Source: Jejubacter calystegiae (GTDB lineage Bacteria > Pseudomonadota > Gammaproteobacteria > Enterobacterales > Enterobacteriaceae). From it: a stretch of DNA of 64,000 bases. The stretch covers positions 4,464,001 through 4,528,000 of the forward strand of contig NZ_CP040428.1 of NCBI RefSeq assembly GCF_005671395.1, read 5' to 3'. The position numbers were made by a program, and so were the translations under genes. The notes beneath the pieces are model-generated. The model was not told the DNA's origin and made no database searches. It saw only the letters and a list, made by a program, of their open reading frames with translations. Shown in pieces: positions 1 to 64,000 of this stretch. Every line of letters begins with the position of its first letter. Position 1 is the first letter of the stretch.

Positions 1-323
1 ATAGAGGTTAAATCTCCTTGCCCCATCTCATTATCAGAGATAAACCAGTAGTTAACATCTCTGGATGCAAGGCAAAGCCATGACGCCCTATCGTCCTGGT
101 TAACCACTACGTCTGTGGCTTTTGCAATATCTGCAAGACGGCTAAATTCCATTACAAAGATGTCACTGCTAATAATCACATCGGGCACTAAATTTTTATT
201 GGCATCGTGGCTAATAACAGATGAATCATCGTGGTAATAGCTGGCTCCAAAACCCTCCATCTGCATAGCCATCGCAACAGGAGAGACCATAGCAGCAAGC
301 ACAAAAAATAGGAGACGCTTCAT
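1..323 (-). CDS. Partial secreted protein, possible immunity protein of a lost T6SS effector
   Basis: An ATG at 323 opens a reading frame running off the left edge (about 107 codons seen). The N-terminus is a Sec-type signal peptide (MKRLLFFVLAAMVSPVAMA), followed by a polar domain with no motif I recognise. A purine-rich GAGAGTGAA precedes the ATG. The start overlaps the stop of the Tlde1-like relic just upstream in an ATGA arrangement, the coupling expected of an effector/immunity pair. From position and predicted export I infer a periplasmic immunity protein, now orphaned. This is inference; no family match was recognised. Confidence 0.6.
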   Translation of the reverse strand, partial: MKRLLFFVLAAMVSPVAMAMQMEGFGASYYHDDSSVISHDANKNLVPDVIISSDIFVMEFSRLADIAKATDVVVNQDDRASWLCLASRDVNYWFISDNEMGQGDLTS

Positions 324-493
324 TTCACTCTCAACTCCCTGTCACCGCTTGCCCAGATGCTCTTTCTGACGCTGAGAGGAGCGATCATACAACCTTCGGA
401 TGAGTCCAGTGGATGCTTCTCGTTCTCACCATGAATCCACCCTTCCTGTGAATCAGAATAAACAATATTATCATCCAGATAGTACGCGAACTT
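320..493 (-). pseudogene. Chimeric relic: Hcp C-terminus joined to Tlde1-like C-terminus
   Basis: Translated on the minus strand this stretch begins YYLDDNIVYSDSQEGW, which matches the end of the intact Hcp at 1387-1878 (KYLDGNIIHSDSWKG). It runs straight into IHGENEKHPLDSSEGCMIAP, which parallels the catalytic end of the intact Tlde1-like effector at 1012-1374 (IHGEKRPP...ASEGCIIMGP). A TAA stop lies immediately upstream in frame and there is no start. It is therefore the scar of a deletion that fused the 3' ends of an hcp gene and an effector gene. It ends ...ELRVK-TGA, overlapping the start of the partial gene at 1-323. DNA similarity to the hcp 3' end is also visible in the minus-strand copy at about 440-485. 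Confidence 0.7.
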
Positions 494-505
494 TTAGCAT
501 GTCTG

Positions 506-530
506 AAGAAAACCCGGCACCAGCCCGGGC
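506..530 (-). terminator. Probable intrinsic terminator after the immunity gene
   Basis: On the minus strand a short GC stem (CCCGG / CCGGG) is followed by TTTTCTTC. It lies directly downstream of the lipoprotein-like gene ending at 548. The stem is short, so confidence is moderate. Confidence 0.45.
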
Positions 531-547
531 TTATTCTTGTACCAGGG

Positions 548-1015
548 TTACTTCGTTGGGCCCTGTGCCATCTCCAGCCTGTACTCGTCAATAATATACT
601 GCATTGTTCCGAGACATTCCGCTGCCGCTGGGCCAGCCCTTTTAAGTGTCGGTTCCGCCTTCGCAAAATAGGCCTCAACCTGCATCGGCGTAAAATGGGC
701 CATAGCGGGTATGCTGCATATCACTGACATGCCGAAACGTTGTTGTAGGCGATCTGTTCTCTTTTCTAGCGGTGTGGTGGCGTTAATGACAGCTACAGGG
801 TCTTTAATCAACGCCATGCTGATAGCGGTAGTCAGTTCTTCCACTTGTTTAGCGTCAAGGATATCGCCGATACTATCAATCTTCTCTGGCAGCGCCTGGA
901 TCGTTTTCTGGTCTGCCTGTTCTACCTGTCGAAGGTAAGCATTCCATTCGCTTGACGGCGCCATACAAGATGTCGATACAATACAGGCGACCAGAACAAC
1001 GGCACGCCCGATCAC
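548..1015 (-). CDS. Probable lipoprotein, immunity partner of the Tlde1-like effector
   Basis: 155 residues. The N-terminus (MIGRAVVLVACIVSTSCMAP) is a short hydrophobic signal with a lipobox-like V-S-T-S-C, so the product is probably a periplasmic lipoprotein. The rest is mostly helical and charged with no recognised motif. Its ATG overlaps the stop of the upstream L,D-transpeptidase-like effector gene by 4 bases, a typical effector/immunity coupling. Tlde1 effectors act in the target periplasm and their cognate Tldi1 immunity proteins are periplasmic, so the predicted export fits. I infer the immunity role from position and localisation, not from sequence similarity. Confidence 0.65.
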   Translation of the reverse strand: MIGRAVVLVACIVSTSCMAPSSEWNAYLRQVEQADQKTIQALPEKIDSIGDILDAKQVEELTTAISMALIKDPVAVINATTPLEKRTDRLQQRFGMSVICSIPAMAHFTPMQVEAYFAKAEPTLKRAGPAAAECLGTMQYIIDEYRLEMAQGPTK

Positions 1016-1374
1016 CTGACCACCTCCAGAGTGGTATCTGTTGACTGGATTATTTTTCTGCGAATGTTTGGCCCCATGATTATGCAGCCTTCAGAAGCAA
1101 AACCAGGTACCGCTGGTGGTCTTTTTTCGCCATGAATACGGAACAGGGAACGCCCGAACCCCTCGCCTGAAACCTGAGTCAGGGTGATGGTCATCGGCCC
1201 CTTTGAATTTGTATAGCCACCAATGCGCCATGTTCCGCGAGGAATTGGCCCCATGCCTCTAACGTGCTGGCGGTCAGGGTTGTTTTGATTCGTCAAACTT
1301 CCCGAATAACCTTTACCTATTAATTTACCGTTGTGCCATAACTCGCCAGTACTCTGAGAGTATTTCCATGCCAT
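1012..1374 (-). CDS. Tlde1-like T6SS effector (DUF2778, L,D-transpeptidase fold)
   Basis: 120 residues, beginning MAWKYSQSTGELWHNGKLIGKGYSG, the usual opening of the DUF2778/Tlde1 family. The C-terminal half carries the catalytic arrangement of a conserved His (RIHGEK, about residue 89) and a conserved Cys (ASEGCIIMG, about residue 103), as in YkuD-like L,D-transpeptidases. Salmonella Tlde1 cleaves tetrapeptide stems and exchanges D-amino acids in target-cell peptidoglycan after type VI delivery. Here the gene sits 12 bases after an hcp gene and overlaps a probable immunity gene, consistent with Hcp-dependent delivery. No other T6SS structural gene is in the window, so it is an orphan cassette. 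Confidence 0.8.
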   Translation of the reverse strand: MAWKYSQSTGELWHNGKLIGKGYSGSLTNQNNPDRQHVRGMGPIPRGTWRIGGYTNSKGPMTITLTQVSGEGFGRSLFRIHGEKRPPAVPGFASEGCIIMGPNIRRKIIQSTDTTLEVVR

Positions 1375-1386
1375 ATGCCACGCTCC

Positions 1387-1878
1387 CTATGCTGCGCTAC
1401 GCCCTTTCCAGGAATCAGAATGGATAATATTACCGTCCAAATATTTCCAGGTGATTTTCTTGTACATCATTTCTAGTACTTCAAGATGTTCCTGGCGTTC
1501 GTAGGTAGGATCTTTAACATCTTCCATAATAGGCACAACACAGGTAATACGGGCGTTCTCAAGAAGCACGTTAAAATATTCCTCTTCCTGTCCGGCATTA
1601 TTAATTCGATAAAATTTAAGCTCTGCTGATTTTAAAAGCTTTCCTGAACTAACGAATTGATAAAGATAGGGGCTGGATGAGTCCAGCGCTTTGGTGAGGA
1701 TAAAAGGCGCATGTTCACGTGTCGCCGTTATCTTGCCGGACAGATCATCCGTAGGAAGTGATACATCGTGAGCCAGCGCAGTTATTTCTATGCTACCTTC
1801 GCGTTGCTGTATTTCTACAGAGCCTTTGACGGGGTTTCCGGCATCGTCCTTTAACCATAAATAAACAGGTATAGCCAT
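1387..1878 (-). CDS. hcp: Hcp-family T6SS tube protein
   Basis: 163 residues, starting MAIPVYLWLKDDAGNPVKGSVEI, the typical Hcp opening, and ending with the Hcp-like ITWKYLDGNIIHSDSW. Hcp hexamers stack into the tube expelled by type VI secretion and carry small effectors in the lumen. A strong AAAAAGGAG lies 9 bases before the ATG. The effector and immunity genes follow on the same strand with short spacing, so this is an hcp-effector-immunity operon. No sheath, baseplate or ATPase genes are present, so secretion would need a T6SS elsewhere in the genome. The relic at 320-493 shows a second hcp-effector unit once existed downstream. Confidence 0.85.
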   Translation of the reverse strand: MAIPVYLWLKDDAGNPVKGSVEIQQREGSIEITALAHDVSLPTDDLSGKITATREHAPFILTKALDSSSPYLYQFVSSGKLLKSAELKFYRINNAGQEEEYFNVLLENARITCVVPIMEDVKDPTYERQEHLEVLEMMYKKITWKYLDGNIIHSDSWKGRSAA

Positions 1879-2036
1879 TCAATGAACTCCTTTTTCGTAC
1901 CAGAGAGGATAATTATCGCCCTCCGTTCCTTTACAGATGAAACATCATTTGAGACTTTATTGACATAAATCAACTGAAAGCCCACCGGAATTACGGACAG
2001 GGGCCTTCAGCCCGACGTATGGTTATGCATCGATTA

Positions 2037-2426
2037 TCAATGTACCACCACGCCATGCAACCACAGCACCAGATAAACCATATCCGCCGTATCCGTCACC
2101 GTGATATACCAGCGAGGATGCTCATATTCCTCCGCATCCGGCCAACTTTCCTGGCCGCTGACAGTGATCAGTATATTCACTGCCCTGCGTAGCCGCCCTT
2201 CCACCGTCACGGCCGCGCAACTGCTTAATCCGACGCGATGGGGATGGCAGGTGATGGTGGTGGCGCCTGGCAGGCGCCGACGGATTTGTGCGTTCAGCCG
2301 TTGCAGATTCTCCCGGGTGGTGGCCGACACCCGGGGCTCGCCCTGCGGCGGCAGGGTGAACACGTTACCGTCAGGCAGAACCGGTACCGCTTCCGTCTGA
2401 GGCGCCGGATACTTCAGCGTCATCAT
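2037..2426 (-). CDS. Unrecognised ICE-associated protein
   Basis: 129 residues, no signal peptide or membrane segment. The N-terminal third is proline-rich (YPAPQTEAVPVLPDG). The rest is mixed, with two Cys (about residues 60 and 69) and a C-terminus HGVVVH. Its ATG overlaps the stop of the TraC-like ATPase fragment by 4 bases (ATGA), so it belongs to the conjugation operon. I do not recognise the family. It may be one of the small uncharacterised genes of the PAPI-1/ICEHin1056 transfer module. It appears intact, but with the operon disrupted it may not be useful. Confidence 0.5.
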   Translation of the reverse strand: MMTLKYPAPQTEAVPVLPDGNVFTLPPQGEPRVSATTRENLQRLNAQIRRRLPGATTITCHPHRVGLSSCAAVTVEGRLRRAVNILITVSGQESWPDAEEYEHPRWYITVTDTADMVYLVLWLHGVVVH

Positions 2427-3212
2427 GCAGCCTCCTGCTCAACGCTCAGGCCGCGCAGCCTGTCCAGCTTACGGGCCACCCGGACTGCCGCTTCCAGCTC
2501 ACTGCAGTGATGCTCCCGCATCAGCGCCCGGCGCTCCGCCTTCTCATCCTTCTCCGTCATACCCAGCGCCAGATACAGACTCGGCGGTACCGCCCGGAAC
2601 AGCGCCTCGATGCGTTTGGCCAGCACCACCCCTTCCGTATAGCAGCCGGACAGTTTACGGGCCGACAGCAGCACTGCCTCCTGCTCCGGCGTCAGTGCCC
2701 GGAACCGGCTGATATCCTTCACCTCCTCCGGCGGCATGGTGAGACAAATCCACCACTCCGCCATGTTCAGCATCTTCTCGGCAATATCCGGGTAGTCCTT
2801 CAGGTTCTGGGTGGCCAGCCACAGCCAGGCGCCCAGCTTACGCCACATCTTGACCACCCTGGTCATGTACGGCGACAGTAGCGGGTTGACCGTCACGATG
2901 TGCGCCTCATCCACGGCAAATACGATATCGCGGCCAAGATACTGGTCGCGCTCCGCGATGTTGTTAATCATGTTGGTCATCGAGACCATGGTCAGCGCCA
3001 TCTGCGCTTCATAGCCCTCACGGGCCAGGTGCCCCAGATCAATCAGCGTCACATCCGCTTCCGGCCACAGCTCGCCTTCACGGTTAAACAGCTCCGCCTC
3101 AAAGCTGCCGGACTGGGTGAACATGCCCAGCGCCTCCGCCATCTCTGCGGCTTTCGCCCGGCGTTGCGCGTTACGGACGGTGCCGCCTTCCTCCCCTTCA
3201 CCGGCGGCGATA
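2423..3212 (-). pseudogene. 3' fragment of ICE conjugative ATPase gene (TraC/VirB4-like, TIGR03744 type)
   Basis: About 260 residues read as the C-terminal part of a VirB4/TraC-type transfer ATPase: VTLIDLGHLA, a Walker-B-like IVFAVDEAHIV near the middle, then KLGAWLWLATQNLKDYP. The family is normally over 900 residues with an N-terminal Walker A, all missing here. Upstream of about position 3212 the frame becomes nonsense (out-of-frame reading of a RAQPRD-family gene), so the apparent 327-residue frame starting at 3406 is a fusion artefact. In related ICEs about seven transfer genes lie between RAQPRD and this ATPase, so an internal deletion is the likely cause. Non-functional for conjugation. 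Confidence 0.75.
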
Positions 3213-3437
3213 GTCAAAGAAGAAGCGCCCACGCTCTGCCGGATCGGCCTGAGTTGCGGCCACGCGCGCTCGCTCCAGCGAGGCCTGCATCTGATCCAAC
3301 TGACGCAGGACTGAGGCCAGTTCGTCTTTCTCGGCAACCCGGGTTGACGTTGATACGGATAAAGCGGCCAGTAACAGCAGGCTGATGATGCCCGGAATAC
3401 GGGCACCAGGGCGCCAGGCCGGACGGGATGAATTCAT
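3198..3437 (-). pseudogene. Truncated RAQPRD-family ICE protein
   Basis: 79 residues from the ATG at 3437 (GGAGGTG precedes it): a hydrophobic signal segment (GIISLLLLAALSVS) and a helical stretch ELASVLRQLDQMQASLERAR, ending RGRFFFDYRRR-stop. RAQPRD proteins (TIGR01690) of PAPI-1-type ICEs share this plan, with an F-D-Y motif followed by roughly 20 more residues. Here the frame runs into the 3' part of the TraC-like ATPase gene right after F-D-Y and stops. The gene is therefore cut by the same deletion that removed the ATPase N-terminus. Original function: periplasmic accessory factor of the mating apparatus (family knowledge). Confidence 0.7.
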
Positions 3438-3597
3438 ACACACCTCCACAGGAGTTAAAAAGGTGCGTACAGGATGTGCAGGACAGGAGGGACAGTCAGC
3501 GATAAACTCTTTTTGCGATTATGAAAATTTAAAGAAAGAAGAAATGCTTTTATTAGTAACTATCACTCATGATTATCATGAAGTTTTGAACATGAAT

Positions 3598-3630
3598 AAT
3601 AACAGGAGGGATAACATCCCTCCTGTTATT
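3598..3630 (-). terminator. Stem-loop ending the RiPP operon
   Basis: A perfect 14-bp inverted repeat (3598-3611 and 3617-3630, core AACAGGAGGGA) with a 5-base loop lies 34 bases after the stop of the last precursor gene. On the minus strand the following bases are AT-rich but not a clean T-run, so it may act as a terminator or an mRNA 3'-end stabiliser. Confidence 0.65.
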
Positions 3631-3663
3631 AATAAAGTTAATTTAGGATATACTCACTCACTA

Positions 3664-3828
3664 TTATGAAACAATGACCCCCCATTTCCCCCACACGACT
3701 GCTGGGCTCTCAATGGGAGGCAACTCCTCTAACTCATTGATCATTTCATTTAAAAACAAACCATCGTCCAATAATTCCGGTTTATCACACTGGTTCGTTA
3801 TTTCATTACATTTTTTTTCCGCATCCAT
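3664..3828 (-). CDS. RiPP precursor peptide, copy 4 of the tandem array
   Basis: 54 residues from the ATG at 3828, preceded by AAAAGGAGC. The leader is acidic (MDAEKKCNEITNQCDKPELL, then LFLNEMINELEELPPIES) and the C-terminus is PAVVWGKWGVIVS. It differs from copies 2 and 3 at only a few positions, two of them in the core (VVW and GVI instead of VLW and GAI). It is the last gene of the radical SAM / M50 operon and is followed by a 14-bp hairpin. I infer a ribosomally made, radical-SAM-modified peptide; cleavage probably falls in or after the LPPIES stretch. The chemistry of the modification cannot be read from sequence. Confidence 0.8.
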   Translation of the reverse strand: MDAEKKCNEITNQCDKPELLDDGLFLNEMINELEELPPIESPAVVWGKWGVIVS

Positions 3829-3862
3829 TTTTTTGCTCCTTTTGAAAGGTGATCACTCATTA

Positions 3863-4018
3863 TTATGAAACAATAGCCCCCCACTTTCCCCACAAAACAG
3901 CCGGACTCTCAATGGGGGGCAACTCCTCTAACTCATTGATCATTTCATTTAAAAACAAACCATCGTCCAATAATTCCGGTTTATCACACTGGTTCGTTAC
4001 ATTTTTTTCCGCATCCAT
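3863..4018 (-). CDS. RiPP precursor peptide, copy 3 of the tandem array
   Basis: 51 residues. The start is set at 4018, where AAAAGGAGC gives a good ribosome site and the N-terminus aligns with copies 2 and 4; an upstream in-frame ATG at 4045 is rejected. The leader reads MDAEKNVTNQCDKPELL. Compared with the neighbours it has lost 9 bases around the A-tract (7 As instead of 8, plus 8 bases), which keeps the frame and removes the first Cys. The core PAVLWGKWGAIVS is identical to copy 2. Loss of the leader Cys shows that residue is not essential if this copy is functional. Confidence 0.8.
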   Translation of the reverse strand: MDAEKNVTNQCDKPELLDDGLFLNEMINELEELPPIESPAVLWGKWGAIVS

Positions 4019-4051
4019 TTTTTGCTCCTTTTGAAAGGTGATCACTCATTA

Positions 4052-4216
4052 TTATGAAACAATAGCCCCCCACTTTCCCCACAAAACAGCCGGACTCTCA
4101 ATGGGGGGCAACTCCTCTAACTCATTGATCATTTCATTTAAAAACAAACCATCGTCCAATAATTCCGGTTTATCACACTGGTTCGTTATTTCATTACATT
4201 TTTTTTCCGCGTCCAT
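4052..4216 (-). CDS. RiPP precursor peptide, copy 2 of the tandem array
   Basis: 54 residues from the ATG at 4216, preceded by AAAAGGAGTG. Leader MDAEKKCNEITNQCDKPELL, acidic helix-forming middle (LNEMINELEEL), then PPIES and the core PAVLWGKWGAIVS. It is too short for ordinary gene callers. DNA identity to copies 3 and 4 extends through the ribosome binding site and spacer, so the array grew by recent tandem duplication of a unit of about 190-198 bases. It follows the divergent copy 1 by 34 bases in the same operon as the radical SAM and M50 genes. Confidence 0.8.
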   Translation of the reverse strand: MDAEKKCNEITNQCDKPELLDDGLFLNEMINELEELPPIESPAVLWGKWGAIVS

Positions 4217-4250
4217 CTTTTCACTCCTTTTGAAATGCAGTCACTCTCTA

Positions 4251-4406
4251 TTATGGAACCAAAAAACCCCACCTTCCCCATAGGCATGAAGGGCTTTCAA
4301 CTGGAGGAATTTCTTCCAGGTCCGAAATCTCCTTTTCAAAAACAGAGGCGCTGTCAAATACATCATCATCATCATCGAGTAAGGCAACTTGTTTAGCTTG
4401 TTTCAT
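4251..4406 (-). CDS. RiPP precursor peptide, divergent copy 1
   Basis: 51 residues from the ATG at 4406, with AAGGAG before it and only 13 bases after the M50 protease stop. The leader is different (MKQAKQVALLDDDDDVFDSA) and includes a GAT microsatellite coding five Asp. The second half aligns with the other three copies: E-x-x-x-LEE-x-PP-x-ESPSCLWGRWGFLVP. The conserved positions across all four are LEE, PP, ESP, then W-G-K/R-W-G and a hydrophobic pair before the last residue. This covariation is the main evidence that the W-G-K/R-W-G end is the functional core and that these are precursor peptides rather than chance frames. Confidence 0.8.
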   Translation of the reverse strand: MKQAKQVALLDDDDDVFDSASVFEKEISDLEEIPPVESPSCLWGRWGFLVP

Positions 4407-4419
4407 AAAAACTCCTTAA

Positions 4420-5154
4420 CTACATTTCAGATATATAGCCAAATAATAATAACAACCACACTATGGAAATAACAACCATTATTGCTACCTCCAACACCTT
4501 TATAAACGCATTTGTTTTCCTACTTAGATTCACCTTCAGAATCATACTATTCATTAATATATTATAACCATCATTTTTTATAATAGGGAGCGGTATCAAG
4601 TTAGATAATGTCATAAACAGCACTGGAGGAATTAAATAATTAAGTTCTTTTGCAAATACAGCAACCCCCCAACAAATAAAGATATTAATCAATATACCAG
4701 AATAACATACACACGCCCCTCTAAATCTTGACAGGATATATACATCTGACGTATCAACCTTTATCATTGGAAAAATAAGAAAAAAACTAACCCTAATTTT
4801 CCCAGATACACCACCAAAAAAACGCAATACAGAAATATGTGCAATCTCATGAAAAACAACATTCCCCATAAGAAACAAAAAAGCAAGGCAGGCCTGCAAA
4901 TTTGAATGTGGAACATCATAATTTATACTCATTAATTGTATTAACATATATATTGAAAGAAATATCAAAAGCAAGAAAACAATATCACTATAACCAAATC
5001 TAATGACTCTTGCAGTGATATCATAATTTCTCCTTGAGAAATAAAACTTCCGCTTATAGTAAAATGTATTATTACTACAATCTTTGATATAACAATCTCC
5101 ATTCTTATTTTCAAGAATGATAAATTTACCGAAATTAAAAAGAAGATCCGCCAT
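4420..5154 (-). CDS. M50-family membrane metalloprotease of the RiPP operon (YydH-like)
   Basis: 244 residues using the ATG at 5154, which has a GGGGGG ribosome site; the in-frame ATG at 5193 lies inside the radical SAM gene and lacks one. A hydrophobic segment spans about residues 57-76. The zinc motif H-E-I-A-H is at 102-106 inside a second hydrophobic stretch, two further membrane segments follow (about 150-168 and 172-192), with N-L-I-P...N-D-G at 185-196, the second-ligand motif of site-2-type proteases, and a last segment near 220-241. All catalytic residues are present. The start overlaps the radical SAM stop by 20 bases (translational coupling). By analogy with Bacillus YydH it probably cleaves the modified precursor at the membrane; inferred from context. 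It is visibly AT-rich compared with the neighbouring ICE genes. Confidence 0.8.
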   Translation of the reverse strand: MADLLFNFGKFIILENKNGDCYIKDCSNNTFYYKRKFYFSRRNYDITARVIRFGYSDIVFLLLIFLSIYMLIQLMSINYDVPHSNLQACLAFLFLMGNVVFHEIAHISVLRFFGGVSGKIRVSFFLIFPMIKVDTSDVYILSRFRGACVCYSGILINIFICWGVAVFAKELNYLIPPVLFMTLSNLIPLPIIKNDGYNILMNSMILKVNLSRKTNAFIKVLEVAIMVVISIVWLLLLFGYISEM

Positions 5155-6103
5155 ACACCCCCCTTTTCGATAATAAAAAACCAATTCTTTCATCTATATA
5201 CTTTTTTGTTTTAATAACATTACTCGGAGAAAACAACAAACCACACAACTCACAAACATTCACAACTTTACTTGGTATTTTTATATCCGTATTCTCTTTA
5301 ACCCATAAAACAAAATCACCCATGCATTCATTTCTCAATAAATACAATGCAGAATTATTCTTTAATTTATAAAGAGCCGAGTGTAAATTTATATCATAAA
5401 AATTCCCAACGTTCAGAACAGAGTCAAATATAGTTTGAGAACAACATGGATATATATTCCCATCATAGGAAACAACAAAGCTTGAACCATAATGACATCG
5501 TGTTTTCCCAGGAGTGACTTTCCTATCAAAATCATCAAGGGAGAAAGTTTTACTTGCTCCGCCTACCGGCAAACAAGGTATAATATTCACAGGAATATTA
5601 TTTAAATCTTCAGCCATTTTGTCTATCAGGTCACCAATTTTTTCATTTTTTATTTTAACCAGTGACACATCACAATTGAGACCTATCTCATTGCACGCCT
5701 TCAGGACATTATTAACACACTCCGTCTCAACATACTTACTATGATAATTATCATGGCTTACTGTTAACTTAACAACACCATTTTCCTTTAGTTCACTTAA
5801 CCTATCAAGAGCTTTATTATAGCTCGCTGCCCAATAGCCATTAGTGATGGTTCTTACTCGTTTACCACAATCTTTTGCAAGAGCACACAAATCTAATAAT
5901 TTCCTATACTCTAAAAATGGCTCCCCTCCGGTGAAAGATACATCTGTAATACAAGAAATTTCTTTTGACTCAATAACATACTTTCTAATTCTATTGATGT
6001 CCAGGCGTTCTACACTTTCTGGATTAGATTCAAAGCAACACATCGCACAAGACGCATTACATTTTTTGTGTAAAACAAAAACCATGTTTTTATATATACA
6101 CAT
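5135..6103 (-). CDS. Radical SAM peptide maturase (YydG-like epimerase or C-C crosslinking enzyme)
   Basis: 322 residues from the ATG at 6103, chosen because AAGGGA lies 7 bases upstream; longer in-frame starts (to 6181, GTG) have no ribosome site. The [4Fe-4S]/SAM motif C-N-A-S-C-A-M-C is at residues 15-22, immediately followed by another Cys and Phe, and G-G-E-P is at 59-62. A C-terminal Cys set (TRCHYG, YPCCSQ, NECMG, CELCG) suggests auxiliary-cluster or catalytic thiols. Length and the CNASC..CCF signature resemble Bacillus YydG, which epimerises Val and Ile in YydF; that is recollection, not a search. Substrates are presumably the four peptides encoded downstream. First gene of the operon, with no transporter adjacent. 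Confidence 0.8.
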   Translation of the reverse strand: MCIYKNMVFVLHKKCNASCAMCCFESNPESVERLDINRIRKYVIESKEISCITDVSFTGGEPFLEYRKLLDLCALAKDCGKRVRTITNGYWAASYNKALDRLSELKENGVVKLTVSHDNYHSKYVETECVNNVLKACNEIGLNCDVSLVKIKNEKIGDLIDKMAEDLNNIPVNIIPCLPVGGASKTFSLDDFDRKVTPGKTRCHYGSSFVVSYDGNIYPCCSQTIFDSVLNVGNFYDINLHSALYKLKNNSALYLLRNECMGDFVLWVKENTDIKIPSKVVNVCELCGLLFSPSNVIKTKKYIDERIGFLLSKRGVYGGSSF

Positions 6104-6298
6104 ATTATAATCCCTTATGTATTTCCTAAGTTTCATCTTAATATGCATGTGGGAACTACGTAAAAAAATGATCCTGATCACTTTTTATACAATAAATGTT
6201 CAAATAACCATCACCCCTGACTCGCCAGTAACCGTTGTTACGGGGCTTGTCTGCTGACGGGAGCGCACAAAAGCAAGTTTTGTACGCCCCCGGCCAGC

Positions 6299-7063
6299 TT
6301 ACAGGTACTTTTTAAATGACGCGGTGGTCACCGTAATCGCCGTTCCCAGCAAAATCGCAGCCGGCAGCAATAGCAGGTTGGGATACACTGCCGTTGGCCA
6401 GGAGAGGTACAACATCACCGGCACCACCACTGCTGGCCTCACCATTTTTTTGGCATGGTGATAAACAAACGAACTCTCATAACCGGCACCATAACGAGGC
6501 AGATCGCGCCGCCCCAGCCCCTCGACCAGCGCTACCAGCACCGCCATGGCAAACAACGGCAGTGACAGCGCCAGAATCGTCACCCGGATCAGGGTGATTA
6601 TCGTGACCCACACCGTGGCCATCAGATATTCATGCAGATACCCGGCGAGCCATCCGCTCCAGCCACTCAACTGGCGGGTCAGTTCATTATCACTGCCCAT
6701 CTGCAGTGCATACTGCTGCTGTATCCAGTCCGTGACACCGCTGTTCACAAACAGCCACTGATATGCTGTCGTCATCCAGTTGACGACCGTCACCGAGGGG
6801 GTTGACAACAGCAGGCTGCGGGTGAACTCCGTGGACAACCAGCCCAGCTCAGTATTCATCACTGCTTCACTGTGCGCCGCGCCGGCTTCCGGCCAGAAAA
6901 AGGCGATCCCGATATACTCCATAAGCAGGCTCAGCATCAGAGACCCCAGCAGCATACCGAACAGCGCCCACAGCCAGCCCCAGAGCAGGTTATACAGCAG
7001 GCCATGCGCTTTCTCTCTCTCCTGCCGGGCCGGCGTCCGGGTATCCCGTTGTGGCTCAGCCAT
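6299..7063 (-). CDS. ICE membrane protein, TIGR03747 type
   Basis: 254 residues from the ATG at 7063, preceded by GGAGGCGATC. Four hydrophobic stretches (LLWGWLWALFGMLLGSL near the N-terminus; ATVWVTIITLIRV; FAMAVLVALVEGL; LLLLPAAILLGTAI near the C-terminus) and the conserved HHAKKMVRPAVVVPVMLYLSWP mark the TIGR03747 family of PAPI-1/ICEHin1056-type elements. In intact elements it follows the coupling protein TraD and precedes RAQPRD. Here the upstream neighbour is a truncated parA and the RiPP operon separates it from RAQPRD. The gene looks complete but stranded. Confidence 0.75.
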   Translation of the reverse strand: MAEPQRDTRTPARQEREKAHGLLYNLLWGWLWALFGMLLGSLMLSLLMEYIGIAFFWPEAGAAHSEAVMNTELGWLSTEFTRSLLLSTPSVTVVNWMTTAYQWLFVNSGVTDWIQQQYALQMGSDNELTRQLSGWSGWLAGYLHEYLMATVWVTIITLIRVTILALSLPLFAMAVLVALVEGLGRRDLPRYGAGYESSFVYHHAKKMVRPAVVVPVMLYLSWPTAVYPNLLLLPAAILLGTAITVTTASFKKYL

Positions 7064-7075
7064 GATCGCCTCCAT

Positions 7076-7750
7076 TCAGTCCAGCTTCCGACTATTCAGT
7101 GCCGAACTGTCATATTTTTTCTGGCTGATAATGTTGGAAAGACTTTCCATCGCTTCACGATCGAGAAGCGTATTTTCAATGCAGTTAATAAGAATCGAGA
7201 TATCCGGCAGATGAATACCGTAGATTTCATAGGTTTTCAGGCGGGTGAACATATGGAGGGAGCCACGAATAAACTCGCGAACGTCAGGAAGAATAGGCTT
7301 CACTATTCCCATCACATTGCCAGTTGATGACAATATCGACAGTTCGGTCATGACGCCTGTAGCCCCTTTGGAGTCCACAATAATGAGGTCGTAGCGGGAA
7401 AATGAAGGATTCTGAAGAATATTTCTCAGTCGCAGGCGCCCATCAGCAGCATGTAGCATTGCGGTGGGCAACAATTCATCGGGGTCGTTGGAGTAGACAA
7501 TATCAAGGTTATTGATTGACGCTCGTGAAATCGCCTGCAGCGGGTCCGGGACCATCTGCATCAACAATTCATAAAGGCCAAACGGTGCCTCTTCGCTCAA
7601 AGAGAAGATACTGCTGGCCGTAGGCTGGGACCAGTCTGCATCAATCAGGAGGGTTTTCAGGCCTGCATCTGCACAGAAATCGGCCGGGTAAGCAGCAAAG
7701 GTTGACTTACCTTCACCACCTTTCGGAGATATAACGGGGAGTATTTTCAT
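7076..7750 (-). pseudogene. 3'-truncated ICE parA/soj
   Basis: About 224 residues from the ATG at 7750. The Walker-type motif is K-G-G-E-G-K-S-T, typical of ICE Soj proteins of the PAPI-1 group, followed by LKTLLIDADWSQPTASSIF and a Walker B-like YDLIIVDSKGATG. ICE Soj is normally nearer 290 residues; this one ends ...NSRKLD immediately before the ribosome site of the TIGR03747 gene, so its C-terminus was lost in a deletion that removed everything normally lying between parA and traD. In these ICEs soj is the first gene inside the tRNA-proximal attachment site, which matches its place next to tRNA-Leu. It is called a pseudogene because the fold is incomplete. Confidence 0.7.
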
Positions 7751-7752
7751 TC

Positions 7753-7774
7753 TGCACACTCATAAAAGTGTGCA
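7753..7774. promoter_or_regulatory. Inverted repeat at the parA start
   Basis: Perfect 8-bp inverted repeat TGCACACT / AGTGTGCA with a 6-base centre, ending 3 bases before the parA ATG. A candidate autoregulatory or partition site for ParA; no experimental support. Confidence 0.5.
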
Positions 7775-7869
7775 TAGAGCTAGCTATTGATGATAGATAA
7801 TGCAGGAAAACCACCCGAAGGTGGTTTTGCACGACACTGCTTTTCATTGATTTTATTCGTGTTTCCCGC

Positions 7870-7955
7870 TGGTACCCGGAGCGGGACTTGAACCCGCACA
7901 GCCAAAGGCCGAGGGATTTTAAATCCCTTGTGTCTACCGATTCCACCATCCGGGC
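7870..7955 (-). tRNA. leuZ: tRNA-Leu(UAA)
   Basis: Minus-strand cloverleaf with acceptor GCCCGGA / TCCGGGT, anticodon loop around TTAAAAT (anticodon TAA), a long class II variable arm and encoded CCA. First in the conserved leuZ-cysT-glyW block as counted from the left. Its 3' end faces the ICE remnant and is the likely attachment site. Confidence 0.95.
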
Positions 7956-7967
7956 TCGGGGAAAAAG

Positions 7968-8041
7968 TGGAGGCGCGTTCCGGAGTCGAACCGGACTAGG
8001 CGGATTTGCAATCCGCTACATAACCGCTTTGTTAACGCGCC
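7968..8041 (-). tRNA. cysT: tRNA-Cys(GCA)
   Basis: Minus-strand cloverleaf, acceptor GGCGCGT / ACGCGCC, anticodon GCA in TTGCAAA, T-arm GGTTCGACTCC, encoded CCA. Middle gene of the tRNA operon with leuZ and glyW. Confidence 0.95.
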
Positions 8042-8081
8042 AAATACTGCTGTACCCGCCTGAGTGGCTGATACTGAAAAC

Positions 8082-8157
<76 letters not shown>

Positions 8158-8235
8158 ATTATCAGGCAATCAACGTTGGTTAATTACTTGATTTTGCTAT
8201 CGTCTGGCGAACCCTGCCGCCGTTCGATGCGTTGC

Positions 8236-8263
8236 ATTCTACTTACCTCACGCGATGAGTCAA
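8236..8263 (-). promoter_or_regulatory. glyW-cysT-leuZ promoter
   Basis: On the minus strand TTGACT and TAGAAT are separated by 16 bases, about 80 bases upstream of glyW, in the position expected of the stable-RNA promoter. Confidence 0.7.
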
Positions 8264-8313
8264 CGAAATTTTCCCTCCCGCTGACTCGTTTGCTGATTTT
8301 TACAGCGGATAGA

Positions 8314-8862
8314 TCACCCTTCAAGCAAATCGCCGCGCGCAGCGTTTAAATACTGGAACATTGACCAGAATGTCAGCAGCGCCGCGACGAAAAACAGCGT
8401 GATGCCCGCGTACTCTATCCAGATGTTTGGCCGCCACAGCATACCGATCAGCGCCAACATTTGCGCCGTGGTCTTGAACTTGCCGATCCAGGAAACGGCG
8501 ACGCTGCTACGTTTGCCGATCTCCGCCATCCATTCACGCAACGCAGAGATAATAATCTCACGGGCGATCATGGTAGCCGCCGGTAACGTGACCCACCAGC
8601 TGTGGTAGTGCTCCGCCACCAGCACCAGGGCTATCGCCACCAGCACTTTATCGGCAACCGGGTCAAGGAAGGCGCCGAAGCGGGTGCTCTGGTTCCAGCG
8701 TCGCGCCAGGAAGCCATCGAACCAGTCGGTGACCGCCGCCAGGCAGAAGATAAACGCACACAGGAACGGCGCCCAGTGGAATGGCAGATAAAATGCCAGC
8801 ACAAAGAACGGAATAAGGACAACACGAAACAGCGTAAGCAGGGTTGGTATATTAAATTGCAT
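8314..8862 (-). CDS. pgsA: CDP-diacylglycerol-glycerol-3-phosphate 3-phosphatidyltransferase
   Basis: 182 residues, the usual PgsA length. It makes phosphatidylglycerophosphate from CDP-diacylglycerol and glycerol-3-phosphate in the inner membrane, the committed step to phosphatidylglycerol and cardiolipin. The CDP-alcohol phosphotransferase motif is visible as [10 protein letters not shown] ... [10 protein letters not shown] around residues 45-75, with hydrophobic segments on both sides and at the C-terminus. It follows uvrC on the same strand after 58 bases and precedes the glyW tRNA operon, the standard enterobacterial order. Nothing unusual. Confidence 0.95.
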
Positions 8863-8920
8863 AATGCCGGGTAACTATCTGTCGTCAGGGAGAAATTGAC
8901 TCTATGTTGCTACATAGCCC

Positions 8921-10753
8921 TTAATGTTTCAACGAGTAGTAGATCTTTTCTGCCAGCCCCTGCGAGATCCCCGGCACTTTTGCGATTTCTTCTATGCTGG
9001 CGTTCTTAAGGGGTTGCAATCCGCCCATATACTTAAGCAACATCTGACGCCGCTTCGGACCGATTCCTTCGATGGACTCCAGCGAGCTGGTATTCTTTAC
9101 CTTAGCCCGTTTTTTACGGTGCCCGGAGATAGCGTGATTATGGGATTCGTCGCGAATATGCTGGATGACATGCAGCGCCGGCGAGTCGGGCGGCAACGCG
9201 AATCCCTCCCCTTCCGGCTCCAGAAACAGCGTCTCCAACCCCGCTTTACGATCGCTCCCCTTGGCAACGCCCAGCAGCAACGGTCGCTCTTTATCCCACT
9301 CGACATCCAGGCTGGCAAAGACCTCTTTGGCCTGCGCCAGTTGCCCTTTACCGCCGTCAATCAAAATCACATCCGGAATTTTGCTCTGCTCGATAGCCTT
9401 GCCATAGCGGCGACGAAGCACCTGATTCATGGCAGCGTAGTCATCCCCCGGCGTAATACCGGCAATGTTATAGCGTCGATATTCGGAACGCAGCGGGCCG
9501 TTAGGGTCAAACACCACGCAGGAAGCCACGGTCTGCTCGCCCATGGTGTGGCTAATATCGAAGCACTCCATACGGGTGATTTTCGGTAGTTTTAGTACCT
9601 GCGCCAGCGCCGTCAGACGCTGGGTAATAGTGGAATGCTGGGCCAGGCGGCTAACCAGCGCAGTGGCGGCATTGGTGCGCGCCAGCTTCAGGTAACGAGC
9701 CCGGGCGCCGCGCGGCCGGGTTTGCAGATGGATATGGCGCCCCGCCAGCTCGCTCAGGGAGCTTTCCAGCAGGCTCTTATCCTGGAGCGCGAAGTCAAGC
9801 AGGATCTCGCCCGGTAGCGTTCGCATCTGGCTACCCTGCAGGTAGAACTGGCCGACGAAGGTTTCGACCACTTCAGACAGATCGGTACCGCCCGGCACTT
9901 TCGGGAAATAGCTACGGCTGCCCAATACCTTGCCCTGGCGAATAAACAGCACGTGCACGCAGGCCATACCGGCATCGAAAGCCACGCCGATCACATCCAG
10001 ATCGTCGCCGCTGTTAGAGACGAACTGTTTCTCCGTGACCCGGCGTACCGCCTGGATTTGGTCGCGTAGTCGCGCCGCCTCTTCAAATTCCAGCCTCTGA
10101 CTGGCCTGCTCCATCCGCTCCACCAACCGGTTCAATACCTGGTCGTCTTTACCGGACAGGAACAGTCGCACATATTCCACCTGGCGAGCGTACTCCTCTT
10201 CGCTCACCAGCCCTTCGACGCAGGGGCCAAGGCAGCGGCCGATCTGGTACTGAAGGCAGGGGCGGGAGCGATTGCGGTAGACGCTGTTCTCACACTGACG
10301 AATCGGGAAGATTTTCTGCAGCAACGCCAGGGTTTCGCGAACCGCATAACCGTTAGGGAAAGGCCCAAAGTACTCCCCTTTGGCATGCTTCGCGCCACGG
10401 TGGGTCGCCAGTCGTGGGTGAGTGTCCCCGCTCAGGAAGATAAAAGGATAAGATTTATCGTCACGCAATAGCACGTTATAGCGCGGCTGATAGAGCTTAA
10501 TATAATTATGCTCCAGCAGTAGCGCTTCGGTTTCGGTATGAGTCACCGTAACGTCTATCTGACGGATCTGCGCCACCAGAGCTTCGGTTTTGCGGCTGGC
10601 GAGGTTCGAACGAAAATAGCTCGCCAGCCGTTTCTTCAGATCCTTAGCCTTACCGACATAGATGACCGTGCCCTGGTCATCATACATACGATACACACCA
10701 GGCTTACTGGTGACGGTCTTCAGAAAGGCTTTTGCGTCAAATACATCATTCAC
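8921..10753 (-). CDS. uvrC: UvrABC excinuclease subunit C
   Basis: 610 residues, as in E. coli. UvrC makes both incisions during nucleotide excision repair. The N-terminal GIY-YIG nuclease is visible (GVYRMYD...[14 protein letters not shown]), followed by a Cys-containing region ([15 protein letters not shown]), a UVR helix pair that binds UvrB ([12 protein letters not shown], near residue 210), the RNase H-like endonuclease domain ([25 protein letters not shown]) and C-terminal helix-hairpin-helix repeats ([28 protein letters not shown]). The ATG lies one base from the uvrY stop, so uvrY-uvrC form one transcription unit. Confidence 0.97.
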
Positions 10754-10754
10754 G

Positions 10755-11408
10755 TTAACTGGTCAAAGGCTCCGCGCTGCACAACCCGTGGCGTATCGCC
10801 AGATGGGTTAATTCGACATCACCGCTAATATTGAGTTTGCTAAACATACGATAGCGATAGCTGTTTACCGTTTTCGGACTCAGGTTCAACTGTTCAGAAA
10901 TTTCATTGACCTTCTGTCCGCGGGTAATCATCAGCATAATCTGCAACTCGCGCTCAGACAAACTGGCAAACGGGGAACCCGTATTAGCCGGCTCGATCTG
11001 GCTGAGTGCCATTTGCTGTGCAATGTCAGACGCAATATAGCGCTGCCCGGCATTTACCGAACGGATAGCGCTCACCACTTCCTGTGGCGCGGCACCTTTA
11101 CTCAGGTAACCCGCAGCCCCCGCCTGCATCACCTTCGCCGGTAGCGGGTTTTCGGTGTGCACGGTCAACATAATGACCCGGGTATCGCTACAGGCGCGGG
11201 CAATCTTACGTGTGGCCTCAAGGCCTCCCATTCCCGGCATGTTCATATCCATCAGAACCACATCCACGGGAGTACTGCGGCACAGTTTCACGGCATCTTC
11301 GCCACAACAGGCTTCGCCGATCACTTTAATGCCCTTGATATCTTCCAGAATGCGGCGTATCCCTGCACGCACCAGTTCATGGTCATCAACAAGAAGGACG
11401 TTGATCAA
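10755..11408 (-). CDS. uvrY: UvrY response regulator (BarA partner)
   Basis: 217 residues, NarL/FixJ type. The receiver domain occupies about residues 1-120 with the phosphorylation site in [13 protein letters not shown], and a LuxR-type helix-turn-helix lies at the C-terminus ([17 protein letters not shown]). BarA-UvrY activates the CsrB/CsrC sRNAs and so antagonises CsrA, controlling carbon use and virulence traits. It is directly upstream of uvrC in the same direction, the conserved arrangement. Features are those of a functional regulator. Confidence 0.95.
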
Positions 11409-11861
11409 AGAATAATTCTCCAGAAAAGGGATAACGCTGCTGATAGTTTATTCACCACATATATTAACGGTTTTTAAGTCACTTTTAAAACGTAAAAATG
11501 CTGAGCGCCACACAGTATCGGCTATCCATAAAATAAAAGTAACGCAAACGTTCCCGGGGTAGATCTATCCGATATCAAAAGAAAATAGTTATGCAATAAA
11601 TACATTACATCAGTCAGAAAAAGACATTTTTACTCACTGAAGACTCTTCCCCTTACCTTTAATTAACCATATAAAAACCAAATTGAAACAATTATTTCTG
11701 CCATGAGCAAGGCGTAAAGTGCGGTCGCTGTCTCCCATGGCCGATTCGGCTCGCCACGTACGGCGCGGCTACGCATGGTTTCTTATGAGTTTGTGATATA
11801 CTCGGATGCTTGCGTCGGCGCCGTTTGAGCGCAGTATCAATCGAAAGAAAGAGGAATAAAG
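11409..11861. other. Intergenic region between uvrY and yecF
   Basis: About 450 bases between divergent uvrY and yecF, AT-rich near 11560-11700, presumably holding both promoters. No tRNA, convincing small gene or recognisable repeat was seen. GAAAGAGGAATAAAG just before 11862 is the yecF ribosome site. Confidence 0.6.
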
Positions 11862-12086
11862 ATGAGCACGCCGGATTTTTCTACTGCGGATAACGCCCAG
11901 CAACTGGCCCTTGAAGTAAGTTGCCTGAAAGCGCTGTTTACCCAGATGCTGAAAGCCATGGGTCAGGCAGACGCCGGAAAAGTCATTATCAAAATGGAAA
12001 AAGAGATTGCGCAGATGGAAGATAAAGCGCACGCCGAAGTGTTCACCAATACGGTTAACCAGATAAAGCAGGCATACCGTCAGTAA
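11862..12086 (+). CDS. yecF: YecF, DUF2594 family small protein
   Basis: 74 residues, acidic at the N-terminus and helical throughout ([22 protein letters not shown]...[16 protein letters not shown]), the length and pattern of YecF/DUF2594. AGAGGAATAAAG gives the ribosome site. Function is unknown; in E. coli it lies between uvrY and sdiA. Here no sdiA follows and the next gene is tcyN, so the quorum-sensing receptor gene is missing from its usual place. A strong terminator follows. Confidence 0.85.
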
Positions 12087-12098
12087 CCCTGGCGCTGC

Positions 12099-12128
12099 GC
12101 TGAAGGCGGTTTCGCCTTCAGCCTTTTA
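12099..12128 (+). terminator. Terminator after yecF
   Basis: Perfect 10-bp stem GCTGAAGGCG / CGCCTTCAGC, followed by CTTTT. Confidence 0.85.
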
Positions 12129-12253
12129 CGGTTAGTTACAAATAAAGAACAATTTATTTCCTAATAAAGTAAAATAAAAAGCCGTTATTTTTTTCGCCAA
12201 CTTTGTTTCGCCTCCGTGCAAGCGGAGCCACCGGAAGGTGGCTCTATCGTTAT

Positions 12254-13006
12254 TTATTGCATCAGAAATTTTTCCAGGAACTGCTGAGTACGCGGCTGCT
12301 GTGGATTGGAAAACAGCTGCTTCGCGGGTCCCTGTTCGATAATACGTCCCTGATCCATGAAAATAGCGCGATCCGCCACATCTCTGGCAAAGCTCATCTC
12401 ATGCGTCACGATAACCATCGTACGCTTCTCTTCGGCCAGTTGACGCATGGTGCTCAGCACCTCCCCCACCAGCTCGGGATCGAGCGCCGATGTCGGTTCA
12501 TCAAACAGAATCACCTCCGGGCGCATAGCCAACGCGCGGGCAATGGCGACGCGCTGCTGCTGGCCGCCGGACAGCCGTCGAGGATAACTCTCTTCTTTTC
12601 CGCCCAGGCCAACCTTCGCCAGCAGTTCGCGGGCCCGGGTACTGGCCTCCTGCTTTGATTCCCCCTTAACGATGACCGGTCCTTCAATAATGTTCTCCAG
12701 CACGGTACGGTGTGGAAATAAATTGAAGTTCTGGAACACGAAACCGACATGCTGTCGCAGCAGGCGTACCTGCTCGCGCTGCTTGCCGAGGGAACGACCA
12801 GCATCGATGGCGATATCCCCCACCCGGATGCTGCCACTGTCCGGCTGTTCCAGCAGATTGATGCTGCGCAGCAGCGTAGTTTTACCCGAGCCGCTGGGGC
12901 CGATAATCGCCACCACTTCGCCGCTTTCTACCTCCAGATCGATGCCGTGCAGCACCCGCTGGCCGTGGAAGGATTTAACCAGCGCTTTCACCTCTATCGC
13001 ACTCAT
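12254..13006 (-). CDS. tcyN: L-cystine ABC transporter ATP-binding protein
   Basis: 250 residues. Energises uptake of cystine (and related compounds such as diaminopimelate) with TcyL and TcyJ. Walker A is IGPSGSGKTTLL near residue 36, the ABC signature LSGGQQQRVAIARAL near 143, Walker B EVILFDEPTSALDPE, and the switch His in VIVTHEMSFA. The start overlaps the tcyL stop by 4 bases (ATGA). Formerly yecC. It is the last gene of the dcyD-tcyL-tcyN unit. Confidence 0.95.
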   Translation of the reverse strand: MSAIEVKALVKSFHGQRVLHGIDLEVESGEVVAIIGPSGSGKTTLLRSINLLEQPDSGSIRVGDIAIDAGRSLGKQREQVRLLRQHVGFVFQNFNLFPHRTVLENIIEGPVIVKGESKQEASTRARELLAKVGLGGKEESYPRRLSGGQQQRVAIARALAMRPEVILFDEPTSALDPELVGEVLSTMRQLAEEKRTMVIVTHEMSFARDVADRAIFMDQGRIIEQGPAKQLFSNPQQPRTQQFLEKFLMQ

Positions 13007-13671
13007 TTCGGTTCACGCTCCTGACGGTTAAGCTGATTTTCAAAGTAGTTCTGCAGCGCGGAAAGCGCCGTCGCCATGACCCAGTAGATAAGCGAGGCCG
13101 CCAGATACATGGTGAACACCTCCAGAGTACGCGAGGTAATCAGTTGCGCCTGACGGAACAGCTCCGGCACCTGAATGGTGGCCGCCAGCGACGTATCCTT
13201 CACCAGACCGATAAAGCTGTTGCTGAGCGGCGGCAGCGCCACCCGCCCGGCCTGTGGCAGAATCGCCCGGCGCATGGTCTGCCAGCGGGTCATCCCCAGA
13301 CTGGCCGCCGCTTCCCACTGCCCTTTTTCAATAGAGGCGATGGCGGCGCGCAGCGTTTCCGAGGTATAAGCCGCGGTATTCAGCGACAGGCCAATCATCG
13401 CCGCCGGCATCGGATCCAGCTCAATGCCGAACTGCGGTAAGCCGTAGTAGATCATAAACAGCTGCGCGATCAGCGGCGTACCGCGGAAGATCGAGACATA
13501 GAAGCGTGAAAGCCACGACAGCGGCCAGAAGCTGGACAGCCGCATCAGCGCCAGCAAGAACCCCAGAAGTAGCCCAAAGAACATGCCGCCAAGGCTCAGT
13601 TGCAGCGTAAAGACGGCACCCCTGAGCAGGAACGGCAGCGATTCAATGACCAGATGAAAACTTTCTTGCAT
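13003..13671 (-). CDS. tcyL: L-cystine ABC transporter permease
   Basis: 222 residues, formerly yecS. A polar amino-acid permease of the HisM/GlnP type with hydrophobic segments near residues 18-40, 55-75, 85-105 and 185-205. The EAA loop that contacts the ATPase reads EAAASLGMTRWQTMRRAILPQA. The gene lies 21 bases after dcyD and overlaps tcyN. In the inner membrane it forms the cystine channel with TcyN as motor and TcyJ as binding protein. Confidence 0.95.
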   Translation of the reverse strand: MQESFHLVIESLPFLLRGAVFTLQLSLGGMFFGLLLGFLLALMRLSSFWPLSWLSRFYVSIFRGTPLIAQLFMIYYGLPQFGIELDPMPAAMIGLSLNTAAYTSETLRAAIASIEKGQWEAAASLGMTRWQTMRRAILPQAGRVALPPLSNSFIGLVKDTSLAATIQVPELFRQAQLITSRTLEVFTMYLAASLIYWVMATALSALQNYFENQLNRQEREPK

Positions 13672-13692
13672 TGTGATGTGACTTCCTGAGTT

Positions 13693-14679
13693 TTAAATAT
13701 GGGGGTGATAGGCGAACAGCGCGGGCGCCCCACCGGTATGAATGAACAGGATCGGCCCGTCATTCGGAAAGCGGCCCTCGGTGATACCATCAATCAGGCC
13801 CGCCATCGCCTTGGCGGTATAGACCGGATCCAGCACGATCCCCTCCAGGGCGGCCAGCAGTTTGATCGCCTCCTGACCGGCATCGTTCGGGAATCCGTAA
13901 CCCGGGGCGAAATAGTCATCCCACAGGTGAATCGGCGCACGCGGTACCAGATCAAGGCTGGCGCCGATATCGTGCTGGAGCCGCACCACTTTTGGCAGTT
14001 GTTGTTCAACGCTGCGCGAAACGGTAACGCCAATTAGCCGGGTTTCCGGCATCAGTTGCTCCAGCCCCACCGCCAGCCCCGCCTGAGTTCCGGCGCTTCC
14101 CGATGCCACCACCACTGACGAAAGCGCCACCGCCCCTTCGCACTGGTCGGCAATCTCCTGGGCGCAGGCCACATAGCCCAAAGAGCCCAACGCACTGGAG
14201 CCCCCCACCGGCACCACGCAAGGGCGGAATCCCTGGGCCTCGATGCGGGTGGCCAGCGCCTCCAGTTGAGCCGCCGGGTCATCCAACGCGTCGCACATCT
14301 CCACCTGCACCTGAAACAGCTCCAGCAGCAGGCGGTTACCGTTGGTCAGGTAGTTCTCCTGCCGGGTGGCGATGGGATTTTCCAGCAGCGCCACGCAGTG
14401 CAGCCCCAGTTTTGCCGCCACCGCCGCCGTCTGGCGCACGTGGTTGGACTGAATCGCCCCGGCGGTCACCAGAGTATCAGCCCCTTCGCGCAGCGCCTGG
14501 GCTGCCAGAAATTCCAGCTTGCGCAGCTTATTGCCACCCATCGCCATCGGGGTGACATCATCACGTTTAATATAGATCTCCCGACCCAGATGGTCGGAAA
14601 GACGCGGCAGAAATTCCAGCGGCGTTGGCGCGCCAACCAGTTCCAGACGCGGGAAACGGGCGAGTTGATCGAGGGACAT
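13693..14679 (-). CDS. dcyD: D-cysteine desulfhydrase
   Basis: 328 residues, the E. coli DcyD length. A PLP-dependent enzyme of the ACC deaminase group that converts D-cysteine to pyruvate, ammonia and sulfide. The PLP lysine is in [11 protein letters not shown] near residue 51, and the phosphate-binding loop is [11 protein letters not shown] near 195. It is transcribed with tcyL and tcyN, linking cystine uptake to cysteine detoxification. The separate tcyJ gene upstream is divided from it by a terminator. Confidence 0.95.
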
Positions 14680-14824
14680 ATTTCCTCCGCAGGCAGGCGG
14701 CGATAAACGGCTGGCTGCCGGGTTCGTTGGCCTGTATAACTTGCGAAATAAGGTAAAAAACGCGCGCTACTGTAACCCAGTCTCAGCCAGATGAAAAATT
14801 AGCGTGCGTCACATGCGACCACAA

Positions 14825-14850
14825 AAAAGGCGCTGTAGCAGCGCCTTTTG
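14825..14850 (-). terminator. Terminator after tcyJ
   Basis: Stem AAAGGCGCTG / CAGCGCCTTTT with a 3-base loop; symmetrical A/T flanks let it work on either strand. It separates tcyJ from dcyD-tcyL-tcyN. Confidence 0.85.
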
Positions 14851-14863
14851 TTCTGAGCGGCGA

Positions 14864-15670
14864 TTATTTGGTAACGTCGGCGCCAAACCACTTCTCGGAG
14901 ATTTTCGCCAGGCTACCGTCCTGTTTCATCTCTTCGATGGCCTTATTGATGGCGGCCAGCAGTTCCGGATTGCCCTTACGCAGCGCCACACCAGATTCCA
15001 GATGCGAGAACGGCTGCCCGGCAACCGCCAGGGTGTTGTTGGTTTTCTTCACCAGATCCAACGCCGCCAGGCGGTCCACCAGAATCACGTTAATACGCCC
15101 CACGCGCAGATCCTGATACTTGGTGGGATCGTCATCGTAGGTACGTACATCCACGCCCGGTACATTTTCACGCAGCCAGGCTTCATAGTTGGTACCCAGA
15201 CCCACACCGACCTTTTTGCCCTTCAGATCTTCGGGTTTGGTGATGCTGCCTTCATTGCCCTTCTTCACCAACGCCTGGATACCGGAAACGGTATAAGGGG
15301 TGGAGAAATCATACTTTTTCTGGCGTTCCGGCGAGATCGTCACCTGGTTAATCGCCACGTCGATACGCTTCGAGTCCAGCGAGGCCAGCATGCCGTCCCA
15401 TTTGGTGGGCTTCAGCGATGCTTTAACGCCCAGGTGTTTCGCCAGATCCTCGGCAAACTCCACTTCGAAACCGGTCAGTTTGCCGTCATTACCCTGGAAG
15501 CTGAAAGGAGGATAGGTACCTTCCAGCCCCACGGTCAGGCTACCGCGCTCTTTCACTTTATTAAGTAGATTTTCAGCCGCGAAAGTCTGGGTATTAATAC
15601 CGGCGACCAGGGCCACCGCCATCACGCTCATCAGCGCCTGGCGGCCAAAGTGTGCAAATTTCATATTCAC
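14864..15670 (-). CDS. tcyJ: L-cystine periplasmic binding protein (FliY)
   Basis: 268 residues. The signal peptide covers about the first 29 residues (ALMSVMAVALVAGINTQTFAAE), followed by an SBP_bac_3 domain: GSLTVGLEGTYPPFSFQGNDGKLTGFEVE is the family opening. It binds cystine in the periplasm for TcyLN. In E. coli it is called fliY because it follows fliZ; here no fliA or fliZ lies upstream (yedD is next), so the flagellar sigma-factor neighbourhood is missing. Confidence 0.93.
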   Translation of the reverse strand: MNMKFAHFGRQALMSVMAVALVAGINTQTFAAENLLNKVKERGSLTVGLEGTYPPFSFQGNDGKLTGFEVEFAEDLAKHLGVKASLKPTKWDGMLASLDSKRIDVAINQVTISPERQKKYDFSTPYTVSGIQALVKKGNEGSITKPEDLKGKKVGVGLGTNYEAWLRENVPGVDVRTYDDDPTKYQDLRVGRINVILVDRLAALDLVKKTNNTLAVAGQPFSHLESGVALRKGNPELLAAINKAIEEMKQDGSLAKISEKWFGADVTK

Positions 15671-15765
15671 CCCTGAAAAAGTAGAATGCGTTACATTGTC
15701 GAAGGTAACGCGCGGAAATCAAAATCACCGCGGGTTATATCTTATTCCATTACAGACTAAGAGAC

Positions 15766-16329
15766 TCAAGGACCGACGGTTGCCGCATTACTCTCTTCTT
15801 CTCCTTCTGACTGGCTGAGTGTAGTGGCGCTATTGCTGCCTCCGCCCAGGCCCAGAGTGCCGCCGGACTGAGTCGCGGCCGGTTTAGTGGCCTCGATAGC
15901 CGCTTTGGCATCCTGCTCGTCAATCGGCTGTCCCAGCGGATGTTTTTCCAGGTAGTCAGCGCACTCGTCGGTCAGACGATCGACCCGACGTAGCGTCATA
16001 CCGGCATATTCCAGGGTATCCCCCTGGCGCTCAACGTCGTAAACCTCGCGTTTAATGGTCACATTATAGAGCGAGTCTGAACGCTGCATCAGCTTGCCTG
16101 GTAGCGCAATCAGACGCTGCCACTGGCGGCACTCCAGAGTATCCCCTTCCGGCGTGACTACCAGACTGGCAATCGCTTCGGGGCTCACCATTTCGCTCTG
16201 CGGGCCTTGAGACTGCCAGTAACCCGCCAGCCCTGCCGGCGCAGGGTGTTTGATCACCTCGCTATAGTTGTCCACCTGCACACAGCCACTCAGCGCCACC
16301 AGCGCCAGCGGTAGAAGTAACTTTTTCAT
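15766..16329 (-). CDS. yedD: YedD lipoprotein with extended C-terminus
   Basis: 187 residues. Lipoprotein signal with lipobox L-S-G-C (MKKLLLPLALVALSGC), then a conserved domain (HPAPAGLAGYWQSQGPQSEMVSPEAIASL...) typical of YedD. E. coli YedD is nearer 140 residues; here the C-terminus carries an extra low-complexity tail rich in Ala, Gly, Ser and Glu (about residues 140-187). Function unknown; the Asp/Asn/Tyr after Cys give no clear Lol-avoidance signal, so outer-membrane sorting is likely. Confidence 0.85.
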   Translation of the reverse strand: MKKLLLPLALVALSGCVQVDNYSEVIKHPAPAGLAGYWQSQGPQSEMVSPEAIASLVVTPEGDTLECRQWQRLIALPGKLMQRSDSLYNVTIKREVYDVERQGDTLEYAGMTLRRVDRLTDECADYLEKHPLGQPIDEQDAKAAIEATKPAATQSGGTLGLGGGSNSATTLSQSEGEEESNAATVGP

Positions 16330-16513
16330 GATTCATCCCGAATGCGGCAAAATTTTATTTTGGCATTAAAGCGTTAGCCCCGCCAGCCCCAACCGCGCCG
16401 CAGGAAAAATTGATCGTACGCGTCTTTTTTACATTTTTTGCTATTTCCACCGCGCCACCGGCGTATGATTCCTTGTTTTTACAACATCCTTCTGAGTTCA
16501 GAGGTTATTGCCT

Positions 16514-17725
16514 ATGTCATGGAATGAATTCCGACAACATTATCTGATCAAATTCTGGTCCCCCCTCCCCGCCGTGATTGCCGCCGGCGTTCTCTCTACC
16601 TGGTATTTCGGTATTACCGGCACCTTCTGGGCCGTCACTGGCGAATTTACCCGCTGGGGCGGTGAACTGCTACAGCTGTTCGGCGTCCATACCGAAAACT
16701 GGGGTTACTTTCAGTTAATTGGCCTGGAAGGCTCTCCCCTGACCCGCATTGACGGCGTGATGATTATCGGTATGTTCGGCGGCTGTTTCGCCGCCGCGCT
16801 GTGGGCCAATAATATTAAACTGCGCCTGCCCCAGCACCGGGTTCGAATTCTCCAGGCGCTGCTGGGCGGTATTATCGCCGGTTTCGGCGCCCGGCTGGCC
16901 ATGGGCTGTAACCTGGCGGCCTTCTTTACCGGTATTCCGCAGTTTTCGCTTCACGCCTGGTTTTTTGCGGTGGCGACCGCCATTGGCTCCTGGGCCGGAG
17001 CGCGCTTTACGCTGCTGCCGATGTTCCGCGTGCCGGTAAAGCTGAAAAAAGTCAGCGCAGCTTCTCCCCTGACCCAACGGCCGGATCAGGCGCGACGCCG
17101 TTTCCGTATTGGAATGCTGGTATTTATCGGTATGCTGGGCTGGGCCGCTCTCACCGCCATGAATCAACCGAAGCTCGGGCTGGCGATGCTGTTTGGCGTC
17201 GGGTTCGGCCTGCTGATTGAACGGGCGCAGATCTGCTTTACTTCCGCTTTTCGCGATCTGTGGATCACCGGCCGCACCCAGATGGCAAAGGCTATTATCC
17301 TGGGGATGGCCGTCAGCGCCATTGGCATCTACAGCTATGTGCAGCTCGGCGTAGCGCCGAAAATCATGTGGGCCGGCCCTAATGCCGTACTGGGCGGTTT
17401 GCTGTTTGGCTTTGGCATCGTACTGGCGGGAGGCTGCGAAACCGGCTGGATGTACCGGGCCGTGGAAGGCCAGGTGCACTTCTGGTGGGTCGGTATCGGC
17501 AACGTGCTGGGCTCCACCCTACTGGCGCTGGTCTGGGACGAGATCTCCCCCGCGCTTGCCACTTCGTGGGACAAAGTTAACCTGCTGACCGTTTTCGGTC
17601 CCCAGGGCGGCCTGATGATGACCTGGCTGCTGCTGTTTGCCGCCCTGATGTTAATTATCGGCTGGGAAAAACGCTTTTTCCGCCGTCACAACGCCGGTGC
17701 CCGTCCGGTTAAGGAGAGCCTGTGA
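16514..17725 (+). CDS. yedE: YeeE/YedE-family sulfur-compound transporter
   Basis: 403 residues from the ATG at 16514 (MSWNEFRQHYLIKFW, matching the E. coli start); a TTG two codons earlier is less likely. A polytopic membrane protein of two similar halves, each with a conserved Cys-containing helix (LAMGCNLAAFFTGIPQ and GIVLAGGCETGWMYR) plus RAQICFTSAFRDLW. The family includes thiosulfate channel TsuA and proteins associated with selenium metabolism. Its stop overlaps the GTG start of yedF, whose product would receive the sulfur or selenium atom. Substrate not determined. Confidence 0.9.
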   Translation: MSWNEFRQHYLIKFWSPLPAVIAAGVLSTWYFGITGTFWAVTGEFTRWGGELLQLFGVHTENWGYFQLIGLEGSPLTRIDGVMIIGMFGGCFAAALWANNIKLRLPQHRVRILQALLGGIIAGFGARLAMGCNLAAFFTGIPQFSLHAWFFAVATAIGSWAGARFTLLPMFRVPVKLKKVSAASPLTQRPDQARRRFRIGMLVFIGMLGWAALTAMNQPKLGLAMLFGVGFGLLIERAQICFTSAFRDLWITGRTQMAKAIILGMAVSAIGIYSYVQLGVAPKIMWAGPNAVLGGLLFGFGIVLAGGCETGWMYRAVEGQVHFWWVGIGNVLGSTLLALVWDEISPALATSWDKVNLLTVFGPQGGLMMTWLLLFAALMLIIGWEKRFFRRHNAGARPVKESL

Positions 17726-17958
17726 GTCAGTCAATCGTTCCCGACTACCGTCTGGATATGGTGGGCGAACCCTGCCCTTATCCTGCTGTCGCCACCCTTG
17801 AGGCAATGCCGCAGTTGAAAAAAGGCGAGGTTCTTGAAGTCATCAGCGACTGTCCGCAATCGATCAATAACATCCCGCAGGATGCCCGGAATCACGGCTA
17901 CACCGTGCTGGACATCCAGCAGGATGGTCCGACAATCCGCTATCTGATTCAGCGCTAG
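17722..17958 (+). CDS. yedF: YedF, TusA-like sulfurtransferase
   Basis: 78 residues with a GTG start overlapping the yedE stop (GTGA), ribosome site AAGGAGAG. The TusA-like motif G-E-P-C-P-Y-P near residue 16 holds the persulfide-forming Cys, and the C-terminal half DCPQSINNIPQDARNHGY is typical of YedF. It probably accepts sulfur or selenium from the YedE channel. The stop codon shares the palindrome CTAG with the stop of the convergent C45 peptidase gene. Confidence 0.93.
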   Translation: MSQSIVPDYRLDMVGEPCPYPAVATLEAMPQLKKGEVLEVISDCPQSINNIPQDARNHGYTVLDIQQDGPTIRYLIQR

Positions 17959-18995
17959 TTGTGTTCAACAAGCGCCATCCTGCCGCTTAGCGACGGGATG
18001 GCGCGATCGCTTTCCCAGATATTCCAGCTCACCCCTTCCTCACTCAGACAGAAAATGGCCGTCGCCAGGGTATTTTCCTCATCGGGATCGTCAGGCGCCT
18101 GACGCCAGACAGGCAAGGTCGGATTCGAAGTATCGCTTAACAGCGCCAGCGCCAACTGCTCGCTGAGCGTCTTTTCCGGGCTCTCGGCCAGCCAGTCATT
18201 CACCCTACGCTGACGCGCGGCGGAGCTGTCGGTAATACGCTGCGCCACCCGCCCCTGGGCGCCATGCACCAGATGATTGGCATGACCGCCCACATTCACC
18301 ACCTCTTCCACCGAGCAGCTATCGCCGCAGGCTTCCACGCTGTAGAGCAACGGCGAACCGGCCTGGGCCAGCGTGTGATGGAAAGCGCCAGCTCGCGCTT
18401 CGCCGGTCAGGATCACCAGCGCGCCGTTCAGATCCCGGGCATTCAGCGATGCCCGCCCCAGGATCTGACGCGGCAACCCCCTGGGGCGATGGCTGGCGCG
18501 AATGTTATTGACGGTATTCACCAGGCCTGCATCATTCACGGCAAAAGTGTGACCGCATAGCGATCCCGGATAAGCAAAGCTGGTAAAGCCTGGCCCTTCG
18601 GTCGGTTCCACCCTGACCAGCGCGCAGCCATCGCGCAGCGGCGGCAGACCATCTTCGTTATGCGCGATAATAATCCGCCCTTGTGCATCGCGTCCGAACA
18701 GCGTGGTGCAACCGTCGGAAGTCGAAGGCAACAAATCACCGCGGCAGTTCCAGGCAAAAACTGCCAGCGGGTCAGCCTGTAGCCCTTCTGCCATACCTTC
18801 CAGCTCCGCCATCACCTCCGGGAAACGAGCACGGGTGGCCGCCGCCAGTTCCATGGCCTGGGGCGAGCCGATAAGGGGAACGATTCGCTGCCACAACCCG
18901 GTGACAATGATCTTCTGATGCCAGGCGTCGCGCCCGAATTCGCCAAGCTGGCGTCCGATCTGCCATGCCGTCCCCTGTATCCGTAGCTGCTTCAT
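17955..18995 (-). CDS. C45-family acyltransferase/peptidase (penicillin acyltransferase-like)
   Basis: 346 residues. The family comprises Ntn hydrolases that self-cleave before a nucleophilic Cys. Here the candidate is S-D-G-C-T-T near residue 96, followed by the usual FGRDAQGRIIIAHNEDG and then AYPGSLCGHTFAVNDAGLVNTVNN. The substrate cannot be inferred; relatives hydrolyse or transfer acyl groups on beta-lactams, peptides or acyl-amino acids. Its start overlaps the CMD gene stop by 4 bases, and it is last in a three-gene operon with an aminotransferase. It is not part of the E. coli K-12 backbone at this place, so it is probably acquired. Confidence 0.8.
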   Translation of the reverse strand: MKQLRIQGTAWQIGRQLGEFGRDAWHQKIIVTGLWQRIVPLIGSPQAMELAAATRARFPEVMAELEGMAEGLQADPLAVFAWNCRGDLLPSTSDGCTTLFGRDAQGRIIIAHNEDGLPPLRDGCALVRVEPTEGPGFTSFAYPGSLCGHTFAVNDAGLVNTVNNIRASHRPRGLPRQILGRASLNARDLNGALVILTGEARAGAFHHTLAQAGSPLLYSVEACGDSCSVEEVVNVGGHANHLVHGAQGRVAQRITDSSAARQRRVNDWLAESPEKTLSEQLALALLSDTSNPTLPVWRQAPDDPDEENTLATAIFCLSEEGVSWNIWESDRAIPSLSGRMALVEHN

Positions 18996-19564
18996 TCAGC
19001 CTCCCTGACCATTAGCGGCTCTGCCGTACTGGCGGGAGCGGGCGTACGGGCGGCGTTCATCACCATCGACAAAAACGCATAGTAGCCACACAGACCCACT
19101 AAATCCATCACCCCTTTTTCATCAAACTGCGCCACCGCCTGCTGCCAGGTTTCATCGCTAACCCGCCGCTCGCCGTGCAGCTCCTGACAAAAGCGCCACA
19201 CCAGCCGTTCGTCCGCTTTCAGCGTCTGTGGTTCATCTCCGGCATTAATCGCCCTGATGTCCCGAAGGTCGATACCCTGCGCTTCGGCAATCGGGGCGTG
19301 AATCGCCCATTCCACCGGCTGGGACCAGTGACGGGCGGTGACCAGGATCGCCAGCTCCGACAGGCGCTGACCGATAGCGCTACGGTAGCGCAGATACTCC
19401 CCCATCCGCTGAGCGTGAGCCATCAGCTCCGGGCTGCGCAGCAGCGGTTCAAACGGCGGTAGCAGCGCGCCGCGCGGGCCGTTAATCATCTCCTGCGCCA
19501 GCGCGCGCTGTTCGTCGCTCCACGCGTCCTCCGCCAGCGGCGGCATGCGGTTGGTCGTCATCAT
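18992..19564 (-). CDS. Carboxymuconolactone decarboxylase-like protein
   Basis: 190 residues, helical CMD/AhpD-like fold: PPFEPLLRSPELMAHAQRMGEYLRY, then LAILVTARHWSQPVEWAIHAPIAEAQG. The usual CxxC of peroxidase-type members is absent, so a redox role is doubtful. It overlaps the genes on both sides by 4 bases, so the three products are probably made together. The role is unknown; in catabolic operons such proteins often accompany acid or lactone breakdown. Confidence 0.8.
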   Translation of the reverse strand: MMTTNRMPPLAEDAWSDEQRALAQEMINGPRGALLPPFEPLLRSPELMAHAQRMGEYLRYRSAIGQRLSELAILVTARHWSQPVEWAIHAPIAEAQGIDLRDIRAINAGDEPQTLKADERLVWRFCQELHGERRVSDETWQQAVAQFDEKGVMDLVGLCGYYAFLSMVMNAARTPAPASTAEPLMVREAE

Positions 19565-20934
19565 TGCACTCCTGCTGCTTTCTCTGTCTCTTCACGGATC
19601 GCCGCCGTCAGGTGCGTAACCACCTGTTCCGTCTGCTGCGGCGAAATAATAAAGGGCGGCGCCAGCAGTACGTGGTCACCCTGTCTGCCATCCAGAGTAC
19701 CGCCCATCGGATAGACCATCAGCCCGCGGGCCAGACAGTGGCGCTTTATGGCGACATGCAGCTTCAGTGCTGGGTCGAAAGGCGTTTTAGTTTCGCGATC
19801 GCGCACCAGTTCCACGCCCATAAAGAGTCCGCGGCCGCGAATATCGCCGACAAAGGGGTTGTCGCCCAGTGCTTCACGCAGCAGTGCAGCCAGTTGAGCG
19901 CCGCGCTCCTGCACCTGAACCAGCAGATTATCGCGCTGAATCACCTGCTGAACGGCCAGGGCCGCCGCTGCCGCCGTGGGGTGGCAGATATAAGTATGGC
20001 CATGCTGGAACAGGCCGCTGCCGGTACGTAACGGTGCCAGTACTTTGTCGCTGGCGATCACCGCGCCTATAGGCTGATAGCCGCCTCCCAGCCCTTTAGC
20101 CATCGCCACGATATCCGGCACCACGCCATCCTGTTCAAAGGCGTATAGCGTGCCGGTACGTCCCATGCCGCACATCACCTCATCGGCGATATAGAGAATG
20201 CCGTATTTATCGCACAGCCGACGAACGCCAGCCAGATAGCCCGGCGTTGGCGGTATCGCGCCGCTGGTGGCCCCCACGACCGTTTCGGCCACAAAGCCAA
20301 TAATGGTCTGCGGCCCGGCATCGAGAATCGCCTGCTCCAGTTCATTCAGCAGACGCGCAGTATATTGCTCCTGGCTTTCGTCCGCAGCCCGGTCCCGATA
20401 CTCATTACAGGCGGAAACCCGTACCACGTCCATCAGCAGCGGGGCAAACTGGCGGCGACGCCACTCATTGCCGCCCACCGCCAGCGCGCCCAGAGTATTG
20501 CCGTGATAGCTCTGTCGCCGGGCGATAAAGGTGGTACGTTCAGGCTCGCCGAGCTCCACAAAATACTGACGCGCCAGCTTAAGCGCCGTTTCAATGGCCT
20601 CTGAACCGCCGGAAACAAAATAGCAGTGCGTCAGGTCGCCCGGCGCATGGGCCGCCAGGTGTTTCGCCAGCCCTTCTGCGGCATCGCTGGTAAAAAAGCC
20701 GGTATGGGCGTACGCCAGCTTGTCTATCTGCGCGTGCAACGCCGCCAGTACATCGGGATGCCCGTGGCCCAGGCAGGAGACGGCGGCACCGCCGCAAGCG
20801 TCCAGATAGCGTTTACCGTTAGCGTCGGTGATCCAGATACCCTGAGCGGCCGCCGCTACCGGAGGTGTACCCGCAAGACTGCGATGGATGATGTGAGACA
20901 TAGTGATATCCGTTGAGACAGATGATGGGTTCAC
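19561..20934 (-). CDS. Class III PLP-dependent aminotransferase
   Basis: 457 residues, fold type I omega-aminotransferase. GSEAIETALKLARQY near residue 109 binds the PLP phosphate, LYIADEVMCGMGRTG near 250 holds the PLP Asp, and the Schiff-base Lys is in VAMAKGLGGGYQPIGAV near 285. It probably moves an amino group between an omega-amino acid or amine and pyruvate or 2-oxoglutarate. First gene of the operon, downstream of a terminator and paired 11-bp direct repeats that look like an operator. The substrate is unknown. Confidence 0.85.
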   Translation of the reverse strand: MNPSSVSTDITMSHIIHRSLAGTPPVAAAAQGIWITDANGKRYLDACGGAAVSCLGHGHPDVLAALHAQIDKLAYAHTGFFTSDAAEGLAKHLAAHAPGDLTHCYFVSGGSEAIETALKLARQYFVELGEPERTTFIARRQSYHGNTLGALAVGGNEWRRRQFAPLLMDVVRVSACNEYRDRAADESQEQYTARLLNELEQAILDAGPQTIIGFVAETVVGATSGAIPPTPGYLAGVRRLCDKYGILYIADEVMCGMGRTGTLYAFEQDGVVPDIVAMAKGLGGGYQPIGAVIASDKVLAPLRTGSGLFQHGHTYICHPTAAAAALAVQQVIQRDNLLVQVQERGAQLAALLREALGDNPFVGDIRGRGLFMGVELVRDRETKTPFDPALKLHVAIKRHCLARGLMVYPMGGTLDGRQGDHVLLAPPFIISPQQTEQVVTHLTAAIREETEKAAGVQ

Positions 20935-20948
20935 TTTCTATCCTGGAA

Positions 20949-20989
20949 GATCCATATGACTCTCGTCAATTTATTTTTGATCCATATGA
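20949..20989. promoter_or_regulatory. Paired direct repeats, candidate RpiR operator
   Basis: GATCCATATGA occurs at 20949-20959 and again at 20979-20989, 30 bases apart (about three helical turns), between the rpiR terminator and the aminotransferase start. Each contains the palindrome CATATG. A plausible operator for the adjacent RpiR-type regulator. Confidence 0.6.
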
Positions 20990-21002
20990 ATCAAATCGAT
21001 AA

Positions 21003-21034
21003 ACAAAAAAAGCCGCTATCTGACGACAGCGGCC
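21003..21034 (-). terminator. Terminator after the rpiR-family gene
   Basis: On the minus strand GCCGCT ... AGCGGC is followed by TTTTTTT. It isolates the regulator from the aminotransferase operon. Confidence 0.8.
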
Positions 21035-21045
21035 TCTCCCCCGAA

Positions 21046-21960
21046 TCACCCCCGCTCATCAGTTTTTTTCCCCGCCGTGACGTAGGCGCCCGACTCAAAT
21101 AGCCAGCGCTCGGTCTCTTCGATGCGCTCTACCGCCTCACTGCCATGGCGCGCTACCAGCATCGCCAGCAGGCATTCGGCAATACTGATGCCGGAGACCA
21201 CCGATGGAAAAAAAGACGGGCTCTCGGTTGAGAAGTAGAGCCGGGAATCTGCCTGCTGCGCCAGCGGAGACAGAGGCGAGTCGCTCAGAGCCACCACTTT
21301 CGCGCCAGCACGCTTTGCCGCATCCAGCACCTGCAGCGTTTCTCGCGAATAGGGGGCAAAACCGATAATCACCAGGGTATCTTCAGGGCCAAAATCCCGG
21401 GTGAACATCTCATCATTATTGGCGAAGCCATCAATCAATGAGACCCGGCGATGAAACAGGCGCCAGACATAATACAGTGACCAGGCAATAGGAAAGCTGG
21501 CGCGAAAGCCACAAACATAGACCTGTTGGGCCGATTCCATCAGTGATACCGCCTGCTCCATGGCGTCACGATTCTGTTCGCGCCCCAGCGCCAGGTTTTG
21601 CGCCTGAGCACCGAACATCTGTTCACGCAGGCTGTGGGTACCGTCGCGCACCAGTTTCTGGGCCCTGGCGCCGTAGGTTTCTCCCCCCAGCCCCAGATCG
21701 GCGATAAAGCTGTGCTTCAACTCCACCCAGCCGTCAAATCCCAGACGCTGGGCCAGCCGCAGCAGCGTGGCCGGCCTCACCCCCGCCTGGGCGGCAAAGG
21801 CGCGCATCGAAAGCACCACCAGCTCATTGACGTGCTCCAGAGTAAAAGCAGCAGCGCGCTGCAGTTCGGGCGTCAGTTGCGGATAGTTTTCGATAATGGT
21901 CTGCCGGGGATCCATGCGCGCTCTCAGTGACTGTCGCCGGGAACCCACTTCCCGACTCAT
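21046..21960 (-). CDS. MurR/RpiR-family transcriptional regulator
   Basis: 304 residues. N-terminal HTH_6 domain (about 20-95: IIENYPQLTPELQRAAAFTLEHV ... RPATLLRLAQRLGFDGW) and a SIS sugar-phosphate-binding-like domain (about 145-265: VYVCGFRASFPIAWSLYY, TLVIIGFAPYSRETL). Members sense phosphosugars or other small ligands. It is encoded just upstream of the aminotransferase/CMD/C45 operon, on the same strand but with its own terminator, and probably regulates that operon through the direct repeats at 20949-20989. The start could be the Met at residue 1 or 16. Confidence 0.85.
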   Translation of the reverse strand: MSREVGSRRQSLRARMDPRQTIIENYPQLTPELQRAAAFTLEHVNELVVLSMRAFAAQAGVRPATLLRLAQRLGFDGWVELKHSFIADLGLGGETYGARAQKLVRDGTHSLREQMFGAQAQNLALGREQNRDAMEQAVSLMESAQQVYVCGFRASFPIAWSLYYVWRLFHRRVSLIDGFANNDEMFTRDFGPEDTLVIIGFAPYSRETLQVLDAAKRAGAKVVALSDSPLSPLAQQADSRLYFSTESPSFFPSVVSGISIAECLLAMLVARHGSEAVERIEETERWLFESGAYVTAGKKTDERG

Positions 21961-22524
21961 CTCCCCAATCTAACGGATTTCACGCCGGGAATTAAGCCTA
22001 AATTCCCGCTATGCTGATGATTCTGCCGCGAAATGCGGCTGAATGTCGGCCAACAAAGAGAATCCTCCGACAATGGCTGGCTGTAATAAAAAGAAGAGTC
22101 ATCAGCTTAGCTTATTTTTCAGATATCGATAGCAATTAAATCACAACACTAACCCACCGGTTTTGTATGGTCTTAATCATCTAAAGTAAGGAAAATCCTA
22201 AAGTTGATTTTTAATAATACTCCCCAGGATATATCTGACGGGGATTAAATGATTTAAGACTCTTCACATAACGCAACATTTACTTTACTTTGAGAACTTT
22301 CCTGGCAAATTATACGTAACTTTACGGGATAGTGTTGGCGCCTGAAATGCTTCAGCACCGTGCGCTACGGCTCTCTGTGCTGGTGTTTGGATCCATATTT
22401 AGCGGCCCCGTTCATCATTCCTGGTTTTTGCCGGTGTCTGAGGATCTCAGGTATGCGGATTAGATGAAACATTATCCCGGTATCGTTGTGCTTTAACGGA
22501 TAACGCGTTTAGTGAGGGTTTGCT
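21961..22524. other. Intergenic region upstream of rcsA
   Basis: About 560 bases between the divergent regulator gene and rcsA. It contains the RcsAB box at 22187-22200 and a long leader before the rcsA ATG. Apart from that I saw no gene, though the AT-rich stretch 22130-22320 would suit H-NS binding, known at rcsA in E. coli. Confidence 0.6.
22187..22200 (+). promoter_or_regulatory. RcsAB box of rcsA
   Basis: TAAGGAAAATCCTA, an almost perfect palindrome close to the RcsAB consensus TAAGAATATTCCTA. It lies about 325 bases upstream of the rcsA ATG, where positive autoregulation by RcsA-RcsB is expected. Confidence 0.8.
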
Positions 22525-23148
22525 ATGTCAACGATTATTATGGACTTATGCAGCTACACCCGACTGGGGCTCACCGGTTACCTGGTCAGTCGCGGGGTGA
22601 GAAAACGGCAGATAGTCGACGTGGAAACGGCGAGCGAGTTGGAAGAAACCTGTGCATCACGACATCCTCACGTGGTGTTTATTAATGAGGACTGTTTCAT
22701 CCACGATTCAGAAAGTAGCCAGCACATTAAGCAGATCATTAATCAGCATCCGGAGACCCTTTTCATTGTCTTCATGGCGATTGCCAATATTCATTTTGAT
22801 GAATATCTGCTGGTGCGCAAAAATCTACTAATTAGCTCTAAATCGATTAAACCTGAATCACTTGATGAAATTCTTGGCAATTATTTAACAAAAGATGAGC
22901 AGTGTATCCGGAATATCAATTTGCCTACCCTGTCTTTAAGCCGAACCGAATCCAGCATGTTACGTATGTGGATGTCGGGTCAGGATACTATTCAGATATC
23001 AGATCAGATGAATATTAAAGCAAAGACAGTCTCGTCACATAAAGGCAATATCAAACGGAAAATCAAGACCCATAATAAACAGGTTATCTATCACGTCGTG
23101 CGCCTTGCGGACAACGTAACCAATGGGATCTTCGTTAATATGCGCTAA
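22525..23148 (+). CDS. rcsA: RcsA, auxiliary activator of capsule synthesis
   Basis: 207 residues, the E. coli length. LuxR-type regulator with an N-terminal non-phosphorylated domain ([19 protein letters not shown]) and a C-terminal helix-turn-helix ([27 protein letters not shown], near 130-190). RcsA forms heterodimers with RcsB to activate colanic acid or capsule genes and itself; Lon normally degrades it. The RcsAB box upstream and the DsrA sRNA gene nearby indicate the usual regulation. Confidence 0.95.
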
Positions 23149-23324
23149 AGACAACCACTGCCCTGGCTCGAACCTCAGCCCGGATCCTATTGCGATGCCC
23201 GTGGACTGATACCGAACCCTGGCTTATTGCTTATGGCCGTGAGAGATTAAGCCAGTATCAGCAGCGGCCTGGTACGATTTCCGAACGGCAAACTGGCTGG
23301 CTCGTTTCGGAACTTCAGGCGGAG

Positions 23325-23522
23325 TTACTCCGCCTTTTCAACAAAAATACCGTCCGGGTGTCCTTTATCATTAAAGAACCAGATGCCCATCGGGTAATCC
23401 TCCAGCGACACCAGAAACATGGTGCCTTCACTAAACTCTTCAATGGCCAGAACCCGCCCTGGTCGGCGCGGACCGCCATCGGTTTTAACCGTTACCCGAT
23501 CGTTAACCTGCATAGACTTCAT
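23325..23522 (-). CDS. dsrB: DsrB small protein
   Basis: 65 residues: [20 protein letters not shown], then a beta-rich middle ([30 protein letters not shown]) and GIFVEKAE. Length and sequence match DsrB of E. coli and Salmonella, found between rcsA and dsrA. Function unknown. Reads opposite to rcsA, so the two converge. Start chosen at 23522 with CAGGAGGA just upstream. Confidence 0.92.
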
Positions 23523-23699
23523 CCTCCTGAGTTGCCAATACGTTACTCACCTGTCCAGATACGATTTTAACCCGCATGCCCCAGTTTGCACAGGTGCCCG
23601 CCACGCCGATCGACGTCAAAGTTCAGGCTATCAAACGCGCGGCCATATCCCTGTCAGCTATACTGTTAATTGGGTAAACCGGCAAATCAGGAGCAAGGT

Positions 23700-23912
23700 A
23701 TGAAGAGCGCGAAAACCGATTCTGACGTCGATGTTGATGCACTGCTGGCGGCGATCAACGAAATCAGCGAAAGCGAGGTGCGCTTTGCCGGTAGCGCCGA
23801 CGATCCGCAACGCGTTAGCGTGGATGGCAGAATGTCACATACCTGGGGTGAACTGGCGGAAGCCTTTGAGCTGGATATTAAGGATTTCAGCGTCACAGAG
23901 ATTAACAGCTGA
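23700..23912 (+). CDS. yodD: YodD, stress-induced small protein
   Basis: 70 residues from the ATG at 23700, which has AGGAGCAAGGT upstream; an in-frame ATG 10 codons earlier is not used. Contains DVDALLAAINEISESEV and VSVDGR...HTWGELAEAFELDI, as in E. coli YodD, which is induced by peroxide, cadmium and acid stress. The biochemical role is unknown. The gene ends at the 3' end of the oppositely oriented dsrA. Confidence 0.9.
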   Translation: MKSAKTDSDVDVDALLAAINEISESEVRFAGSADDPQRVSVDGRMSHTWGELAEAFELDIKDFSVTEINS

Positions 23913-23913
23913 A

Positions 23914-24002
23914 GAAAAACATCCCGGCCGGGGCCGGGATGAAACTTGCAGTTATGCAAGAAAGCACTTGAAAATTCGTCACACCAGGAAATCTGATGTG
24001 CG
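23914..24002 (-). ncRNA. dsrA: DsrA small regulatory RNA
   Basis: The minus strand reads CACATCAGATTTCCTGGTGT, GACGAATTTTCAAGTGCTTTC, CAAGTTTCATCCCGG and a GC-rich terminator hairpin CCCGGCC/GGCCGGG followed by TTTTTC. The first stem-loop with the rpoS-pairing segment, the AU-rich Hfq region and the terminator stem are all recognisable DsrA elements in the expected place beside rcsA, dsrB and yodD. DsrA activates rpoS translation and represses hns at low temperature. The 5' end is placed by alignment to the known start and could be off by a few bases. Confidence 0.92.
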
Positions 24003-24319
24003 TCAAACATATCTGCAAATTTTTTGTAAGACAAGGATAAGTTTCCACAAAAAAACGGCTTACCTTTTCACATTATCGGGCAAATACGTCTAATCCCCAA
24101 GTTTCATGCAGGCTTACACCGTTTTAACCAGTTTTTTATCCTAATAAGATTTACCCTGGTTTAAGAATATTCTCAGGTTTAATGTTGTGCACATCTGCCT
24201 GTGGCGCCAGCATCAGACATGAAAGGATTCAGCTAATACCCGGTAAGGGGCAATAAGGCGCAGAAATCGCACCTAAAGCTCATTTGCCCGCTGAAACCGA
24301 TGCCTGTTAGCCTGCTCCG
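24003..24319. other. Intergenic region between dsrA and dgcQ
   Basis: About 315 bases. It holds the dsrA promoter (AT-rich 24003-24200) and the 3' flank of dgcQ. No gene seen; E. coli yedP, normally here, is absent. Confidence 0.6.
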
Positions 24320-25984
24320 TTAATCGCTATCGCAAACGCGGTTGCGACCGCCCTCTTTAGCCTTGTACAGGCGCCCGTCCGCAATAGACTGCAGATGTTC
24401 AAAATCATAGTCGCCGTGCTCCTGTGAGCAGCTCACGCCGAATGAAGCGCTAATGTGCAGCGTCTGCCCGCTACGCACCAGAATCTCCTTGCCGTTAATA
24501 CGCTCACGTATCCGTTCGGCGACCGCGCTGGCCTGGCTCAGGGAAGAGCCCGGTAAGACAACGCAGAACTCCTCACCGCCAATACGACCGGCAATATCAT
24601 CACCGCGCAGTGAGGCGCTAAGAATAGCGCCAGCACTGGCCAGAACCCGATCCCCGGAATCATGGCCAAAGCGGTCATTAATGCTCTTAAAGTGGTCAAG
24701 ATCGAGCTGAATCACCGCAAAGGATTGTCCACTCTGGCGACAGTAGTCCGCCAGGTACTGCGCCTGATCGAAGAAAGCGCCGCGATTATAGAGCCGGGTC
24801 AGGGTATCGTAGTTGGCGCGCCAGCTCAGGGTACTTTGCAGATTCATCATATTTTTAACCAACCGATGAATCAGCAGCCAGGAGCCGCCCAACATCGCGC
24901 TGAACAGCACCCACAACAGGCCCAGTACGACGCTGATACGCCCGAATTCGCCGCGTATCCCTTCGTCCAGTGAGTGAATCTTCACCAGCACGCCGTCGAA
25001 ATTGTTGAGTTTATCCCAGGTGACGACACTGTGGGCCATGCGTATCTCCCCTTCGTTCTTGCTCTCCATCGCTCTGGCCAACTGGGCCAACTGGGTAGGG
25101 GTAAACATTTTGCCTTCCGGCATCGCATCGGCACTGGTGGCAATCGCATTAAATTTGCGATCGTAAAGCAGTACCACACCCTCATTCCCGTCCTGTAGCG
25201 CACGCTGCAGAAACTGGTGCATAGAGTCAATGGTAAAGTCCATCGCCAGCACGCCGTACCAGCGATGTTCATAATCGAGCGGCACGCTGGCGGTGATCAC
25301 CTGATCGCCGCCACGGGTCGGATCCCAGGTGTGATCCCAGATAAGCCCCCTACCCTTGTTGTAGCGCTCTGAATGCTGCGCGAAATACGGCCGCGCCACC
25401 TGGCGATAGTAGCGGGATACCAACTGTTCATCATTGCGTGGCGGACGGCTGGAGATATAAAACCCGGCCCGGGAGACATAATAGGTACGATGCTGAAGAT
25501 CGCGGCTGTTGTCGGACAGTTGCAGGATATAGCTAAACTCCAGCGCCCCGCTCAATTCTCCGTGAAGGTAGTCGGCATCGCGCAATAGCAGCCCACTGGT
25601 GCCGACAAATTCATCGGAAACGCCGTTAAGGGGCATACTGCGGTTCACATCCAGCTTAATCTGCCAGTGTTCGTGGGTACGCTGGCGCTCAAAATCGGCC
25701 ATAGCCTGACGACTTTTATCGGTAGAGATGGGATAGCGTAGCGCATAACTCATAATATTTCGATAAAACAACAAGTTGTCTACGCTGTGCTGAAGCTGCC
25801 TGTCGAGTGCGGTGGCGACATTATCAAGGCTATTACGCTGGTTTGAGATCCAGGCATCTTCCAGTACCGCCATTTCACGCCATGTGAGAAGCGTCGAGCA
25901 GATAAACACGAAAGTGAAGCAAATGTTAACAACCCGGCGCGGATTTTTGAAAAACGATTTTCGCTGACTGCGATCCGCTAACAC
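24320..25984 (-). CDS. dgcQ: Membrane-anchored diguanylate cyclase DgcQ
   Basis: 554 residues, close to E. coli YedQ/DgcQ. Two membrane segments (about 18-35 and 355-378) enclose a periplasmic sensor domain; the C-terminal GGDEF domain begins at DTLTRLYNRGAFFDQA. The active-site loop is G-G-E-E-F and the substrate Asp is in LDLDHFKSINDRFGHDSGDRVL. No RxxD inhibitory site is evident four residues before GGEEF. It makes c-di-GMP from two GTP and, in E. coli, promotes cellulose production. Complete and apparently active. Confidence 0.93.
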   Translation of the reverse strand: MLADRSQRKSFFKNPRRVVNICFTFVFICSTLLTWREMAVLEDAWISNQRNSLDNVATALDRQLQHSVDNLLFYRNIMSYALRYPISTDKSRQAMADFERQRTHEHWQIKLDVNRSMPLNGVSDEFVGTSGLLLRDADYLHGELSGALEFSYILQLSDNSRDLQHRTYYVSRAGFYISSRPPRNDEQLVSRYYRQVARPYFAQHSERYNKGRGLIWDHTWDPTRGGDQVITASVPLDYEHRWYGVLAMDFTIDSMHQFLQRALQDGNEGVVLLYDRKFNAIATSADAMPEGKMFTPTQLAQLARAMESKNEGEIRMAHSVVTWDKLNNFDGVLVKIHSLDEGIRGEFGRISVVLGLLWVLFSAMLGGSWLLIHRLVKNMMNLQSTLSWRANYDTLTRLYNRGAFFDQAQYLADYCRQSGQSFAVIQLDLDHFKSINDRFGHDSGDRVLASAGAILSASLRGDDIAGRIGGEEFCVVLPGSSLSQASAVAERIRERINGKEILVRSGQTLHISASFGVSCSQEHGDYDFEHLQSIADGRLYKAKEGGRNRVCDSD

Positions 25985-26217
25985 GACAGCACTCCCTGAT
26001 TTGAGTGGGCTCCCAAACGCGCTGTATCAAGCATTGTTAAACGCATCGAAAACGTGGGGAGTCTATTATGTCAGAAACTTAGCGCACTAACGGCAAGAAA
26101 CTTCTTATGAAAAAGCGCTAAAAATGCAAAGTTTTGTAGAGCCCGGTATAACGCACAGGCTTCAGCGCGCTGCCCCAAATCCCACAGCGCGCTGACAACA
26201 TGATAATGGGGTAAAAC

Positions 26218-26403
26218 TCAGGCGCGCACTTCCACCCGCGCATCCAGGTGTTCTGGCTGCAGTTCATTCTCATGGAAGGCTTCACGCCTGACGCTGCGGC
26301 CATCATACCAGCGGCATTCCACCATTCCGCTGGAGATGCCGGTGACAATCATCCTCTGGCCGCCGCTTTTATGTCTGACCTCATCTCCGATCATAAACAG
26401 CAT
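26218..26403 (-). CDS. yodC: YodC, DUF2158 small protein
   Basis: 61 residues: MLFMIGDEVRHKSGGQRMIV and CRWYDG near the middle, the pattern of DUF2158/YodC. It lies between dgcQ and yedI, as in E. coli. GGAGACGGCA precedes the start. Function unknown. It is a small beta-barrel-like protein rich in basic residues at its N-terminus. Confidence 0.85.
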   Translation of the reverse strand: MLFMIGDEVRHKSGGQRMIVTGISSGMVECRWYDGRSVRREAFHENELQPEHLDARVEVRA

Positions 26404-26492
26404 TGCCGTCTCCTGTCTGAAAAAAGTTATTCAGGTATAGCCAGGAAAAGCGGCTTTTGCTTAGGGAAAATTCCCTATTTTTTTCTGATTGC

Positions 26493-27407
26493 TCAGTGGT
26501 CGGACTTGCCGCGCATCCGGTTGAACAACGAAATCAGTAACAGCAGTACCGCGCCCAGAATAAAACCGATAACCAGATTCATCAGTTGTGGCAGCACAGC
26601 GGCCACCACGGCACCGCCCATCGCGCTCCACTGCTCGATCAGGTGGTGCAGCACGGGAATGCCGTGAACCACGATACCGCCTCCCACCAGGAACATCGCC
26701 AGAGTACCCACAATGGTCAGCACCTTCATCAGCAGAGGTGCCAGGGCCAGTAACCCTTTCCCCAGCAGACGCGCCGGTGCCGATTGTCGCTCCACCAGCC
26801 AGTACCCCATATCGTCCAGCTTCACGATAAGCCCCACCAGACCATACACCCCAACGGTGACCAGAATGGCGACACCCGCCAGTATCAGGACCTGATTCAG
26901 CAGCGGCGCTTCGGCCACAATGCCCAGGGTGATGGCGACAATTTCCGCCGACAGAATAAAATCGGTGCGAATGGCGCCCTTAACTTTGTCACGTTCAAAA
27001 GCGCGCGGATCGCCAGCAGCAACCGTCTCCAGCCGCTGCTGACGCGCTTCGGCCGACTTGCTGTCTCCACGGTGGGCAAAGCTATGAATGACTTTCTCAG
27101 CCCCCTCAAAACAGAGAAACGCCCCACCCAGCATCAATAATGGCGTAATAGCCCAGGGGGCAAAGGCGCTAATAATAAGCGCCAGCGGCACCAGAATTAA
27201 CTTGTTCAGAAACGAGCCTTTAGCGACGCCCCACACCACCGGTAGTTCGCGATTGGCGCGTACTCCTGTGACCTGCTGGGCGTTCAGCGACAGATCGTCG
27301 CCCAGCACCCCAGCGGTTTTCTTCGCGGCGACTTTCCCCATAACGGAGATATCATCCAACAGCGTGGCGATATCATCCAGTAACGTTAACAGACTACCCC
27401 CGGCCAA
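26493..27407 (-). CDS. yedI: YedI, DUF808 inner-membrane protein
   Basis: 304 residues. Begins [39 protein letters not shown], the DUF808 signature. At least six hydrophobic segments follow (near 75-105, 155-190, 215-245, 265-290). Function unknown; sequence and position between yodC and vsr match E. coli yedI. The expected yedA gene between yedI and vsr is absent. Confidence 0.92.
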
Positions 27408-27502
27408 AATTACCTACCTTTCTGATGTTGTTAAATTGCTAATAATTATGGAGCAAAACGTCCATAGCGGAAATGAAAACGGTGAGATTCAGCGTAAAAG
27501 GG

Positions 27503-27985
27503 TCAGGCTACGGGCGGCTGTGGGGCGTGAATACCGCGGGTGTCTATCTCTGCATAGTTTCCCCCTTCGCACAGCCACTCTTCCAGCCGGGTCTCCAGGG
27601 CAGGATCGTCCAGCCGATGTCGGCCACGCAAGGCACACTCCCAGACCACCATAACACGCCACCCTTCGCCCAACAGGCGCGAGATATCGCGCCTGTCCCG
27701 GGCAACGTTACTGCCTATCTTGGTCATCCAGAACTCGGTACGGGTGGCCGGTACCTTAAACAGATGGCAGTCATGGTGGTGCCAGAAGCAACCATGCGTG
27801 AAGAGAATGCAGCGGTAGTGATCGACGACAAAGTCAGGACGCCCGGCAAGCGCGGCGTCCTGAGTACGGAATTCAACGCCCAGCGAGGTCAGTAACCGCG
27901 CCAGACGCTGTTCAATGGCGGTATCGCGCGTGGCGATAGCCCGCATGTTTTTACTGCGCGTTTTACTGTCGTGTACGTCCGCCAT
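27503..27985 (-). CDS. vsr: Very short patch repair endonuclease
   Basis: 160 residues from the ATG at 27985 ([22 protein letters not shown]); the longer frame to 28144 overlaps dcm deeply and is rejected. Vsr nicks next to T:G mismatches that arise from deamination of 5-methylcytosine at Dcm sites. Visible catalytic features are the active-site Asp in [27 protein letters not shown] and the His/Cys cluster that binds zinc. It overlaps the dcm 3' end by 23 bases, the conserved translational overlap. Confidence 0.93.
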
Positions 27986-29405
27986 CCATTTCCTCCTGGC
28001 GCATGCGCGACGCCTGCAGGATGCGGCTTTCCAGCAGCCGGGCCACCGCGGCGAACGCCGGGACCACCACCGAATTGCCGAACTGTCGGTAAGCCTGGGT
28101 ATCGGAAACCGGGATCGCGAACTGTGATGCGCCTGGCGCCTCAAAACCCATCAGACGAGCGCATTCACGGGGCGTCAGACGGCGCGGGCGCCGTTGCTGA
28201 TTCTGCTTATCGCCAAAATCCTTCTCGCCCAGCGGGCGATCCCAGCCGCGGTCCACCAGGATTTCGGCGCCGTCTTTATAGTACCGAGCGGAAAGCGTGC
28301 GCGCCACGCTGTGGGGATTAAGCGGATCTACCAGACCGTACCCAAAGCCATTGCCCTTTTCCTTATGCTTGCGGGCATACTGATAAAGGTAGCGCCACAG
28401 GGTTGGCGTCAGGATATATTTTTCCGCTACCTGCGGCTCCAGCAGCTCACCAAAGGTGGGACGCCGCTGCGGATAATATTGCTCCAGGGAGCGCAGACTA
28501 AAACCCTGGTGTAACCCGGTATCGCGCCGGAAGCCTACCAGCACAATGCGTTCGCGGTGCTGGGGCAGAAAATGTTTGCCATCAATAATTTTAGGATCGT
28601 CAGGGCTGCTGGCATTCGCATCCGCCACCTCATAGCCCAGCTCGTCCAGGGTCTGCATAATAATGCGGAAGGTTTTACCTTTATCGTGGCTCTTCAGATT
28701 TTTCACGTTCTCGAGCACAAAAATGGCCGGACGCCGGGCAGCGATAATGCGTGCGACATCGAAAAACAGCGTCCCCTGGGTTTCACAGGCAAAGCCGTGA
28801 GCGCGCCCCAGGGCATTCTTTTTCGAGACTCCCGCCAGAGAGAAAGGCTGGCAGGGAAAGCCCGCCAATAACACGTCATGCTGCGGCACCAGGTCACGAA
28901 TATGTTCGCTGGCCTGTTTATCGCTGACTTCAGGGCGATGACTCAGAGTGACGTCGCGGATATCTTCATTGAAGTGATGCTCCTGCGGATCGCAGTACCA
29001 GTTGGCCTTATAGGTGCGCACCGCATGCTTATTCCATTCGCTGGTAAAAACGCAGGCGCCGCCAATGGCTTCAAAGCCGCTACGGATGCCGCCGATACCG
29101 GCAAAGAGATCGATAAAGCGAAAGGCGGGACGCGCATAATGGGCGGGTGGCGACGGCAATAAGCCGCGCAGACACTGGACTTCCTGCTCCGTTAGCATGC
29201 GCCGCACGCTGGTATCGCGCAGCCAGCGCACCAGAGATTCAGGACGCCAGTTACCGCCCAGTTCGTTCAGCTTAGCGACAAGCGTTTTTTTATCGTAGAT
29301 ATCCAGCAGTCGGGCCGCCAGCGCCCGCTCTTCCTGCTGCCGTTCGCCATGCGATTGGGGCTGCTCCGCGGCCCTGCTCGCCATTAAATCGGGTTGGTCC
29401 ATCAT
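27963..29405 (-). CDS. dcm: DNA cytosine-5 methyltransferase Dcm
   Basis: About 480 residues using the paired ATGs at 29405/29402; the frame continues upstream but without conserved sequence. Dcm methylates the inner C of CCWGG. Motifs in order: [27 protein letters not shown] with the catalytic Cys; [41 protein letters not shown] and [11 protein letters not shown]. The 3' end overlaps vsr, which repairs the T:G mismatches Dcm methylation creates. A solitary methyltransferase without a cognate nuclease, as in E. coli. Confidence 0.95.
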
Positions 29406-29506
29406 AAGAGGGAAAAAAGTCCACGCATATAGAGATGCCGTGACTTTATCACCCTTCCGGCTGCGATAGAACGCCACAACCGCGCTGGCGCAACGAAAAG
29501 GCGATA

Positions 29507-29770
29507 TTACCGGACTCGCGGGCGGGTATACCAGGCAATAGCGCCCAGTAGCGAGCCAACGGCCCCCAACACCATAAAACCCAGCAAGGCGCCGAGTAAT
29601 TTACCACCCAGAGTCCCCATATCCCCCGCCACACCATCTCCCGGTGGAGACTCCACGCCGCTGACGATCCAAAAATAGCGCAACATGGCCCAGACAAAAT
29701 AAAAGCAAAATGCATAAAATGCCCACAGGGCAATCCGGCCTCCCAGACCACGAACAGGTTTTTCTTCCAT
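29507..29770 (-). CDS. Small two-helix membrane protein (possible DrpB/YedR)
   Basis: 87 residues if started at the ATG 29770 ([16 protein letters not shown]). Two hydrophobic segments: [23 protein letters not shown] (about 14-37) and [24 protein letters not shown] (about 56-80), with a short polar loop between and a basic end TRPRVR. The longer frame from 29887 adds an unconserved-looking stretch. Its place just upstream of dcm matches the region of E. coli yedR (drpB, a division-associated membrane protein), but I am not certain of the sequence match, so no symbol is given. Confidence 0.55.
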
Positions 29771-29913
29771 TGCTCTGACGTTACCTACAATTATTTTCTT
29801 CACTGTTTTAACGCGCACGGGCACCCCCCGAGCGATGTGATTTTTATCACATTTTTCAGGTTGTGTCTCTATCAAAGAACCACACATTATGGTAGCGCGC
29901 GCGAAACTAATAC

Positions 29914-30087
29914 TCAGAACAAAGAAAACAACAGGGCCACCGGAAAGCTCATGGGCCAGGTAGCGCCAACCAGCAAGGCACTCAATAATTTCATACTCAT
30001 GCGATCCTTCGCCAGAAAAAACGTAATGATGGCTGACAGCAGCGCCATCGCCCCATAAAAAACCAGCATATGTTGGTAAACAGTCAT
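29914..30087 (-). CDS. ortT: OrtT/GhoT-family membrane toxin
   Basis: 57 residues from the ATG at 30087: MTVYQHMLVFYGAMALLSAI, a short polar turn (LAKDRMSMKLLS), then LVGATWPMSFPVALLFSLF. Length, two-helix plan and the WPMSxPVALLFSLF ending are those of E. coli OrtT and GhoT (both 57 residues). These proteins insert in the inner membrane, lower the proton motive force and slow growth. GhoT is paired with the GhoS antitoxin; OrtT is an orphan linked to nucleotide and stringent stress. No ghoS-like gene is adjacent, and the N-terminal YQHMLVFY fits OrtT better. The gene is below common length cut-offs. The promoter is not clear. Confidence 0.85.
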   Translation of the reverse strand: MTVYQHMLVFYGAMALLSAIITFFLAKDRMSMKLLSALLVGATWPMSFPVALLFSLF

Positions 30088-30387
30088 AATAGATGTGAGG
30101 AAAGGTTACAAAGCGTGCGTACTATGCTCCTTTTTATGACGCAGATCAAATTACTCGCATGGAGTAGTGTCCCGTTTATTTTCCGGCGCGTTCCGTTTCG
30201 CAGACACGGTTAATAAAAATGGATTATTAAGTTAATTAAAAGTAAAAAAAATAGAAGCAAGAGAACGCAGGGTGAATACCGTCGGGGCAAACACAGGAAG
30301 ATTTCGGGCGGCACCTTATTAATGGCCGACAGCCTGCAATGCCGCCGCATCAGAAATCAGAAAATATCAGGGGGGAGCGACCAGCGC
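30088..30387. other. Intergenic region between ortT and a 62-residue gene
   Basis: About 300 bases, AT-rich with an A-tract near 30235-30260. Presumably holds the ortT promoter. Nothing else recognised. Confidence 0.5.
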
Positions 30388-30576
30388 TTAGTGGATACCC
30401 AGACGGGTAGCGAAAGAGATCTCTTCGAGCAGTTCAGTAGACGTCAGTTCCATCAGATCGGCGAATTCCAGTTGCAGCTTTCTGACGCGGGTCAGGTACT
30501 GGGCCGGGGTTAAGGTTTCCGCCTCGCGACGTAAATATTCAAAAGCCAGGGTGGCGGGTGTAAGGGCGTTATCCAT
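30388..30576 (-). CDS. Small helical protein, possibly YecJ/DUF2766-like
   Basis: 62 residues: LAFEYLRREAETLTPAQYLTRVRKLQLEF and a C-terminal EEISFATRLGIH. The composition and pattern resemble DUF2766 (YecJ) as I recall it, but this is uncertain. An AGAGGAT site lies just before the start. It is flanked by long non-coding stretches on both sides. Function unknown. Confidence 0.6.
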   Translation of the reverse strand: MDNALTPATLAFEYLRREAETLTPAQYLTRVRKLQLEFADLMELTSTELLEEISFATRLGIH

Positions 30577-30889
30577 AAAATCCTCTGTCAGGTTGGTTGG
30601 GAGACACTAGTTTACCATAGCACAGACGGACAAAAAACGACCAAAACGGAATAAAAAGCCAGTGAAGACGCATTGCGTCATTAAAGAAACCAACAAAAAG
30701 ACAACAAGGCAGTAACATAAACCAAAATTAAGATAATACACATTGATTTTGTGCTACTGAAATAGCTGAACAGGACAGTGTGGCTGCGGTCATGGCGTTA
30801 CAATCCTCATCGGACCAGGCCTTGATTTAATCCCTCTAATCCCGCGATATGGTGTGCCACACACCGTTTACGGATCCACGTCGCCATAC
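30577..30889. other. Intergenic region, nothing recognised
   Basis: About 310 bases with AT-rich 30630-30760. It contains GGTGTGCCACACACC near 30852, a short palindrome. No gene seen. Confidence 0.45.
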
Positions 30890-31032
30890 TTAAACAGCGC
30901 CAGGCAGCACTTGAGCAAACTGGCGCGGATCGCTGCCGCTTTTCAGATGCTTGCGATCATTCGTCAGGCTCTGGCAGATACCAGAATATAATAAAAAACC
31001 ATAGTTAAACCGATAGTTTTTATTATTGTCAT
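30890..31032 (-). pseudogene. Possible frameshifted small membrane-protein gene
   Basis: An ATG at 31032 has a strong ribosome site (AAGGGAGTG, 5 bases away) and opens MTIIKTIGLTMVFYYILVSA, then stops after 22 codons at 30964. In the next frame the sequence continues as GICQSLTNDRKHLKSGSDPR... to a stop at 30890. Joined by a small indel near 30985 this would make a roughly 50-residue protein with one membrane helix and a basic tail. I do not recognise it. It could also be a genuine 22-residue leader-like peptide. Confidence 0.35.
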
Positions 31033-31102
31033 AATTTTCACTCCCTTAAAAAATTCATGCCGTTAGCCAACAGGTTACACGACTGAAAACGACACCCCGA
31101 AC

Positions 31103-31942
31103 TCACTGCGCAATATGAATGCGCTTCTTAATATCTTTCAGAAATAGCGTAATAGTAAAGGTCATCATTACCAGTAGCGACCAGGCGCCCCATTTACCAA
31201 CGTGCACTGTTGCCCAGGCGCCCAGTTGATTCGGATACCGCCAGACCCCGAAAAAAGTCCCTAAATTCTCAGCCAACCAGATAAAGAACCCAATCAGAAT
31301 AAATGCCACCAGCAGCGGCATCCGATAACTGCGATCGTAAGGCGTGAATATCACCGTACAACGGGCATACATACCAAGCGCAACGGCGGCAATATACCAG
31401 CGATAGTCATTGATATAGTGATGAGTGAAGAAATTGGCATACAATGCCAGCGCAAGAAGCGCAGCCAGAGGCAGCGGTGGATGATGGCGAATTTTCAAAT
31501 CAAACAGCCGCCAGCACTGAATAATATAGCTGCCTACTGCCGCATACATAAATCCGCTAAATAGCGGCACGCCGCCTATTTTACTCCAGCCGTTTTCCGG
31601 GTAGTGCCATGAACCAATTGCCGACGAGGTTTTAAACAACTCCAGCCCGAATCCCAGAAGGTGGAACAGCGTAATGGCTTTAATTTCATCCCAGGTTTCC
31701 AGCTTTGCTGCTACCATCGCGAACTGGATCGTCAGAGCAATAAACAGCAGCAGGTCGTAACGCGAGATGCCAAACATTCCTCCATGGGGGACGCAAAAAA
31801 TAGTGATAAAAAACAGACCAGCGAACAGACAGGCACGAAGCTCCTTAATACCAAACCAGAAAAACTCCACGCCAAAACGGGCAATGCCGGTTATGTTCAA
31901 CACCGGAGGATCAATTAACAATCGATCGAGGCGATTAAGCAC
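31103..31942 (-). CDS. DUF817 integral membrane protein
   Basis: 279 residues with about seven hydrophobic segments (LFAGLFFITIFCV; LLLFIALTIQFAMVA; LFSGFMYAAVGSYII; LAALLALALYANFF; WYIAAVALGMYA; LLVAFILIGFFIWLAEN; LLVMMTFTITLFL). Conserved pieces such as KAITLFHLLGFGLELFKTS, GSWHYPE and FGVWRYPNQ identify DUF817, a family of unknown function. Located upstream of yiaA in reading order reversed, both on the minus strand 62 bases apart, so possibly co-transcribed. Not an E. coli K-12 backbone gene here. Confidence 0.8.
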   Translation of the reverse strand: MLNRLDRLLIDPPVLNITGIARFGVEFFWFGIKELRACLFAGLFFITIFCVPHGGMFGISRYDLLLFIALTIQFAMVAAKLETWDEIKAITLFHLLGFGLELFKTSSAIGSWHYPENGWSKIGGVPLFSGFMYAAVGSYIIQCWRLFDLKIRHHPPLPLAALLALALYANFFTHHYINDYRWYIAAVALGMYARCTVIFTPYDRSYRMPLLVAFILIGFFIWLAENLGTFFGVWRYPNQLGAWATVHVGKWGAWSLLVMMTFTITLFLKDIKKRIHIAQ

Positions 31943-32004
31943 AATAACTCCATAGCCATCGGGTCAATACACACGGCGTGCAGCAACAGCTGCACGCCCT
32001 AATA

Positions 32005-32454
32005 TTACTCTTCATCAACAATGGGGTGTTCGGTAACGCTTTTCTGAATAATATTTTCCGAAGCCGCCTGATTGTCCCTTACATTCTTCTGAACCGAAAT
32101 CGCACCAAACAGGCACAGGAAAAAAGCGATGGCATAGAACCCTTTTTCGCTGGGTAACAGCTCAGCATTCCACAGCCCAATCGCCAGCAGAATAACAGAG
32201 ATGGCAAAGGCGGCCACACAGGAAATGTAATACATATGGCTGGTCGGAATATCTTCCATACGATCCCGTACGGTTTTCTGTAACGACACCGATGCAAACA
32301 ACCCAAGCAGCATCACCGCAAAATAATAACCTTTTTCGTTCAGTTCCATATCTGAGCGCCACAGGCCAATCAGATAGACCACAACACCGCCGACCAGAGC
32401 CAGCCATGACATCATATTAAATGCCGGGGAAATCGTTGTTGAAACTGCTTTCAT
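32005..32454 (-). CDS. yiaA: YiaA-type inner-membrane protein
   Basis: 149 residues from the ATG at 32454 ([12 protein letters not shown]). Two tandem YiaA/YiaB domains, each with two helices: [21 protein letters not shown]...[25 protein letters not shown] and [21 protein letters not shown]...[25 protein letters not shown]. This internal duplication and length match E. coli YiaA (145 residues), which in K-12 lies elsewhere on the chromosome. Function unknown. Here it precedes the DUF817 gene. Confidence 0.85.
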
Positions 32455-32466
32455 GTATAACCTCAA

Positions 32467-32957
32467 TCCTTGTTAATTCAAAGTCGGTGGATCCCGAACT
32501 TAGCTAATCGTTGGTGCAAGTACACCAACACATCCTTCCTGAAAGACAATAATGAAGCAGAGTGATGTCGATGACAATATGCCCCCCCCCCCCCCGATAA
32601 TTACGTAACAGCGATATTGTAATCCTTGTTTCTTTTTACCTACGCTAATCGGATACTTCAGTATGGGGCCGGATATATTCACAATACTTCCTGCCTGAAC
32701 CATTGGTTGCTTAACACTCGAAGTGGAAATCGCGCATTTAGCCTGCGTAAAGAAACTGACCTGGTGGCTGATTAAAGGGCAGGATCGGGCTCACAAAATC
32801 AGTGAGATAGTCGCAAAATGCTACCCCGGGGGCCTGGCACAGTGATATTTTACGTTTTGCTTTACCCGTGAAAGCCTGAGCGGTCATACCTGATGGCATA
32901 CCAGAATCGAGAGGAGCCAGAAACGCATTGATGATTCAGAAGGGTATTAAAAGAAAG
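32467..32957. other. Intergenic region between yiaA and serU
   Basis: About 490 bases. It holds a 14-base poly-C run at 32582-32595 and no convincing gene; a 67-codon minus-strand frame spans the run but looks random. Confidence 0.5.
32582..32595. repeat. Poly-C homopolymer (14 C)
   Basis: Fourteen consecutive C in a non-coding stretch. Prone to slippage and to sequencing error. Confidence 0.85.
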
Positions 32958-33047
32958 TGGCGGAGAGAGGGGGATTTGAACCCCCGGTGGAGTTACCCCC
33001 ACTCCGGTTTTCGAGACCGGTCCGTTCAGCCGCTCCGGCATCTCTCC
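32958..33047 (-). tRNA. serU: tRNA-Ser(CGA)
   Basis: 90-base class II cloverleaf on the minus strand: acceptor GGAGAGA / TCTCTCC, anticodon CGA in TCTCGAAA, long variable arm, encoded CCA. In the serU position next to mtfA. Confidence 0.95.
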
Positions 33048-33138
33048 GTTGGGTTGCAATAATGCCAGGTAATTTGGCATTTTAACAGCCCTGCCCCCAT
33101 CCTTTTTGTTTAAGTGACGACTTTGCGAGCAGGTTACG

Positions 33139-33924
33139 ATGATAAAGTGGCCCTGGAAGATAAATCATGACGCATCTCTCCCGGAATTGCCCTGGGAAGA
33201 GGCGCTCTCAGTTCCTCTGTTAGCCTCTCTCTCTGCCCAGGAGTGTCAAACGCTGGTTGAGCTGGGCGAACGTTTTCTGCAACAAAAGCGGCTGGTGCCG
33301 CTTCAGGGTTTTGAGCTGGATCCCCTGAAACGCGCCCGTATCGCCCTGCTGTTCTGCCTGCCGGTGATGTCGCTGGGGCTGGAATGGCTGGACGGCTTCC
33401 ACGAAGTCCTGATCTACCCCGCACCCTTTGTGGTGGACGACGAATGGGAAGACGATATGGGGCTGGTTCATAATCAGCGCATGGTGCAATCCGGGCAGAG
33501 CTGGCAGCAGGGGCCTGTCGTGCTGAACTGGCTGGATATTCAGGACTCTTTCGACGCCTCCGGCTTTAACCTGATCGTGCACGAAGTGGCCCATAAGCTC
33601 GATATGCGCAACGGCGACCGACCCAGCGGCATTCCCTCCATTCCACTACGCGAGGTGGCTGGCTGGGAACACGACCTGCATGCGGCCATGGATAATATTC
33701 AGGACGAGATCGATCTGGTGGGCGAAGCCGCAGCCAGTATCGACGCCTATGCCGCCAGCGACCCGGCCGAATGCTTCGCCGTGCTCTCGGAATATTTCTT
33801 CAGCGCGCCAGAATTGTTCGCCCCGCGCTTTCCTTCGCTGTGGCAGCGTTTCTGCCGCTTTTACGGCCAGGAGCCCCTCACCCGCCTGCATGAACAGGAA
33901 TCCAACGATGGCTATGTCCATTAA
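33139..33924 (+). CDS. mtfA: MtfA, Mlc-binding zinc metallopeptidase
   Basis: 261 residues. The gluzincin motif is H-E-V-A-H-K-L-D near residue 150, with the downstream zinc-ligand region [25 protein letters not shown]. MtfA (YeeI) binds and inactivates the repressor Mlc, raising ptsG expression, and has aminopeptidase activity. The start [10 protein letters not shown] and overall pattern match the E. coli protein. Followed directly by asnT, as in E. coli. Confidence 0.95.
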
Positions 33925-33977
33925 ACCGGCAAACTGATTCTTAATTCAACAATTAAATCATATACCTGGATTTAATG

Positions 33978-34006
33978 TTGACAGCCAGCGGCGGCCCCAT
34001 TACTCT
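33978..34006 (+). promoter_or_regulatory. Promoter of the first tRNA-Asn gene
   Basis: TTGACA, 17 bases, TACTCT, followed by a GC-rich discriminator ACGCCCCG, typical of stringently controlled tRNA genes. The second tRNA-Asn has the same arrangement. Confidence 0.85.
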
Positions 34007-34024
34007 ACGCCCCGTTCACACGAT

Positions 34025-34100
34025 TCCTCTGTAGTTCAGTCGGTAGAACGGCGGACTGTTAATCCGTATGTCACTGGTTCGAGTCCAGTCAGAGGAGCCA
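34025..34100 (+). tRNA. asnT: tRNA-Asn(GUU), first copy
   Basis: 76-base cloverleaf, acceptor TCCTCTG / CAGAGGA, anticodon GTT, encoded CCA. Next to mtfA. Its last 12 bases plus the following 19 recur, with two mismatches, at 35311-35341. Confidence 0.95.
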
Positions 34101-34119
34101 TATTTAAAGAAGCCCGCTT
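34089..34119 (+). repeat. Left direct repeat of the asnT island (att-like)
   Basis: The 3' end of tRNA-Asn and the start of its terminator. It matches 35311-35341 at 29 of 31 positions; the two copies flank the toxin-antitoxin/Ner-like cargo. Confidence 0.65.
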
Positions 34120-34138
34120 GTTAGCGGGCTTTTTGCTT
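34110..34138 (+). terminator. Terminator after tRNA-Asn
   Basis: AAGCCCGCT TGTT AGCGGGCTTTTTGCTTTT: an 8-9 bp stem and T-run. Confidence 0.85.
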
Positions 34139-34154
34139 TTGTGCATCTCACACA

Positions 34155-34487
34155 TCAATTCAGAATAGCCTCCAGCCTGGCCAGCACTTCATTCACGACA
34201 GCATCAGGTATACGTTCCAGCCGCTTACCACTCCGGGCTCCCATATCAATCGTTCTGGGCTGGTCGCAGCGAATAACGCCCGTTGTTTTTGTTCCCGCAC
34301 CATCCAGTGAGACGGTAAAACCGGCTGCGCGGGCAAAGTTTCCACCGCTGGTGACGGGAACAACAACGGGTAGCCGCGTCAGCTTGTTAAACGATGCCTT
34401 CGATACGATAAGCACCAGACGTTTTCCGCTTTGCTCGTGACCGGCAATCGGATCCAGTGAAACAAGCCAGATTTCCCCTCTGTCCAT
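34155..34487 (-). CDS. MazF/PemK-type toxin
   Basis: 110 residues: MDRGEIWLVSLDPIAGHEQSGKR, then RLPVVVPVTSGGNFARAAGFTVSL and TTGVIRCDQPRTIDM, the standard beta-barrel landmarks of MazF/PemK/ChpB endoribonucleases, which cut mRNA at short sites. Conserved catalytic-type residues (R in the first loop, T/S after PVT) are visible. Its start abuts the stop of the antitoxin gene. The pair lies within a small island bounded by tRNA-Asn-derived repeats and probably stabilised a larger element. Confidence 0.88.
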   Translation of the reverse strand: MDRGEIWLVSLDPIAGHEQSGKRLVLIVSKASFNKLTRLPVVVPVTSGGNFARAAGFTVSLDGAGTKTTGVIRCDQPRTIDMGARSGKRLERIPDAVVNEVLARLEAILN

Positions 34488-34745
34488 TTACAGGATCTCC
34501 TTGCCCACCGCAGGCGCATCAATCCATTCCCGATCCTCTTCGCTCATTTCGGCATGCGGATCGCACTGCGCCAGCAGCTCCTCAAGCGAATAACGGGGCC
34601 GCTTCTGGGGTTCAATAATCAGGCAGCCATTATCAATGGTCATGCCCACTTCGCTGTCCGTCGACAGCCCCAGCGTTTTCAGCACGGCGGGAGGAACCGC
34701 CAGCATGATGGATCCGCCGACCTTTTTCAGGCGAGTTGTATACAT
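34488..34745 (-). CDS. MazE/AbrB-type antitoxin
   Basis: 85 residues from the ATG at 34745, which has a clear GGAGGTGCTC site; the frame extends four codons further without one. The N-terminal AbrB/SpoVT-like fold reads MYTTRLKKVGGSIMLAVPPAVLKTLGL...VGMTIDNGCLIIEPQKR, followed by an acidic tail (HAEMSEEDREWID) expected to block the toxin. Adjacent to the MazF-type gene in the usual antitoxin-first order. Confidence 0.88.
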   Translation of the reverse strand: MYTTRLKKVGGSIMLAVPPAVLKTLGLSTDSEVGMTIDNGCLIIEPQKRPRYSLEELLAQCDPHAEMSEEDREWIDAPAVGKEIL

Positions 34746-34758
34746 GAGCACCTCCAAA

Positions 34759-35091
34759 TATTATATTTTAATATAACATCCACGGCAGGCGATGCACAAT
34801 TATTCATCAGATTCATTGTGATTTCCTTAGCGTAATAAAGCGTGAAGAAAGCCTTAATCCATCGAAAGACAGATCCGGCAGTTTTCAAAGGCGGCATTGC
34901 CGGTAAAACGGCGACCATGCGGATACATCAGGTGCTTCTTTCAGGTCATGAAGCATTTTATGCAGGCGGGAGCTTAGGTCGTGGTAAGAAGGTCGATAAT
35001 AGAAAACTGTTTTTGCGGTTCAAAGGATTATGACAATTCAGATAAACAAAATGCGGTGCAGCTTCCGTATCCGGGCTGCGCCGGAAGGACA
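34759..35091. other. Non-coding part of the asnT island
   Basis: About 330 bases. AT-rich promoter region for the toxin-antitoxin operon just after 34745. A 63-codon plus-strand frame (34842-35033) has no ribosome site or recognised motif; nothing else seen. Confidence 0.45.
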
Positions 35092-35298
35092 TCAACGATA
35101 ACGCGAAGGCCTGATTTTTTCTGGCGCGACGCTCAACGCTTCCGCTATCAGCCTTTCGCCTTTGGGCCAGCGGCGGTTAAGAGCGTTGGTCAGCGTGGTG
35201 GACGCCAGTCCGGCGTTACGGGAAACCGCCGCCAGCGACGTTCCCCGTTTTTTCAGCGCCGCGATGATGTCAGCGGGGTGCCAGGCCTGTTGCGTCAT
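35092..35298 (-). CDS. Ner/Nlp-type DNA-binding protein
   Basis: 68 residues: W-H-P-A-D-I-I-A-A-L-K-K-R-G-T-S-L, then AVSRNAGLASTTLTNALNRRWPKGERLIAEAL and PEKIRPSRY. This is the Mu Ner / Nlp (SfsB) helix-turn-helix pattern, including the WPKGE after the recognition helix. Such proteins are phage- or island-borne regulators. Located immediately inside the right repeat of the asnT island and probably a remnant of the element's control region. Confidence 0.82.
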   Translation of the reverse strand: MTQQAWHPADIIAALKKRGTSLAAVSRNAGLASTTLTNALNRRWPKGERLIAEALSVAPEKIRPSRYR

Positions 35299-35310
35299 GC
35301 CGCCACCCTG

Positions 35311-35341
35311 TCAGAGGCGCCAGATTTAAAGAAGCCCGCTT
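35311..35341 (+). repeat. Right direct repeat of the asnT island (att-like)
   Basis: TCAGAGGCGCCAGATTTAAA and following bases match the end of tRNA-Asn and its flank (34089-34119) with two mismatches, and continue into a terminator hairpin (GCCCGCTTAAG/CTTAAGCGGGC) like that after the second tRNA-Asn. Confidence 0.65.
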
Positions 35342-35372
35342 AAGTTTCCTTAAGCGGGCTTTTTGCTTTCCG

Positions 35373-36803
35373 TCACGCGGCGTTTTTTTCCTCTCTCGCC
35401 GGAAAGATCAGACTAAAAACAATTTGAGCGGCAGGCGACTGCGGGTGGCATCGGGCGTGCACTTCACCACCATGCAGGGTCATAATGGCGCGTACGATCG
35501 CCAGTCCCAGGCCGCTGGCATGGCTGCTGCGCGCGGCATCGACGCGATAAAAGCGCTCGAACAGTTTTTTCAGATGTACTTCGGCAATCGCGGGTCCCTG
35601 GTTTATCACCTCTACCACCTGTCGGCCTTGCTCTGTGCCGACCCGCAGGATAATGCGGCTCTCTTCATCGGCATAGCGCACCGCGTTGGCAACCAGATTG
35701 CTTAGAGCCCGCTGAAACAGCATGGGGTCGGCCCATAACTGCCCTTCCCCTTCGCAGATCAGGCGAATACCCCGCTCTTCCGCCAGCCCTTCGAAATAGT
35801 CGGCGACGCGCTGCAACTCCAGCGCCATATCCAGACTGCGGTAGTTCAGCGCCGACTGCGCATTGCTGGCCCGCGCCAGGAACAAAATATTTTCCACCAT
35901 CCGCGAGATGCGCTCCAGCTCCTCCATATTACTGGAGAGCAGAGTTTCGTACTCTTCAACGCTGCGCGACTGATACAGGGCCACCTGGCACTGGCCCATT
36001 AATGCCCCTACCGGCGTGCGTATCTCATGGGCCAGATCGGCGGAAAACTGCGTCAGACGCTGATAGCCTTCGTTGAGTCGGCTAAGCATGGCATTGAACG
36101 AAACTATCAGCTGTTGCAGCTCCTGCGGCGCATCCTGCTCGCTTAACCGGGTTGCCAGGGTACTGGGGGTGATGGCCGCCGCCTCTGCGGCCATGCGCCT
36201 TAACGGTCGCAGTTCGCGACGCATCACCCAGTAGCCCAACAGGGCAATCACCAGGAAAGCCGCCGCCACCGCCGCCACCACACGCCACAGGTAACGCGCC
36301 AGCATTTTCTGTTCGTTGACCATGACATGCGCGACGGATATTTGCAGTACCCTGCCGTCTTCCAGCTTCACCAGACCCGACGCCACCCGCAACGGCACCC
36401 CTTGCCGGGTTTCTCCGGTACGCACCGCGCTCAGCAGCTGCGGGTGGTCGCTCGGCGTCGGCGTCACCGACGGCAGTTGAACCCTGCCAGGATTCACACT
36501 AATTAACGGCTCCTGCCCCTGGATCCGAAAAATTAAAACGTCCTGTTCGTTGCCCAGCATATTTTCAAACATCCCGGTATTGGCCACCAACCGATCCAGC
36601 GGAAAGCGTTTGCTCAGCACATTCCGGTAGTATTCGATTCGCCCTGTCACCTGCAGATCGCTACGGTAAATCATCTCCTGGCGCATGGCGTTATACAGGT
36701 AACCGCCTGCCGCGCTCACTACCAGCGCGGCCACCAGAGCAAAGAGGATGGCGCTACGCAGCGTCAGCGATGTCGCCTGCCAGCGCCGGGCCAGTAAACT
36801 CAT
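35373..36803 (-). CDS. Heavy-metal/redox type sensor histidine kinase (CusS/HprS family)
   Basis: 476 residues. Membrane segments at about 17-36 and 178-200 enclose a periplasmic domain. A HAMP linker follows, then the H-box [16 protein letters not shown] with the phosphorylated His near 262, N-box [12 protein letters not shown] and G-box [12 protein letters not shown]. The closest families are CusS (copper/silver) and HprS (YedV, peroxide/HOCl). Its ATG overlaps the regulator stop by 4 bases. The divergent operon encodes a periplasmic protein and a molybdenum oxidoreductase, which suggests redox rather than metal sensing, by analogy with hprRS-msrPQ. Confidence 0.85.
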
Positions 36804-37480
36804 GGACGCACCTCACAGACGTAACCGATCCCACGCACGGTATGAATAAGTTTGATATCAAACGGCCGGTCAATTTTGGCGCGCAGCCGCTTGATCGCCA
36901 CATCCACCACGTTGGTATCGCTGTCGAAATTCATATCCCATACCTGGGAGGCGATCATGGTGCGCGACAGCACCTCTCCTTCACGCCTTACCAGCAGATG
37001 CAGCAACATAAACTCTTTATTGGTCAGCGGAATAACGCAGTCCTGGCGGGTTACTTTACGCCGCAGCACATCAATATGCAGATCGGCCAGGGTGTAGCGA
37101 TCGGATTCCCGTACCGTTCCGCGGCGCAGCAGAGTGCGCAGCCGCAGCACCAGCTCGGTAAACGAAAAGGGTTTCACCAGGTAATCGTCGGCCCCTAGTT
37201 CAAGGCCGTGGATGCGATCCTGCACCTCGTCGCGGGCGGTAAGAAACAGAATTGGCACATCGCTTTTCTTGCGCAGAACGTCAATGATCTGCCAGCCATC
37301 AAGCCCCGGCAACATCACGTCCAGTACAATGGCATCGTAACTGTACTCCAGGGCCCGGAACAGACCATCGGTACCGTCACACGCCAGATCAACGCCGTAT
37401 CCCGCCTCCGTCAGCCCCTTCTTCAGGTAATTACCGGTCCCGGTATCATCTTCCACTACTAATATGCGCATGCTCACCAC
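36800..37480 (-). CDS. OmpR-type response regulator (CusR/HprR family)
   Basis: 226 residues. Receiver domain with phosphorylation Asp in [15 protein letters not shown] near residue 51 and Lys in [10 protein letters not shown]; winged-helix domain at the C-terminus ([33 protein letters not shown]). The N-terminal MRILVVEDD suggests the start may be 37471 rather than 37480. It is the partner of the adjacent sensor kinase and lies divergent from a three-gene operon it probably regulates from the 130-base gap between them. Confidence 0.88.
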
Positions 37481-37609
37481 CTCATTACGTTCGCAAACAG
37501 ATTAACAGTTTCCGCGTCACTGCTTGATGACATTAATGTCATCAAACGGACATGGTGCTGTCCCGATCGCCAGGCCATGCTTAACCCACAAACGACTACA
37601 GGAGGATTT

Positions 37610-38236
37610 ATGCATACACGACAACGTCTCGCCGGTTTACTGCTGTCCACCCTGATGCTGTGCAGCGGTATCGCCACCGCCGCGCAGGCACCAGGCAAAG
37701 CCATCGCGCCGCTGCGCGGCACCATCGACAAGGTCTCTGATGCCCAACTGCAACTGACCGACCGCAAAGGTGAAAAGGTCGAGGTCAAACTTAACGACAA
37801 AACCCAGGTATATAGCGTTTCTAAAGGATCGACCGACGATATCAAGCCGGACAGCTTTATCGGCACCGCAGCGGTCCCCCAGGCCGACGGCAGCCTGAAA
37901 GCGCTTGAAGTGCACGTCTTTGCCGCCAGCCTGCGTGGAACGGGTGAAGGTCACTCCCCCTGGGAATCCGCCGACGGCAAAACCAATACCATGACCAACG
38001 GCACCATCGGCAAGCTGGTGAATGCCAATGGCCGCACGCTGACCGTTAAGTACGGCGATCAGCAAAAGAATGTCAGCGTTCCGGACGATACGCCAGTTGT
38101 GACCATCGATCCCGGCGATCGCAGCCTGCTTAAACCCGGTACCCATATTGTACTGTTCTCCGCCACTGACGATAAAGGCGAGCGCGTCGCTACCCGTATT
38201 TCCGCTGGCAAAGACGGTACCGTACCGCCGATGTAA
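37610..38236 (+). CDS. Periplasmic DUF5666-like protein
   Basis: 208 residues from the ATG at 37610, with AGGAGGATTT before it. Signal peptide about residues 1-28 (LAGLLLSTLMLCSGIATAAQ), then two repeats of a beta-rich domain: PLRGTIDKVSDAQLQLTDRKGEKVEVKL and NGTIGKLVNANGRTLTVKYGDQQKNVSV. The pattern is that of DUF5666-type OB-fold proteins. First gene of an operon with a cytochrome b and a molybdopterin oxidoreductase; the role is unknown. Confidence 0.7.
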   Translation: MHTRQRLAGLLLSTLMLCSGIATAAQAPGKAIAPLRGTIDKVSDAQLQLTDRKGEKVEVKLNDKTQVYSVSKGSTDDIKPDSFIGTAAVPQADGSLKALEVHVFAASLRGTGEGHSPWESADGKTNTMTNGTIGKLVNANGRTLTVKYGDQQKNVSVPDDTPVVTIDPGDRSLLKPGTHIVLFSATDDKGERVATRISAGKDGTVPPM

Positions 38237-38250
38237 TCCGGGAGGCCTGC

Positions 38251-38859
38251 ATGAAAACCAACGCGTCGCGGCCAGTACATCGCTGGCCAGTCAGGCTTAC
38301 CCACTGGGTGAATCTGTTCGCCATGGTCTGCATGTTCATGAGCGGTTGGGAAATCTACAACGCTTCGCCGCTGTTCGACTTCCGCTTTCCCCCGGCGGTG
38401 ACGCTGGGGGGCTGGCTGGGTGGCGCGATTGGCTGGCATCTGGCGGTGATGTGGCTGCTGGTATTCAACGCCCTGTGCTATCTGCTGTGGAGCCTGTTTA
38501 GCGGCCACCTGCGCCGCGACCTGCTGCCGCTGCGCCTGGCCGCACTGCGGCATGATATCTGGCTGACGTTAACGCTGCGGCTGCGCCACCGCCACGGCCA
38601 TTACAACGCGATTCAAAAGCTGATGTATCTCGGTGTACTGGTGCTCGGTCTGCTGCTGGTACTTTCCGGGCTGGCTATCTGGAAGCCGGTACAATTGTAC
38701 TGGCTGGTGGCGATATTCGGCGGTTTTGATATCGCACGTTATGTCCACTTTTTGGCCATGGCGGGTATCGGGTTGTTTGTCATCATCCACGTGCTGATGG
38801 TGATCGTTGTTCCGTCCACGCTGTGGGCCATGCTGTCAGGAGGCAAACGTGAAGGATAA
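38251..38859 (+). CDS. Cytochrome b membrane subunit
   Basis: 202 residues with four membrane segments. It resembles the di-haem cytochrome b561/hydrogenase b-type family: VRLTHWVNLFAMVCMFMSG near the N-terminus, W-H-L-A-V near residue 70, IQKLMYLGVLVLGLLLVLSG, and RYVHFLAMAGIGLFVIIHVLMV near the C-terminus supply haem-ligand His residues. It probably passes electrons from the quinone pool to the molybdenum enzyme encoded next, as MsrQ does for MsrP, although it is not MsrQ-like in sequence. The GTG start of the next gene overlaps its end. Confidence 0.82.
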   Translation: MKTNASRPVHRWPVRLTHWVNLFAMVCMFMSGWEIYNASPLFDFRFPPAVTLGGWLGGAIGWHLAVMWLLVFNALCYLLWSLFSGHLRRDLLPLRLAALRHDIWLTLTLRLRHRHGHYNAIQKLMYLGVLVLGLLLVLSGLAIWKPVQLYWLVAIFGGFDIARYVHFLAMAGIGLFVIIHVLMVIVVPSTLWAMLSGGKREG

Positions 38860-39616
38860 AAACCCATCCCGCCGCGCACCCGCGCTGGAGCCGGATCAGA
38901 AAAAGCAGCTGGTGAATCTACAGCGCCGGTTACTGCTGCGTTCCGGCCTGACGCTGGGGGGCGTGGCGATGCTGACTGGATGCGATATGCAGGATGGCGA
39001 TCGGGTCGACAAAGTGCTGTGGGCCATGTCACGCTGGAACGACAGGGTTCAGTCCTGGCTGTTCAGCGGCCAGCGCCTGGCTCAGACTTATCGCCCGGAC
39101 CAGATAACCGATCCCTTTCCGTTCAATGCCTTTTATCCGGAATACAACACCCCGATAGTAGATCTGGCCGACTACCGGCTGGAAGTCTCCGGCAAGGTCG
39201 AGAAAAAAGCGCCCTGGACGCTGGAACAGTTACAGCGTCTGCCGCAGCAAAGCCAGATCACCCGGCTTATCTGCATTGAAGGCTGGAGCGCCATCGGCCA
39301 GTGGGGAGGCGTGCCGCTGAAGCTCTTCCTCCAGCATATCGGCGCCGATCTCAACGCCCGCTACGTTGGCTTTAAATGTGCGGATCGCTACTACTCCAGC
39401 ATCGATATGGCTACCGCGCTGCATCCGCAAACCATTCTGGCGCTGGATTTTGCCGGTAAAGCATTACCGGAAGAGTACGGTTATCCCTTGCGACTGCGGG
39501 TGCCGACCAAACTGGGCTTCAAAAACGCCAAGCATATCGCCGCCATTTTCGTCAGCGATACCAATCCCGGCGGTTACTGGGAAGATCAGGGCTACAACTG
39601 GTTTAGCGGTATTTAA
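38849..39616 (+). CDS. Molybdopterin-dependent oxidoreductase (sulfite oxidase/MsrP fold)
   Basis: 255 residues from the GTG at 38849, with CAGGAGGC upstream. A twin-arginine-like signal (QRRLLLRSGLTLGGVAMLTGC) suggests Tat export and possibly a lipid anchor at L-T-G-C. The Mo-pterin domain is recognised by RLICIEGWSAIGQWGGVPL, where the Cys would coordinate Mo, and by GYPLRLRVPTKLGFKNAKHI. The dimerisation domain of true sulfite oxidases is missing, as in MsrP. The likely role is periplasmic oxyanion or sulfoxide reduction with the adjacent cytochrome b; the substrate is not known. Confidence 0.82.
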   Translation: MKDKNPSRRAPALEPDQKKQLVNLQRRLLLRSGLTLGGVAMLTGCDMQDGDRVDKVLWAMSRWNDRVQSWLFSGQRLAQTYRPDQITDPFPFNAFYPEYNTPIVDLADYRLEVSGKVEKKAPWTLEQLQRLPQQSQITRLICIEGWSAIGQWGGVPLKLFLQHIGADLNARYVGFKCADRYYSSIDMATALHPQTILALDFAGKALPEEYGYPLRLRVPTKLGFKNAKHIAAIFVSDTNPGGYWEDQGYNWFSGI

Positions 39617-39895
39617 CCGCTTCCAGGCCCTTTTAATATTAACCAACCGTTAAATAACCGGCCTTTTACCCTCTCTATATTTAGCGGCGCTTAACCCCCT
39701 ATTAAGTTGCCGCCTTTTCTTCCCCCTCGTATGCTTAGCCCCGACCCACCGCCAGCGCTGCTGAGCCCGGTCATACAATATTCCAACACTCTCCGATGAC
39801 GTATACAGACCCCCGAACCGCCAGGCCGCGTTTTACGCAGCCCAGGGCGCGGCCGGGTGCGTCCTGAGCCACACCAATAAATGGAGCTAATGCTC

Positions 39896-41470
39896 ATGTT
39901 GAAAAAATCTGCTTTTGGCAAAACGATGATCGCCACCCTGCTGTCAGTGGCATGCGGCTCGTTTTCCGCTCACGCGGCGGCCCCTAAAACCGCACCGGAA
40001 CAGAACGCGGCTAAACCGAATATCGTGGTGATTTTCGGTGATGATATCGGCTACTGGAACCTCAGCACCTATAACCAGGGAATGATGGGCTACAAAACGC
40101 CGAATATCGACAGCATCGCCAGCGCCGGGGCAAAATTCACCTCTTACTACGCCGAGCAGAGCTCCACCGCCGGTCGTTCCGCCTTTATTACCGGCCAGAT
40201 GCCGTTTCGCACCGGGCTGAGTAAAGTCGGCATGCCCGGCGCGCCCCAGGGGCTGCAGAAAGAAGATCCCACCATCGCCAGCATTCTTAAGCAGCTGGGC
40301 TACGCCACCGGCCAGTTTGGTAAAAACCACCTGGGCGATCGCGATGAATTCCTGCCTACCGCTCACGGTTTCGATGAGTTTCTGGGCAACCTGTATCACC
40401 TGAATGCCGAAGAAGAGCCGGAAAATCCGGACTACCCGAAAGATCCCGCCTTCCGTAAGCAGTTCGGTCCGCGCGGCGTGATTAAGAGCACGGCCGACGG
40501 CAAAATCGAAGATACCGGGCCGCTGACCGTGAAGCGTATGGGTACCGTGGACGAAGAGACCCTGGCGGCCAATAACGACTTTATGGAGCGTCAGGTTAAA
40601 GCCGGTAAGCCGTTCTTCACCTGGTTCAACACCACCCGTATGCATAACAAAACCCACCTGAAGGATGACAGCCAGGGCGTGACCGGCCTGGGCGACTATG
40701 CCGACGGCATGGTGGAGCATGACAAAATGGTGGGCGAGGTGCTGAAGAAAATTAAAGATCTCGGTATTGAAGATAACACCATCGTTATCTACACCACCGA
40801 TAACGGCCCGATGACCGCCACCTGGCCGGATGCCGGTATCACGCCGTTCCGCGGCGAGAAGAACACCGGCTGGGAAGGCGGCTTCCGGGTTCCGGCCATG
40901 GTCAAATGGCCAGGCCATATCCAGGCCGGTACGGTGATCAACGATATGTTCGCCAGCTATGACTGGTTCCCGACCCTGGTGGCGGCAGCCGGCGAGCCGG
41001 ATATCAAAGGCAAGCTGCTGAAAGGCTATAAAACTCCGGCCATCACCTACAAGGTACACCTGGACGGCTACAACCAGCTCGGCTTCCTGCAGGGCAAGGC
41101 TAAAGACCAGCGTAACGAATTCTTCTACTGGAGCGATGACGGCGATCTGCTGGCCATGCGCTACGGCCGCTGGAAAGCCCACTTTATGATTCAGCAGCAT
41201 ACCGGTCTGGATCTGTGGAAGTATCCGTTCGTTAAGCTGCGCGTGCCGCTGATCTTCGATCTGGAAGTGGATCCGCTGGAAAAAGGCGACCAGGGCATGG
41301 GTTACAACACCTGGTTCTATGACCGTCTGTTCCTGCTGGGCGGCGCTCAGAAAGAGGTCGGCGATATGCTGAAGAGCTTTAAAGCCTTCCCGCCGCGCCA
41401 GAAGCCGGGCTCCTTTACCGTCTCTGATGTCCGCAGCATGCTGGCTCAGGGCAGTGCGGTAAGCAAGTAA
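39896..41470 (+). CDS. Periplasmic serine-type arylsulfatase
   Basis: 524 residues from the ATG at 39896 (MLKKSAFGKTM), the one best spaced from GGAGCTA. Signal peptide to about A-H-A-A-A. Metal-binding IVVIFGDDIGYWN near the N-terminus; the formylglycine signature reads S-T-A-G-R near residue 90 (family C/S-x-P/A-x-R), with Ser in place of Cys, so maturation needs a radical SAM maturase, which is encoded next. Other active-site parts: GKNHLGD, IVIYTTDNGP and FRGEKNTGWEGG. It releases sulfate from sulfate esters in the periplasm. AtsA of Klebsiella is the closest kind I know, also paired with a maturase. Confidence 0.9.
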   Translation: MLKKSAFGKTMIATLLSVACGSFSAHAAAPKTAPEQNAAKPNIVVIFGDDIGYWNLSTYNQGMMGYKTPNIDSIASAGAKFTSYYAEQSSTAGRSAFITGQMPFRTGLSKVGMPGAPQGLQKEDPTIASILKQLGYATGQFGKNHLGDRDEFLPTAHGFDEFLGNLYHLNAEEEPENPDYPKDPAFRKQFGPRGVIKSTADGKIEDTGPLTVKRMGTVDEETLAANNDFMERQVKAGKPFFTWFNTTRMHNKTHLKDDSQGVTGLGDYADGMVEHDKMVGEVLKKIKDLGIEDNTIVIYTTDNGPMTATWPDAGITPFRGEKNTGWEGGFRVPAMVKWPGHIQAGTVINDMFASYDWFPTLVAAAGEPDIKGKLLKGYKTPAITYKVHLDGYNQLGFLQGKAKDQRNEFFYWSDDGDLLAMRYGRWKAHFMIQQHTGLDLWKYPFVKLRVPLIFDLEVDPLEKGDQGMGYNTWFYDRLFLLGGAQKEVGDMLKSFKAFPPRQKPGSFTVSDVRSMLAQGSAVSK

Positions 41471-41525
41471 GTCTCACCCCCTCGGGCGCTGCCGCGCCCG
41501 ATTCATCCCCCTCCCGAGGTTGATT

Positions 41526-42821
41526 ATGAAGCAAAGCACCACGCTACCCGTACGGGCTCTCCCCGAAGCCGAAGCCTACAGCGGCAAAGGGACTGGATGG
41601 AAAAGACGCTTTCACGTGATGGCCAAACCCACAGGCTCCCGCTGCAATATCGACTGTAGCTACTGCTTTTATCTGCACAAATCGCAGCTACTGAAGCAGG
41701 AACGGAACCGGGGTATGAGCGACGAAACGCTGGAGCGCTTTATTCGCCAGTACATCGAAGGTCAGGATGGCGAACAGGTGGTCTTCTCGTGGCAGGGCGG
41801 CGAGCCTACGCTGATGGGACTGGACTTCTTTCACAAGGTCGTACGCTACCAGAATAAGTATCAGAAACCGGGACAGCGGATCGAAAACGATCTCCAGACC
41901 AACGGCATTCTGATTAACGATCGGTGGGCGGCCTTTTTAAAGCAGCACCGCTTCCTGGTGGGGCTGTCTATCGACGGCCCGCGTGAACTGCACGATCGCT
42001 ATCGCCTGACCCGTAGCGGCGGTCCCACGTTTGACCGCGTGATGGCAGGGGTGGATGCCCTGAAAAAACACCAGGTCCCCTTTAACGCGCTGGTGACCGT
42101 CAACCGGACCAACGCCCGCTTTCCCCTTGAGGTATATCGCTTTTTAACCCAGGAGCTGGGCGCTACCTATATTCAGTTCAATCCGTGCGTGGAGCCGGTC
42201 ACTTTTGACCATACCGCCCCGCAGTTCTGGCGTGATGACAGCATCCCGGTCACCGGCAGTCGCCGTGCCAGACCGGGCGACCTGGATTCCATCGTGACCG
42301 ACTGGTCTGTGGATCCCGAGGACTGGGGCAAATTCCTGATCGCCACCTTCGAAGAGTGGGTGAACCACGATCTGGGCCGGGTTCAGGTCAACCTGTTCGA
42401 AACCGCCGTCGCCCAGACCCTGGGGATGCCTTCCCAGATCTGCACCAGCGCCGAATTTTGCGGCAAAGGGCTGGCGATTGAGCAGAACGGCGATATTTTT
42501 TCCTGCGACCACTACGTCTACCCCGAATATCAGCTGGGCAATATTCACGATAACAGCCTGGCCCGTATGGCTATCTCCGAACGCCAGCAGGCCTTCGGCT
42601 TTGGTAAGCGCGATACGCTGCCGCAGTACTGTCGGCAGTGCCCGCATCTGAAACTGTGCTGGGGCGAATGCCCGAAAAACCGCCTGGTGCGCAGCCCGCA
42701 GGGCGAAACCGGCCTTAACTATCTGTGCCCCGGCATTCGCGCCTTTTTCGACTACGCCTCCCCTATCCTGGCGGGCATTGCCACGCTACTCAAACGTCAA
42801 ACCACAGGTGAAATGCAATGA
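41526..42821 (+). CDS. Anaerobic sulfatase-maturating enzyme (AtsB-type radical SAM)
   Basis: 431 residues from the ATG at 41526. The radical SAM motif is C-N-I-D-C-S-Y-C near residue 38, followed by SWQGGEPTLMG. The SPASM-type C-terminal cysteines (CTSAEFCGKGLA, SCDHYVYP, YCRQCPHLKLCWGECPKNR) bind two more clusters. It converts the active-site Ser or Cys of sulfatases to formylglycine in the cytoplasm before export. The cognate substrate is the sulfatase encoded 55 bases upstream. It overlaps the MoxR gene by 4 bases, tying maturation to the downstream operon. Confidence 0.92.
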   Translation: MKQSTTLPVRALPEAEAYSGKGTGWKRRFHVMAKPTGSRCNIDCSYCFYLHKSQLLKQERNRGMSDETLERFIRQYIEGQDGEQVVFSWQGGEPTLMGLDFFHKVVRYQNKYQKPGQRIENDLQTNGILINDRWAAFLKQHRFLVGLSIDGPRELHDRYRLTRSGGPTFDRVMAGVDALKKHQVPFNALVTVNRTNARFPLEVYRFLTQELGATYIQFNPCVEPVTFDHTAPQFWRDDSIPVTGSRRARPGDLDSIVTDWSVDPEDWGKFLIATFEEWVNHDLGRVQVNLFETAVAQTLGMPSQICTSAEFCGKGLAIEQNGDIFSCDHYVYPEYQLGNIHDNSLARMAISERQQAFGFGKRDTLPQYCRQCPHLKLCWGECPKNRLVRSPQGETGLNYLCPGIRAFFDYASPILAGIATLLKRQTTGEMQ

Positions 42822-43801
42822 AGCTTCAACATACTCTTCTACAGCTGGAGCAACAGATAAACCAGCAGGTACTCGGTCAGCCGTCGCTGGTTCGTATGCT
42901 GATTATCGCCCTGCTGTGCGACGGCCATATTCTGCTGGAAGGGCTGCCCGGTCTTGCGAAAACCCGCGCCGTTCGCGAACTGGCGCGCCATCTCGACGGC
43001 GAATTCCGCCGCATTCAGTTTACGCCGGACCTGCTGCCCGCCGACATCACCGGCAGCGAAATCTATCAGCAGCACGCCATGTCGGCCGACGAGCAGTTCA
43101 GCTTCCGCCCCGGCCCGGTCTTCGGCAACCTGGTGCTGGCCGATGAGATCAACCGCGCCTCGGCCCGGGTACAGTCCGCCCTGCTGGAAGCCATGGAAGA
43201 GCGCCATGTCACCGTAGCTGGCAACAGTTGGCCGCTGCCTTCGCCATTTATGGTGCTGGCGACCCAGAACCCCGTTGACCAGGAGGGCACCTGGCCGCTG
43301 CCGGAAGCCCAACTGGACCGCTTTCTGATGAAGGTGCTGGTGGATTATCCCTCAGCGGAGCACGAACGCCAGGTGATGGCGCTGGTGCGTGCAGAGCAAC
43401 AAAAGGCGAATGAAAGCGTGGAATCCAGCGCTCCTGAACTGCAACTGACGGCAGAAAGACTGCACCAGTGTCGGCAGGCCATCGCCGATGTCTACGTCGC
43501 TCCGGCCATGGAAGAGTACATTATTAACCTGGTCTGCGTGACCCGCGATCCGCGCAGCGTCAGCGATATCCTGGCCAGCTATATCGCCCTGGGCGTCAGC
43601 CCCCGCGGCACCCTGGCATTGGATCGCGCCGCCCGGGCCCACGCCTGGCTGAACGACAAAGACGCCGTACAGCCAGAGGATATTCAGGCCGTGGCCCCCG
43701 CCGTGCTGCGCCACCGTATTCTGCTGAGCTACCAGGCCAGCGCCGATAACTACAGCGCCGACGATGTTATCGCCACGCTTCTGAGCGTCGTGGTGCCCTG
43801 A
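42818..43801 (+). CDS. MoxR-family AAA+ ATPase
   Basis: 327 residues. Walker A region: H-I-L-L-E-G-L-P-G-L-A-K-T-R near residue 36; Walker B VLADEINRASARVQSALLEAMEE; sensor 1 MVLATQNPVDQEGTWPLPEAQLDRFLM. MoxR ATPases act with von Willebrand A proteins as chaperones for the assembly or activation of specific enzymes. The gene overlaps both its neighbours (ATGA/TGATG), beginning a six-gene run of DUF58, DUF4381, VWA, VWA-TPR and BatD genes. Confidence 0.9.
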   Translation: MKLQHTLLQLEQQINQQVLGQPSLVRMLIIALLCDGHILLEGLPGLAKTRAVRELARHLDGEFRRIQFTPDLLPADITGSEIYQQHAMSADEQFSFRPGPVFGNLVLADEINRASARVQSALLEAMEERHVTVAGNSWPLPSPFMVLATQNPVDQEGTWPLPEAQLDRFLMKVLVDYPSAEHERQVMALVRAEQQKANESVESSAPELQLTAERLHQCRQAIADVYVAPAMEEYIINLVCVTRDPRSVSDILASYIALGVSPRGTLALDRAARAHAWLNDKDAVQPEDIQAVAPAVLRHRILLSYQASADNYSADDVIATLLSVVVP

Positions 43802-44715
43802 TGAATAACGCACTGACCGTCACCCTGCGGGATCTGATGTCGCTGGAAGCCGAAGCCCATCGCCTGCCATCGCCGCCGGACTGGCTGGCGCCCGGCACCC
43901 CAGGCGGCGAAAAAACCAGCCGCCGTCAGGGGCGCGGCCTGAACTTTGAAAGCCTGCGCCGCTACCAGCCCGGCGATGACGTTCGCCTTATCGACTGGGG
44001 CGCCACCGCGCGTCTGCGTCAGCCCTGGATACGCAGCTACGCCGAAGAGTGCGAACGCCCGGTATTTCTGATTCTCGATCAGCGCAGCGATATGTTTTTT
44101 TCCACCCGTCGCCAGACTAAATCGGTCGCCGCCGCCATAACCGCGGGGCTCTATGCCTGGCGCGCCTGGCATGATAAGGATCGCCTGGGCTGCATCACCT
44201 TTAACGATTCGCAGATAGCGGTGCACGCCAGTCAGGCGCCGACCCGCAACCTCGGCCCGGTATTTAACGATATCTGTAGCTACAACCAGCGCCTGGCTCA
44301 GCAGGCCCCGCAGGATCCCGATGAAGATATCAGCCTGAACCGGGTGCTGGAGCGGGCGCTGGGCCTGGTGCCGCGCGGAGCATGGCTGGCGCTGATCAGC
44401 GACTTTCACGATCTGGATGCCCAGGGGCGTTCGCTGCTCGCCCGACTGAAAAGACGCTGCGCCATCAGCGCCTTTATTATGACCGACGATGTTCACCTGC
44501 GCCTGCCGGACCGGGGACTGTTTCCGGTTCACTACCAGGGGCGCCGCACCCGAATCGCGCTGAATCCTCACCTGCGCCAGCAAATTCGCCAGGCGCTGAT
44601 CGATCATCATGCCGGACTGCGTCAGGGGCTGGAGCGTCTCGGCATCCGCGTTCGTCCGCTGGTTACCCGCCGGGATCTGCTTGATCAGCTACAGCAGGGA
44701 GGGGGCGATGCTTGA
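43801..44715 (+). CDS. DUF58 domain protein
   Basis: 304 residues. The DUF58 core motif is visible as G-R-G-L-N-F-E-S-L-R-R-Y-Q-P-G-D-D-V-R-L-I-D-W near residue 40-65, followed by a degenerate VWA-like region (VFLILDQRSDMFFSTRR). Standard partner of MoxR ATPases, thought to bind them as an adaptor. It begins at the last base of the moxR stop, so the two are co-translated. Confidence 0.88.
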   Translation: MNNALTVTLRDLMSLEAEAHRLPSPPDWLAPGTPGGEKTSRRQGRGLNFESLRRYQPGDDVRLIDWGATARLRQPWIRSYAEECERPVFLILDQRSDMFFSTRRQTKSVAAAITAGLYAWRAWHDKDRLGCITFNDSQIAVHASQAPTRNLGPVFNDICSYNQRLAQQAPQDPDEDISLNRVLERALGLVPRGAWLALISDFHDLDAQGRSLLARLKRRCAISAFIMTDDVHLRLPDRGLFPVHYQGRRTRIALNPHLRQQIRQALIDHHAGLRQGLERLGIRVRPLVTRRDLLDQLQQGGGDA

Positions 44716-45148
44716 GAAAGGCTTTCAGGTGCCGGTGTTGCTGGAACCTGCCCTGCCCCCCAGGGTGGGATGGACTCCGCAAACGCCAGGCTGGCTCTTG
44801 CTGGCGCTGTTACTGCTGGGGCTGGGGCTGATCATCGTGCTTCGCCAGTTGGCTCACCGGCGCCGGGATCGCTGGCGCCGTGAAGCGTGCGCGCTGCTGG
44901 TAAAGCAGCAAACCGCCGACGGCTGGATTGCGTTGATTAAACGTATCCTGCTGGTCCACACGCCGCGCGACGCCCAACGGCTGCGACTGGAGCCGGAAGT
45001 GCTGCTGGCCCCGCTGCCCGTCGACGATGAGCTTCGTGCGCTGCTATGCCACAAATACTGCCAGCGCGATAACCGGCTAACGGCCAGCCATAATCAGCGG
45101 CTACAGGTTCAGATCGGTCGCTGGCTGCGGGAGTTGCCTTATGTTTAG
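44708..45148 (+). CDS. DUF4381 membrane protein
   Basis: 146 residues from the ATG at 44708. A proline-containing N-terminus (LLEPALPPRVGWTPQTPGW) precedes one membrane helix (LLLALLLLGLGLIIVLRQL, about 31-49) and a cytoplasmic basic domain (RRRDRWRREACALL ... LALL). DUF4381 proteins sit between DUF58 and VWA genes in MoxR operons. The gene overlaps both neighbours by 8 bases. Function within the complex is not established. Confidence 0.82.
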   Translation: MLEKGFQVPVLLEPALPPRVGWTPQTPGWLLLALLLLGLGLIIVLRQLAHRRRDRWRREACALLVKQQTADGWIALIKRILLVHTPRDAQRLRLEPEVLLAPLPVDDELRALLCHKYCQRDNRLTASHNQRLQVQIGRWLRELPYV

Positions 45149-46136
45149 CGACTGGCTGACGCATCTGACTTTTGCCTGGCCGCTGGCCTGGGGATTACTG
45201 GCGCTGCCGCTGGTATGGCGCTTCCTGCCTTCCCGCAGGCCGCAAAACGACCAGAGCGTAAGGATGCCGCACCTGCCGATGCTTCAGGACCGGCTGGCGC
45301 TCGACGCCCATAGCGAAACGCCGGATCGCACCTCGCAATTGCTGTTCTGGGTGGTCTGGACGCTGCTGGTCTGCGCTCTGGCCCGACCGGAATATATTGA
45401 ACCGCCGGAATACATCACCCAGCCGATGCGCGATGTGGTGCTGATTCTGGATGTTTCCGGATCCATGGCCCAGCGGGACGTCACCGATGCCCGGCACCAG
45501 CTTATCTCGCGCCTTCAGGCAGTACAGAGCAGCAGCGCGGCCTTTATTAACCAACGCCGCCACGATCGGCTGGGGCTGGTCATCTTCTCCGCCCGCGCCT
45601 GGCCGTGGGCCCCCCTGAGCGAAGATCGCCAGGCGCTACTGGCGCGGCTGAACACCCTGAAACCGGGGATGGCTGGTCAGCAGACCGCCATCGGCGATGC
45701 TATCGGCGTGACCACCCGACTGTTGTCCCAGGCCGATAACGCCAGCCATCAGAAAATGGCCATTCTACTCACCGACGGCCGGGATAGCGCATCGCAGATC
45801 CCGCCCGATATGGCCGTCACGCTGGCGGCCCGTCACGGCATCCAGATTCATACCATCGCCTTCGGCGATCTGAATCAGAGTGGCGACGATCGCCCGGATA
45901 GCGCGCTACTCAAGCGTATTGCCCAGGCCACCGGCGGTCAGTTTCATGCGGCTGCGGCATCTGGCCCGGCGTTGGAAGCGGTATGGCGCGATATCGATCG
46001 CGCCACGCCAACGCTGGTACGTAAACAGGGATGGTCCTGGCACCGGCCGCTGTTTCACTGGCCGATGGCCGCCGGACTGCTGGTACTGCTGTGCACCCGA
46101 CTTTCCCGTACGCTGTTACAGAGGATACCGCAATGA
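45141..46136 (+). CDS. VWA-domain membrane protein (BatA-like)
   Basis: 331 residues. Membrane helices near residues 10-28 and 57-75 and at the C-terminus (about 308-325). The VWA domain has an intact MIDAS, D-V-S-G-S-M near residue 102, with the Thr in GQQTAIGDAIG and Asp in LLTDGRDSAS completing the metal site. In the Bat system such proteins expose the VWA domain and interact with MoxR and other Bat proteins. Overlaps the following VWA-TPR gene by 4 bases. Confidence 0.88.
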   Translation: MFSDWLTHLTFAWPLAWGLLALPLVWRFLPSRRPQNDQSVRMPHLPMLQDRLALDAHSETPDRTSQLLFWVVWTLLVCALARPEYIEPPEYITQPMRDVVLILDVSGSMAQRDVTDARHQLISRLQAVQSSSAAFINQRRHDRLGLVIFSARAWPWAPLSEDRQALLARLNTLKPGMAGQQTAIGDAIGVTTRLLSQADNASHQKMAILLTDGRDSASQIPPDMAVTLAARHGIQIHTIAFGDLNQSGDDRPDSALLKRIAQATGGQFHAAAASGPALEAVWRDIDRATPTLVRKQGWSWHRPLFHWPMAAGLLVLLCTRLSRTLLQRIPQ

Positions 46137-47656
46137 GCGATTTCCATTTCCTCTACCCCTGGCGCCTGCTCGGCCTGCTGCTGTGCGTGGTGCTCTGGTT
46201 TCTGCCAAACCCGCGCCTGAGCGGCTGGCACCGCCTGATGGATAAACCGCTGGCCGCCGGTCTGCTCACCGGTAAAGCGCATCATTTACTGCGGGTAGCC
46301 CCGATTATCTGCGCCTGCGCCGTCATCGGCCAGGCCGGGCCCAGCTGGCAGCGCGATGTCCCGCCCGCTCTGGCGTTACACAGTGACGTGATGATCGTGC
46401 TGGATCAGCGCCCCGCCATGTATGCCCGGGATCTGGCGCCGGATCGCAACCAGCGGATGCAGCAGAAGATCATGGCGTTGATGCGCTCGCAGCCCGCCAG
46501 CCGCTTTGGTCTGGTCACCTGGAGCGGGAGCGCCCATCTGACGGTGCCGCTGACCCGGGATCCTGACTTCTTTGCGCTCTATTTACAGGCCCAGTCGCCC
46601 GCCATTATGCCGAATCACAGCGGTTCGGCTCTCAGGCAGGCGGTTACCCTGGCGGAACATAGCTTTCCACCCCAGGGAGCGGCGCGCAATATCATTGTGA
46701 TTACCGATGATCTGAGCCAGCAGGAGGCCGACTGGCTCAGCCAGCGTCACACGCCGCTCCAGGTCTGGGCCGTGGGGAGCGAGCGCGGCGGCGACCTTCC
46801 CGCTCCCTGGAACAGTCGCGGGATCGATACCCGCCTGAAGGTAGCGCCCTTTCTGGCGCTGCGCGACGCGTCCATCAGCGTTACCCTGGCCGATAGCGGT
46901 AACGACGATATTCACGCTATTGGCGACCAAATTCACAGCTCGGCGGTTACTCAGCAACATTCCCGCCAGGGGCTGCGCTGGAAGGATAGCGGCTATCTGC
47001 TGATTATTCCGCTGCTGGCCATGGTGCTGATTTTCCGCCATCAGCTGTTGGTGGTGGCCCTTGTCGCCCTGCCTCTGACCCTGCATAGCGCCCCCGCCAG
47101 CGCCAGATGGATGGACTGGTGGCTAACGGCGGATCAACAGGGCGAGATGGCCTTTAACAACGGCAGTTATCGCCAGGCCGCCCGCCGGTACCAGGATCCG
47201 CTGTGGCAGGGTATCGCCAGTTACTATGCGGGCGACTATCCCCGGGCCGCGGCCTCCTTCGCCCGGGCCCCCGCCAGCCCGCAGTCGCTGACCTGGCTTG
47301 CCAACAGCTACGCGAAGCAGAAGGCGTGGCAAAAGGCGCTAACGGAATATGATCGGGCGCTAAGCCTGGATCCGGAATATCGCCCGGCCTGGAGTAATCG
47401 GGAACGGGTGGCATGGATCCTGATAGCGCTGCGCCAGAAAGAGCGCGAGCGCCAACAGGCTCAGGGGAAAACCATGGATTATGATCCTGATGGCATTCGG
47501 AAGGATTTGCACCACCAGCAGGGCGTGCGGCAGAAAGTGTGGCGCCAGAGCGCCAGCAGCACGCCCCAGTTGGAACAGTGGTACGACAGCCTGGCGCTCT
47601 CCCCCGCTGACCTGTTATCAACGCTTTATCGTAACGACACCCCGGAGACGCCATGA
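46133..47656 (+). CDS. VWA-TPR membrane protein (BatB/BatC-like) with lost MIDAS
   Basis: 507 residues from the ATG at 46133. Membrane segments near the N-terminus (LLGLLLCVVLWFL) and near 295-325, between them a VWA domain in which the MIDAS Asp-x-Ser-x-Ser is replaced by D-Q-R-P-A (MIVLDQRPAMYARD near residue 88), so metal binding is doubtful. The C-terminal part is TPR-like: GEMAFNNGSYRQAARRYQ ... WLANSYAKQKAWQKALTEYDRALSLDPEYRPAWSNRE. The fusion of BatB-like and BatC-like parts is seen in proteobacterial Bat operons. Overlaps the BatD-like gene by 4 bases. Confidence 0.85.
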   Translation: MSDFHFLYPWRLLGLLLCVVLWFLPNPRLSGWHRLMDKPLAAGLLTGKAHHLLRVAPIICACAVIGQAGPSWQRDVPPALALHSDVMIVLDQRPAMYARDLAPDRNQRMQQKIMALMRSQPASRFGLVTWSGSAHLTVPLTRDPDFFALYLQAQSPAIMPNHSGSALRQAVTLAEHSFPPQGAARNIIVITDDLSQQEADWLSQRHTPLQVWAVGSERGGDLPAPWNSRGIDTRLKVAPFLALRDASISVTLADSGNDDIHAIGDQIHSSAVTQQHSRQGLRWKDSGYLLIIPLLAMVLIFRHQLLVVALVALPLTLHSAPASARWMDWWLTADQQGEMAFNNGSYRQAARRYQDPLWQGIASYYAGDYPRAAASFARAPASPQSLTWLANSYAKQKAWQKALTEYDRALSLDPEYRPAWSNRERVAWILIALRQKERERQQAQGKTMDYDPDGIRKDLHHQQGVRQKVWRQSASSTPQLEQWYDSLALSPADLLSTLYRNDTPETP

Positions 47657-48732
47657 GAATGTTAATTGCCCTGTTGCTGCTGTTGACGCTTCCCGCCCGG
47701 GCCGATATGCAACTGACCCGCGAACTGGTGGCGCCCGATACCCTGGTACCGGGACAGCCGGTACGGGTGGCCTACACATTCTGGACCGACAGCTGGTTTA
47801 ATCCGGCGCCCACCTGGCCGGAGCTACCCGTCTCTGGCGGCGAAGTGCTTAGTCTGCCCATCGCCACCCAACTGGTCAGTCGCCGCGAGGGCGGAAAAAG
47901 CTGGAGCGGGATTCGCATGGAGCGCCTGATCGCCACATGGGACAGCGGCCAGTTGCATCTGCCTGCTGCCGAAGTCACATTAACCTCTGCAGGCCAGGCA
48001 CCACATACCGTCGCACTGGCGCCGCTAAATCGTCCAGTTCACTGGCCGAAGGGAACCCGACAGCCGGATCGCTTCCTGCCTGCCGCTGACCTGAAGCTGA
48101 CTCAGCAGATCATCCCGCACGCGACCCGCCCGGGCGATAACACCCTGCGGGTCGGCGATGCTATCGATCGTCGGGTGACGCTGGAAGGTGCGGGGGTGCT
48201 GCCCGCCGCCATTCCCCAACTGCTGTACGCCATTCCGGGCAACGAAACGCAGTTACTGCCCCGGAATAATCAGCGACTGCAAACGCCGCGCGGTGATTTC
48301 ACTGGCGCCCGACGCGTTGAGACCCTGCGCTACCTGCCTTCACGGCCCGGCAGCGTCGTGATTCCGCCGTTAACCCTACGCTGGTGGGACAGCGCCCATC
48401 AGCGCTGGCGGGTTGACACGCTACCGGGAAAAACGCTGACTATCGCCCCTGCCCCGGCGACCGGAAAGGAACGGGTGCTACAGGCAGGAAATCACACATT
48501 CTGGCCTGCCCTGAGCGGCTGGCTTGTTGGCGCGCTGGCGCTGCTGTTGGGACTGTACCTGCTGCGTCATCGTCTGAGCACCAGGCTCACCGGAATAAGG
48601 CGTCGCTGGCAAGGTTTCTGGCAAATCCTCCCCCTTCCCGGGCTGGCGCCAACCGGCACCGCCAGTGAGCATGCTGCTCGCCCTCCACAGAGGCTCTTCT
48701 CGCCCCCGCCTGCACGACAGCGCGCCGGCTGA
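47653..48732 (+). CDS. BatD-like periplasmic/membrane protein
   Basis: 359 residues. Signal peptide (MLIALLLLLTLPARA), then beta-rich domains (VAYTFWTDSWFNPAPTWPELPVSGGEVL; GDAIDRRVTLEGAGVLPAAIPQL), then a membrane helix (LSGWLVGALALLLGLYLL, about 285-303) and a short basic cytoplasmic end. The plan is that of BatD, the last component of Bat systems. Starts in the stop of the VWA-TPR gene. It completes the sulfatase-maturase-MoxR/Bat operon. Confidence 0.8.
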   Translation: MRMLIALLLLLTLPARADMQLTRELVAPDTLVPGQPVRVAYTFWTDSWFNPAPTWPELPVSGGEVLSLPIATQLVSRREGGKSWSGIRMERLIATWDSGQLHLPAAEVTLTSAGQAPHTVALAPLNRPVHWPKGTRQPDRFLPAADLKLTQQIIPHATRPGDNTLRVGDAIDRRVTLEGAGVLPAAIPQLLYAIPGNETQLLPRNNQRLQTPRGDFTGARRVETLRYLPSRPGSVVIPPLTLRWWDSAHQRWRVDTLPGKTLTIAPAPATGKERVLQAGNHTFWPALSGWLVGALALLLGLYLLRHRLSTRLTGIRRRWQGFWQILPLPGLAPTGTASEHAARPPQRLFSPPPARQRAG

Positions 48733-48791
48733 GATAAATAACCGCTACTATAGACTTAACAGATTCTGCTACCCGACGAGAAAACGAAACT

Positions 48792-49730
48792 ATGTCCGCT
48801 CCCGTTTCCGAATTTAAGTTCGACTTTAATCATCTTAAGGCGCTGCACGCCATTATCAGCACCGGCACCGTGGCCGGCGCGGCGAAGCTGCTCGGTGTTT
48901 CATCCAGCGCCGTTAGCCAGAATATGACCCGCCTGAAAACCGTGCTGGAAGATCCGCTGTTTTATCGCAGCGGCCAGCGCCTGAAACCAACGGCGCTGGC
49001 GCTACAGCTGGACGAGCAGTTCCGACCGCTGATGACCGAACTGGGCAATATCCTGATCGGCCACCCCGGTAGCCCGGCACCGGAAACCGCCTATACCTAC
49101 AAGATTATCAGCAGCGAACTTCTGGAATATCTGATGGTGCTGCCTTTCGCCACACAGTTACCCGCATCCGGGTCACGGCTGATGATGCAGCCGGAACTGA
49201 CCGATAGCGAAGCGAACCTGCTTAACCTGCGCAACCGGGCGGCCGATGTACTACTGACACTGGAGCCTGCCACCGAAAGCTCCTTTGTGACCGAACGTAT
49301 ATTTAGTACGCCACTGGTGGTCGTCAGCCGTAAAAATCATCCCGGAATAGAACACTTCACCTCACTGGATCAGATTCAGGAAATGTCATTTGTCGAGCGG
49401 GCCGGTATGAGTTCACCGCTTAAATATGCCCACTATCTGGCGACCCCCTGGGGACATGAAAAGATCACTATCGACTTTACCCTTCAGTCCATTACCAATC
49501 GCCTGACTCTGGTGTCGCAGACCGATCTGGTGATGCTGAGCCCGGAGGTGATTGCCCGTCAGTTCTCAAACCATATTCCGATTCAGATTCACCCCTTTAG
49601 CGACCAGGATATTCGCCCGGTGCATGCCTACTGCGTTTATCTCAAATCACGACGCAACGATACGGTGATTAAAAAGCTGCGCGAAAGCTTTATGTCAACG
49701 GCCAACACGCTTTCCCTGACGCCGGTATAA
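48792..49730 (+). CDS. LysR-type regulator, possibly of the sulfatase operon
   Basis: 312 residues. N-terminal winged helix (FNHLKALHAIISTGTVAGAAKLLGVSSSAVSQNMTRLK) and a LysR substrate-binding fold (VLLTLEPATESSFVTERIF..., VVVSRKNHP). It resembles LeuO-type subfamily members more than CysB-type, but I cannot assign it. It lies 59 bases after the BatD-like gene on the same strand, so it may be in the operon or control it. Followed by a hairpin GGCGCC/GGCGCC with T-run at 49739-49760. Confidence 0.75.
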   Translation: MSAPVSEFKFDFNHLKALHAIISTGTVAGAAKLLGVSSSAVSQNMTRLKTVLEDPLFYRSGQRLKPTALALQLDEQFRPLMTELGNILIGHPGSPAPETAYTYKIISSELLEYLMVLPFATQLPASGSRLMMQPELTDSEANLLNLRNRAADVLLTLEPATESSFVTERIFSTPLVVVSRKNHPGIEHFTSLDQIQEMSFVERAGMSSPLKYAHYLATPWGHEKITIDFTLQSITNRLTLVSQTDLVMLSPEVIARQFSNHIPIQIHPFSDQDIRPVHAYCVYLKSRRNDTVIKKLRESFMSTANTLSLTPV

Positions 49731-49735
49731 ACAAA

Positions 49736-49762
49736 AAAGGCGCCGTAATGGCGCCGCTTTTC
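49736..49762 (+). terminator. Terminator after the LysR gene
   Basis: AAAAAAGGCGCC GTAAT GGCGCCGCTTTT: 6-bp GC stem with A- and T-rich flanks, able to act in both directions between the two convergent genes. Confidence 0.75.
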
Positions 49763-49778
49763 ACGAGATAATACTCAA

Positions 49779-50135
49779 TTAGCAATGGGTATTCTGGAAG
49801 TTTTCCGCCAGTTGAAGACCCACATCACTCATTTCAAAAATGCCCATAAAACCGGCATTTTTATCGCCATCTTTAATATAGATGTTCTGATAGCTCAGAC
49901 CGCGATCGCGCAACATCAGGCGGTCATTTTGCTGTAGCGGATAATTAATGGAGCGCAGCACAGAATAGTGGTGTCCTACGCTCACAACATAAAGGGGACA
50001 GCTCTCGACCGCCTTCACCACCGAAACGGTGTCAGTGGTCGCCCGGGCATACACCGCGGGCAATAACAGAATGACGGAAATAAAAGAAAACGTAACCAAA
50101 GCCCGTACGGACACATAGCGTGAGGAGGCTTTCAT
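49779..50135 (-). CDS. Secreted small protein of unknown function
   Basis: 118 residues. Signal peptide about 1-33 (VRALVTFSFISVILLLPAVYARA). The mature part has two Cys (SCPLYVV and the last residue C), a likely disulfide: SCPLYVVSVGHHYSVLRSINYPLQQNDRLML...FQNTHC. I do not recognise the family. It is transcribed toward the LysR gene and away from cbl. Confidence 0.65.
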   Translation of the reverse strand: MKASSRYVSVRALVTFSFISVILLLPAVYARATTDTVSVVKAVESCPLYVVSVGHHYSVLRSINYPLQQNDRLMLRDRGLSYQNIYIKDGDKNAGFMGIFEMSDVGLQLAENFQNTHC

Positions 50136-50269
50136 AACTCACCTGCCGATATTTATTGGGAAAGAAACAGACCAGAGATATTGAAAAACGGACAACAAGG
50201 ATATCGCAGAGAATTATGATGGCGGCACGCTGGCCGCTCAACTGAATAGCAACTTTAGTCTGGCTAAAG

Positions 50270-51220
50270 TTAAATCTGATAATCCGGCGCGTAGTCGTCT
50301 ACATTCAACGCCCGCGCTTTAATATCATCCAGCGACAGCGTGGGATTACACAGACCAATAAAGCGCCAGATATAGTTACGCTGTAGCTGACCGCGGCGTA
50401 CCCCCAGCCATACCGTATTGGCGCCGAACAGATGGCGGATATCCCTCCGTACCAGCTGCTCCCCGACATCGTCGCTGTCAGCCAGTTCCGCCACCAGACC
50501 AACGCCAAGCCCCAGCGCGACATAGGTGTGAATAACATCAGAATCCTGAGCGCTCAGCACCACGTCCGGAGTCAGCCCCTGGCGAGCAAAAGCTTCGTCA
50601 ATCCGCGAACGACCGGTCACCCCCTGACGGTAGGTAATCAGCGGCCAGCGAGCGATGGACTCCAGGGTAAGCGGCATCTCATGGCTCAGCGGATGTTCCC
50701 GTGGCAGCAGCAGGCTATGGTGCCAGCGCAGCCAGGGAAATGCCGTCAGATCCGGGTCGCGATTGAGACGCTCGCTGGCAATGCCGATATCCGCCGCGCC
50801 GCTGTGCAGCAGCCCTTCTATCTCCTCTGGCGCTCCCTGGATCAGCGCCAGCCGCACACCGGGATAAAACTCGCGAAACTGTTTGATGACCGCAGGCAGA
50901 CTATAACGCGCCTGAGTGTGGGTGGTGGCGATGGTCAGCACCCCGCTGTCGTCATTGCTGAACAGTTCGGCCAGCCGCCTTACGTTGCTGGCCTCATTAA
51001 GGATGCGTTCAGCGCTCGCCAGTAGCGCCCGCCCCGGCTCGGTCATCCCTAACAGCCGCTTGCCGCGGCGGACAAACAGCTCCACTCCCAGCTCTTCTTC
51101 CAGCTCGCGTATATGGCGGCTGACCCCGGATTGTGAGGTATAGAGGTTACCGGCAACCTCGGTCAGATTGTAGTCCCGCCGCGCCGCTTCCCGAATAATC
51201 TTTAACTGCTGAAAATTCAC
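50270..51220 (-). CDS. cbl: Cbl, CysB-like regulator of sulfur starvation genes
   Basis: 316 residues, the E. coli length. LysR HTH at the N-terminus with the CysB/Cbl opening MNFQQLKIIREAARRDYNLTEVA, and a substrate-binding domain with ITYRQGVTGRSRIDEAF. Cbl activates tau and ssu genes for taurine and sulfonate use when sulfate is scarce. Near nac, as in E. coli, but the sequence in between differs (inaA). A sulfatase operon lies 1.5 kb away, another sulfur-scavenging function. Confidence 0.92.
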   Translation of the reverse strand: MNFQQLKIIREAARRDYNLTEVAGNLYTSQSGVSRHIRELEEELGVELFVRRGKRLLGMTEPGRALLASAERILNEASNVRRLAELFSNDDSGVLTIATTHTQARYSLPAVIKQFREFYPGVRLALIQGAPEEIEGLLHSGAADIGIASERLNRDPDLTAFPWLRWHHSLLLPREHPLSHEMPLTLESIARWPLITYRQGVTGRSRIDEAFARQGLTPDVVLSAQDSDVIHTYVALGLGVGLVAELADSDDVGEQLVRRDIRHLFGANTVWLGVRRGQLQRNYIWRFIGLCNPTLSLDDIKARALNVDDYAPDYQI

Positions 51221-51472
51221 GCTCTTTCCCCCATAACCGCGTTTTCAGCTATTGTTTAGCGCCGTTAACCAAACAACAAATAATAAAAAAACAATATTTA
51301 TACCATAAAGAAATAACAAATAAGGTAATTCTTATAATCATCAATAATTTAGCAAATAATTATAATTAAGGACTTAAATCACGACATTTTTCGCCAAAAA
51401 ATTACAACCCCATGGTGGGATAAACTGGAAGAATAAGTAAATCCTAATAAATTGGTTAAATTTGAGTTGATT

Positions 51473-52123
51473 ATGTTATCACAGCAAGAAATCCAGGAAT
51501 TCGATGCCTGGTGGGCCACCGAAGGAGAGTGGGTGGAAGAACCAAATCAGCGCCGTAACGGCATGAGCGGCGTGCAGCGCATCGAGCGCGACGGTAAGGC
51601 ACTGTACGTTAAGCGTATGACGCGGCATCTGTTCCACTCACTGCGCTACCCGTTTGGCCGCCCCACTATCGTGCGCGAGATTCAGGTACTTAACGAACTG
51701 GCGTGCGCTGGTGTTAACGTCCCCAAAATCATTTATGGCAAAGCGCTAAAGCGCAACGGTGAGTGGCGGGCGCTACTGGTCACGGAAGAGATGGCAGGCT
51801 TTTGCAGCATCGATCGGTGGTACAGCCAGCATGCCAGTCTGCCTTTCGAAGACGAAACCCGCCAGGAGATGCTGCGCCAGATTGCGCTGGCGTTCCGCGG
51901 TATGCACAGCATCAACCGTCAGCACGGCTGCTGCTATGTGCGGCACATATTTGTGAAAACCAGCGGACAGATAGAGGCAGGATTTCTGGATCTGGAAAAA
52001 AGCCGCCGCCGCTGGGTGCGCAGTAAGGCCGTGAATCACGACTTCCGGCAGTTGGAAAAATACCTGTCTCCCATTCCAGTGCAAGACTGGCAGCAGGTTA
52101 AAGCATTTTATTACGCGCTGTAA
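51473..52123 (+). CDS. inaA: InaA, WaaP/Kdo kinase-like protein
   Basis: 216 residues from the ATG at 51473, identical in length to E. coli InaA. Starts WWATEGEWVEEPNQRRNGMSGVQ and includes LYVKRMTRHLFHSLRYPFGRPTIVREI, HSINRQHGCCYVRHIF and GFLDLEKSRRR, the degenerate kinase loops of the LPS-kinase (Rio-like) family. In E. coli it is induced by weak acids and belongs to the Mar/Sox/Rob regulon; the activity is unknown. In K-12 it lies elsewhere; here it is set between cbl and nac, a local rearrangement. Confidence 0.9.
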   Translation: MLSQQEIQEFDAWWATEGEWVEEPNQRRNGMSGVQRIERDGKALYVKRMTRHLFHSLRYPFGRPTIVREIQVLNELACAGVNVPKIIYGKALKRNGEWRALLVTEEMAGFCSIDRWYSQHASLPFEDETRQEMLRQIALAFRGMHSINRQHGCCYVRHIFVKTSGQIEAGFLDLEKSRRRWVRSKAVNHDFRQLEKYLSPIPVQDWQQVKAFYYAL

Positions 52124-52170
52124 CGGGCTGGCGCGACCGTCGGTCCTGCGCGACGGTCGCACACTTTCCC

Positions 52171-53088
52171 TTAGCCCACCAGCATCAGCTCGCGACTTTC
52201 CAGCGGCGGCCGGGTGACTCGCGACATCAGGATCTCCTTCACCGCCTGGGCCTGAGGCGACAGCGGCAACCGCGCTGAAAGATTCAGCGATAGCGGCAGC
52301 GTCAGCGTCGGTGAAGTAATACGCGACATCCAGCCACCGGCGGCGCCCATCAGCAGACGCGCCGCCGATTCCGGCAATACCGTCACGCCCATACCGCTGG
52401 CAATGGCGGCCGTCAGGGTCGAAATGGACTCGATCTCGCCCGCAATCTTCGCCGTCAGACGGCGCAGAGAGAAGGCTTCATCCACCCGGCGCCTGACCGC
52501 ACTGTAGTCGCGCGGCAGCAGCAGATTCATCTGCGCCACCTGGGTCAGATCCACGCTCGGGCCAGGGTTGCCCTGGGTGCCCACCACAAACAGCGACTCC
52601 TTGCGCAGCGGCTGGCTGATAATACCGGCCGTGGGCGCTCTGTCGTACAACACGGCCATATCAAGCTGGCCGTTCAGCAGTTTGTCATTCAGCTGTCCGC
52701 CGCTGTTTTCGTGCAGATAGATTTGCACGTCTGGCAGCTCCGCCCGCACCGTCTGCAACAGCGGCATGGTCACAGAGGAGGAGGCAGTGCCTGGCGCCAG
52801 ACCAATAGATACCGGGCCGCTCAGCGACTGCCCCACATTATTGACGGCCAGCTGCGCCTGGTCGCACATCCGCAGAATGGTGCGGGCATGGGCATAGAGC
52901 AGCTTTCCCGCCTCGGTAGGGGTTACGCCGCGCCGGGTACGGATCAGGAGTTGCTGATCCATTTCGCCTTCAAGCGTAGCGACCTGCTGGCTCAGCGCTG
53001 GCTGGGCAATGTGCAGCACCTCGGCGGCCTGGGTCAGGCTACCGATATCGACGATTTTTACGAAGTACTTCAGTCGTCTGAGATTCAT
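52171..53088 (-). CDS. nac: Nac, nitrogen assimilation control regulator
   Basis: 305 residues from the ATG at 53088 (CAGGAGGC upstream), the standard Nac length; the longer frame is rejected. LysR HTH: MNLRRLKYFVKIVDIGSLTQAAEVLHIAQPALSQQ. Nac couples sigma-54-dependent NtrC activation to sigma-70 promoters (hut, put, ure, gdhA) under nitrogen limitation and needs no coeffector. A sigma-54 promoter and an NtrC site are present upstream, confirming the usual control. Confidence 0.94.
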   Translation of the reverse strand: MNLRRLKYFVKIVDIGSLTQAAEVLHIAQPALSQQVATLEGEMDQQLLIRTRRGVTPTEAGKLLYAHARTILRMCDQAQLAVNNVGQSLSGPVSIGLAPGTASSSVTMPLLQTVRAELPDVQIYLHENSGGQLNDKLLNGQLDMAVLYDRAPTAGIISQPLRKESLFVVGTQGNPGPSVDLTQVAQMNLLLPRDYSAVRRRVDEAFSLRRLTAKIAGEIESISTLTAAIASGMGVTVLPESAARLLMGAAGGWMSRITSPTLTLPLSLNLSARLPLSPQAQAVKEILMSRVTRPPLESRELMLVG

Positions 53089-53142
53089 TTTGCCTCCTGA
53101 ACGGGATACCAGTGCGAAAGGGTCTGGCTCTGTACAAGGCAT

Positions 53143-53158
53143 TGCAAGAAGGTTGCCA
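53143..53158 (-). promoter_or_regulatory. Sigma-54 promoter of nac
   Basis: On the minus strand TGGCAACCTTCTTGCA, matching TGGCA-N6-TTGCA with the invariant GG and GC in correct register. It lies 55 bases upstream of the nac ATG. Confidence 0.85.
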
Positions 53159-53277
53159 GATTACAGCCATCGCCAGAAATTCAGGCTAACCTTATGGATA
53201 ATAAGCAAATCTGATTATCCGGCCCTCTTAAAATCGCCGCAGTATGTCAATCCCCCCTGCCCCATAACGGGGTGATG

Positions 53278-53294
53278 TGCACTACGCTGGCGCA
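53278..53294. promoter_or_regulatory. NtrC binding site upstream of nac
   Basis: TGCACTACGCTGGCGCA fits the NtrC dyad TGCACY-N5-GGTGCA with one mismatch. It lies about 120 bases upstream of the sigma-54 promoter, as expected of an enhancer. Confidence 0.75.
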
Positions 53295-53343
53295 ACGGCT
53301 GGCGATTTTAGCGCCAAACGAACCTTTTGCCGCGATTCCACCT

Positions 53344-53372
53344 TTGACAAGCCGTCGGCACGCCGTTACTAT
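53344..53372 (+). promoter_or_regulatory. Promoter of the second tRNA-Asn gene
   Basis: TTGACA, 17 bases, TACTAT, GC-rich discriminator GCGCCCCG; same plan as upstream of the first tRNA-Asn. Confidence 0.85.
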
Positions 53373-53390
53373 GCGCCCCGTTCACACGAT

Positions 53391-53466
53391 TCCTCTGTAG
53401 TTCAGTCGGTAGAACGGCGGACTGTTAATCCGTATGTCACTGGTTCGAGTCCAGTCAGAGGAGCCA
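53391..53466 (+). tRNA. tRNA-Asn(GUU), second copy
   Basis: Identical to the copy at 34025-34100 along its 76 bases, including the 18 bases upstream (CCCCGTTCACACGAT...). E. coli has four such asn genes in this region (asnT, W, U, V); which one this is cannot be decided. Followed by a strong terminator with CTTAAGCGGGC. Confidence 0.95.
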
Positions 53467-53475
53467 AATTTAAGG

Positions 53476-53512
53476 AAGCCCGCTTAAGGAAACTTAAGCG
53501 GGCTTCTTGTTT
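53476..53512 (+). terminator. Terminator after the second tRNA-Asn
   Basis: GCCCGCTTAAG GAAA CTTAAGCGGGC followed by TTCTTGTTTTTT: 11-bp perfect stem. Confidence 0.9.
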
Positions 53513-53533
53513 TTTACGCTCTGACACCAGCAC

Positions 53534-53836
53534 CTACAGTACAAACCCGTAATGAGAACCATCCGGCAGTTCAACATCAAGGTGCAGTTTGCCGCCTGCT
53601 GCCTCGACGTAGCGTTTAAGCGTGGAAAGTTTCAGATCGCGGCCTGGCTTTTCCATTCCTGCAACGGTAGGTTGCCTGACTCCCAGCGCCTGGGCCATTT
53701 CGACCTGCGTTTTCTGTACTTTTTCGCGCAGTTCAGCAAGGTGAATGTTGAGCAGGATGTCCGTCGCCATCGCCTGAGCTTCAGCCACAACTTCCGGCTT
53801 TTCATCCGCAATAAGCTGTTCCAGCGTTCTGCCCAT
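53534..53836 (-). CDS. HigA/XRE-type antitoxin
   Basis: 100 residues: an N-terminal acidic dimerisation part, then an HTH (LREKVQKTQVEMAQALGVRQPTVAGMEKPGRD) and a C-terminal beta strand AAGGKLHLDVELPDGSHYGF typical of HigA antitoxins of the HigB-HigA reversed type. AAGGAG precedes the ATG. Encoded after and overlapping the (extended) toxin frame. It sits directly behind tRNA-Asn, like the MazEF pair behind the first copy. Confidence 0.87.
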   Translation of the reverse strand: MGRTLEQLIADEKPEVVAEAQAMATDILLNIHLAELREKVQKTQVEMAQALGVRQPTVAGMEKPGRDLKLSTLKRYVEAAGGKLHLDVELPDGSHYGFVL

Positions 53837-54195
53837 CGCGTTACTCCTTCTCTTTTTAATGTGTTCAACCAGTTCGTGAATTCCCGGTCAGCAACCGGAA
53901 GCATCTCATCGTAAAAACGTTTTTCATTGCCGACCTTGTTTCCGGCACAAAGCACGATGCCGGTACGGAGCGGGTCAAAAGCGAAAAACGCCCGTATCGG
54001 ATCGCCCCGGCTCTGAACACGCAACTCTTTCATGTTGCTGTAGCGGGAGCCTCTGATCGTATCGGCATAAGGTCTGGACAACCCCGGCCCCTTTTCCCGC
54101 AGGACCAACAGCGCTGCCAGCACGCTGGCCCGATCGGTATCATTGAGCGAGGTAAACCAGTTATCAAACGTATCCGTTGTTTTAATTGTCCACAC
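53632..54195 (-). CDS. HigB/RelE-type toxin with probable 3' frameshift
   Basis: From the GTG at 54195 (GGGAGGTCCC site; VWTIKTTDTFDNWF). Residues 1-115 are a typical RelE/HigB toxin: LRE-KGPGLSRPYADTIRGSRYSNMKELRVQSRGDPIRAFFAFDPLRTGIVLCAGNKVG-NEKRFYDEMLPVADREFTNWLNTLKRE. The family ends near there. Here the frame runs on for about 70 residues through the antitoxin gene in another frame. Removing one base from the A5 run near 53862 would end the protein at E-K-E-stop just upstream of the antitoxin start. I therefore read the C-terminal extension as a frameshift or sequencing error; the toxin may be inactive or unaffected. Confidence 0.75.
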   Translation of the reverse strand: MWTIKTTDTFDNWFTSLNDTDRASVLAALLVLREKGPGLSRPYADTIRGSRYSNMKELRVQSRGDPIRAFFAFDPLRTGIVLCAGNKVGNEKRFYDEMLPVADREFTNWLNTLKREGVTRWAERWNSLLRMKSRKLWLKLRRWRRTSCSTFTLLNCAKKYRKRRSKWPRRWESGNLPLQEWKSQAAI

Positions 54196-54207
54196 GGGAC
54201 CTCCCAA

Positions 54208-54679
54208 TCAATATAGGTTAAGCGCTATATAGATGTAAAGCTATAAAGTAGATTATGAAGTGATGGGATGAGGGATTCATGCGTCATTACTGCAAAGATG
54301 AAGACGCATTCGGGTATTTCAGTGAATAACATGCAAGACATTCACCGTTTTACGACCTGTACCGGAAAACCCGTTCAGGGTGTTGACGCTGTGTGAAAAG
54401 TGACCTTAATTGACCGATTCACCAGGTCCTGGCCTCCCCCCATAAATAAAAAACCAAGCAATAACAACAAATTAAATCACACATGCTCATAATAAATGGA
54501 TATTTCTGGAAATTTTCAGAATAAACATTGCCTTACATTTATGAGAATGATATTAATAACCATTATCGTTTACATAAAAATAATAACGATCTGTGCGTCT
54601 CTTTCAGAAATACCTGGCGGGAGTGTGGGCTTAACAACAAATCACTTTTTAGTTAAGCAGACATTTTTTAGGGATAGCT
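54208..54679. other. Promoter region of iroN and right edge of the toxin-antitoxin gene
   Basis: About 470 bases, AT-rich in 54440-54660. It contains the Fur box at 54549-54567. A 91-codon frame that ends inside iroN is not convincing. No other gene seen. Confidence 0.55.
54549..54567. promoter_or_regulatory. Fur box of iroN
   Basis: GATATTAATAACCATTATC matches 16 of 19 positions of GATAATGATAATCATTATC. It lies about 110 bases upstream of the iroN ATG. Confidence 0.8.
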
Positions 54680-56860
54680 ATGAGGAATCACATTACGCTG
54701 TGGCCAGTCACTCTTCTGATAACTGGCCTCCACTGCCATGGGTCAGCGGCTACAGAACCCACCACCAGTAACGGCGATACCATGGTGGTGGAAGCCACCG
54801 CCGAACAGGTATTAAAACAGCAGCCCGGCGTGTCGATTATTACCCGGGAAGATATTCAGAAGAACCCTCCGGTCAATGATCTTTCGGAAATTATACGCAA
54901 AATGCCCGGGGTTAATCTGACCGGCAACAGCGCCTCCGGCACCCGGGGAAATAACCGACAAATTGATATTCGCGGAATGGGGCCGGAAAACACCTTAATA
55001 CTTATCGATGGCGTTCCGGTGACCTCCAGAAATTCGGTGCGCTATAGCTGGCGGGGGGAGCGTGATACCCGAGGCGACAGCAACTGGGTTCCGCCAGAGC
55101 AGGTGGAGCGAATCGAAGTGATCCGCGGGCCAGCCGCGGCGCGCTACGGTTCAGGCGCCGCCGGTGGCGTGGTGAATATTATTACCAAACGTCCTACCAA
55201 CGACTGGCATGGCTCACTCTCTTTATTCACCAATCAGCCAGAAAACAGTAAAGAGGGCGACACCAAACGCGCCAATTTCAGCCTGAGCGGGCCACTGGCC
55301 GGAGACGCTCTGACGATGCGCCTTTACGGCAATCTTAATAAGACCGATGCCGATAGCTGGAATATTAACTCCTCCGCGGGCGGCGCGAAAAATGCCGCCG
55401 GACGCGAAGGGGTTCGCAATAAGGATATTAACGGCGTGCTCTCCTGGAAAATCACCCCGACGCAGATTGTCGATTTTGAGGCAGGCTACAGCCGCCAGGG
55501 GAATATCTATACCGGCGATACGCAGAACAGCTCTTCCAGCGCCATAACAGAGGCGCTGGCGAAATCAGGCGCCGAAACCAACCGCATGTACCGCCAGAAT
55601 TACGGTATCACCCATAATGGCATCTGGGACTGGGGGCAGAGTCGGCTCGGTTTTTACTATGAGAAAACCCATAATACCCGAATGGATGAAGGGCTTTCCG
55701 GCGGCGGTGAGGGTCGCATCACCCAGGATGAGCGGTATACCACCAACAGACTTACCTCTTACCGCACCAGCGGCGAGGTGAATATTCCAGTAAATTATCT
55801 GTTCGATCAAACGCTGACCCTGGGGGCCGAGTGGAGCCGGGATGAACTGGAAGACCCCTCCTCCACCGGGCTCAGCGCGCCGGACGATAATGTCGCCGGT
55901 ATTCCGGGTAATCCGGCCAGCCGCAGCGACAAAAACCATTCTGTGATTAGCGCCCTCTATATTGAAGATAATATTGAACCTGTTCCCGGTACCCAGATTG
56001 TTCCGGGCCTGCGCTTCGATTATCTGAACGAAAGTGGCGGTAATCTGAGCCCCAGCCTGAATATCTCTCAGGAGTTGGGCGACTACGTTAAGCTGAAAGC
56101 CGGGATCGCCCGCACTTTTAAGGCTCCTAATCTGTATCAATCCAGCGAAGGCTACCTGCTTTACTCCAAAGGCAATGGCTGCCCTTCCGATATCACATCA
56201 GGCTCCTGCTACCTGCTGGGGAATAAGGATCTGGATCCGGAAATCAGCGTGAATAAAGAGATCGGATTAGAATTTGCCTGGGAAGATTATCACGCCAGCA
56301 TCACTTATTTCCGCAACGACTATAAAAACAAGATAGTGGCCGGTGATGAAATTCTCGGCCGCACTTCATCCGGCTCTTATATTCTGCAGTGGGAAAATGG
56401 CGGCAAGGCGCTTATCGACGGTATCGAAGCCAGTATGGCGATTCCATTAGTGAAAGAGACTCTGGACTGGAATACCAATGCCACCTGGATGCTCACCTCT
56501 GAACAGAAAGAGACCGGTAATCCCCTGTCGATTATCCCCAAATATACCGTGAACACCGCGCTGGACTGGACGATTACCGATGCGCTATCGGCCAATATCA
56601 ACTGGACGCTGTATGGCAGGCAGAAGCCCAGAACGCATGCAGAAACCAATAGCGAGGCCACTAACGGGCTGTCAGGAAAAGAGCTGGGCGCCTACTCGCT
56701 GGTCGGCACCAGTGTGAATTATGACATTAATACAAATCTGCGGCTCAATGTCGGTATCAGTAACCTGCTCGATAAGCGGATTTATCGCTCTTCGGAAGGG
56801 GCAAATACCTATAACGAGCCGGGGCGGGCTTATTATGCCGGGGTAACTGCCTCGTTCTGA
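54680..56860 (+). CDS. iroN: Salmochelin/catecholate TonB-dependent receptor IroN
   Basis: 726 residues, as in Salmonella. Signal peptide about 1-24, TonB box near D-T-M-V-V, plug domain (PPVNDLSEIIRKMPGVNLTGN, IDIRGMGPENTLILIDGVP, VERIEVIRGPAAARYGSGAAGGVVNIITKRP) and a C-terminal beta-barrel ending AGVTASF. It imports ferric salmochelins and enterobactin across the outer membrane. It converges on iroD across a bidirectional terminator and has a Fur box upstream. FepA is the nearest alternative, but the genetic context settles it. Confidence 0.93.
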   Translation: MRNHITLWPVTLLITGLHCHGSAATEPTTSNGDTMVVEATAEQVLKQQPGVSIITREDIQKNPPVNDLSEIIRKMPGVNLTGNSASGTRGNNRQIDIRGMGPENTLILIDGVPVTSRNSVRYSWRGERDTRGDSNWVPPEQVERIEVIRGPAAARYGSGAAGGVVNIITKRPTNDWHGSLSLFTNQPENSKEGDTKRANFSLSGPLAGDALTMRLYGNLNKTDADSWNINSSAGGAKNAAGREGVRNKDINGVLSWKITPTQIVDFEAGYSRQGNIYTGDTQNSSSSAITEALAKSGAETNRMYRQNYGITHNGIWDWGQSRLGFYYEKTHNTRMDEGLSGGGEGRITQDERYTTNRLTSYRTSGEVNIPVNYLFDQTLTLGAEWSRDELEDPSSTGLSAPDDNVAGIPGNPASRSDKNHSVISALYIEDNIEPVPGTQIVPGLRFDYLNESGGNLSPSLNISQELGDYVKLKAGIARTFKAPNLYQSSEGYLLYSKGNGCPSDITSGSCYLLGNKDLDPEISVNKEIGLEFAWEDYHASITYFRNDYKNKIVAGDEILGRTSSGSYILQWENGGKALIDGIEASMAIPLVKETLDWNTNATWMLTSEQKETGNPLSIIPKYTVNTALDWTITDALSANINWTLYGRQKPRTHAETNSEATNGLSGKELGAYSLVGTSVNYDINTNLRLNVGISNLLDKRIYRSSEGANTYNEPGRAYYAGVTASF

Positions 56861-56868
56861 CCTCAGAT

Positions 56869-56895
56869 GCCCGCGGAACTCCGCGGGCTTTTTTC
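56869..56895 (+). terminator. Terminator between iroN and iroD
   Basis: GCCCGCGG AACT CCGCGGGC followed by TTTTTTC; A-rich flank allows some function on the minus strand too. Confidence 0.85.
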
Positions 56896-58137
56896 TTATA
56901 GCCAGGCAATGCCATCAATCAGCGCGCCGCGCCACCAGGCATAATCGTGACCGCCGGTATAAACCACGCAATGACTCTCTACGCCAGCGGCACAGAGCCG
57001 CTGATGCAGTTGCCGTACATGGGGAACCGTGGAGCCTTCCAGTGAGCCCACGCACAGCCGAATCCGCACGCTGTCCGGCGGTGAAGAGAGAAGATGCTCG
57101 CTTACCCAGCAGTCGTCACGTTCGCTGAACAGCGAGGGTCGGCTGCTGCCGTCCGGCGTCCACCACATTGAAGGCGAATGACAAAGCACGGCACCAAAGG
57201 TTTCTGGCGCATGGCGGGCGGCCATCAGCGCCGTTACGCCCCCCAGACTCTGCCCGGCCAGCACGGTATGGGCGCGCCCCGCCCAGACCCTGTCCGGATA
57301 TTTTGCCCGAACACCAGGGATAAGGCGTTCGGCAATATCCTGCACCAGTTCGCTGCGGCCACCCAGAATAGCGCTACGTTCGGTCTCATCAACATTATCA
57401 ATGCCAAGCACCGCCAGCGGCGCGATACGCCCGCTGTCGATGGCGGCATCAATGGCGCCGCTAACGCCGAGATAATCAAACCAGGTTTCGGCATCGGGCA
57501 GCACCAGTAGCCCCAAAGGCACAGAGTCAGGAACGTCGGGAAGATAGAGACGCACGCGGCGCGTCTGACCGGCAATAACCGGGTGCCAGGTGACGAGTTC
57601 ACCGCGCCCACACTGCGTATCACCGCGCCATTCTTCCTGAGCAGGCGCCAGATCCAGCGCCAGCACCGACTCCCGCCCGTCTCCCCGCACCCTGATCCCC
57701 GGCTGGCGATTTAGCGAGTCGGGCTGACCAGTAAAGGGGGTAAACCGGGTGCCCAACTGCGATAACGCTTCAGGCGCGGTATCGGGAGGGATTTCGGTCA
57801 TGGTGTAGGATCCGCAGTAGCTTGCCGGCAAACGAAGAGTCAGCCACCAGATATCGCTGGATGGCAGGCGGTTCATCAGCCCCTGTCCGACCCGCTCTTT
57901 ATCCGTGATGCGATTTAAGCGCAGGTATACGCCCTGAAGCGACGCCGCCGAACGCCACACAAAGGTGACGTCGCGCTGGTCGGGCTGACCGGCAACACCG
58001 ATCACCAGGGGAAGAGTGACGGATTCAACGTCGTGCCAGAACTGTGCGCTGTCCGATACGCCGCCCGCCGCCAGCTGTTCAAGAATTCGGGCGGCAGCGG
58101 TAATGGTGTCGGGAACGGCGGGAGTGGACTGTCTCAT
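56896..58137 (-). CDS. iroD: IroD, ferric salmochelin/enterobactin esterase
   Basis: 413 residues from the ATG at 58137 (MRQSTPAVPD, GGAAGGCC upstream); the longer frame into iroC lacks conserved sequence. Fes-like esterase: an N-terminal all-beta domain and C-terminal alpha/beta hydrolase with G-Q-S-L-G-G near residue 290 carrying the Ser nucleophile, GGHDYAWWRGALIDG near the end with the catalytic His. It cleaves the trilactone of ferric salmochelins in the cytoplasm to release iron. Last gene of iroBCD. Confidence 0.92.
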   Translation of the reverse strand: MRQSTPAVPDTITAAARILEQLAAGGVSDSAQFWHDVESVTLPLVIGVAGQPDQRDVTFVWRSAASLQGVYLRLNRITDKERVGQGLMNRLPSSDIWWLTLRLPASYCGSYTMTEIPPDTAPEALSQLGTRFTPFTGQPDSLNRQPGIRVRGDGRESVLALDLAPAQEEWRGDTQCGRGELVTWHPVIAGQTRRVRLYLPDVPDSVPLGLLVLPDAETWFDYLGVSGAIDAAIDSGRIAPLAVLGIDNVDETERSAILGGRSELVQDIAERLIPGVRAKYPDRVWAGRAHTVLAGQSLGGVTALMAARHAPETFGAVLCHSPSMWWTPDGSSRPSLFSERDDCWVSEHLLSSPPDSVRIRLCVGSLEGSTVPHVRQLHQRLCAAGVESHCVVYTGGHDYAWWRGALIDGIAWL

Positions 58138-58208
58138 TATTGGCCTTCCATAAAAGCTGATAAACCGGCGCGACGATTCCCCGAAACGCCGCGCCAATAG
58201 CGGTATCG

Positions 58209-61200
58209 TTATCCCGCGATCTCTTCCGGCGATGACACAGGTTGAGCGGCGTGGTCGCCCACGCTGTCGCGCCATAAATGCGCGTAGAGGCCATCCGCCG
58301 CCAGCAGCGCTTTATGGGAGCCATACTCAACGAGGCGCCCGCCATCCATCACGGCAATGGCATCACAGCGGCAGGCGGTGGTCAACCGATGGGCGACCAC
58401 CAGCGCCATCCGTCCCTGGCTGCGGGCAACGTTCGCCAGCGAGGTCATGAGCGCCTCTTCCGAATAGCGATCCAGCCGCGAGGTGGCTTCGTCCAGCAGC
58501 AGTATATCGGCCCCGGCAAGCAGCGCTCGCGCCAGCGCGATCAACTGGCGCTGACCAGCGGAGAAATCCGCCCCGCCGTTGTTCACCGGCGTGTGGAATC
58601 CGCGCGGCAGTGCACGAATGGTCTCCAGCAGCCCCGCCTGACGCGCCGCCTCTTCCACTTCGGCACGGCTGCTCCAGGGGCGTGCATAGCGGATATTTTC
58701 TGCGATATCACCGCTGAACAGCGCCACATCCTGATCCACCAGCCCTACCCGGGTGCGATAATCGGCCAGCGACATGGCGGTAATGTCCTTCTTGCCGATA
58801 CGGATCCGGCCACCGTCAGGCGAGTAGAGTCCGGCAATCAGCTTAACCAGCGTTGATTTCCCGGCCCCGCTGCGCCCGACCACGGCCACCACCGATCCCT
58901 GCGGTATTGTCAGGTTAAGCCGCTCCAGCGCGGCTTTGCTGCTACCAGGATACCGGAAGGTAACCTCATCCAGCGCCAGCGCTCCCGTTACCGGTGTCAC
59001 CGCAGAGCGCTCCGACGCCGTGACCTCCTCCGCGCCTTCGGTGGCTAACAGTTCATCAATATGCTTACCGCTGGCCGATGCCTGTTGCCAGGAATCGACA
59101 ATGCCGGAAAGCTGCTGCACCGGACCGTAGAACTGCCCCAGTAACAGGAAAAAGGCCGCCAGAATCCCCGGCGTCATCTCCCCGCCAGCCACCCGGGATG
59201 CCCCCACCAGCAGCACTGCGGCGTAAGAGGCTTCGGTGCAAAAGGTCAGGAACGGGAAGTAAACGGCCAGATATTTTTGCGCCCGCACGCGGGTGGCCCG
59301 GAACCGGTCCGACAGCGCACGCAGCTTTGACGCTTCCTGGTCCTGCTGGCCGTGGGACTGCACCACCCGAAGCCCCGAGACTTTCTCCTGCAACCTACTG
59401 TTCACTTTGCCAATCTCAATACGCGCCTGGGCATAAGCCGGGGAGCTCAGATGGCGGTAGAGCCACGTAGCCAAAATCACTACCGGAACCGCGCCCAGCG
59501 CCACCATGGCAAGCACCGGATCGAGCCAGAACATGGTTAGCGCAATAGCCAGCATCGCGATCAGGCTGGTCGCCGCCCCGGCCAGACCGTTTTGCAGAAA
59601 GCGCGCCAGCGCATCCACATCCACAGTCATGCGGGTCAGTCGGCTATCCATGTTCTGTTCATGATAGGGCAGCCCCAGACGCAGCAGATGGCCAAAGCTA
59701 CGCAGCCGCACCCTGTGCTGCACAGTTTCTGCTGCCCGCGCTGCAACCACGGTCTGCAGTGCATAGCAGCACCAACTGACCATCACCAGCCCCAGCGCCA
59801 GTAGCGCGCAGATGCCGATGGTTTGCAGACTTCCCTGGGCCACGCCTGCATCAATACCGCGCTGTAGCAGCACCAGTACGCCAACGCCTGACGCCGAATC
59901 CAGCGCAATCAGCAACGCCGCCAGCGCAAACATCCACGCCACCGGCGCCAGTAGCGAGCTCAGCCGCCGCTCCTTGCCTGCCTGAACCCGCTGCATCGCG
60001 CTTTCCGGCACGCGGCACATGCGTTCAGCGAAACCGTGGCCGCTCTCCTCATCCACAATGGCTTGCGGCGCGGCGTCTGGCTCCGGCCATAGATCTGCGT
60101 CTGCGGCCCGTATTTTTTCCAGCCGATCGCCCGTGCCCGACATCAGCGCGCGAAACGCCGGGCAGCGCGCTTCCAGTTCAGCCTGAGTGCCAATATCCAC
60201 AATCTGCCCTTCATCCAGTACTACAATCCGGCTGGCCAGCGCCAGGGTTGAACGGCGACGGGCGATCGCCAGCAGCATATGATCCTGGTCGGCATAGCGT
60301 GCCAGTGCATCATTGATCCCGGCTTCAGTACCGGCATCCACCGCCGAGGTGGTGTCGTCAAGCACCAGCAGGCCGGGCGCGGTAATCAGCGCCCGGGCCA
60401 GCGCAATGCGCTGTCGCTGCCCGCCGGAAAGATTGGTGCCCCGCTCACTCAGCCGGGTGTCGAACCCCTGGGGTAACGCCTGGATAAAGTCCATCGCCCC
60501 GGCCGCCGCGGCCGCGCGCCGGATATCCTGTTCCGAGGCTTGCGGGTGACCGTAGGCAATATTTTCCGCCACGCTTCCGGCAAACAGCAGCGCGTCTTCA
60601 AATACCACGCCCACCGTGCGCCGCAGTTCATCCAGCCTGAGATCGCGAATATTCTGTCTGCCCCGCTCCGTTTCAAGCCACAGAGCGCCGGAAGAAGGAT
60701 CGTAAAACCGCGCCAGCAGCATCAACAGCGTGGACTTCCCCGATCCCGACGCGCCGACCACCGCCATGGTCTCACCAGCTTCCAGAGAAAAGGAGATATC
60801 ACGCAATACCCGGGTGCCGCTGCTGTAGGTAAATCCCACCTGTTCAAGCCGGAGCCCAACCACCTTACCGGCAACCGACTGCGTGCCATCCTGCATTTGC
60901 GGGCGGGTATCGATCAGTGAAAACACCCGTTCCACCGGAGCCCGGGTCCGCTGGCCAATCACCAGAAAGGTCGCCAGCACCCGGGTCGGCCCCGTTAGCA
61001 TCGCCAGGAAACTGGCGAAAGCCACGAAGGTACCCAGATCGATGCGCCCGGTCATCACCGACCAGCCGCCATAACACAACAGGACTATCTGCCCCAGTAC
61101 CGGTAGCGCCAGCATGGTGGCCCCCGGCATCGCCTGAGCTATCGCCGCGCTAATACGCGCCCGCACCATCTGCCGCGACTGGCTATCCAGCCAGTTCAGT

Positions 61201-61874
61201 TCGCGCAGCTCCGCGACACACGATTTAACGATGGCAATTTGCGTCAGCACCTCACGCATATGCTCCGTCATATGCGCCAGTTTGTCCGATGCCTGTCCGG
61301 TCTGGGCAAACACCCGACGCCGGGCGCGCAGCGCCGTGACGGCTAAACTGGACAGTACCGCCACCACAATCAGCGTCATCGATGGCGACATCCATAGCAT
61401 CACGGCCAGACCCGCCACGTAGTAGGTCAGCACCGCCAGCGGCACCGGGCACATCTGTAACAGGGTATGCATCTGCTGCAGGTCGCTGTTGGTGCGTGAA
61501 ATCACCTGTCCGGTGCGCAGGGCATCCTGTCCTGCGCCATCCAGTTTCTGAATGCTGTCGAACGCCCTGCTCCGCAGGGTATGCTGAACCCACAGCGAAA
61601 GCTCACCGGCATAGCCGCGACGCACGTAGTTACCGATGAAATCGAACAGCGCAATGAAAATCAGACCGCTGGCGAGCCACGGCAACTGCGAGGCGTCGCC
61701 CGCCAGCGCGTCGTTAACCGCCTGTCGGGTCAATAACGGCGCCAGAGCGGCCAGAACAATGGTCGAGACCGACGCCACGATGACAATCATGCTTAACGTC
61801 TTACGTTCCCAACACACGCCAGCAAGGCGGACAATCCACGACAGCGCTGGCGTGGAAGATTGAGCGGCAGGCAT
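58209..61874 (-). CDS. iroC: IroC, ABC exporter of salmochelin
   Basis: 1221 residues: two fused half-transporters, each membrane domain plus ATPase. Walker A motifs are AVVGASGSGKSTLLML near residue 380 and AVVGRSGAGKSTLVKL near 1005; signatures are NLSGGQRQRIALARAL and DFSAGQRQLIALARAL (the second has Ala for the usual Gly). The Walker B of half 1 is LLVLDDTTSAVDAG (Asp-Asp-Thr for the usual Asp-Glu-Pro) and half 2 LLLDEATSRLD. Thus the ATP sites are asymmetric. IroC carries glucosylated enterobactin through the inner membrane. It follows iroB by 32 bases. Confidence 0.92.
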   Translation of the reverse strand: MPAAQSSTPALSWIVRLAGVCWERKTLSMIVIVASVSTIVLAALAPLLTRQAVNDALAGDASQLPWLASGLIFIALFDFIGNYVRRGYAGELSLWVQHTLRSRAFDSIQKLDGAGQDALRTGQVISRTNSDLQQMHTLLQMCPVPLAVLTYYVAGLAVMLWMSPSMTLIVVAVLSSLAVTALRARRRVFAQTGQASDKLAHMTEHMREVLTQIAIVKSCVAELRELNWLDSQSRQMVRARISAAIAQAMPGATMLALPVLGQIVLLCYGGWSVMTGRIDLGTFVAFASFLAMLTGPTRVLATFLVIGQRTRAPVERVFSLIDTRPQMQDGTQSVAGKVVGLRLEQVGFTYSSGTRVLRDISFSLEAGETMAVVGASGSGKSTLLMLLARFYDPSSGALWLETERGRQNIRDLRLDELRRTVGVVFEDALLFAGSVAENIAYGHPQASEQDIRRAAAAAGAMDFIQALPQGFDTRLSERGTNLSGGQRQRIALARALITAPGLLVLDDTTSAVDAGTEAGINDALARYADQDHMLLAIARRRSTLALASRIVVLDEGQIVDIGTQAELEARCPAFRALMSGTGDRLEKIRAADADLWPEPDAAPQAIVDEESGHGFAERMCRVPESAMQRVQAGKERRLSSLLAPVAWMFALAALLIALDSASGVGVLVLLQRGIDAGVAQGSLQTIGICALLALGLVMVSWCCYALQTVVAARAAETVQHRVRLRSFGHLLRLGLPYHEQNMDSRLTRMTVDVDALARFLQNGLAGAATSLIAMLAIALTMFWLDPVLAMVALGAVPVVILATWLYRHLSSPAYAQARIEIGKVNSRLQEKVSGLRVVQSHGQQDQEASKLRALSDRFRATRVRAQKYLAVYFPFLTFCTEASYAAVLLVGASRVAGGEMTPGILAAFFLLLGQFYGPVQQLSGIVDSWQQASASGKHIDELLATEGAEEVTASERSAVTPVTGALALDEVTFRYPGSSKAALERLNLTIPQGSVVAVVGRSGAGKSTLVKLIAGLYSPDGGRIRIGKKDITAMSLADYRTRVGLVDQDVALFSGDIAENIRYARPWSSRAEVEEAARQAGLLETIRALPRGFHTPVNNGGADFSAGQRQLIALARALLAGADILLLDEATSRLDRYSEEALMTSLANVARSQGRMALVVAHRLTTACRCDAIAVMDGGRLVEYGSHKALLAADGLYAHLWRDSVGDHAAQPVSSPEEIAG

Positions 61875-61906
61875 TAAGCCTCCTTTATGTATAAAAAATG
61901 AGTGGG

Positions 61907-63022
61907 TCAGCCGTGTTTCAGCATCGCGATAAGGTTTTCAGCCACCGCCGACGGGCTGGCCTGGGCCGCCATTTCGGCGGCCACCTGCAAAGAGGCGTGA
62001 CGGAAGGCGGGATTCGCCAGGAAGGTATTGATCATCTCGCTGGTTAATCCACCATCGTCGGGCACAATCCCGCACCCCCGCTCCACCACCGCCCGGGCAT
62101 TAACGGGACGATCTGCCCCCTGGCCAAAGACGATTTGTGGTATTCCGGCGTGCAGCGCCGTCAGGGTATTGCCTGCTCCCCCGTGGTGAATAAAGCCGTC
62201 GGCACCATTCAGGAACAGGCCCATTGGGATCCAGTCGACGAGCCGTACGTTGGGTGGAAGTTTTCGCAAATCGGAGCGGGCATTGGTGGATAGCTGCAGG
62301 ATGATTTCGGCGTCCACATCGTCGGCCGAATCCATGACCCATGAGATAAGATCCAGACCGTCGACCATCGGCTTTACGGTGCCAAGGCTGACCAGTAAAC
62401 GTTTCCGGCCAGGTTCCCTCTGCCACCAGCTTTCCCAGACATCCCCGCCGTTGTAGGGCACATACTGCATGGCGATCACCGGCTCGCCGTTATTTTCCAG
62501 AATGCTCATGCTCGGCGGCGTGACGTCTATCCACGCCATGTCGCGCGGCGGCGCATCAACACCATGTCGGCGGTAGGCTTCTTCCAGCGCGCGCGTCACG
62601 CCCTGAATGTGCCAGGGAGTATGCCCAAAACCCACGGATTGCATCACGGCGGGAATACCGTATTTCGCCGCAATTAAGGGCCCCACCACGCCCAGGGGCG
62701 GATAGATAATCAGGTCAGGTTGCCAGTGCCCGGCAAATTCAATCAGCGAATCGGCCATCTCCTCACTAAAGAAAGAGAAACGGCCCATTCGGGTGCCTAA
62801 ATGGCTGCTCTTTCGTATTGCTTCCTGGCGGCGATAACCGGCTTCTGAATCGAATCCGGGTAGCGCATCAAATACCACCAGGCCAGCCTCTGCGGCCTTA
62901 TACGCAAATTTCCCTGCGCTGGCGACCACCACTTCATGCCCGTTAACGCGAAACGCCTGGGCAAGCGATAATACCGGATACAGCAAGCCATACAGGGGTG
63001 GCCCCACAAACAGAATACGCAT
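61907..63022 (-). CDS. iroB: IroB, enterobactin C-glucosyltransferase
   Basis: 371 residues. GT-B fold: MRILFVGPPLYGLLYPVLSLAQAF at the N-terminus, C-terminal nucleotide-sugar-binding signature FIHHGGAGNTLTALHAGIPQIVFGQGADRP near residue 290. IroB attaches glucose by C-C bonds to the catechol rings of enterobactin, making salmochelins that evade lipocalin-2. First gene of the iroBCD operon, with a long leader and a Fur-box palindrome about 490 bases upstream. Enterobactin synthesis genes are not in the window. Confidence 0.93.
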   Translation of the reverse strand: MRILFVGPPLYGLLYPVLSLAQAFRVNGHEVVVASAGKFAYKAAEAGLVVFDALPGFDSEAGYRRQEAIRKSSHLGTRMGRFSFFSEEMADSLIEFAGHWQPDLIIYPPLGVVGPLIAAKYGIPAVMQSVGFGHTPWHIQGVTRALEEAYRRHGVDAPPRDMAWIDVTPPSMSILENNGEPVIAMQYVPYNGGDVWESWWQREPGRKRLLVSLGTVKPMVDGLDLISWVMDSADDVDAEIILQLSTNARSDLRKLPPNVRLVDWIPMGLFLNGADGFIHHGGAGNTLTALHAGIPQIVFGQGADRPVNARAVVERGCGIVPDDGGLTSEMINTFLANPAFRHASLQVAAEMAAQASPSAVAENLIAMLKHG

Positions 63023-63501
63023 AACAAAATCCCTCTCTGCTCTTTGAACTTAAAACTGAAAATAAACGCAACCACGCCACGCGCTTTGAGCCGACTTTCG
63101 ATATCGTTCGACTCATTACGCTGCGCCAATGTGGAATTCCGCCGGGGCTCGCAAATAAGAAGTTGCAGGCAAGACAAATCATGTTTTACCCACGCAGCAA
63201 TGCCCTGATCGGAGAGGGAAATCCCTTTCCCGACTGCCAATAACGCATGAGGCGTTATTTCCTGAATAAACGGCCAGAGACATTGCCATGTTGCCAGGCT
63301 CCGTCCTGGTATTGCGGGCGTTGGTGGGTCAGCAATTGCACGATAAACGGAATTTTGTTCTATCGATTCTTCCTTAAAGAAAGGGCGCATAAGGCCCTTT
63401 GCTACGGCATCCATTAACCTGTGGAGGGAGCGTTTTTCAGAGAAAACCTTGCCATCTCTCCCCCCCGAGTCTCCGTATTTATCGTTACAGAACACCCCAC
63501 A

Positions 63502-63540
63502 AAACGCTAATGATAATAATTACCAATATCATTAGCGTTT
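63502..63540. promoter_or_regulatory. Fur-box palindrome upstream of iroB
   Basis: A perfect 13-bp inverted repeat (AAACGCTAATGAT / ATCATTAGCGTTT) with a 13-base centre. Inside it GATAATAATTACCAATATC (63512-63530) matches 15 of 19 Fur-box positions. Likely iron-responsive operator of iroBCD. Confidence 0.8.
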
Positions 63541-63551
63541 GCAAGTTGGTT

Positions 63552-63580
63552 GTTAATCATCAATATTGCTGATGATTAAC
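63552..63580. promoter_or_regulatory. Second inverted repeat upstream of iroB
   Basis: Perfect 11-bp repeat GTTAATCATCA / TGATGATTAAC with a 7-base centre, 12 bases from the Fur palindrome. No T-run, so more likely a protein-binding site than a terminator. Confidence 0.5.
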
Positions 63581-63848
63581 AGGCTAATCAGATCGTGGAG
63601 AGAAATTTTGCTTAGATCGGAGCGAATAAGGACTGTTAGCGACAGCATTCAGGAAAATAAGGCTGTAATATGCATATGCACGCATATCCACCAAATCATT
63701 GAGGTTATCGTGAGAGCTTTACCAGGAATCACATAAATATCAGTTAATTATCAACAAATTAAATAATTATTCTCTTTTATCTCCCTTGTGTACGGATTCA
63801 GAGAATCCTCATTAAAAGAGCTAATCGATTATATCACTGTCTGGACGG

Positions 63849-64000
63849 TTAAAATTCCGCACTCAGCCCAACGCTCCAGCCTTCTACCCCATCCCCGACA
63901 ATGCCGGAACCGCGCAGGCTGACACCCTCGATCCCCGGAATTACCCCGTTATCCACCAGTTCAATACCTCCGCCGATCTCCACGAAGTAGTCAAAACCAA
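63849..64000 (-). CDS. Partial outer-membrane beta-barrel protein (autotransporter-like C-terminus)
   Basis: The last 50 codons of a minus-strand gene entering from the right edge: GFDYFVEIGGGIELVDNGV, then VEGWSVGLSAEF-stop. Alternating hydrophobic residues and a terminal Phe are the signature of the last beta strand of outer-membrane barrels recognised by BamA. Whether it is an autotransporter or another porin-like protein cannot be told from the fragment. Confidence 0.65.
   Translation of the reverse strand, partial: GFDYFVEIGGGIELVDNGVIPGIEGVSLRGSGIVGDGVEGWSVGLSAEF

What the first reader, a model, noticed from the sequence alone, without database searches (positions are those of the whole stretch)
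3598..6103. Unrecognised RiPP operon: radical SAM enzyme, M50 protease and four tandem W-G-K/R-W-G precursors
Seen: a minus-strand operon encoding a 322-residue radical SAM protein (C-N-A-S-C-A-M-C, GGEP), an overlapping 244-residue M50 protease (HEIAH, NDG), and four 51-54-residue peptides, each with its own ribosome site, ending in a 14-bp hairpin. All four share L-E-E, P-P, E-S-P, then W-G-K/R-W-G and a hydrophobic tail. Known: Bacillus yydFGH pairs a precursor, a radical SAM epimerase and an M50 protease (epipeptide); streptococcal WGK RiPPs have a Trp-Lys carbocycle on a W-G-K motif; W-x-x cyclophanes are another option. Inferred: an enterobacterial RiPP family with D-Val/D-Ile or Trp-centred crosslinks. 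The tandem precursor array, the core and the ICE setting differ from yyd.
Basis: partly seen in the sequence, partly recalled or inferred. Interest (0 to 1): 0.95.

Follow-up and report, generated by a model that had tools for sequence, protein, structure and literature searches.

The report
Epipeptide-like operon with four precursors
An enterobacterial chromosome carries, inside a decayed mobile element, an intact operon of one radical-SAM enzyme, one M50-type protease and four short peptide genes, which likely makes an antibacterial peptide in which valine, leucine or isoleucine residues would be flipped to their mirror-image form, a chemistry known from the Bacillus epipeptide.

Summary
In detail: a minus-strand operon encodes a radical SAM enzyme (322 aa), an overlapping M50-type protease (244 aa) and four tandem precursors (51, 54, 51, 54 aa), closed by a hairpin. 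The enzyme is closest to the Bacillus epimerase YydG/EpeE in sequence (PDB E 1.7e-45; TIGR04078 217 bits, cut-off 300) and predicted fold (TM 0.89, next 0.58), and keeps its hydrogen-donor Cys. I found 22 more precursors of this family outside the genome. Ten of 34 non-self enzyme hits share a contig length with one. Of 44 fetched loci with a relative, the four with near-full-length identity of 39.5% or more all have enzyme, protease, precursor in that order; none of the other 40 has such a precursor. Twelve of 26 distinct precursors lack W-G-K/R, so a Trp-Lys crosslink is unlikely as the common chemistry. What is conserved is E-S, then aliphatic-x-Gly, which resembles D-Ile-Leu-Gly of YydF. 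Best reading: a sister class of epipeptides, with epimerisation predicted at residue 45 and at an aliphatic near the C-terminus; no transporter was recognised beside it here or in Proteus. The curated epipeptide models and gene order are not met: a new variant rather than a member.

The parts
5135..6103 (-). Radical SAM enzyme, 322 aa, likely peptide epimerase of a clade related to YydG/EpeE
   Evidence: PDB YydG/EpeE E 1.7e-45; TIGR04078 217 bits; fold TM 0.89 to EpeE; C221 aligned with EpeE C223
4420..5154 (-). M50-type metalloprotease, 244 aa, HEIAH and NDG; likely leader removal and release
   Evidence: NF058609 YydH/LiaK family 64.1 bits, E 1.5e-17, below cut-off 225; H102, E103, H106, D195 invariant in 8 aligned homologues; several hydrophobic segments
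4251..4406 (-). Precursor copy 1 (leader type A), 51 aa, core ESPSCLWGRWGFLVP
4052..4216 (-). Precursor copy 2 (leader type B), 54 aa, core ESPAVLWGKWGAIVS
3863..4018 (-). Precursor copy 3 (leader type B), 51 aa, same core as copy 2
3664..3828 (-). Precursor copy 4 (leader type B), 54 aa, core ESPAVVWGKWGVIVS; leader near-identical to copy 2, core diverged
3597..3631 (-). Terminator-like hairpin, 16-pair stem, at the end of the operon
   Evidence: also found as an inverted repeat
6299..7075 (-). TIGR03747 integrating conjugative element membrane protein, upstream flank of the cargo slot
   Evidence: 308.2 bits, cut-off 138.5
2423..3449 (-). Remnant of ICE transfer genes: start of a RAQPRD gene overlapping in another frame the last part of a VirB4-type ATPase (TIGR03744, profile 654-892 of 892), downstream flank

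Best explanation
This operon encodes an epipeptide-like RiPP pathway: the radical SAM enzyme is likely a peptide epimerase that would turn one or two aliphatic L-residues of each precursor core into D-residues, after which the membrane protease would cut off the leader and release a short, predicted membrane-active antibacterial peptide. The steps (all inferred, none shown at the bench) are as follows. A 5'-deoxyadenosyl radical removes the alpha-hydrogen of a Val, Leu or Ile, and Cys221 gives a hydrogen back from the other face. The first site is predicted to be the aliphatic residue two before the invariant Gly (V45 in copy 4, Leu in copies 1-3). The second would be an aliphatic near the C-terminus (I52 in copy 4, the corresponding Ile or Leu in the others). 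The M50-type protease then cuts near the conserved E-S-P. In B. subtilis the same type of protease is thought to do both cutting and export, so the lack of a neighbouring transporter need not block release. The four precursors have three distinct cores and would yield up to three products.
For: Enzyme: YydG/EpeE is the best PDB match by sequence (E 1.7e-45, next other protein 7.5e-4). TIGR04078 gives 217.2 bits against 41.3 for the next NCBIfam model. The AlphaFold model (pLDDT 92.6) matches EpeE at TM 0.89 and rmsd 1.8-2.1; SkfB follows at 0.58 and the streptide-type SuiB has 0.57. C221 aligns with EpeE C223, the hydrogen donor (donor role from PMC5682303 passages). C203, C220, C221, C284 and C287 are conserved in 22 of 22 sequences that span YydG and this clade. 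Partner: best family hit of the protease is YydH/LiaK. Substrate: 24 precursors found, 22 outside this genome. Gene order enzyme, protease, precursor in 4 of 4 loci with near-full-length enzyme identity of 39.5-49%, against no such precursor in the other 40 of 44 loci scanned. Core geometry: E-S to Gly 7 residues in 24 of 26 distinct precursors and 8 in two; the residue two before the Gly is V, L or I in 25 of 26 (P0056 re-read by eye because the script caught an upstream ES). YydF has D-Ile-Leu-Gly and D-Val in WYFV (PMC7026026 passages), and three relatives have W[IV]AGS. The C. polysaccharolyticum core CILGSWFFVYK carries both motif types in swapped order. Selection: copies 2 and 4 differ in 9 codons from 37 to 51, 7 of them synonymous.
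Against: The enzyme, protease and precursor models of the known family are not passed (217 of 300, 64 of 225, no hit). EpeE D210, mutated by its crystallographers, is Glu in three canonical relatives but Ser here and Asn in 23 of 30 of A1. Gene order differs, and no transporter or immunity pair was recognised next to the operon. The predicted D-sites rest on very short motifs. Ten of 26 precursors carry a Cys just before the aliphatic, so another fate of the radical in those is conceivable. Deleting the Bacillus protease did not abolish its peptide (PMC10885120 passages), so its part in release is not settled even there. One study saw no differential effect of the mature Bacillus peptide on two E. 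coli strains (PMC10043022 passages). No chemistry, expression or activity was measured here.
Confidence: 0.75

Rival explanations
1. A tryglysin-like or cyclophane RiPP: the enzyme would crosslink Trp with Lys/Arg or another residue in W-G-K/R-W-G.
For: All four precursors and 14 of 26 distinct family members contain WG[KR]. Streptococcal WGK peptides carry Lys-Trp links (PMC13361665 passages). The core ESPAFIWGKWNFAGS is nearly frozen in 9 precursors with diverged leaders (96% against 35% mean identity), so W, G and K matter in that branch.
Against: 12 of 26 lack WG[KR]; the first Trp is I, L, V or C, the Lys/Arg is S, T or P, the second Trp is Y, F or G elsewhere, and one precursor of the 81%-identical relative has Cys for the first Trp (P0057, ESPAIVCGKWGCLVS). 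The WgkB model is not among the best 25 for the window enzyme and gives 25.0, 25.4 and 48.4 bits for L002, L004 and L005, against 188-230 for YydG. The fold is EpeE-like.
Confidence: 0.12
2. A Cys-dependent product such as a sactipeptide: the alpha-carbon radical is trapped by a Cys of the peptide.
For: 10 of 26 distinct precursors have Cys three before the Gly, copy 1 here among them. AlbA and YydG share alpha-hydrogen abstraction (PMC5682303 passages).
Against: Copies 2-4 have no Cys in the core, nor do the 9 frozen-core precursors. The enzyme's own donor Cys is invariant in 22 of 22.
Confidence: 0.05
3. The peptides are epimerised but serve as signals (for example control of the mobile element or of the population) and not as antibacterials.
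For: The operon sits in a mobile element cargo slot. The nearly frozen core of one branch fits a receptor-bound ligand. No adjacent immunity gene was recognised.
Against: No regulator was noticed in the operon. The Bacillus peptide made by the same enzyme type kills by membrane damage (PMC7026026 passages). The element has lost transfer genes, yet the operon is intact.
Confidence: 0.12
4. A decaying passenger with no product today.
For: The surrounding ICE is a remnant. In a sample of 394 genomes of the order only this one has the enzyme at E <= 1e-20.
Against: All six reading frames are intact with ribosome sites. Seven of nine changed codons between copies 2 and 4 (codons 37-51) are synonymous. 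An 81% relative keeps the enzyme and two leader types.
Confidence: 0.06

Closest known systems
Epipeptide system yydFGHIJ / epeXEPAB of Bacillus subtilis (YydF core WYFV(D)KSKENRWI(D)LGSGH)
   Same: Radical SAM enzyme with EpeE fold and donor Cys, overlapping M50-type protease, short precursor with hydrophobic C-terminal core and an aliphatic-x-Gly site
   Different: Precursors come last and in tandem (first and single in yyd and in L048, L049, L059); different precursor family; no adjacent ABC pair recognised here; enzyme and protease score below the curated cut-offs; the D210 position is Ser here, Asn in most relatives
Tryglysin (WGK) family of streptococci
   Same: W-G-K/R in the core of 14 of 26 distinct precursors
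   Different: WGK not conserved in the family; the enzyme is not WgkB-like; Rgg/SHP control not looked for
Proteusins with radical SAM epimerases (PoyD type)
   Same: D-Val/D-Ile chemistry on a peptide
   Different: [quoted passage not shown] I did not compare them here

Membership tests
Epipeptide (YydF/EpeX) system | Radical SAM enzyme passes TIGR04078 | tested here: not met
   217.2 bits against cut-off 300; canonical control from L059 gave 492.8
Epipeptide (YydF/EpeX) system | EpeE fold | tested here: met
   TM 0.89 to 8ai1/8ai6, next 0.58
Epipeptide (YydF/EpeX) system | Hydrogen-donor Cys (EpeE C223) and cluster cysteines | tested here: met
   C221 and C203, C220, C284, C287 in 22 of 22
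Epipeptide (YydF/EpeX) system | Acidic residue at EpeE position 210 | tested here: not met
   Ser in the window; Asn in 23 of 30 of A1; Glu in 3 of 3 canonical relatives of A4
Epipeptide (YydF/EpeX) system | Protease passes NF058609 (YydH/LiaK) | tested here: not met
   64.1 bits, cut-off 225, though it is the best hit
Epipeptide (YydF/EpeX) system | Precursor passes TIGR04077 | tested here: not met
   Not hit by any of the four window precursors at E <= 1; control from L059 84.1 bits, cut-off 35
Epipeptide (YydF/EpeX) system | Gene order precursor, enzyme, protease, ABC pair | tested here: not met
   Window and L002-L005: enzyme, protease, precursor. ABC genes upstream in L003 and L004 and downstream in L005; none recognised near the window operon or in L002
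Epipeptide (YydF/EpeX) system | D-amino acids in the product | not testable with these tools
   needs mass spectrometry and chiral analysis
Tryglysin (WGK) | WGK conserved in the core | tested here: not met
   12 of 26 distinct precursors lack WG[KR]
Tryglysin (WGK) | WgkB-type enzyme (NF050035) | tested here: not met
   not among the best 25 of 40 NCBIfam models listed for the window enzyme; 25.0, 25.4 and 48.4 bits for L002, L004, L005, cut-off 650
Tryglysin (WGK) | Rgg/SHP control | not tested
   no search made
Sactipeptide | Cys in the core as acceptor | tested here: not met
   none in the cores of copies 2-4; copy 1 has one
Functional integrative conjugative element | complete transfer genes | tested here: not met
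   RAQPRD truncated and VirB4 only its last part; TraD, which precedes TIGR03747 in two E. coli ICEs, is replaced by a ParA-like gene

The most novel reading that the evidence does not exclude
A second class of epipeptides, found from Lachnospiraceae and Enterococcaceae to enterobacteria, in which the two epimerised modules of YydF are used in swapped order around an invariant central Gly (aliphatic-x-Gly first, aromatic-x-x-aliphatic last). In the two enterobacterial loci it is pared down to enzyme, protease and peptide, with the protease as the sole dedicated export device, and here it makes a cocktail of D-residue peptides from a tandem array whose leaders are homogenised while the cores diverge.
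Probability: 0.4. Interest if true: 0.75.

Novelty: new variant of a known kind. Interest (0 to 1): 0.6.

Why it matters
Epipeptides were described in the papers seen here from Firmicutes (passages of PMC8326336 and PMC7614699). A related pathway in an enterobacterium and in Proteus would show that this simple chemistry, a change of stereochemistry with no change of mass and therefore easy to miss, has crossed to bacteria with an outer membrane. It also gives a precursor family that none of the NCBIfam models hit at a meaningful score, a tightly constrained core that tells which residues to test, and a natural array of substrates for asking how a radical SAM epimerase picks its sites.

Tried and rejected
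Rejected: WGK-type crosslink as the common chemistry, and a sactipeptide (see rivals). Rejected as kin: L047 (Pseudomonadota, E 1.4e-41), which by eye is another system with a different peptide. A scan of all 44 loci found the ESP core only in L002-L005; L006 (Nocardiopsis, 27% identity) has an HExxH protein next to the enzyme but no ESP precursor, and the other 39 have neither within the limits of the script. L029 has 40% identity but over 140 residues only. At L069-L072 (six enzyme genes, 26-37%) no ESP precursor was found; a looser pattern picked three small ORFs (in L069, L071, L073) that I judged chance because they lack the ESP and the hydrophobic tail. L073 has a protease and a different possible precursor ending WLILTPSWFVVSK. 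A search for an exact repeat (12 bases or more) of the tRNA-Leu 3' end in about 28 kb to the left found none. Viral contigs gave two weak partial matches; phage records gave none to the 81% relative P0002 (the window enzyme itself was not run there). Plasmids gave only distant relatives, best 32%. E. coli genomes gave no near match to the operon DNA. The first genome-contig scan found nothing and the second used the alignment.

Literature: no report of an epipeptide in a Gram-negative bacterium or of the ESP precursors was seen in searches (listings, often capped). The library holds open papers only. Benjdia 2017 and Popp 2021 are not held and the EpeE structure paper was not looked up by id, so novelty is not proven. 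Passages only were seen of PMC8326336, PMC5682303, PMC7026026, PMC9576775, PMC7614699, PMC10043022, PMC10885120, PMC12871923 and PMC13361665. All others were seen as listings.

Changed on checking: ribosome-site spacing, distance to uvrC, number of products, GC flanks, and the added full scan.
Full report
What is there. The minus strand of 3597-6103 holds six intact genes in one direction: a radical SAM enzyme (322 aa), an M50-type protease (244 aa, start overlapping the end of the enzyme gene by 20 bp), and four short peptides of 51, 54, 51 and 54 aa, then a hairpin with a 16-pair stem. The stretch 3501-6000 is 29-38% GC, against 59-62% in 2001-3500 and 6501-7000. The chromosome is enterobacterial: uvrC, which begins 2.8 kb from the operon, is 77.8% identical to that of E. 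coli over its full length.

The setting. Upstream lies a TIGR03747 membrane protein of integrative conjugative elements. Downstream lies the start of a RAQPRD gene that overlaps, in another frame, the last part of a VirB4-type ATPase. In two E. coli elements the slot between TIGR03747 and RAQPRD holds other cargo (an FxLYD gene; a Panacea-domain gene with two hypotheticals), and in the one shown as far as VirB4 the genes between RAQPRD and VirB4 are present. So the operon sits in a cargo slot of an element that has lost transfer genes, while the operon itself is intact.

The enzyme. Sequence search of solved structures gives YydG/EpeE at E 1.7e-45, everything else at 7.5e-4 or worse. NCBIfam gives TIGR04078 (YydG peptide epimerase) at 217 bits, under its cut-off of 300 but far over the second model at 41. 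The AlphaFold model (pLDDT 92.6) superposes on EpeE at TM 0.89; SkfB follows at 0.58. In the printed alignment two EpeE entries, 8ai6 (D210A by its title) and 8ai1, differ at chain position 235, which fixes the numbering offset at 25. EpeE C223, the hydrogen donor, then falls on C221 of the window enzyme. C203, C220, C221, C284 and C287 are invariant in 22 of 22 sequences spanning both clades. I infer that four of them hold the auxiliary cluster and leave C221 free. One difference counts against a simple identity: position 210 is Glu in three canonical relatives but Ser here and Asn in 23 of the 30 sequences of A1.

Relatives. Of 35 protein hits, one is the window's own, one is 81% identical (122 kb contig, organism not told) and the others are 34-51%. 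In a sample of 394 genomes of the same order only this one matches at E <= 1e-20. In a sample of 349 of the phylum the only other match at E <= 1e-40 is a different system. In 20 genomes of the genus of Proteus myxofaciens one matches. In 392 genomes of the order of C. polysaccharolyticum five match at E <= 1e-60, of which one has the ESP set. In 395 genomes of the order of the Enterococcaceae locus two match, one of ESP type and one canonical yyd. A tree of 45 enzymes separates the three canonical YydG from the 15 ESP-linked enzymes by a supported branch (100/98; 27 ungrouped rows not counted). The window and its 81% relative form their own long branch, the deeper order is not resolved, and long branches (among them L006 and P0035) make parts unsafe. 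The low GC content and the named relatives outside the enterobacteria, which are Bacillota, suggest horizontal gain (inference; most hits are unnamed).

The precursors. A single-sequence search found only the window's own peptide. A profile of eight found 24 proteins, 22 from elsewhere. Among the 44 loci fetched by enzyme similarity, the four with near-full-length identity of 39.5-49% (Proteus myxofaciens, an Enterococcaceae MAG, Clostridium polysaccharolyticum, a Clostridiales MAG) show enzyme, protease, precursor in that order; none of the other 40 has an ESP core and one has an HExxH protein beside the enzyme. None of the seven genes of 26-37% identity at five further loci has such a precursor. 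E35, E40, S41 and G47 are invariant in 28 aligned rows, 26 of them distinct. The Gly is 7 residues after E-S in 24 of 26 (8 in two) and followed by exactly 7 residues in 23 of 26 (8 in two, 15 in one).

Which chemistry. W46, K48 and W49 vary (I, L, V, C; R, S, T, P; Y, F, G), and 12 of 26 lack WG[KR]. The 81% relative has both WGKWG and CGKWG. A Trp-Lys link therefore is unlikely to be the common product. What is common is an aliphatic residue two before the Gly (25 of 26). YydF is epimerised at Ile in W-I-L-G and at Val in W-Y-F-V, and three canonical relatives read W-I/V-A-G-S. The C. polysaccharolyticum core CILGSWFFVYK has an ILGS and a WFFV in the reverse order. I therefore predict D-residues at position 45 and near 52. 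This rests on short motifs and is an inference.

The array. Copies 2-4 share a leader type and copy 1 another; the 81% relative has one of each (P0050, P0057), so the two types are likely older than the triplication. Copies 2 and 4 differ at 1 of the first 109 and 10 of the last 56 bases (Fisher p 9e-5, split chosen after looking). Seven of the nine changed codons from 37 to 51 are synonymous. This fits homogenised leaders with an older, conserved core (inference). Nine precursors elsewhere share a nearly identical core (96% mean identity) with leaders of 35% mean identity.

How it would work. Epimerisation by the enzyme, leader removal and release by the protease, action on membranes. In B. 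subtilis EpeP is thought to do both cutting and export, although its deletion did not abolish the peptide, and EpeAB gives immunity (PMC10885120 and PMC12871923 passages). LiaIH, whose LiaH is a phage-shock protein, is the main protection. The window's genome has a PspA gene, as E. coli does; that it protects the producer is a guess. No ABC pair was recognised beside the window operon or in the Proteus locus; ABC genes stand next to the operon in L003, L004 and L005. One study found no differential effect of the mature Bacillus peptide on two E. coli strains, so action on Gram-negative targets is open.

Verdict. A real RiPP operon of epipeptide type that fails the curated tests of the known family: a new variant, with the chemistry predicted and not shown.

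Noticed in passing
window 548-1878, minus strand: A type VI secretion tube protein (Hcp, TIGR03344 143 bits), a Tlde1-domain protein and a small unknown gene that could be its immunity partner, about 1.7 kb beyond the operon end: a second likely competition module.
   Followed up: partly
window 2423-3449 and 7076-7759, minus strand: The conjugative element is a remnant: the RAQPRD start overlaps the VirB4 end, and a ParA-like gene directly precedes TIGR03747 where TraD stands in two E. coli elements.
   Followed up: partly
window 3664-4216, minus strand: Precursor copies 2 and 4 are a mosaic: near-identical leaders, diverged cores with mostly synonymous changes.
   Followed up: partly
L003 8132-10857: Directly after the Enterococcaceae operon lie what look by eye like a response regulator, a sensor kinase and an AgrB-like protein, that is, possible quorum control (not scanned against families).
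   Followed up: no
L073 4124-5987 (L053 433-2463): A 30%-identical enzyme with a protease and a different possible precursor ending WLILTPSWFVVSK: maybe a third precursor class.
   Followed up: partly
L006 3318-5028: Nocardiopsis has a 27%-identical enzyme directly followed by an HExxH protein, with no ESP precursor: perhaps an actinobacterial relative with another peptide.
   Followed up: no
L071 3915-5910; L072 2053-5045: Two distant YydG-like radical SAM genes close together at each locus, without the protease beside them or an ESP precursor.
   Followed up: no
L047 1411-2484: A Pseudomonadota radical SAM protein that matches the enzyme profile (E 1.4e-41), beside a second shorter ORF and a long partly masked one.
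   Followed up: no
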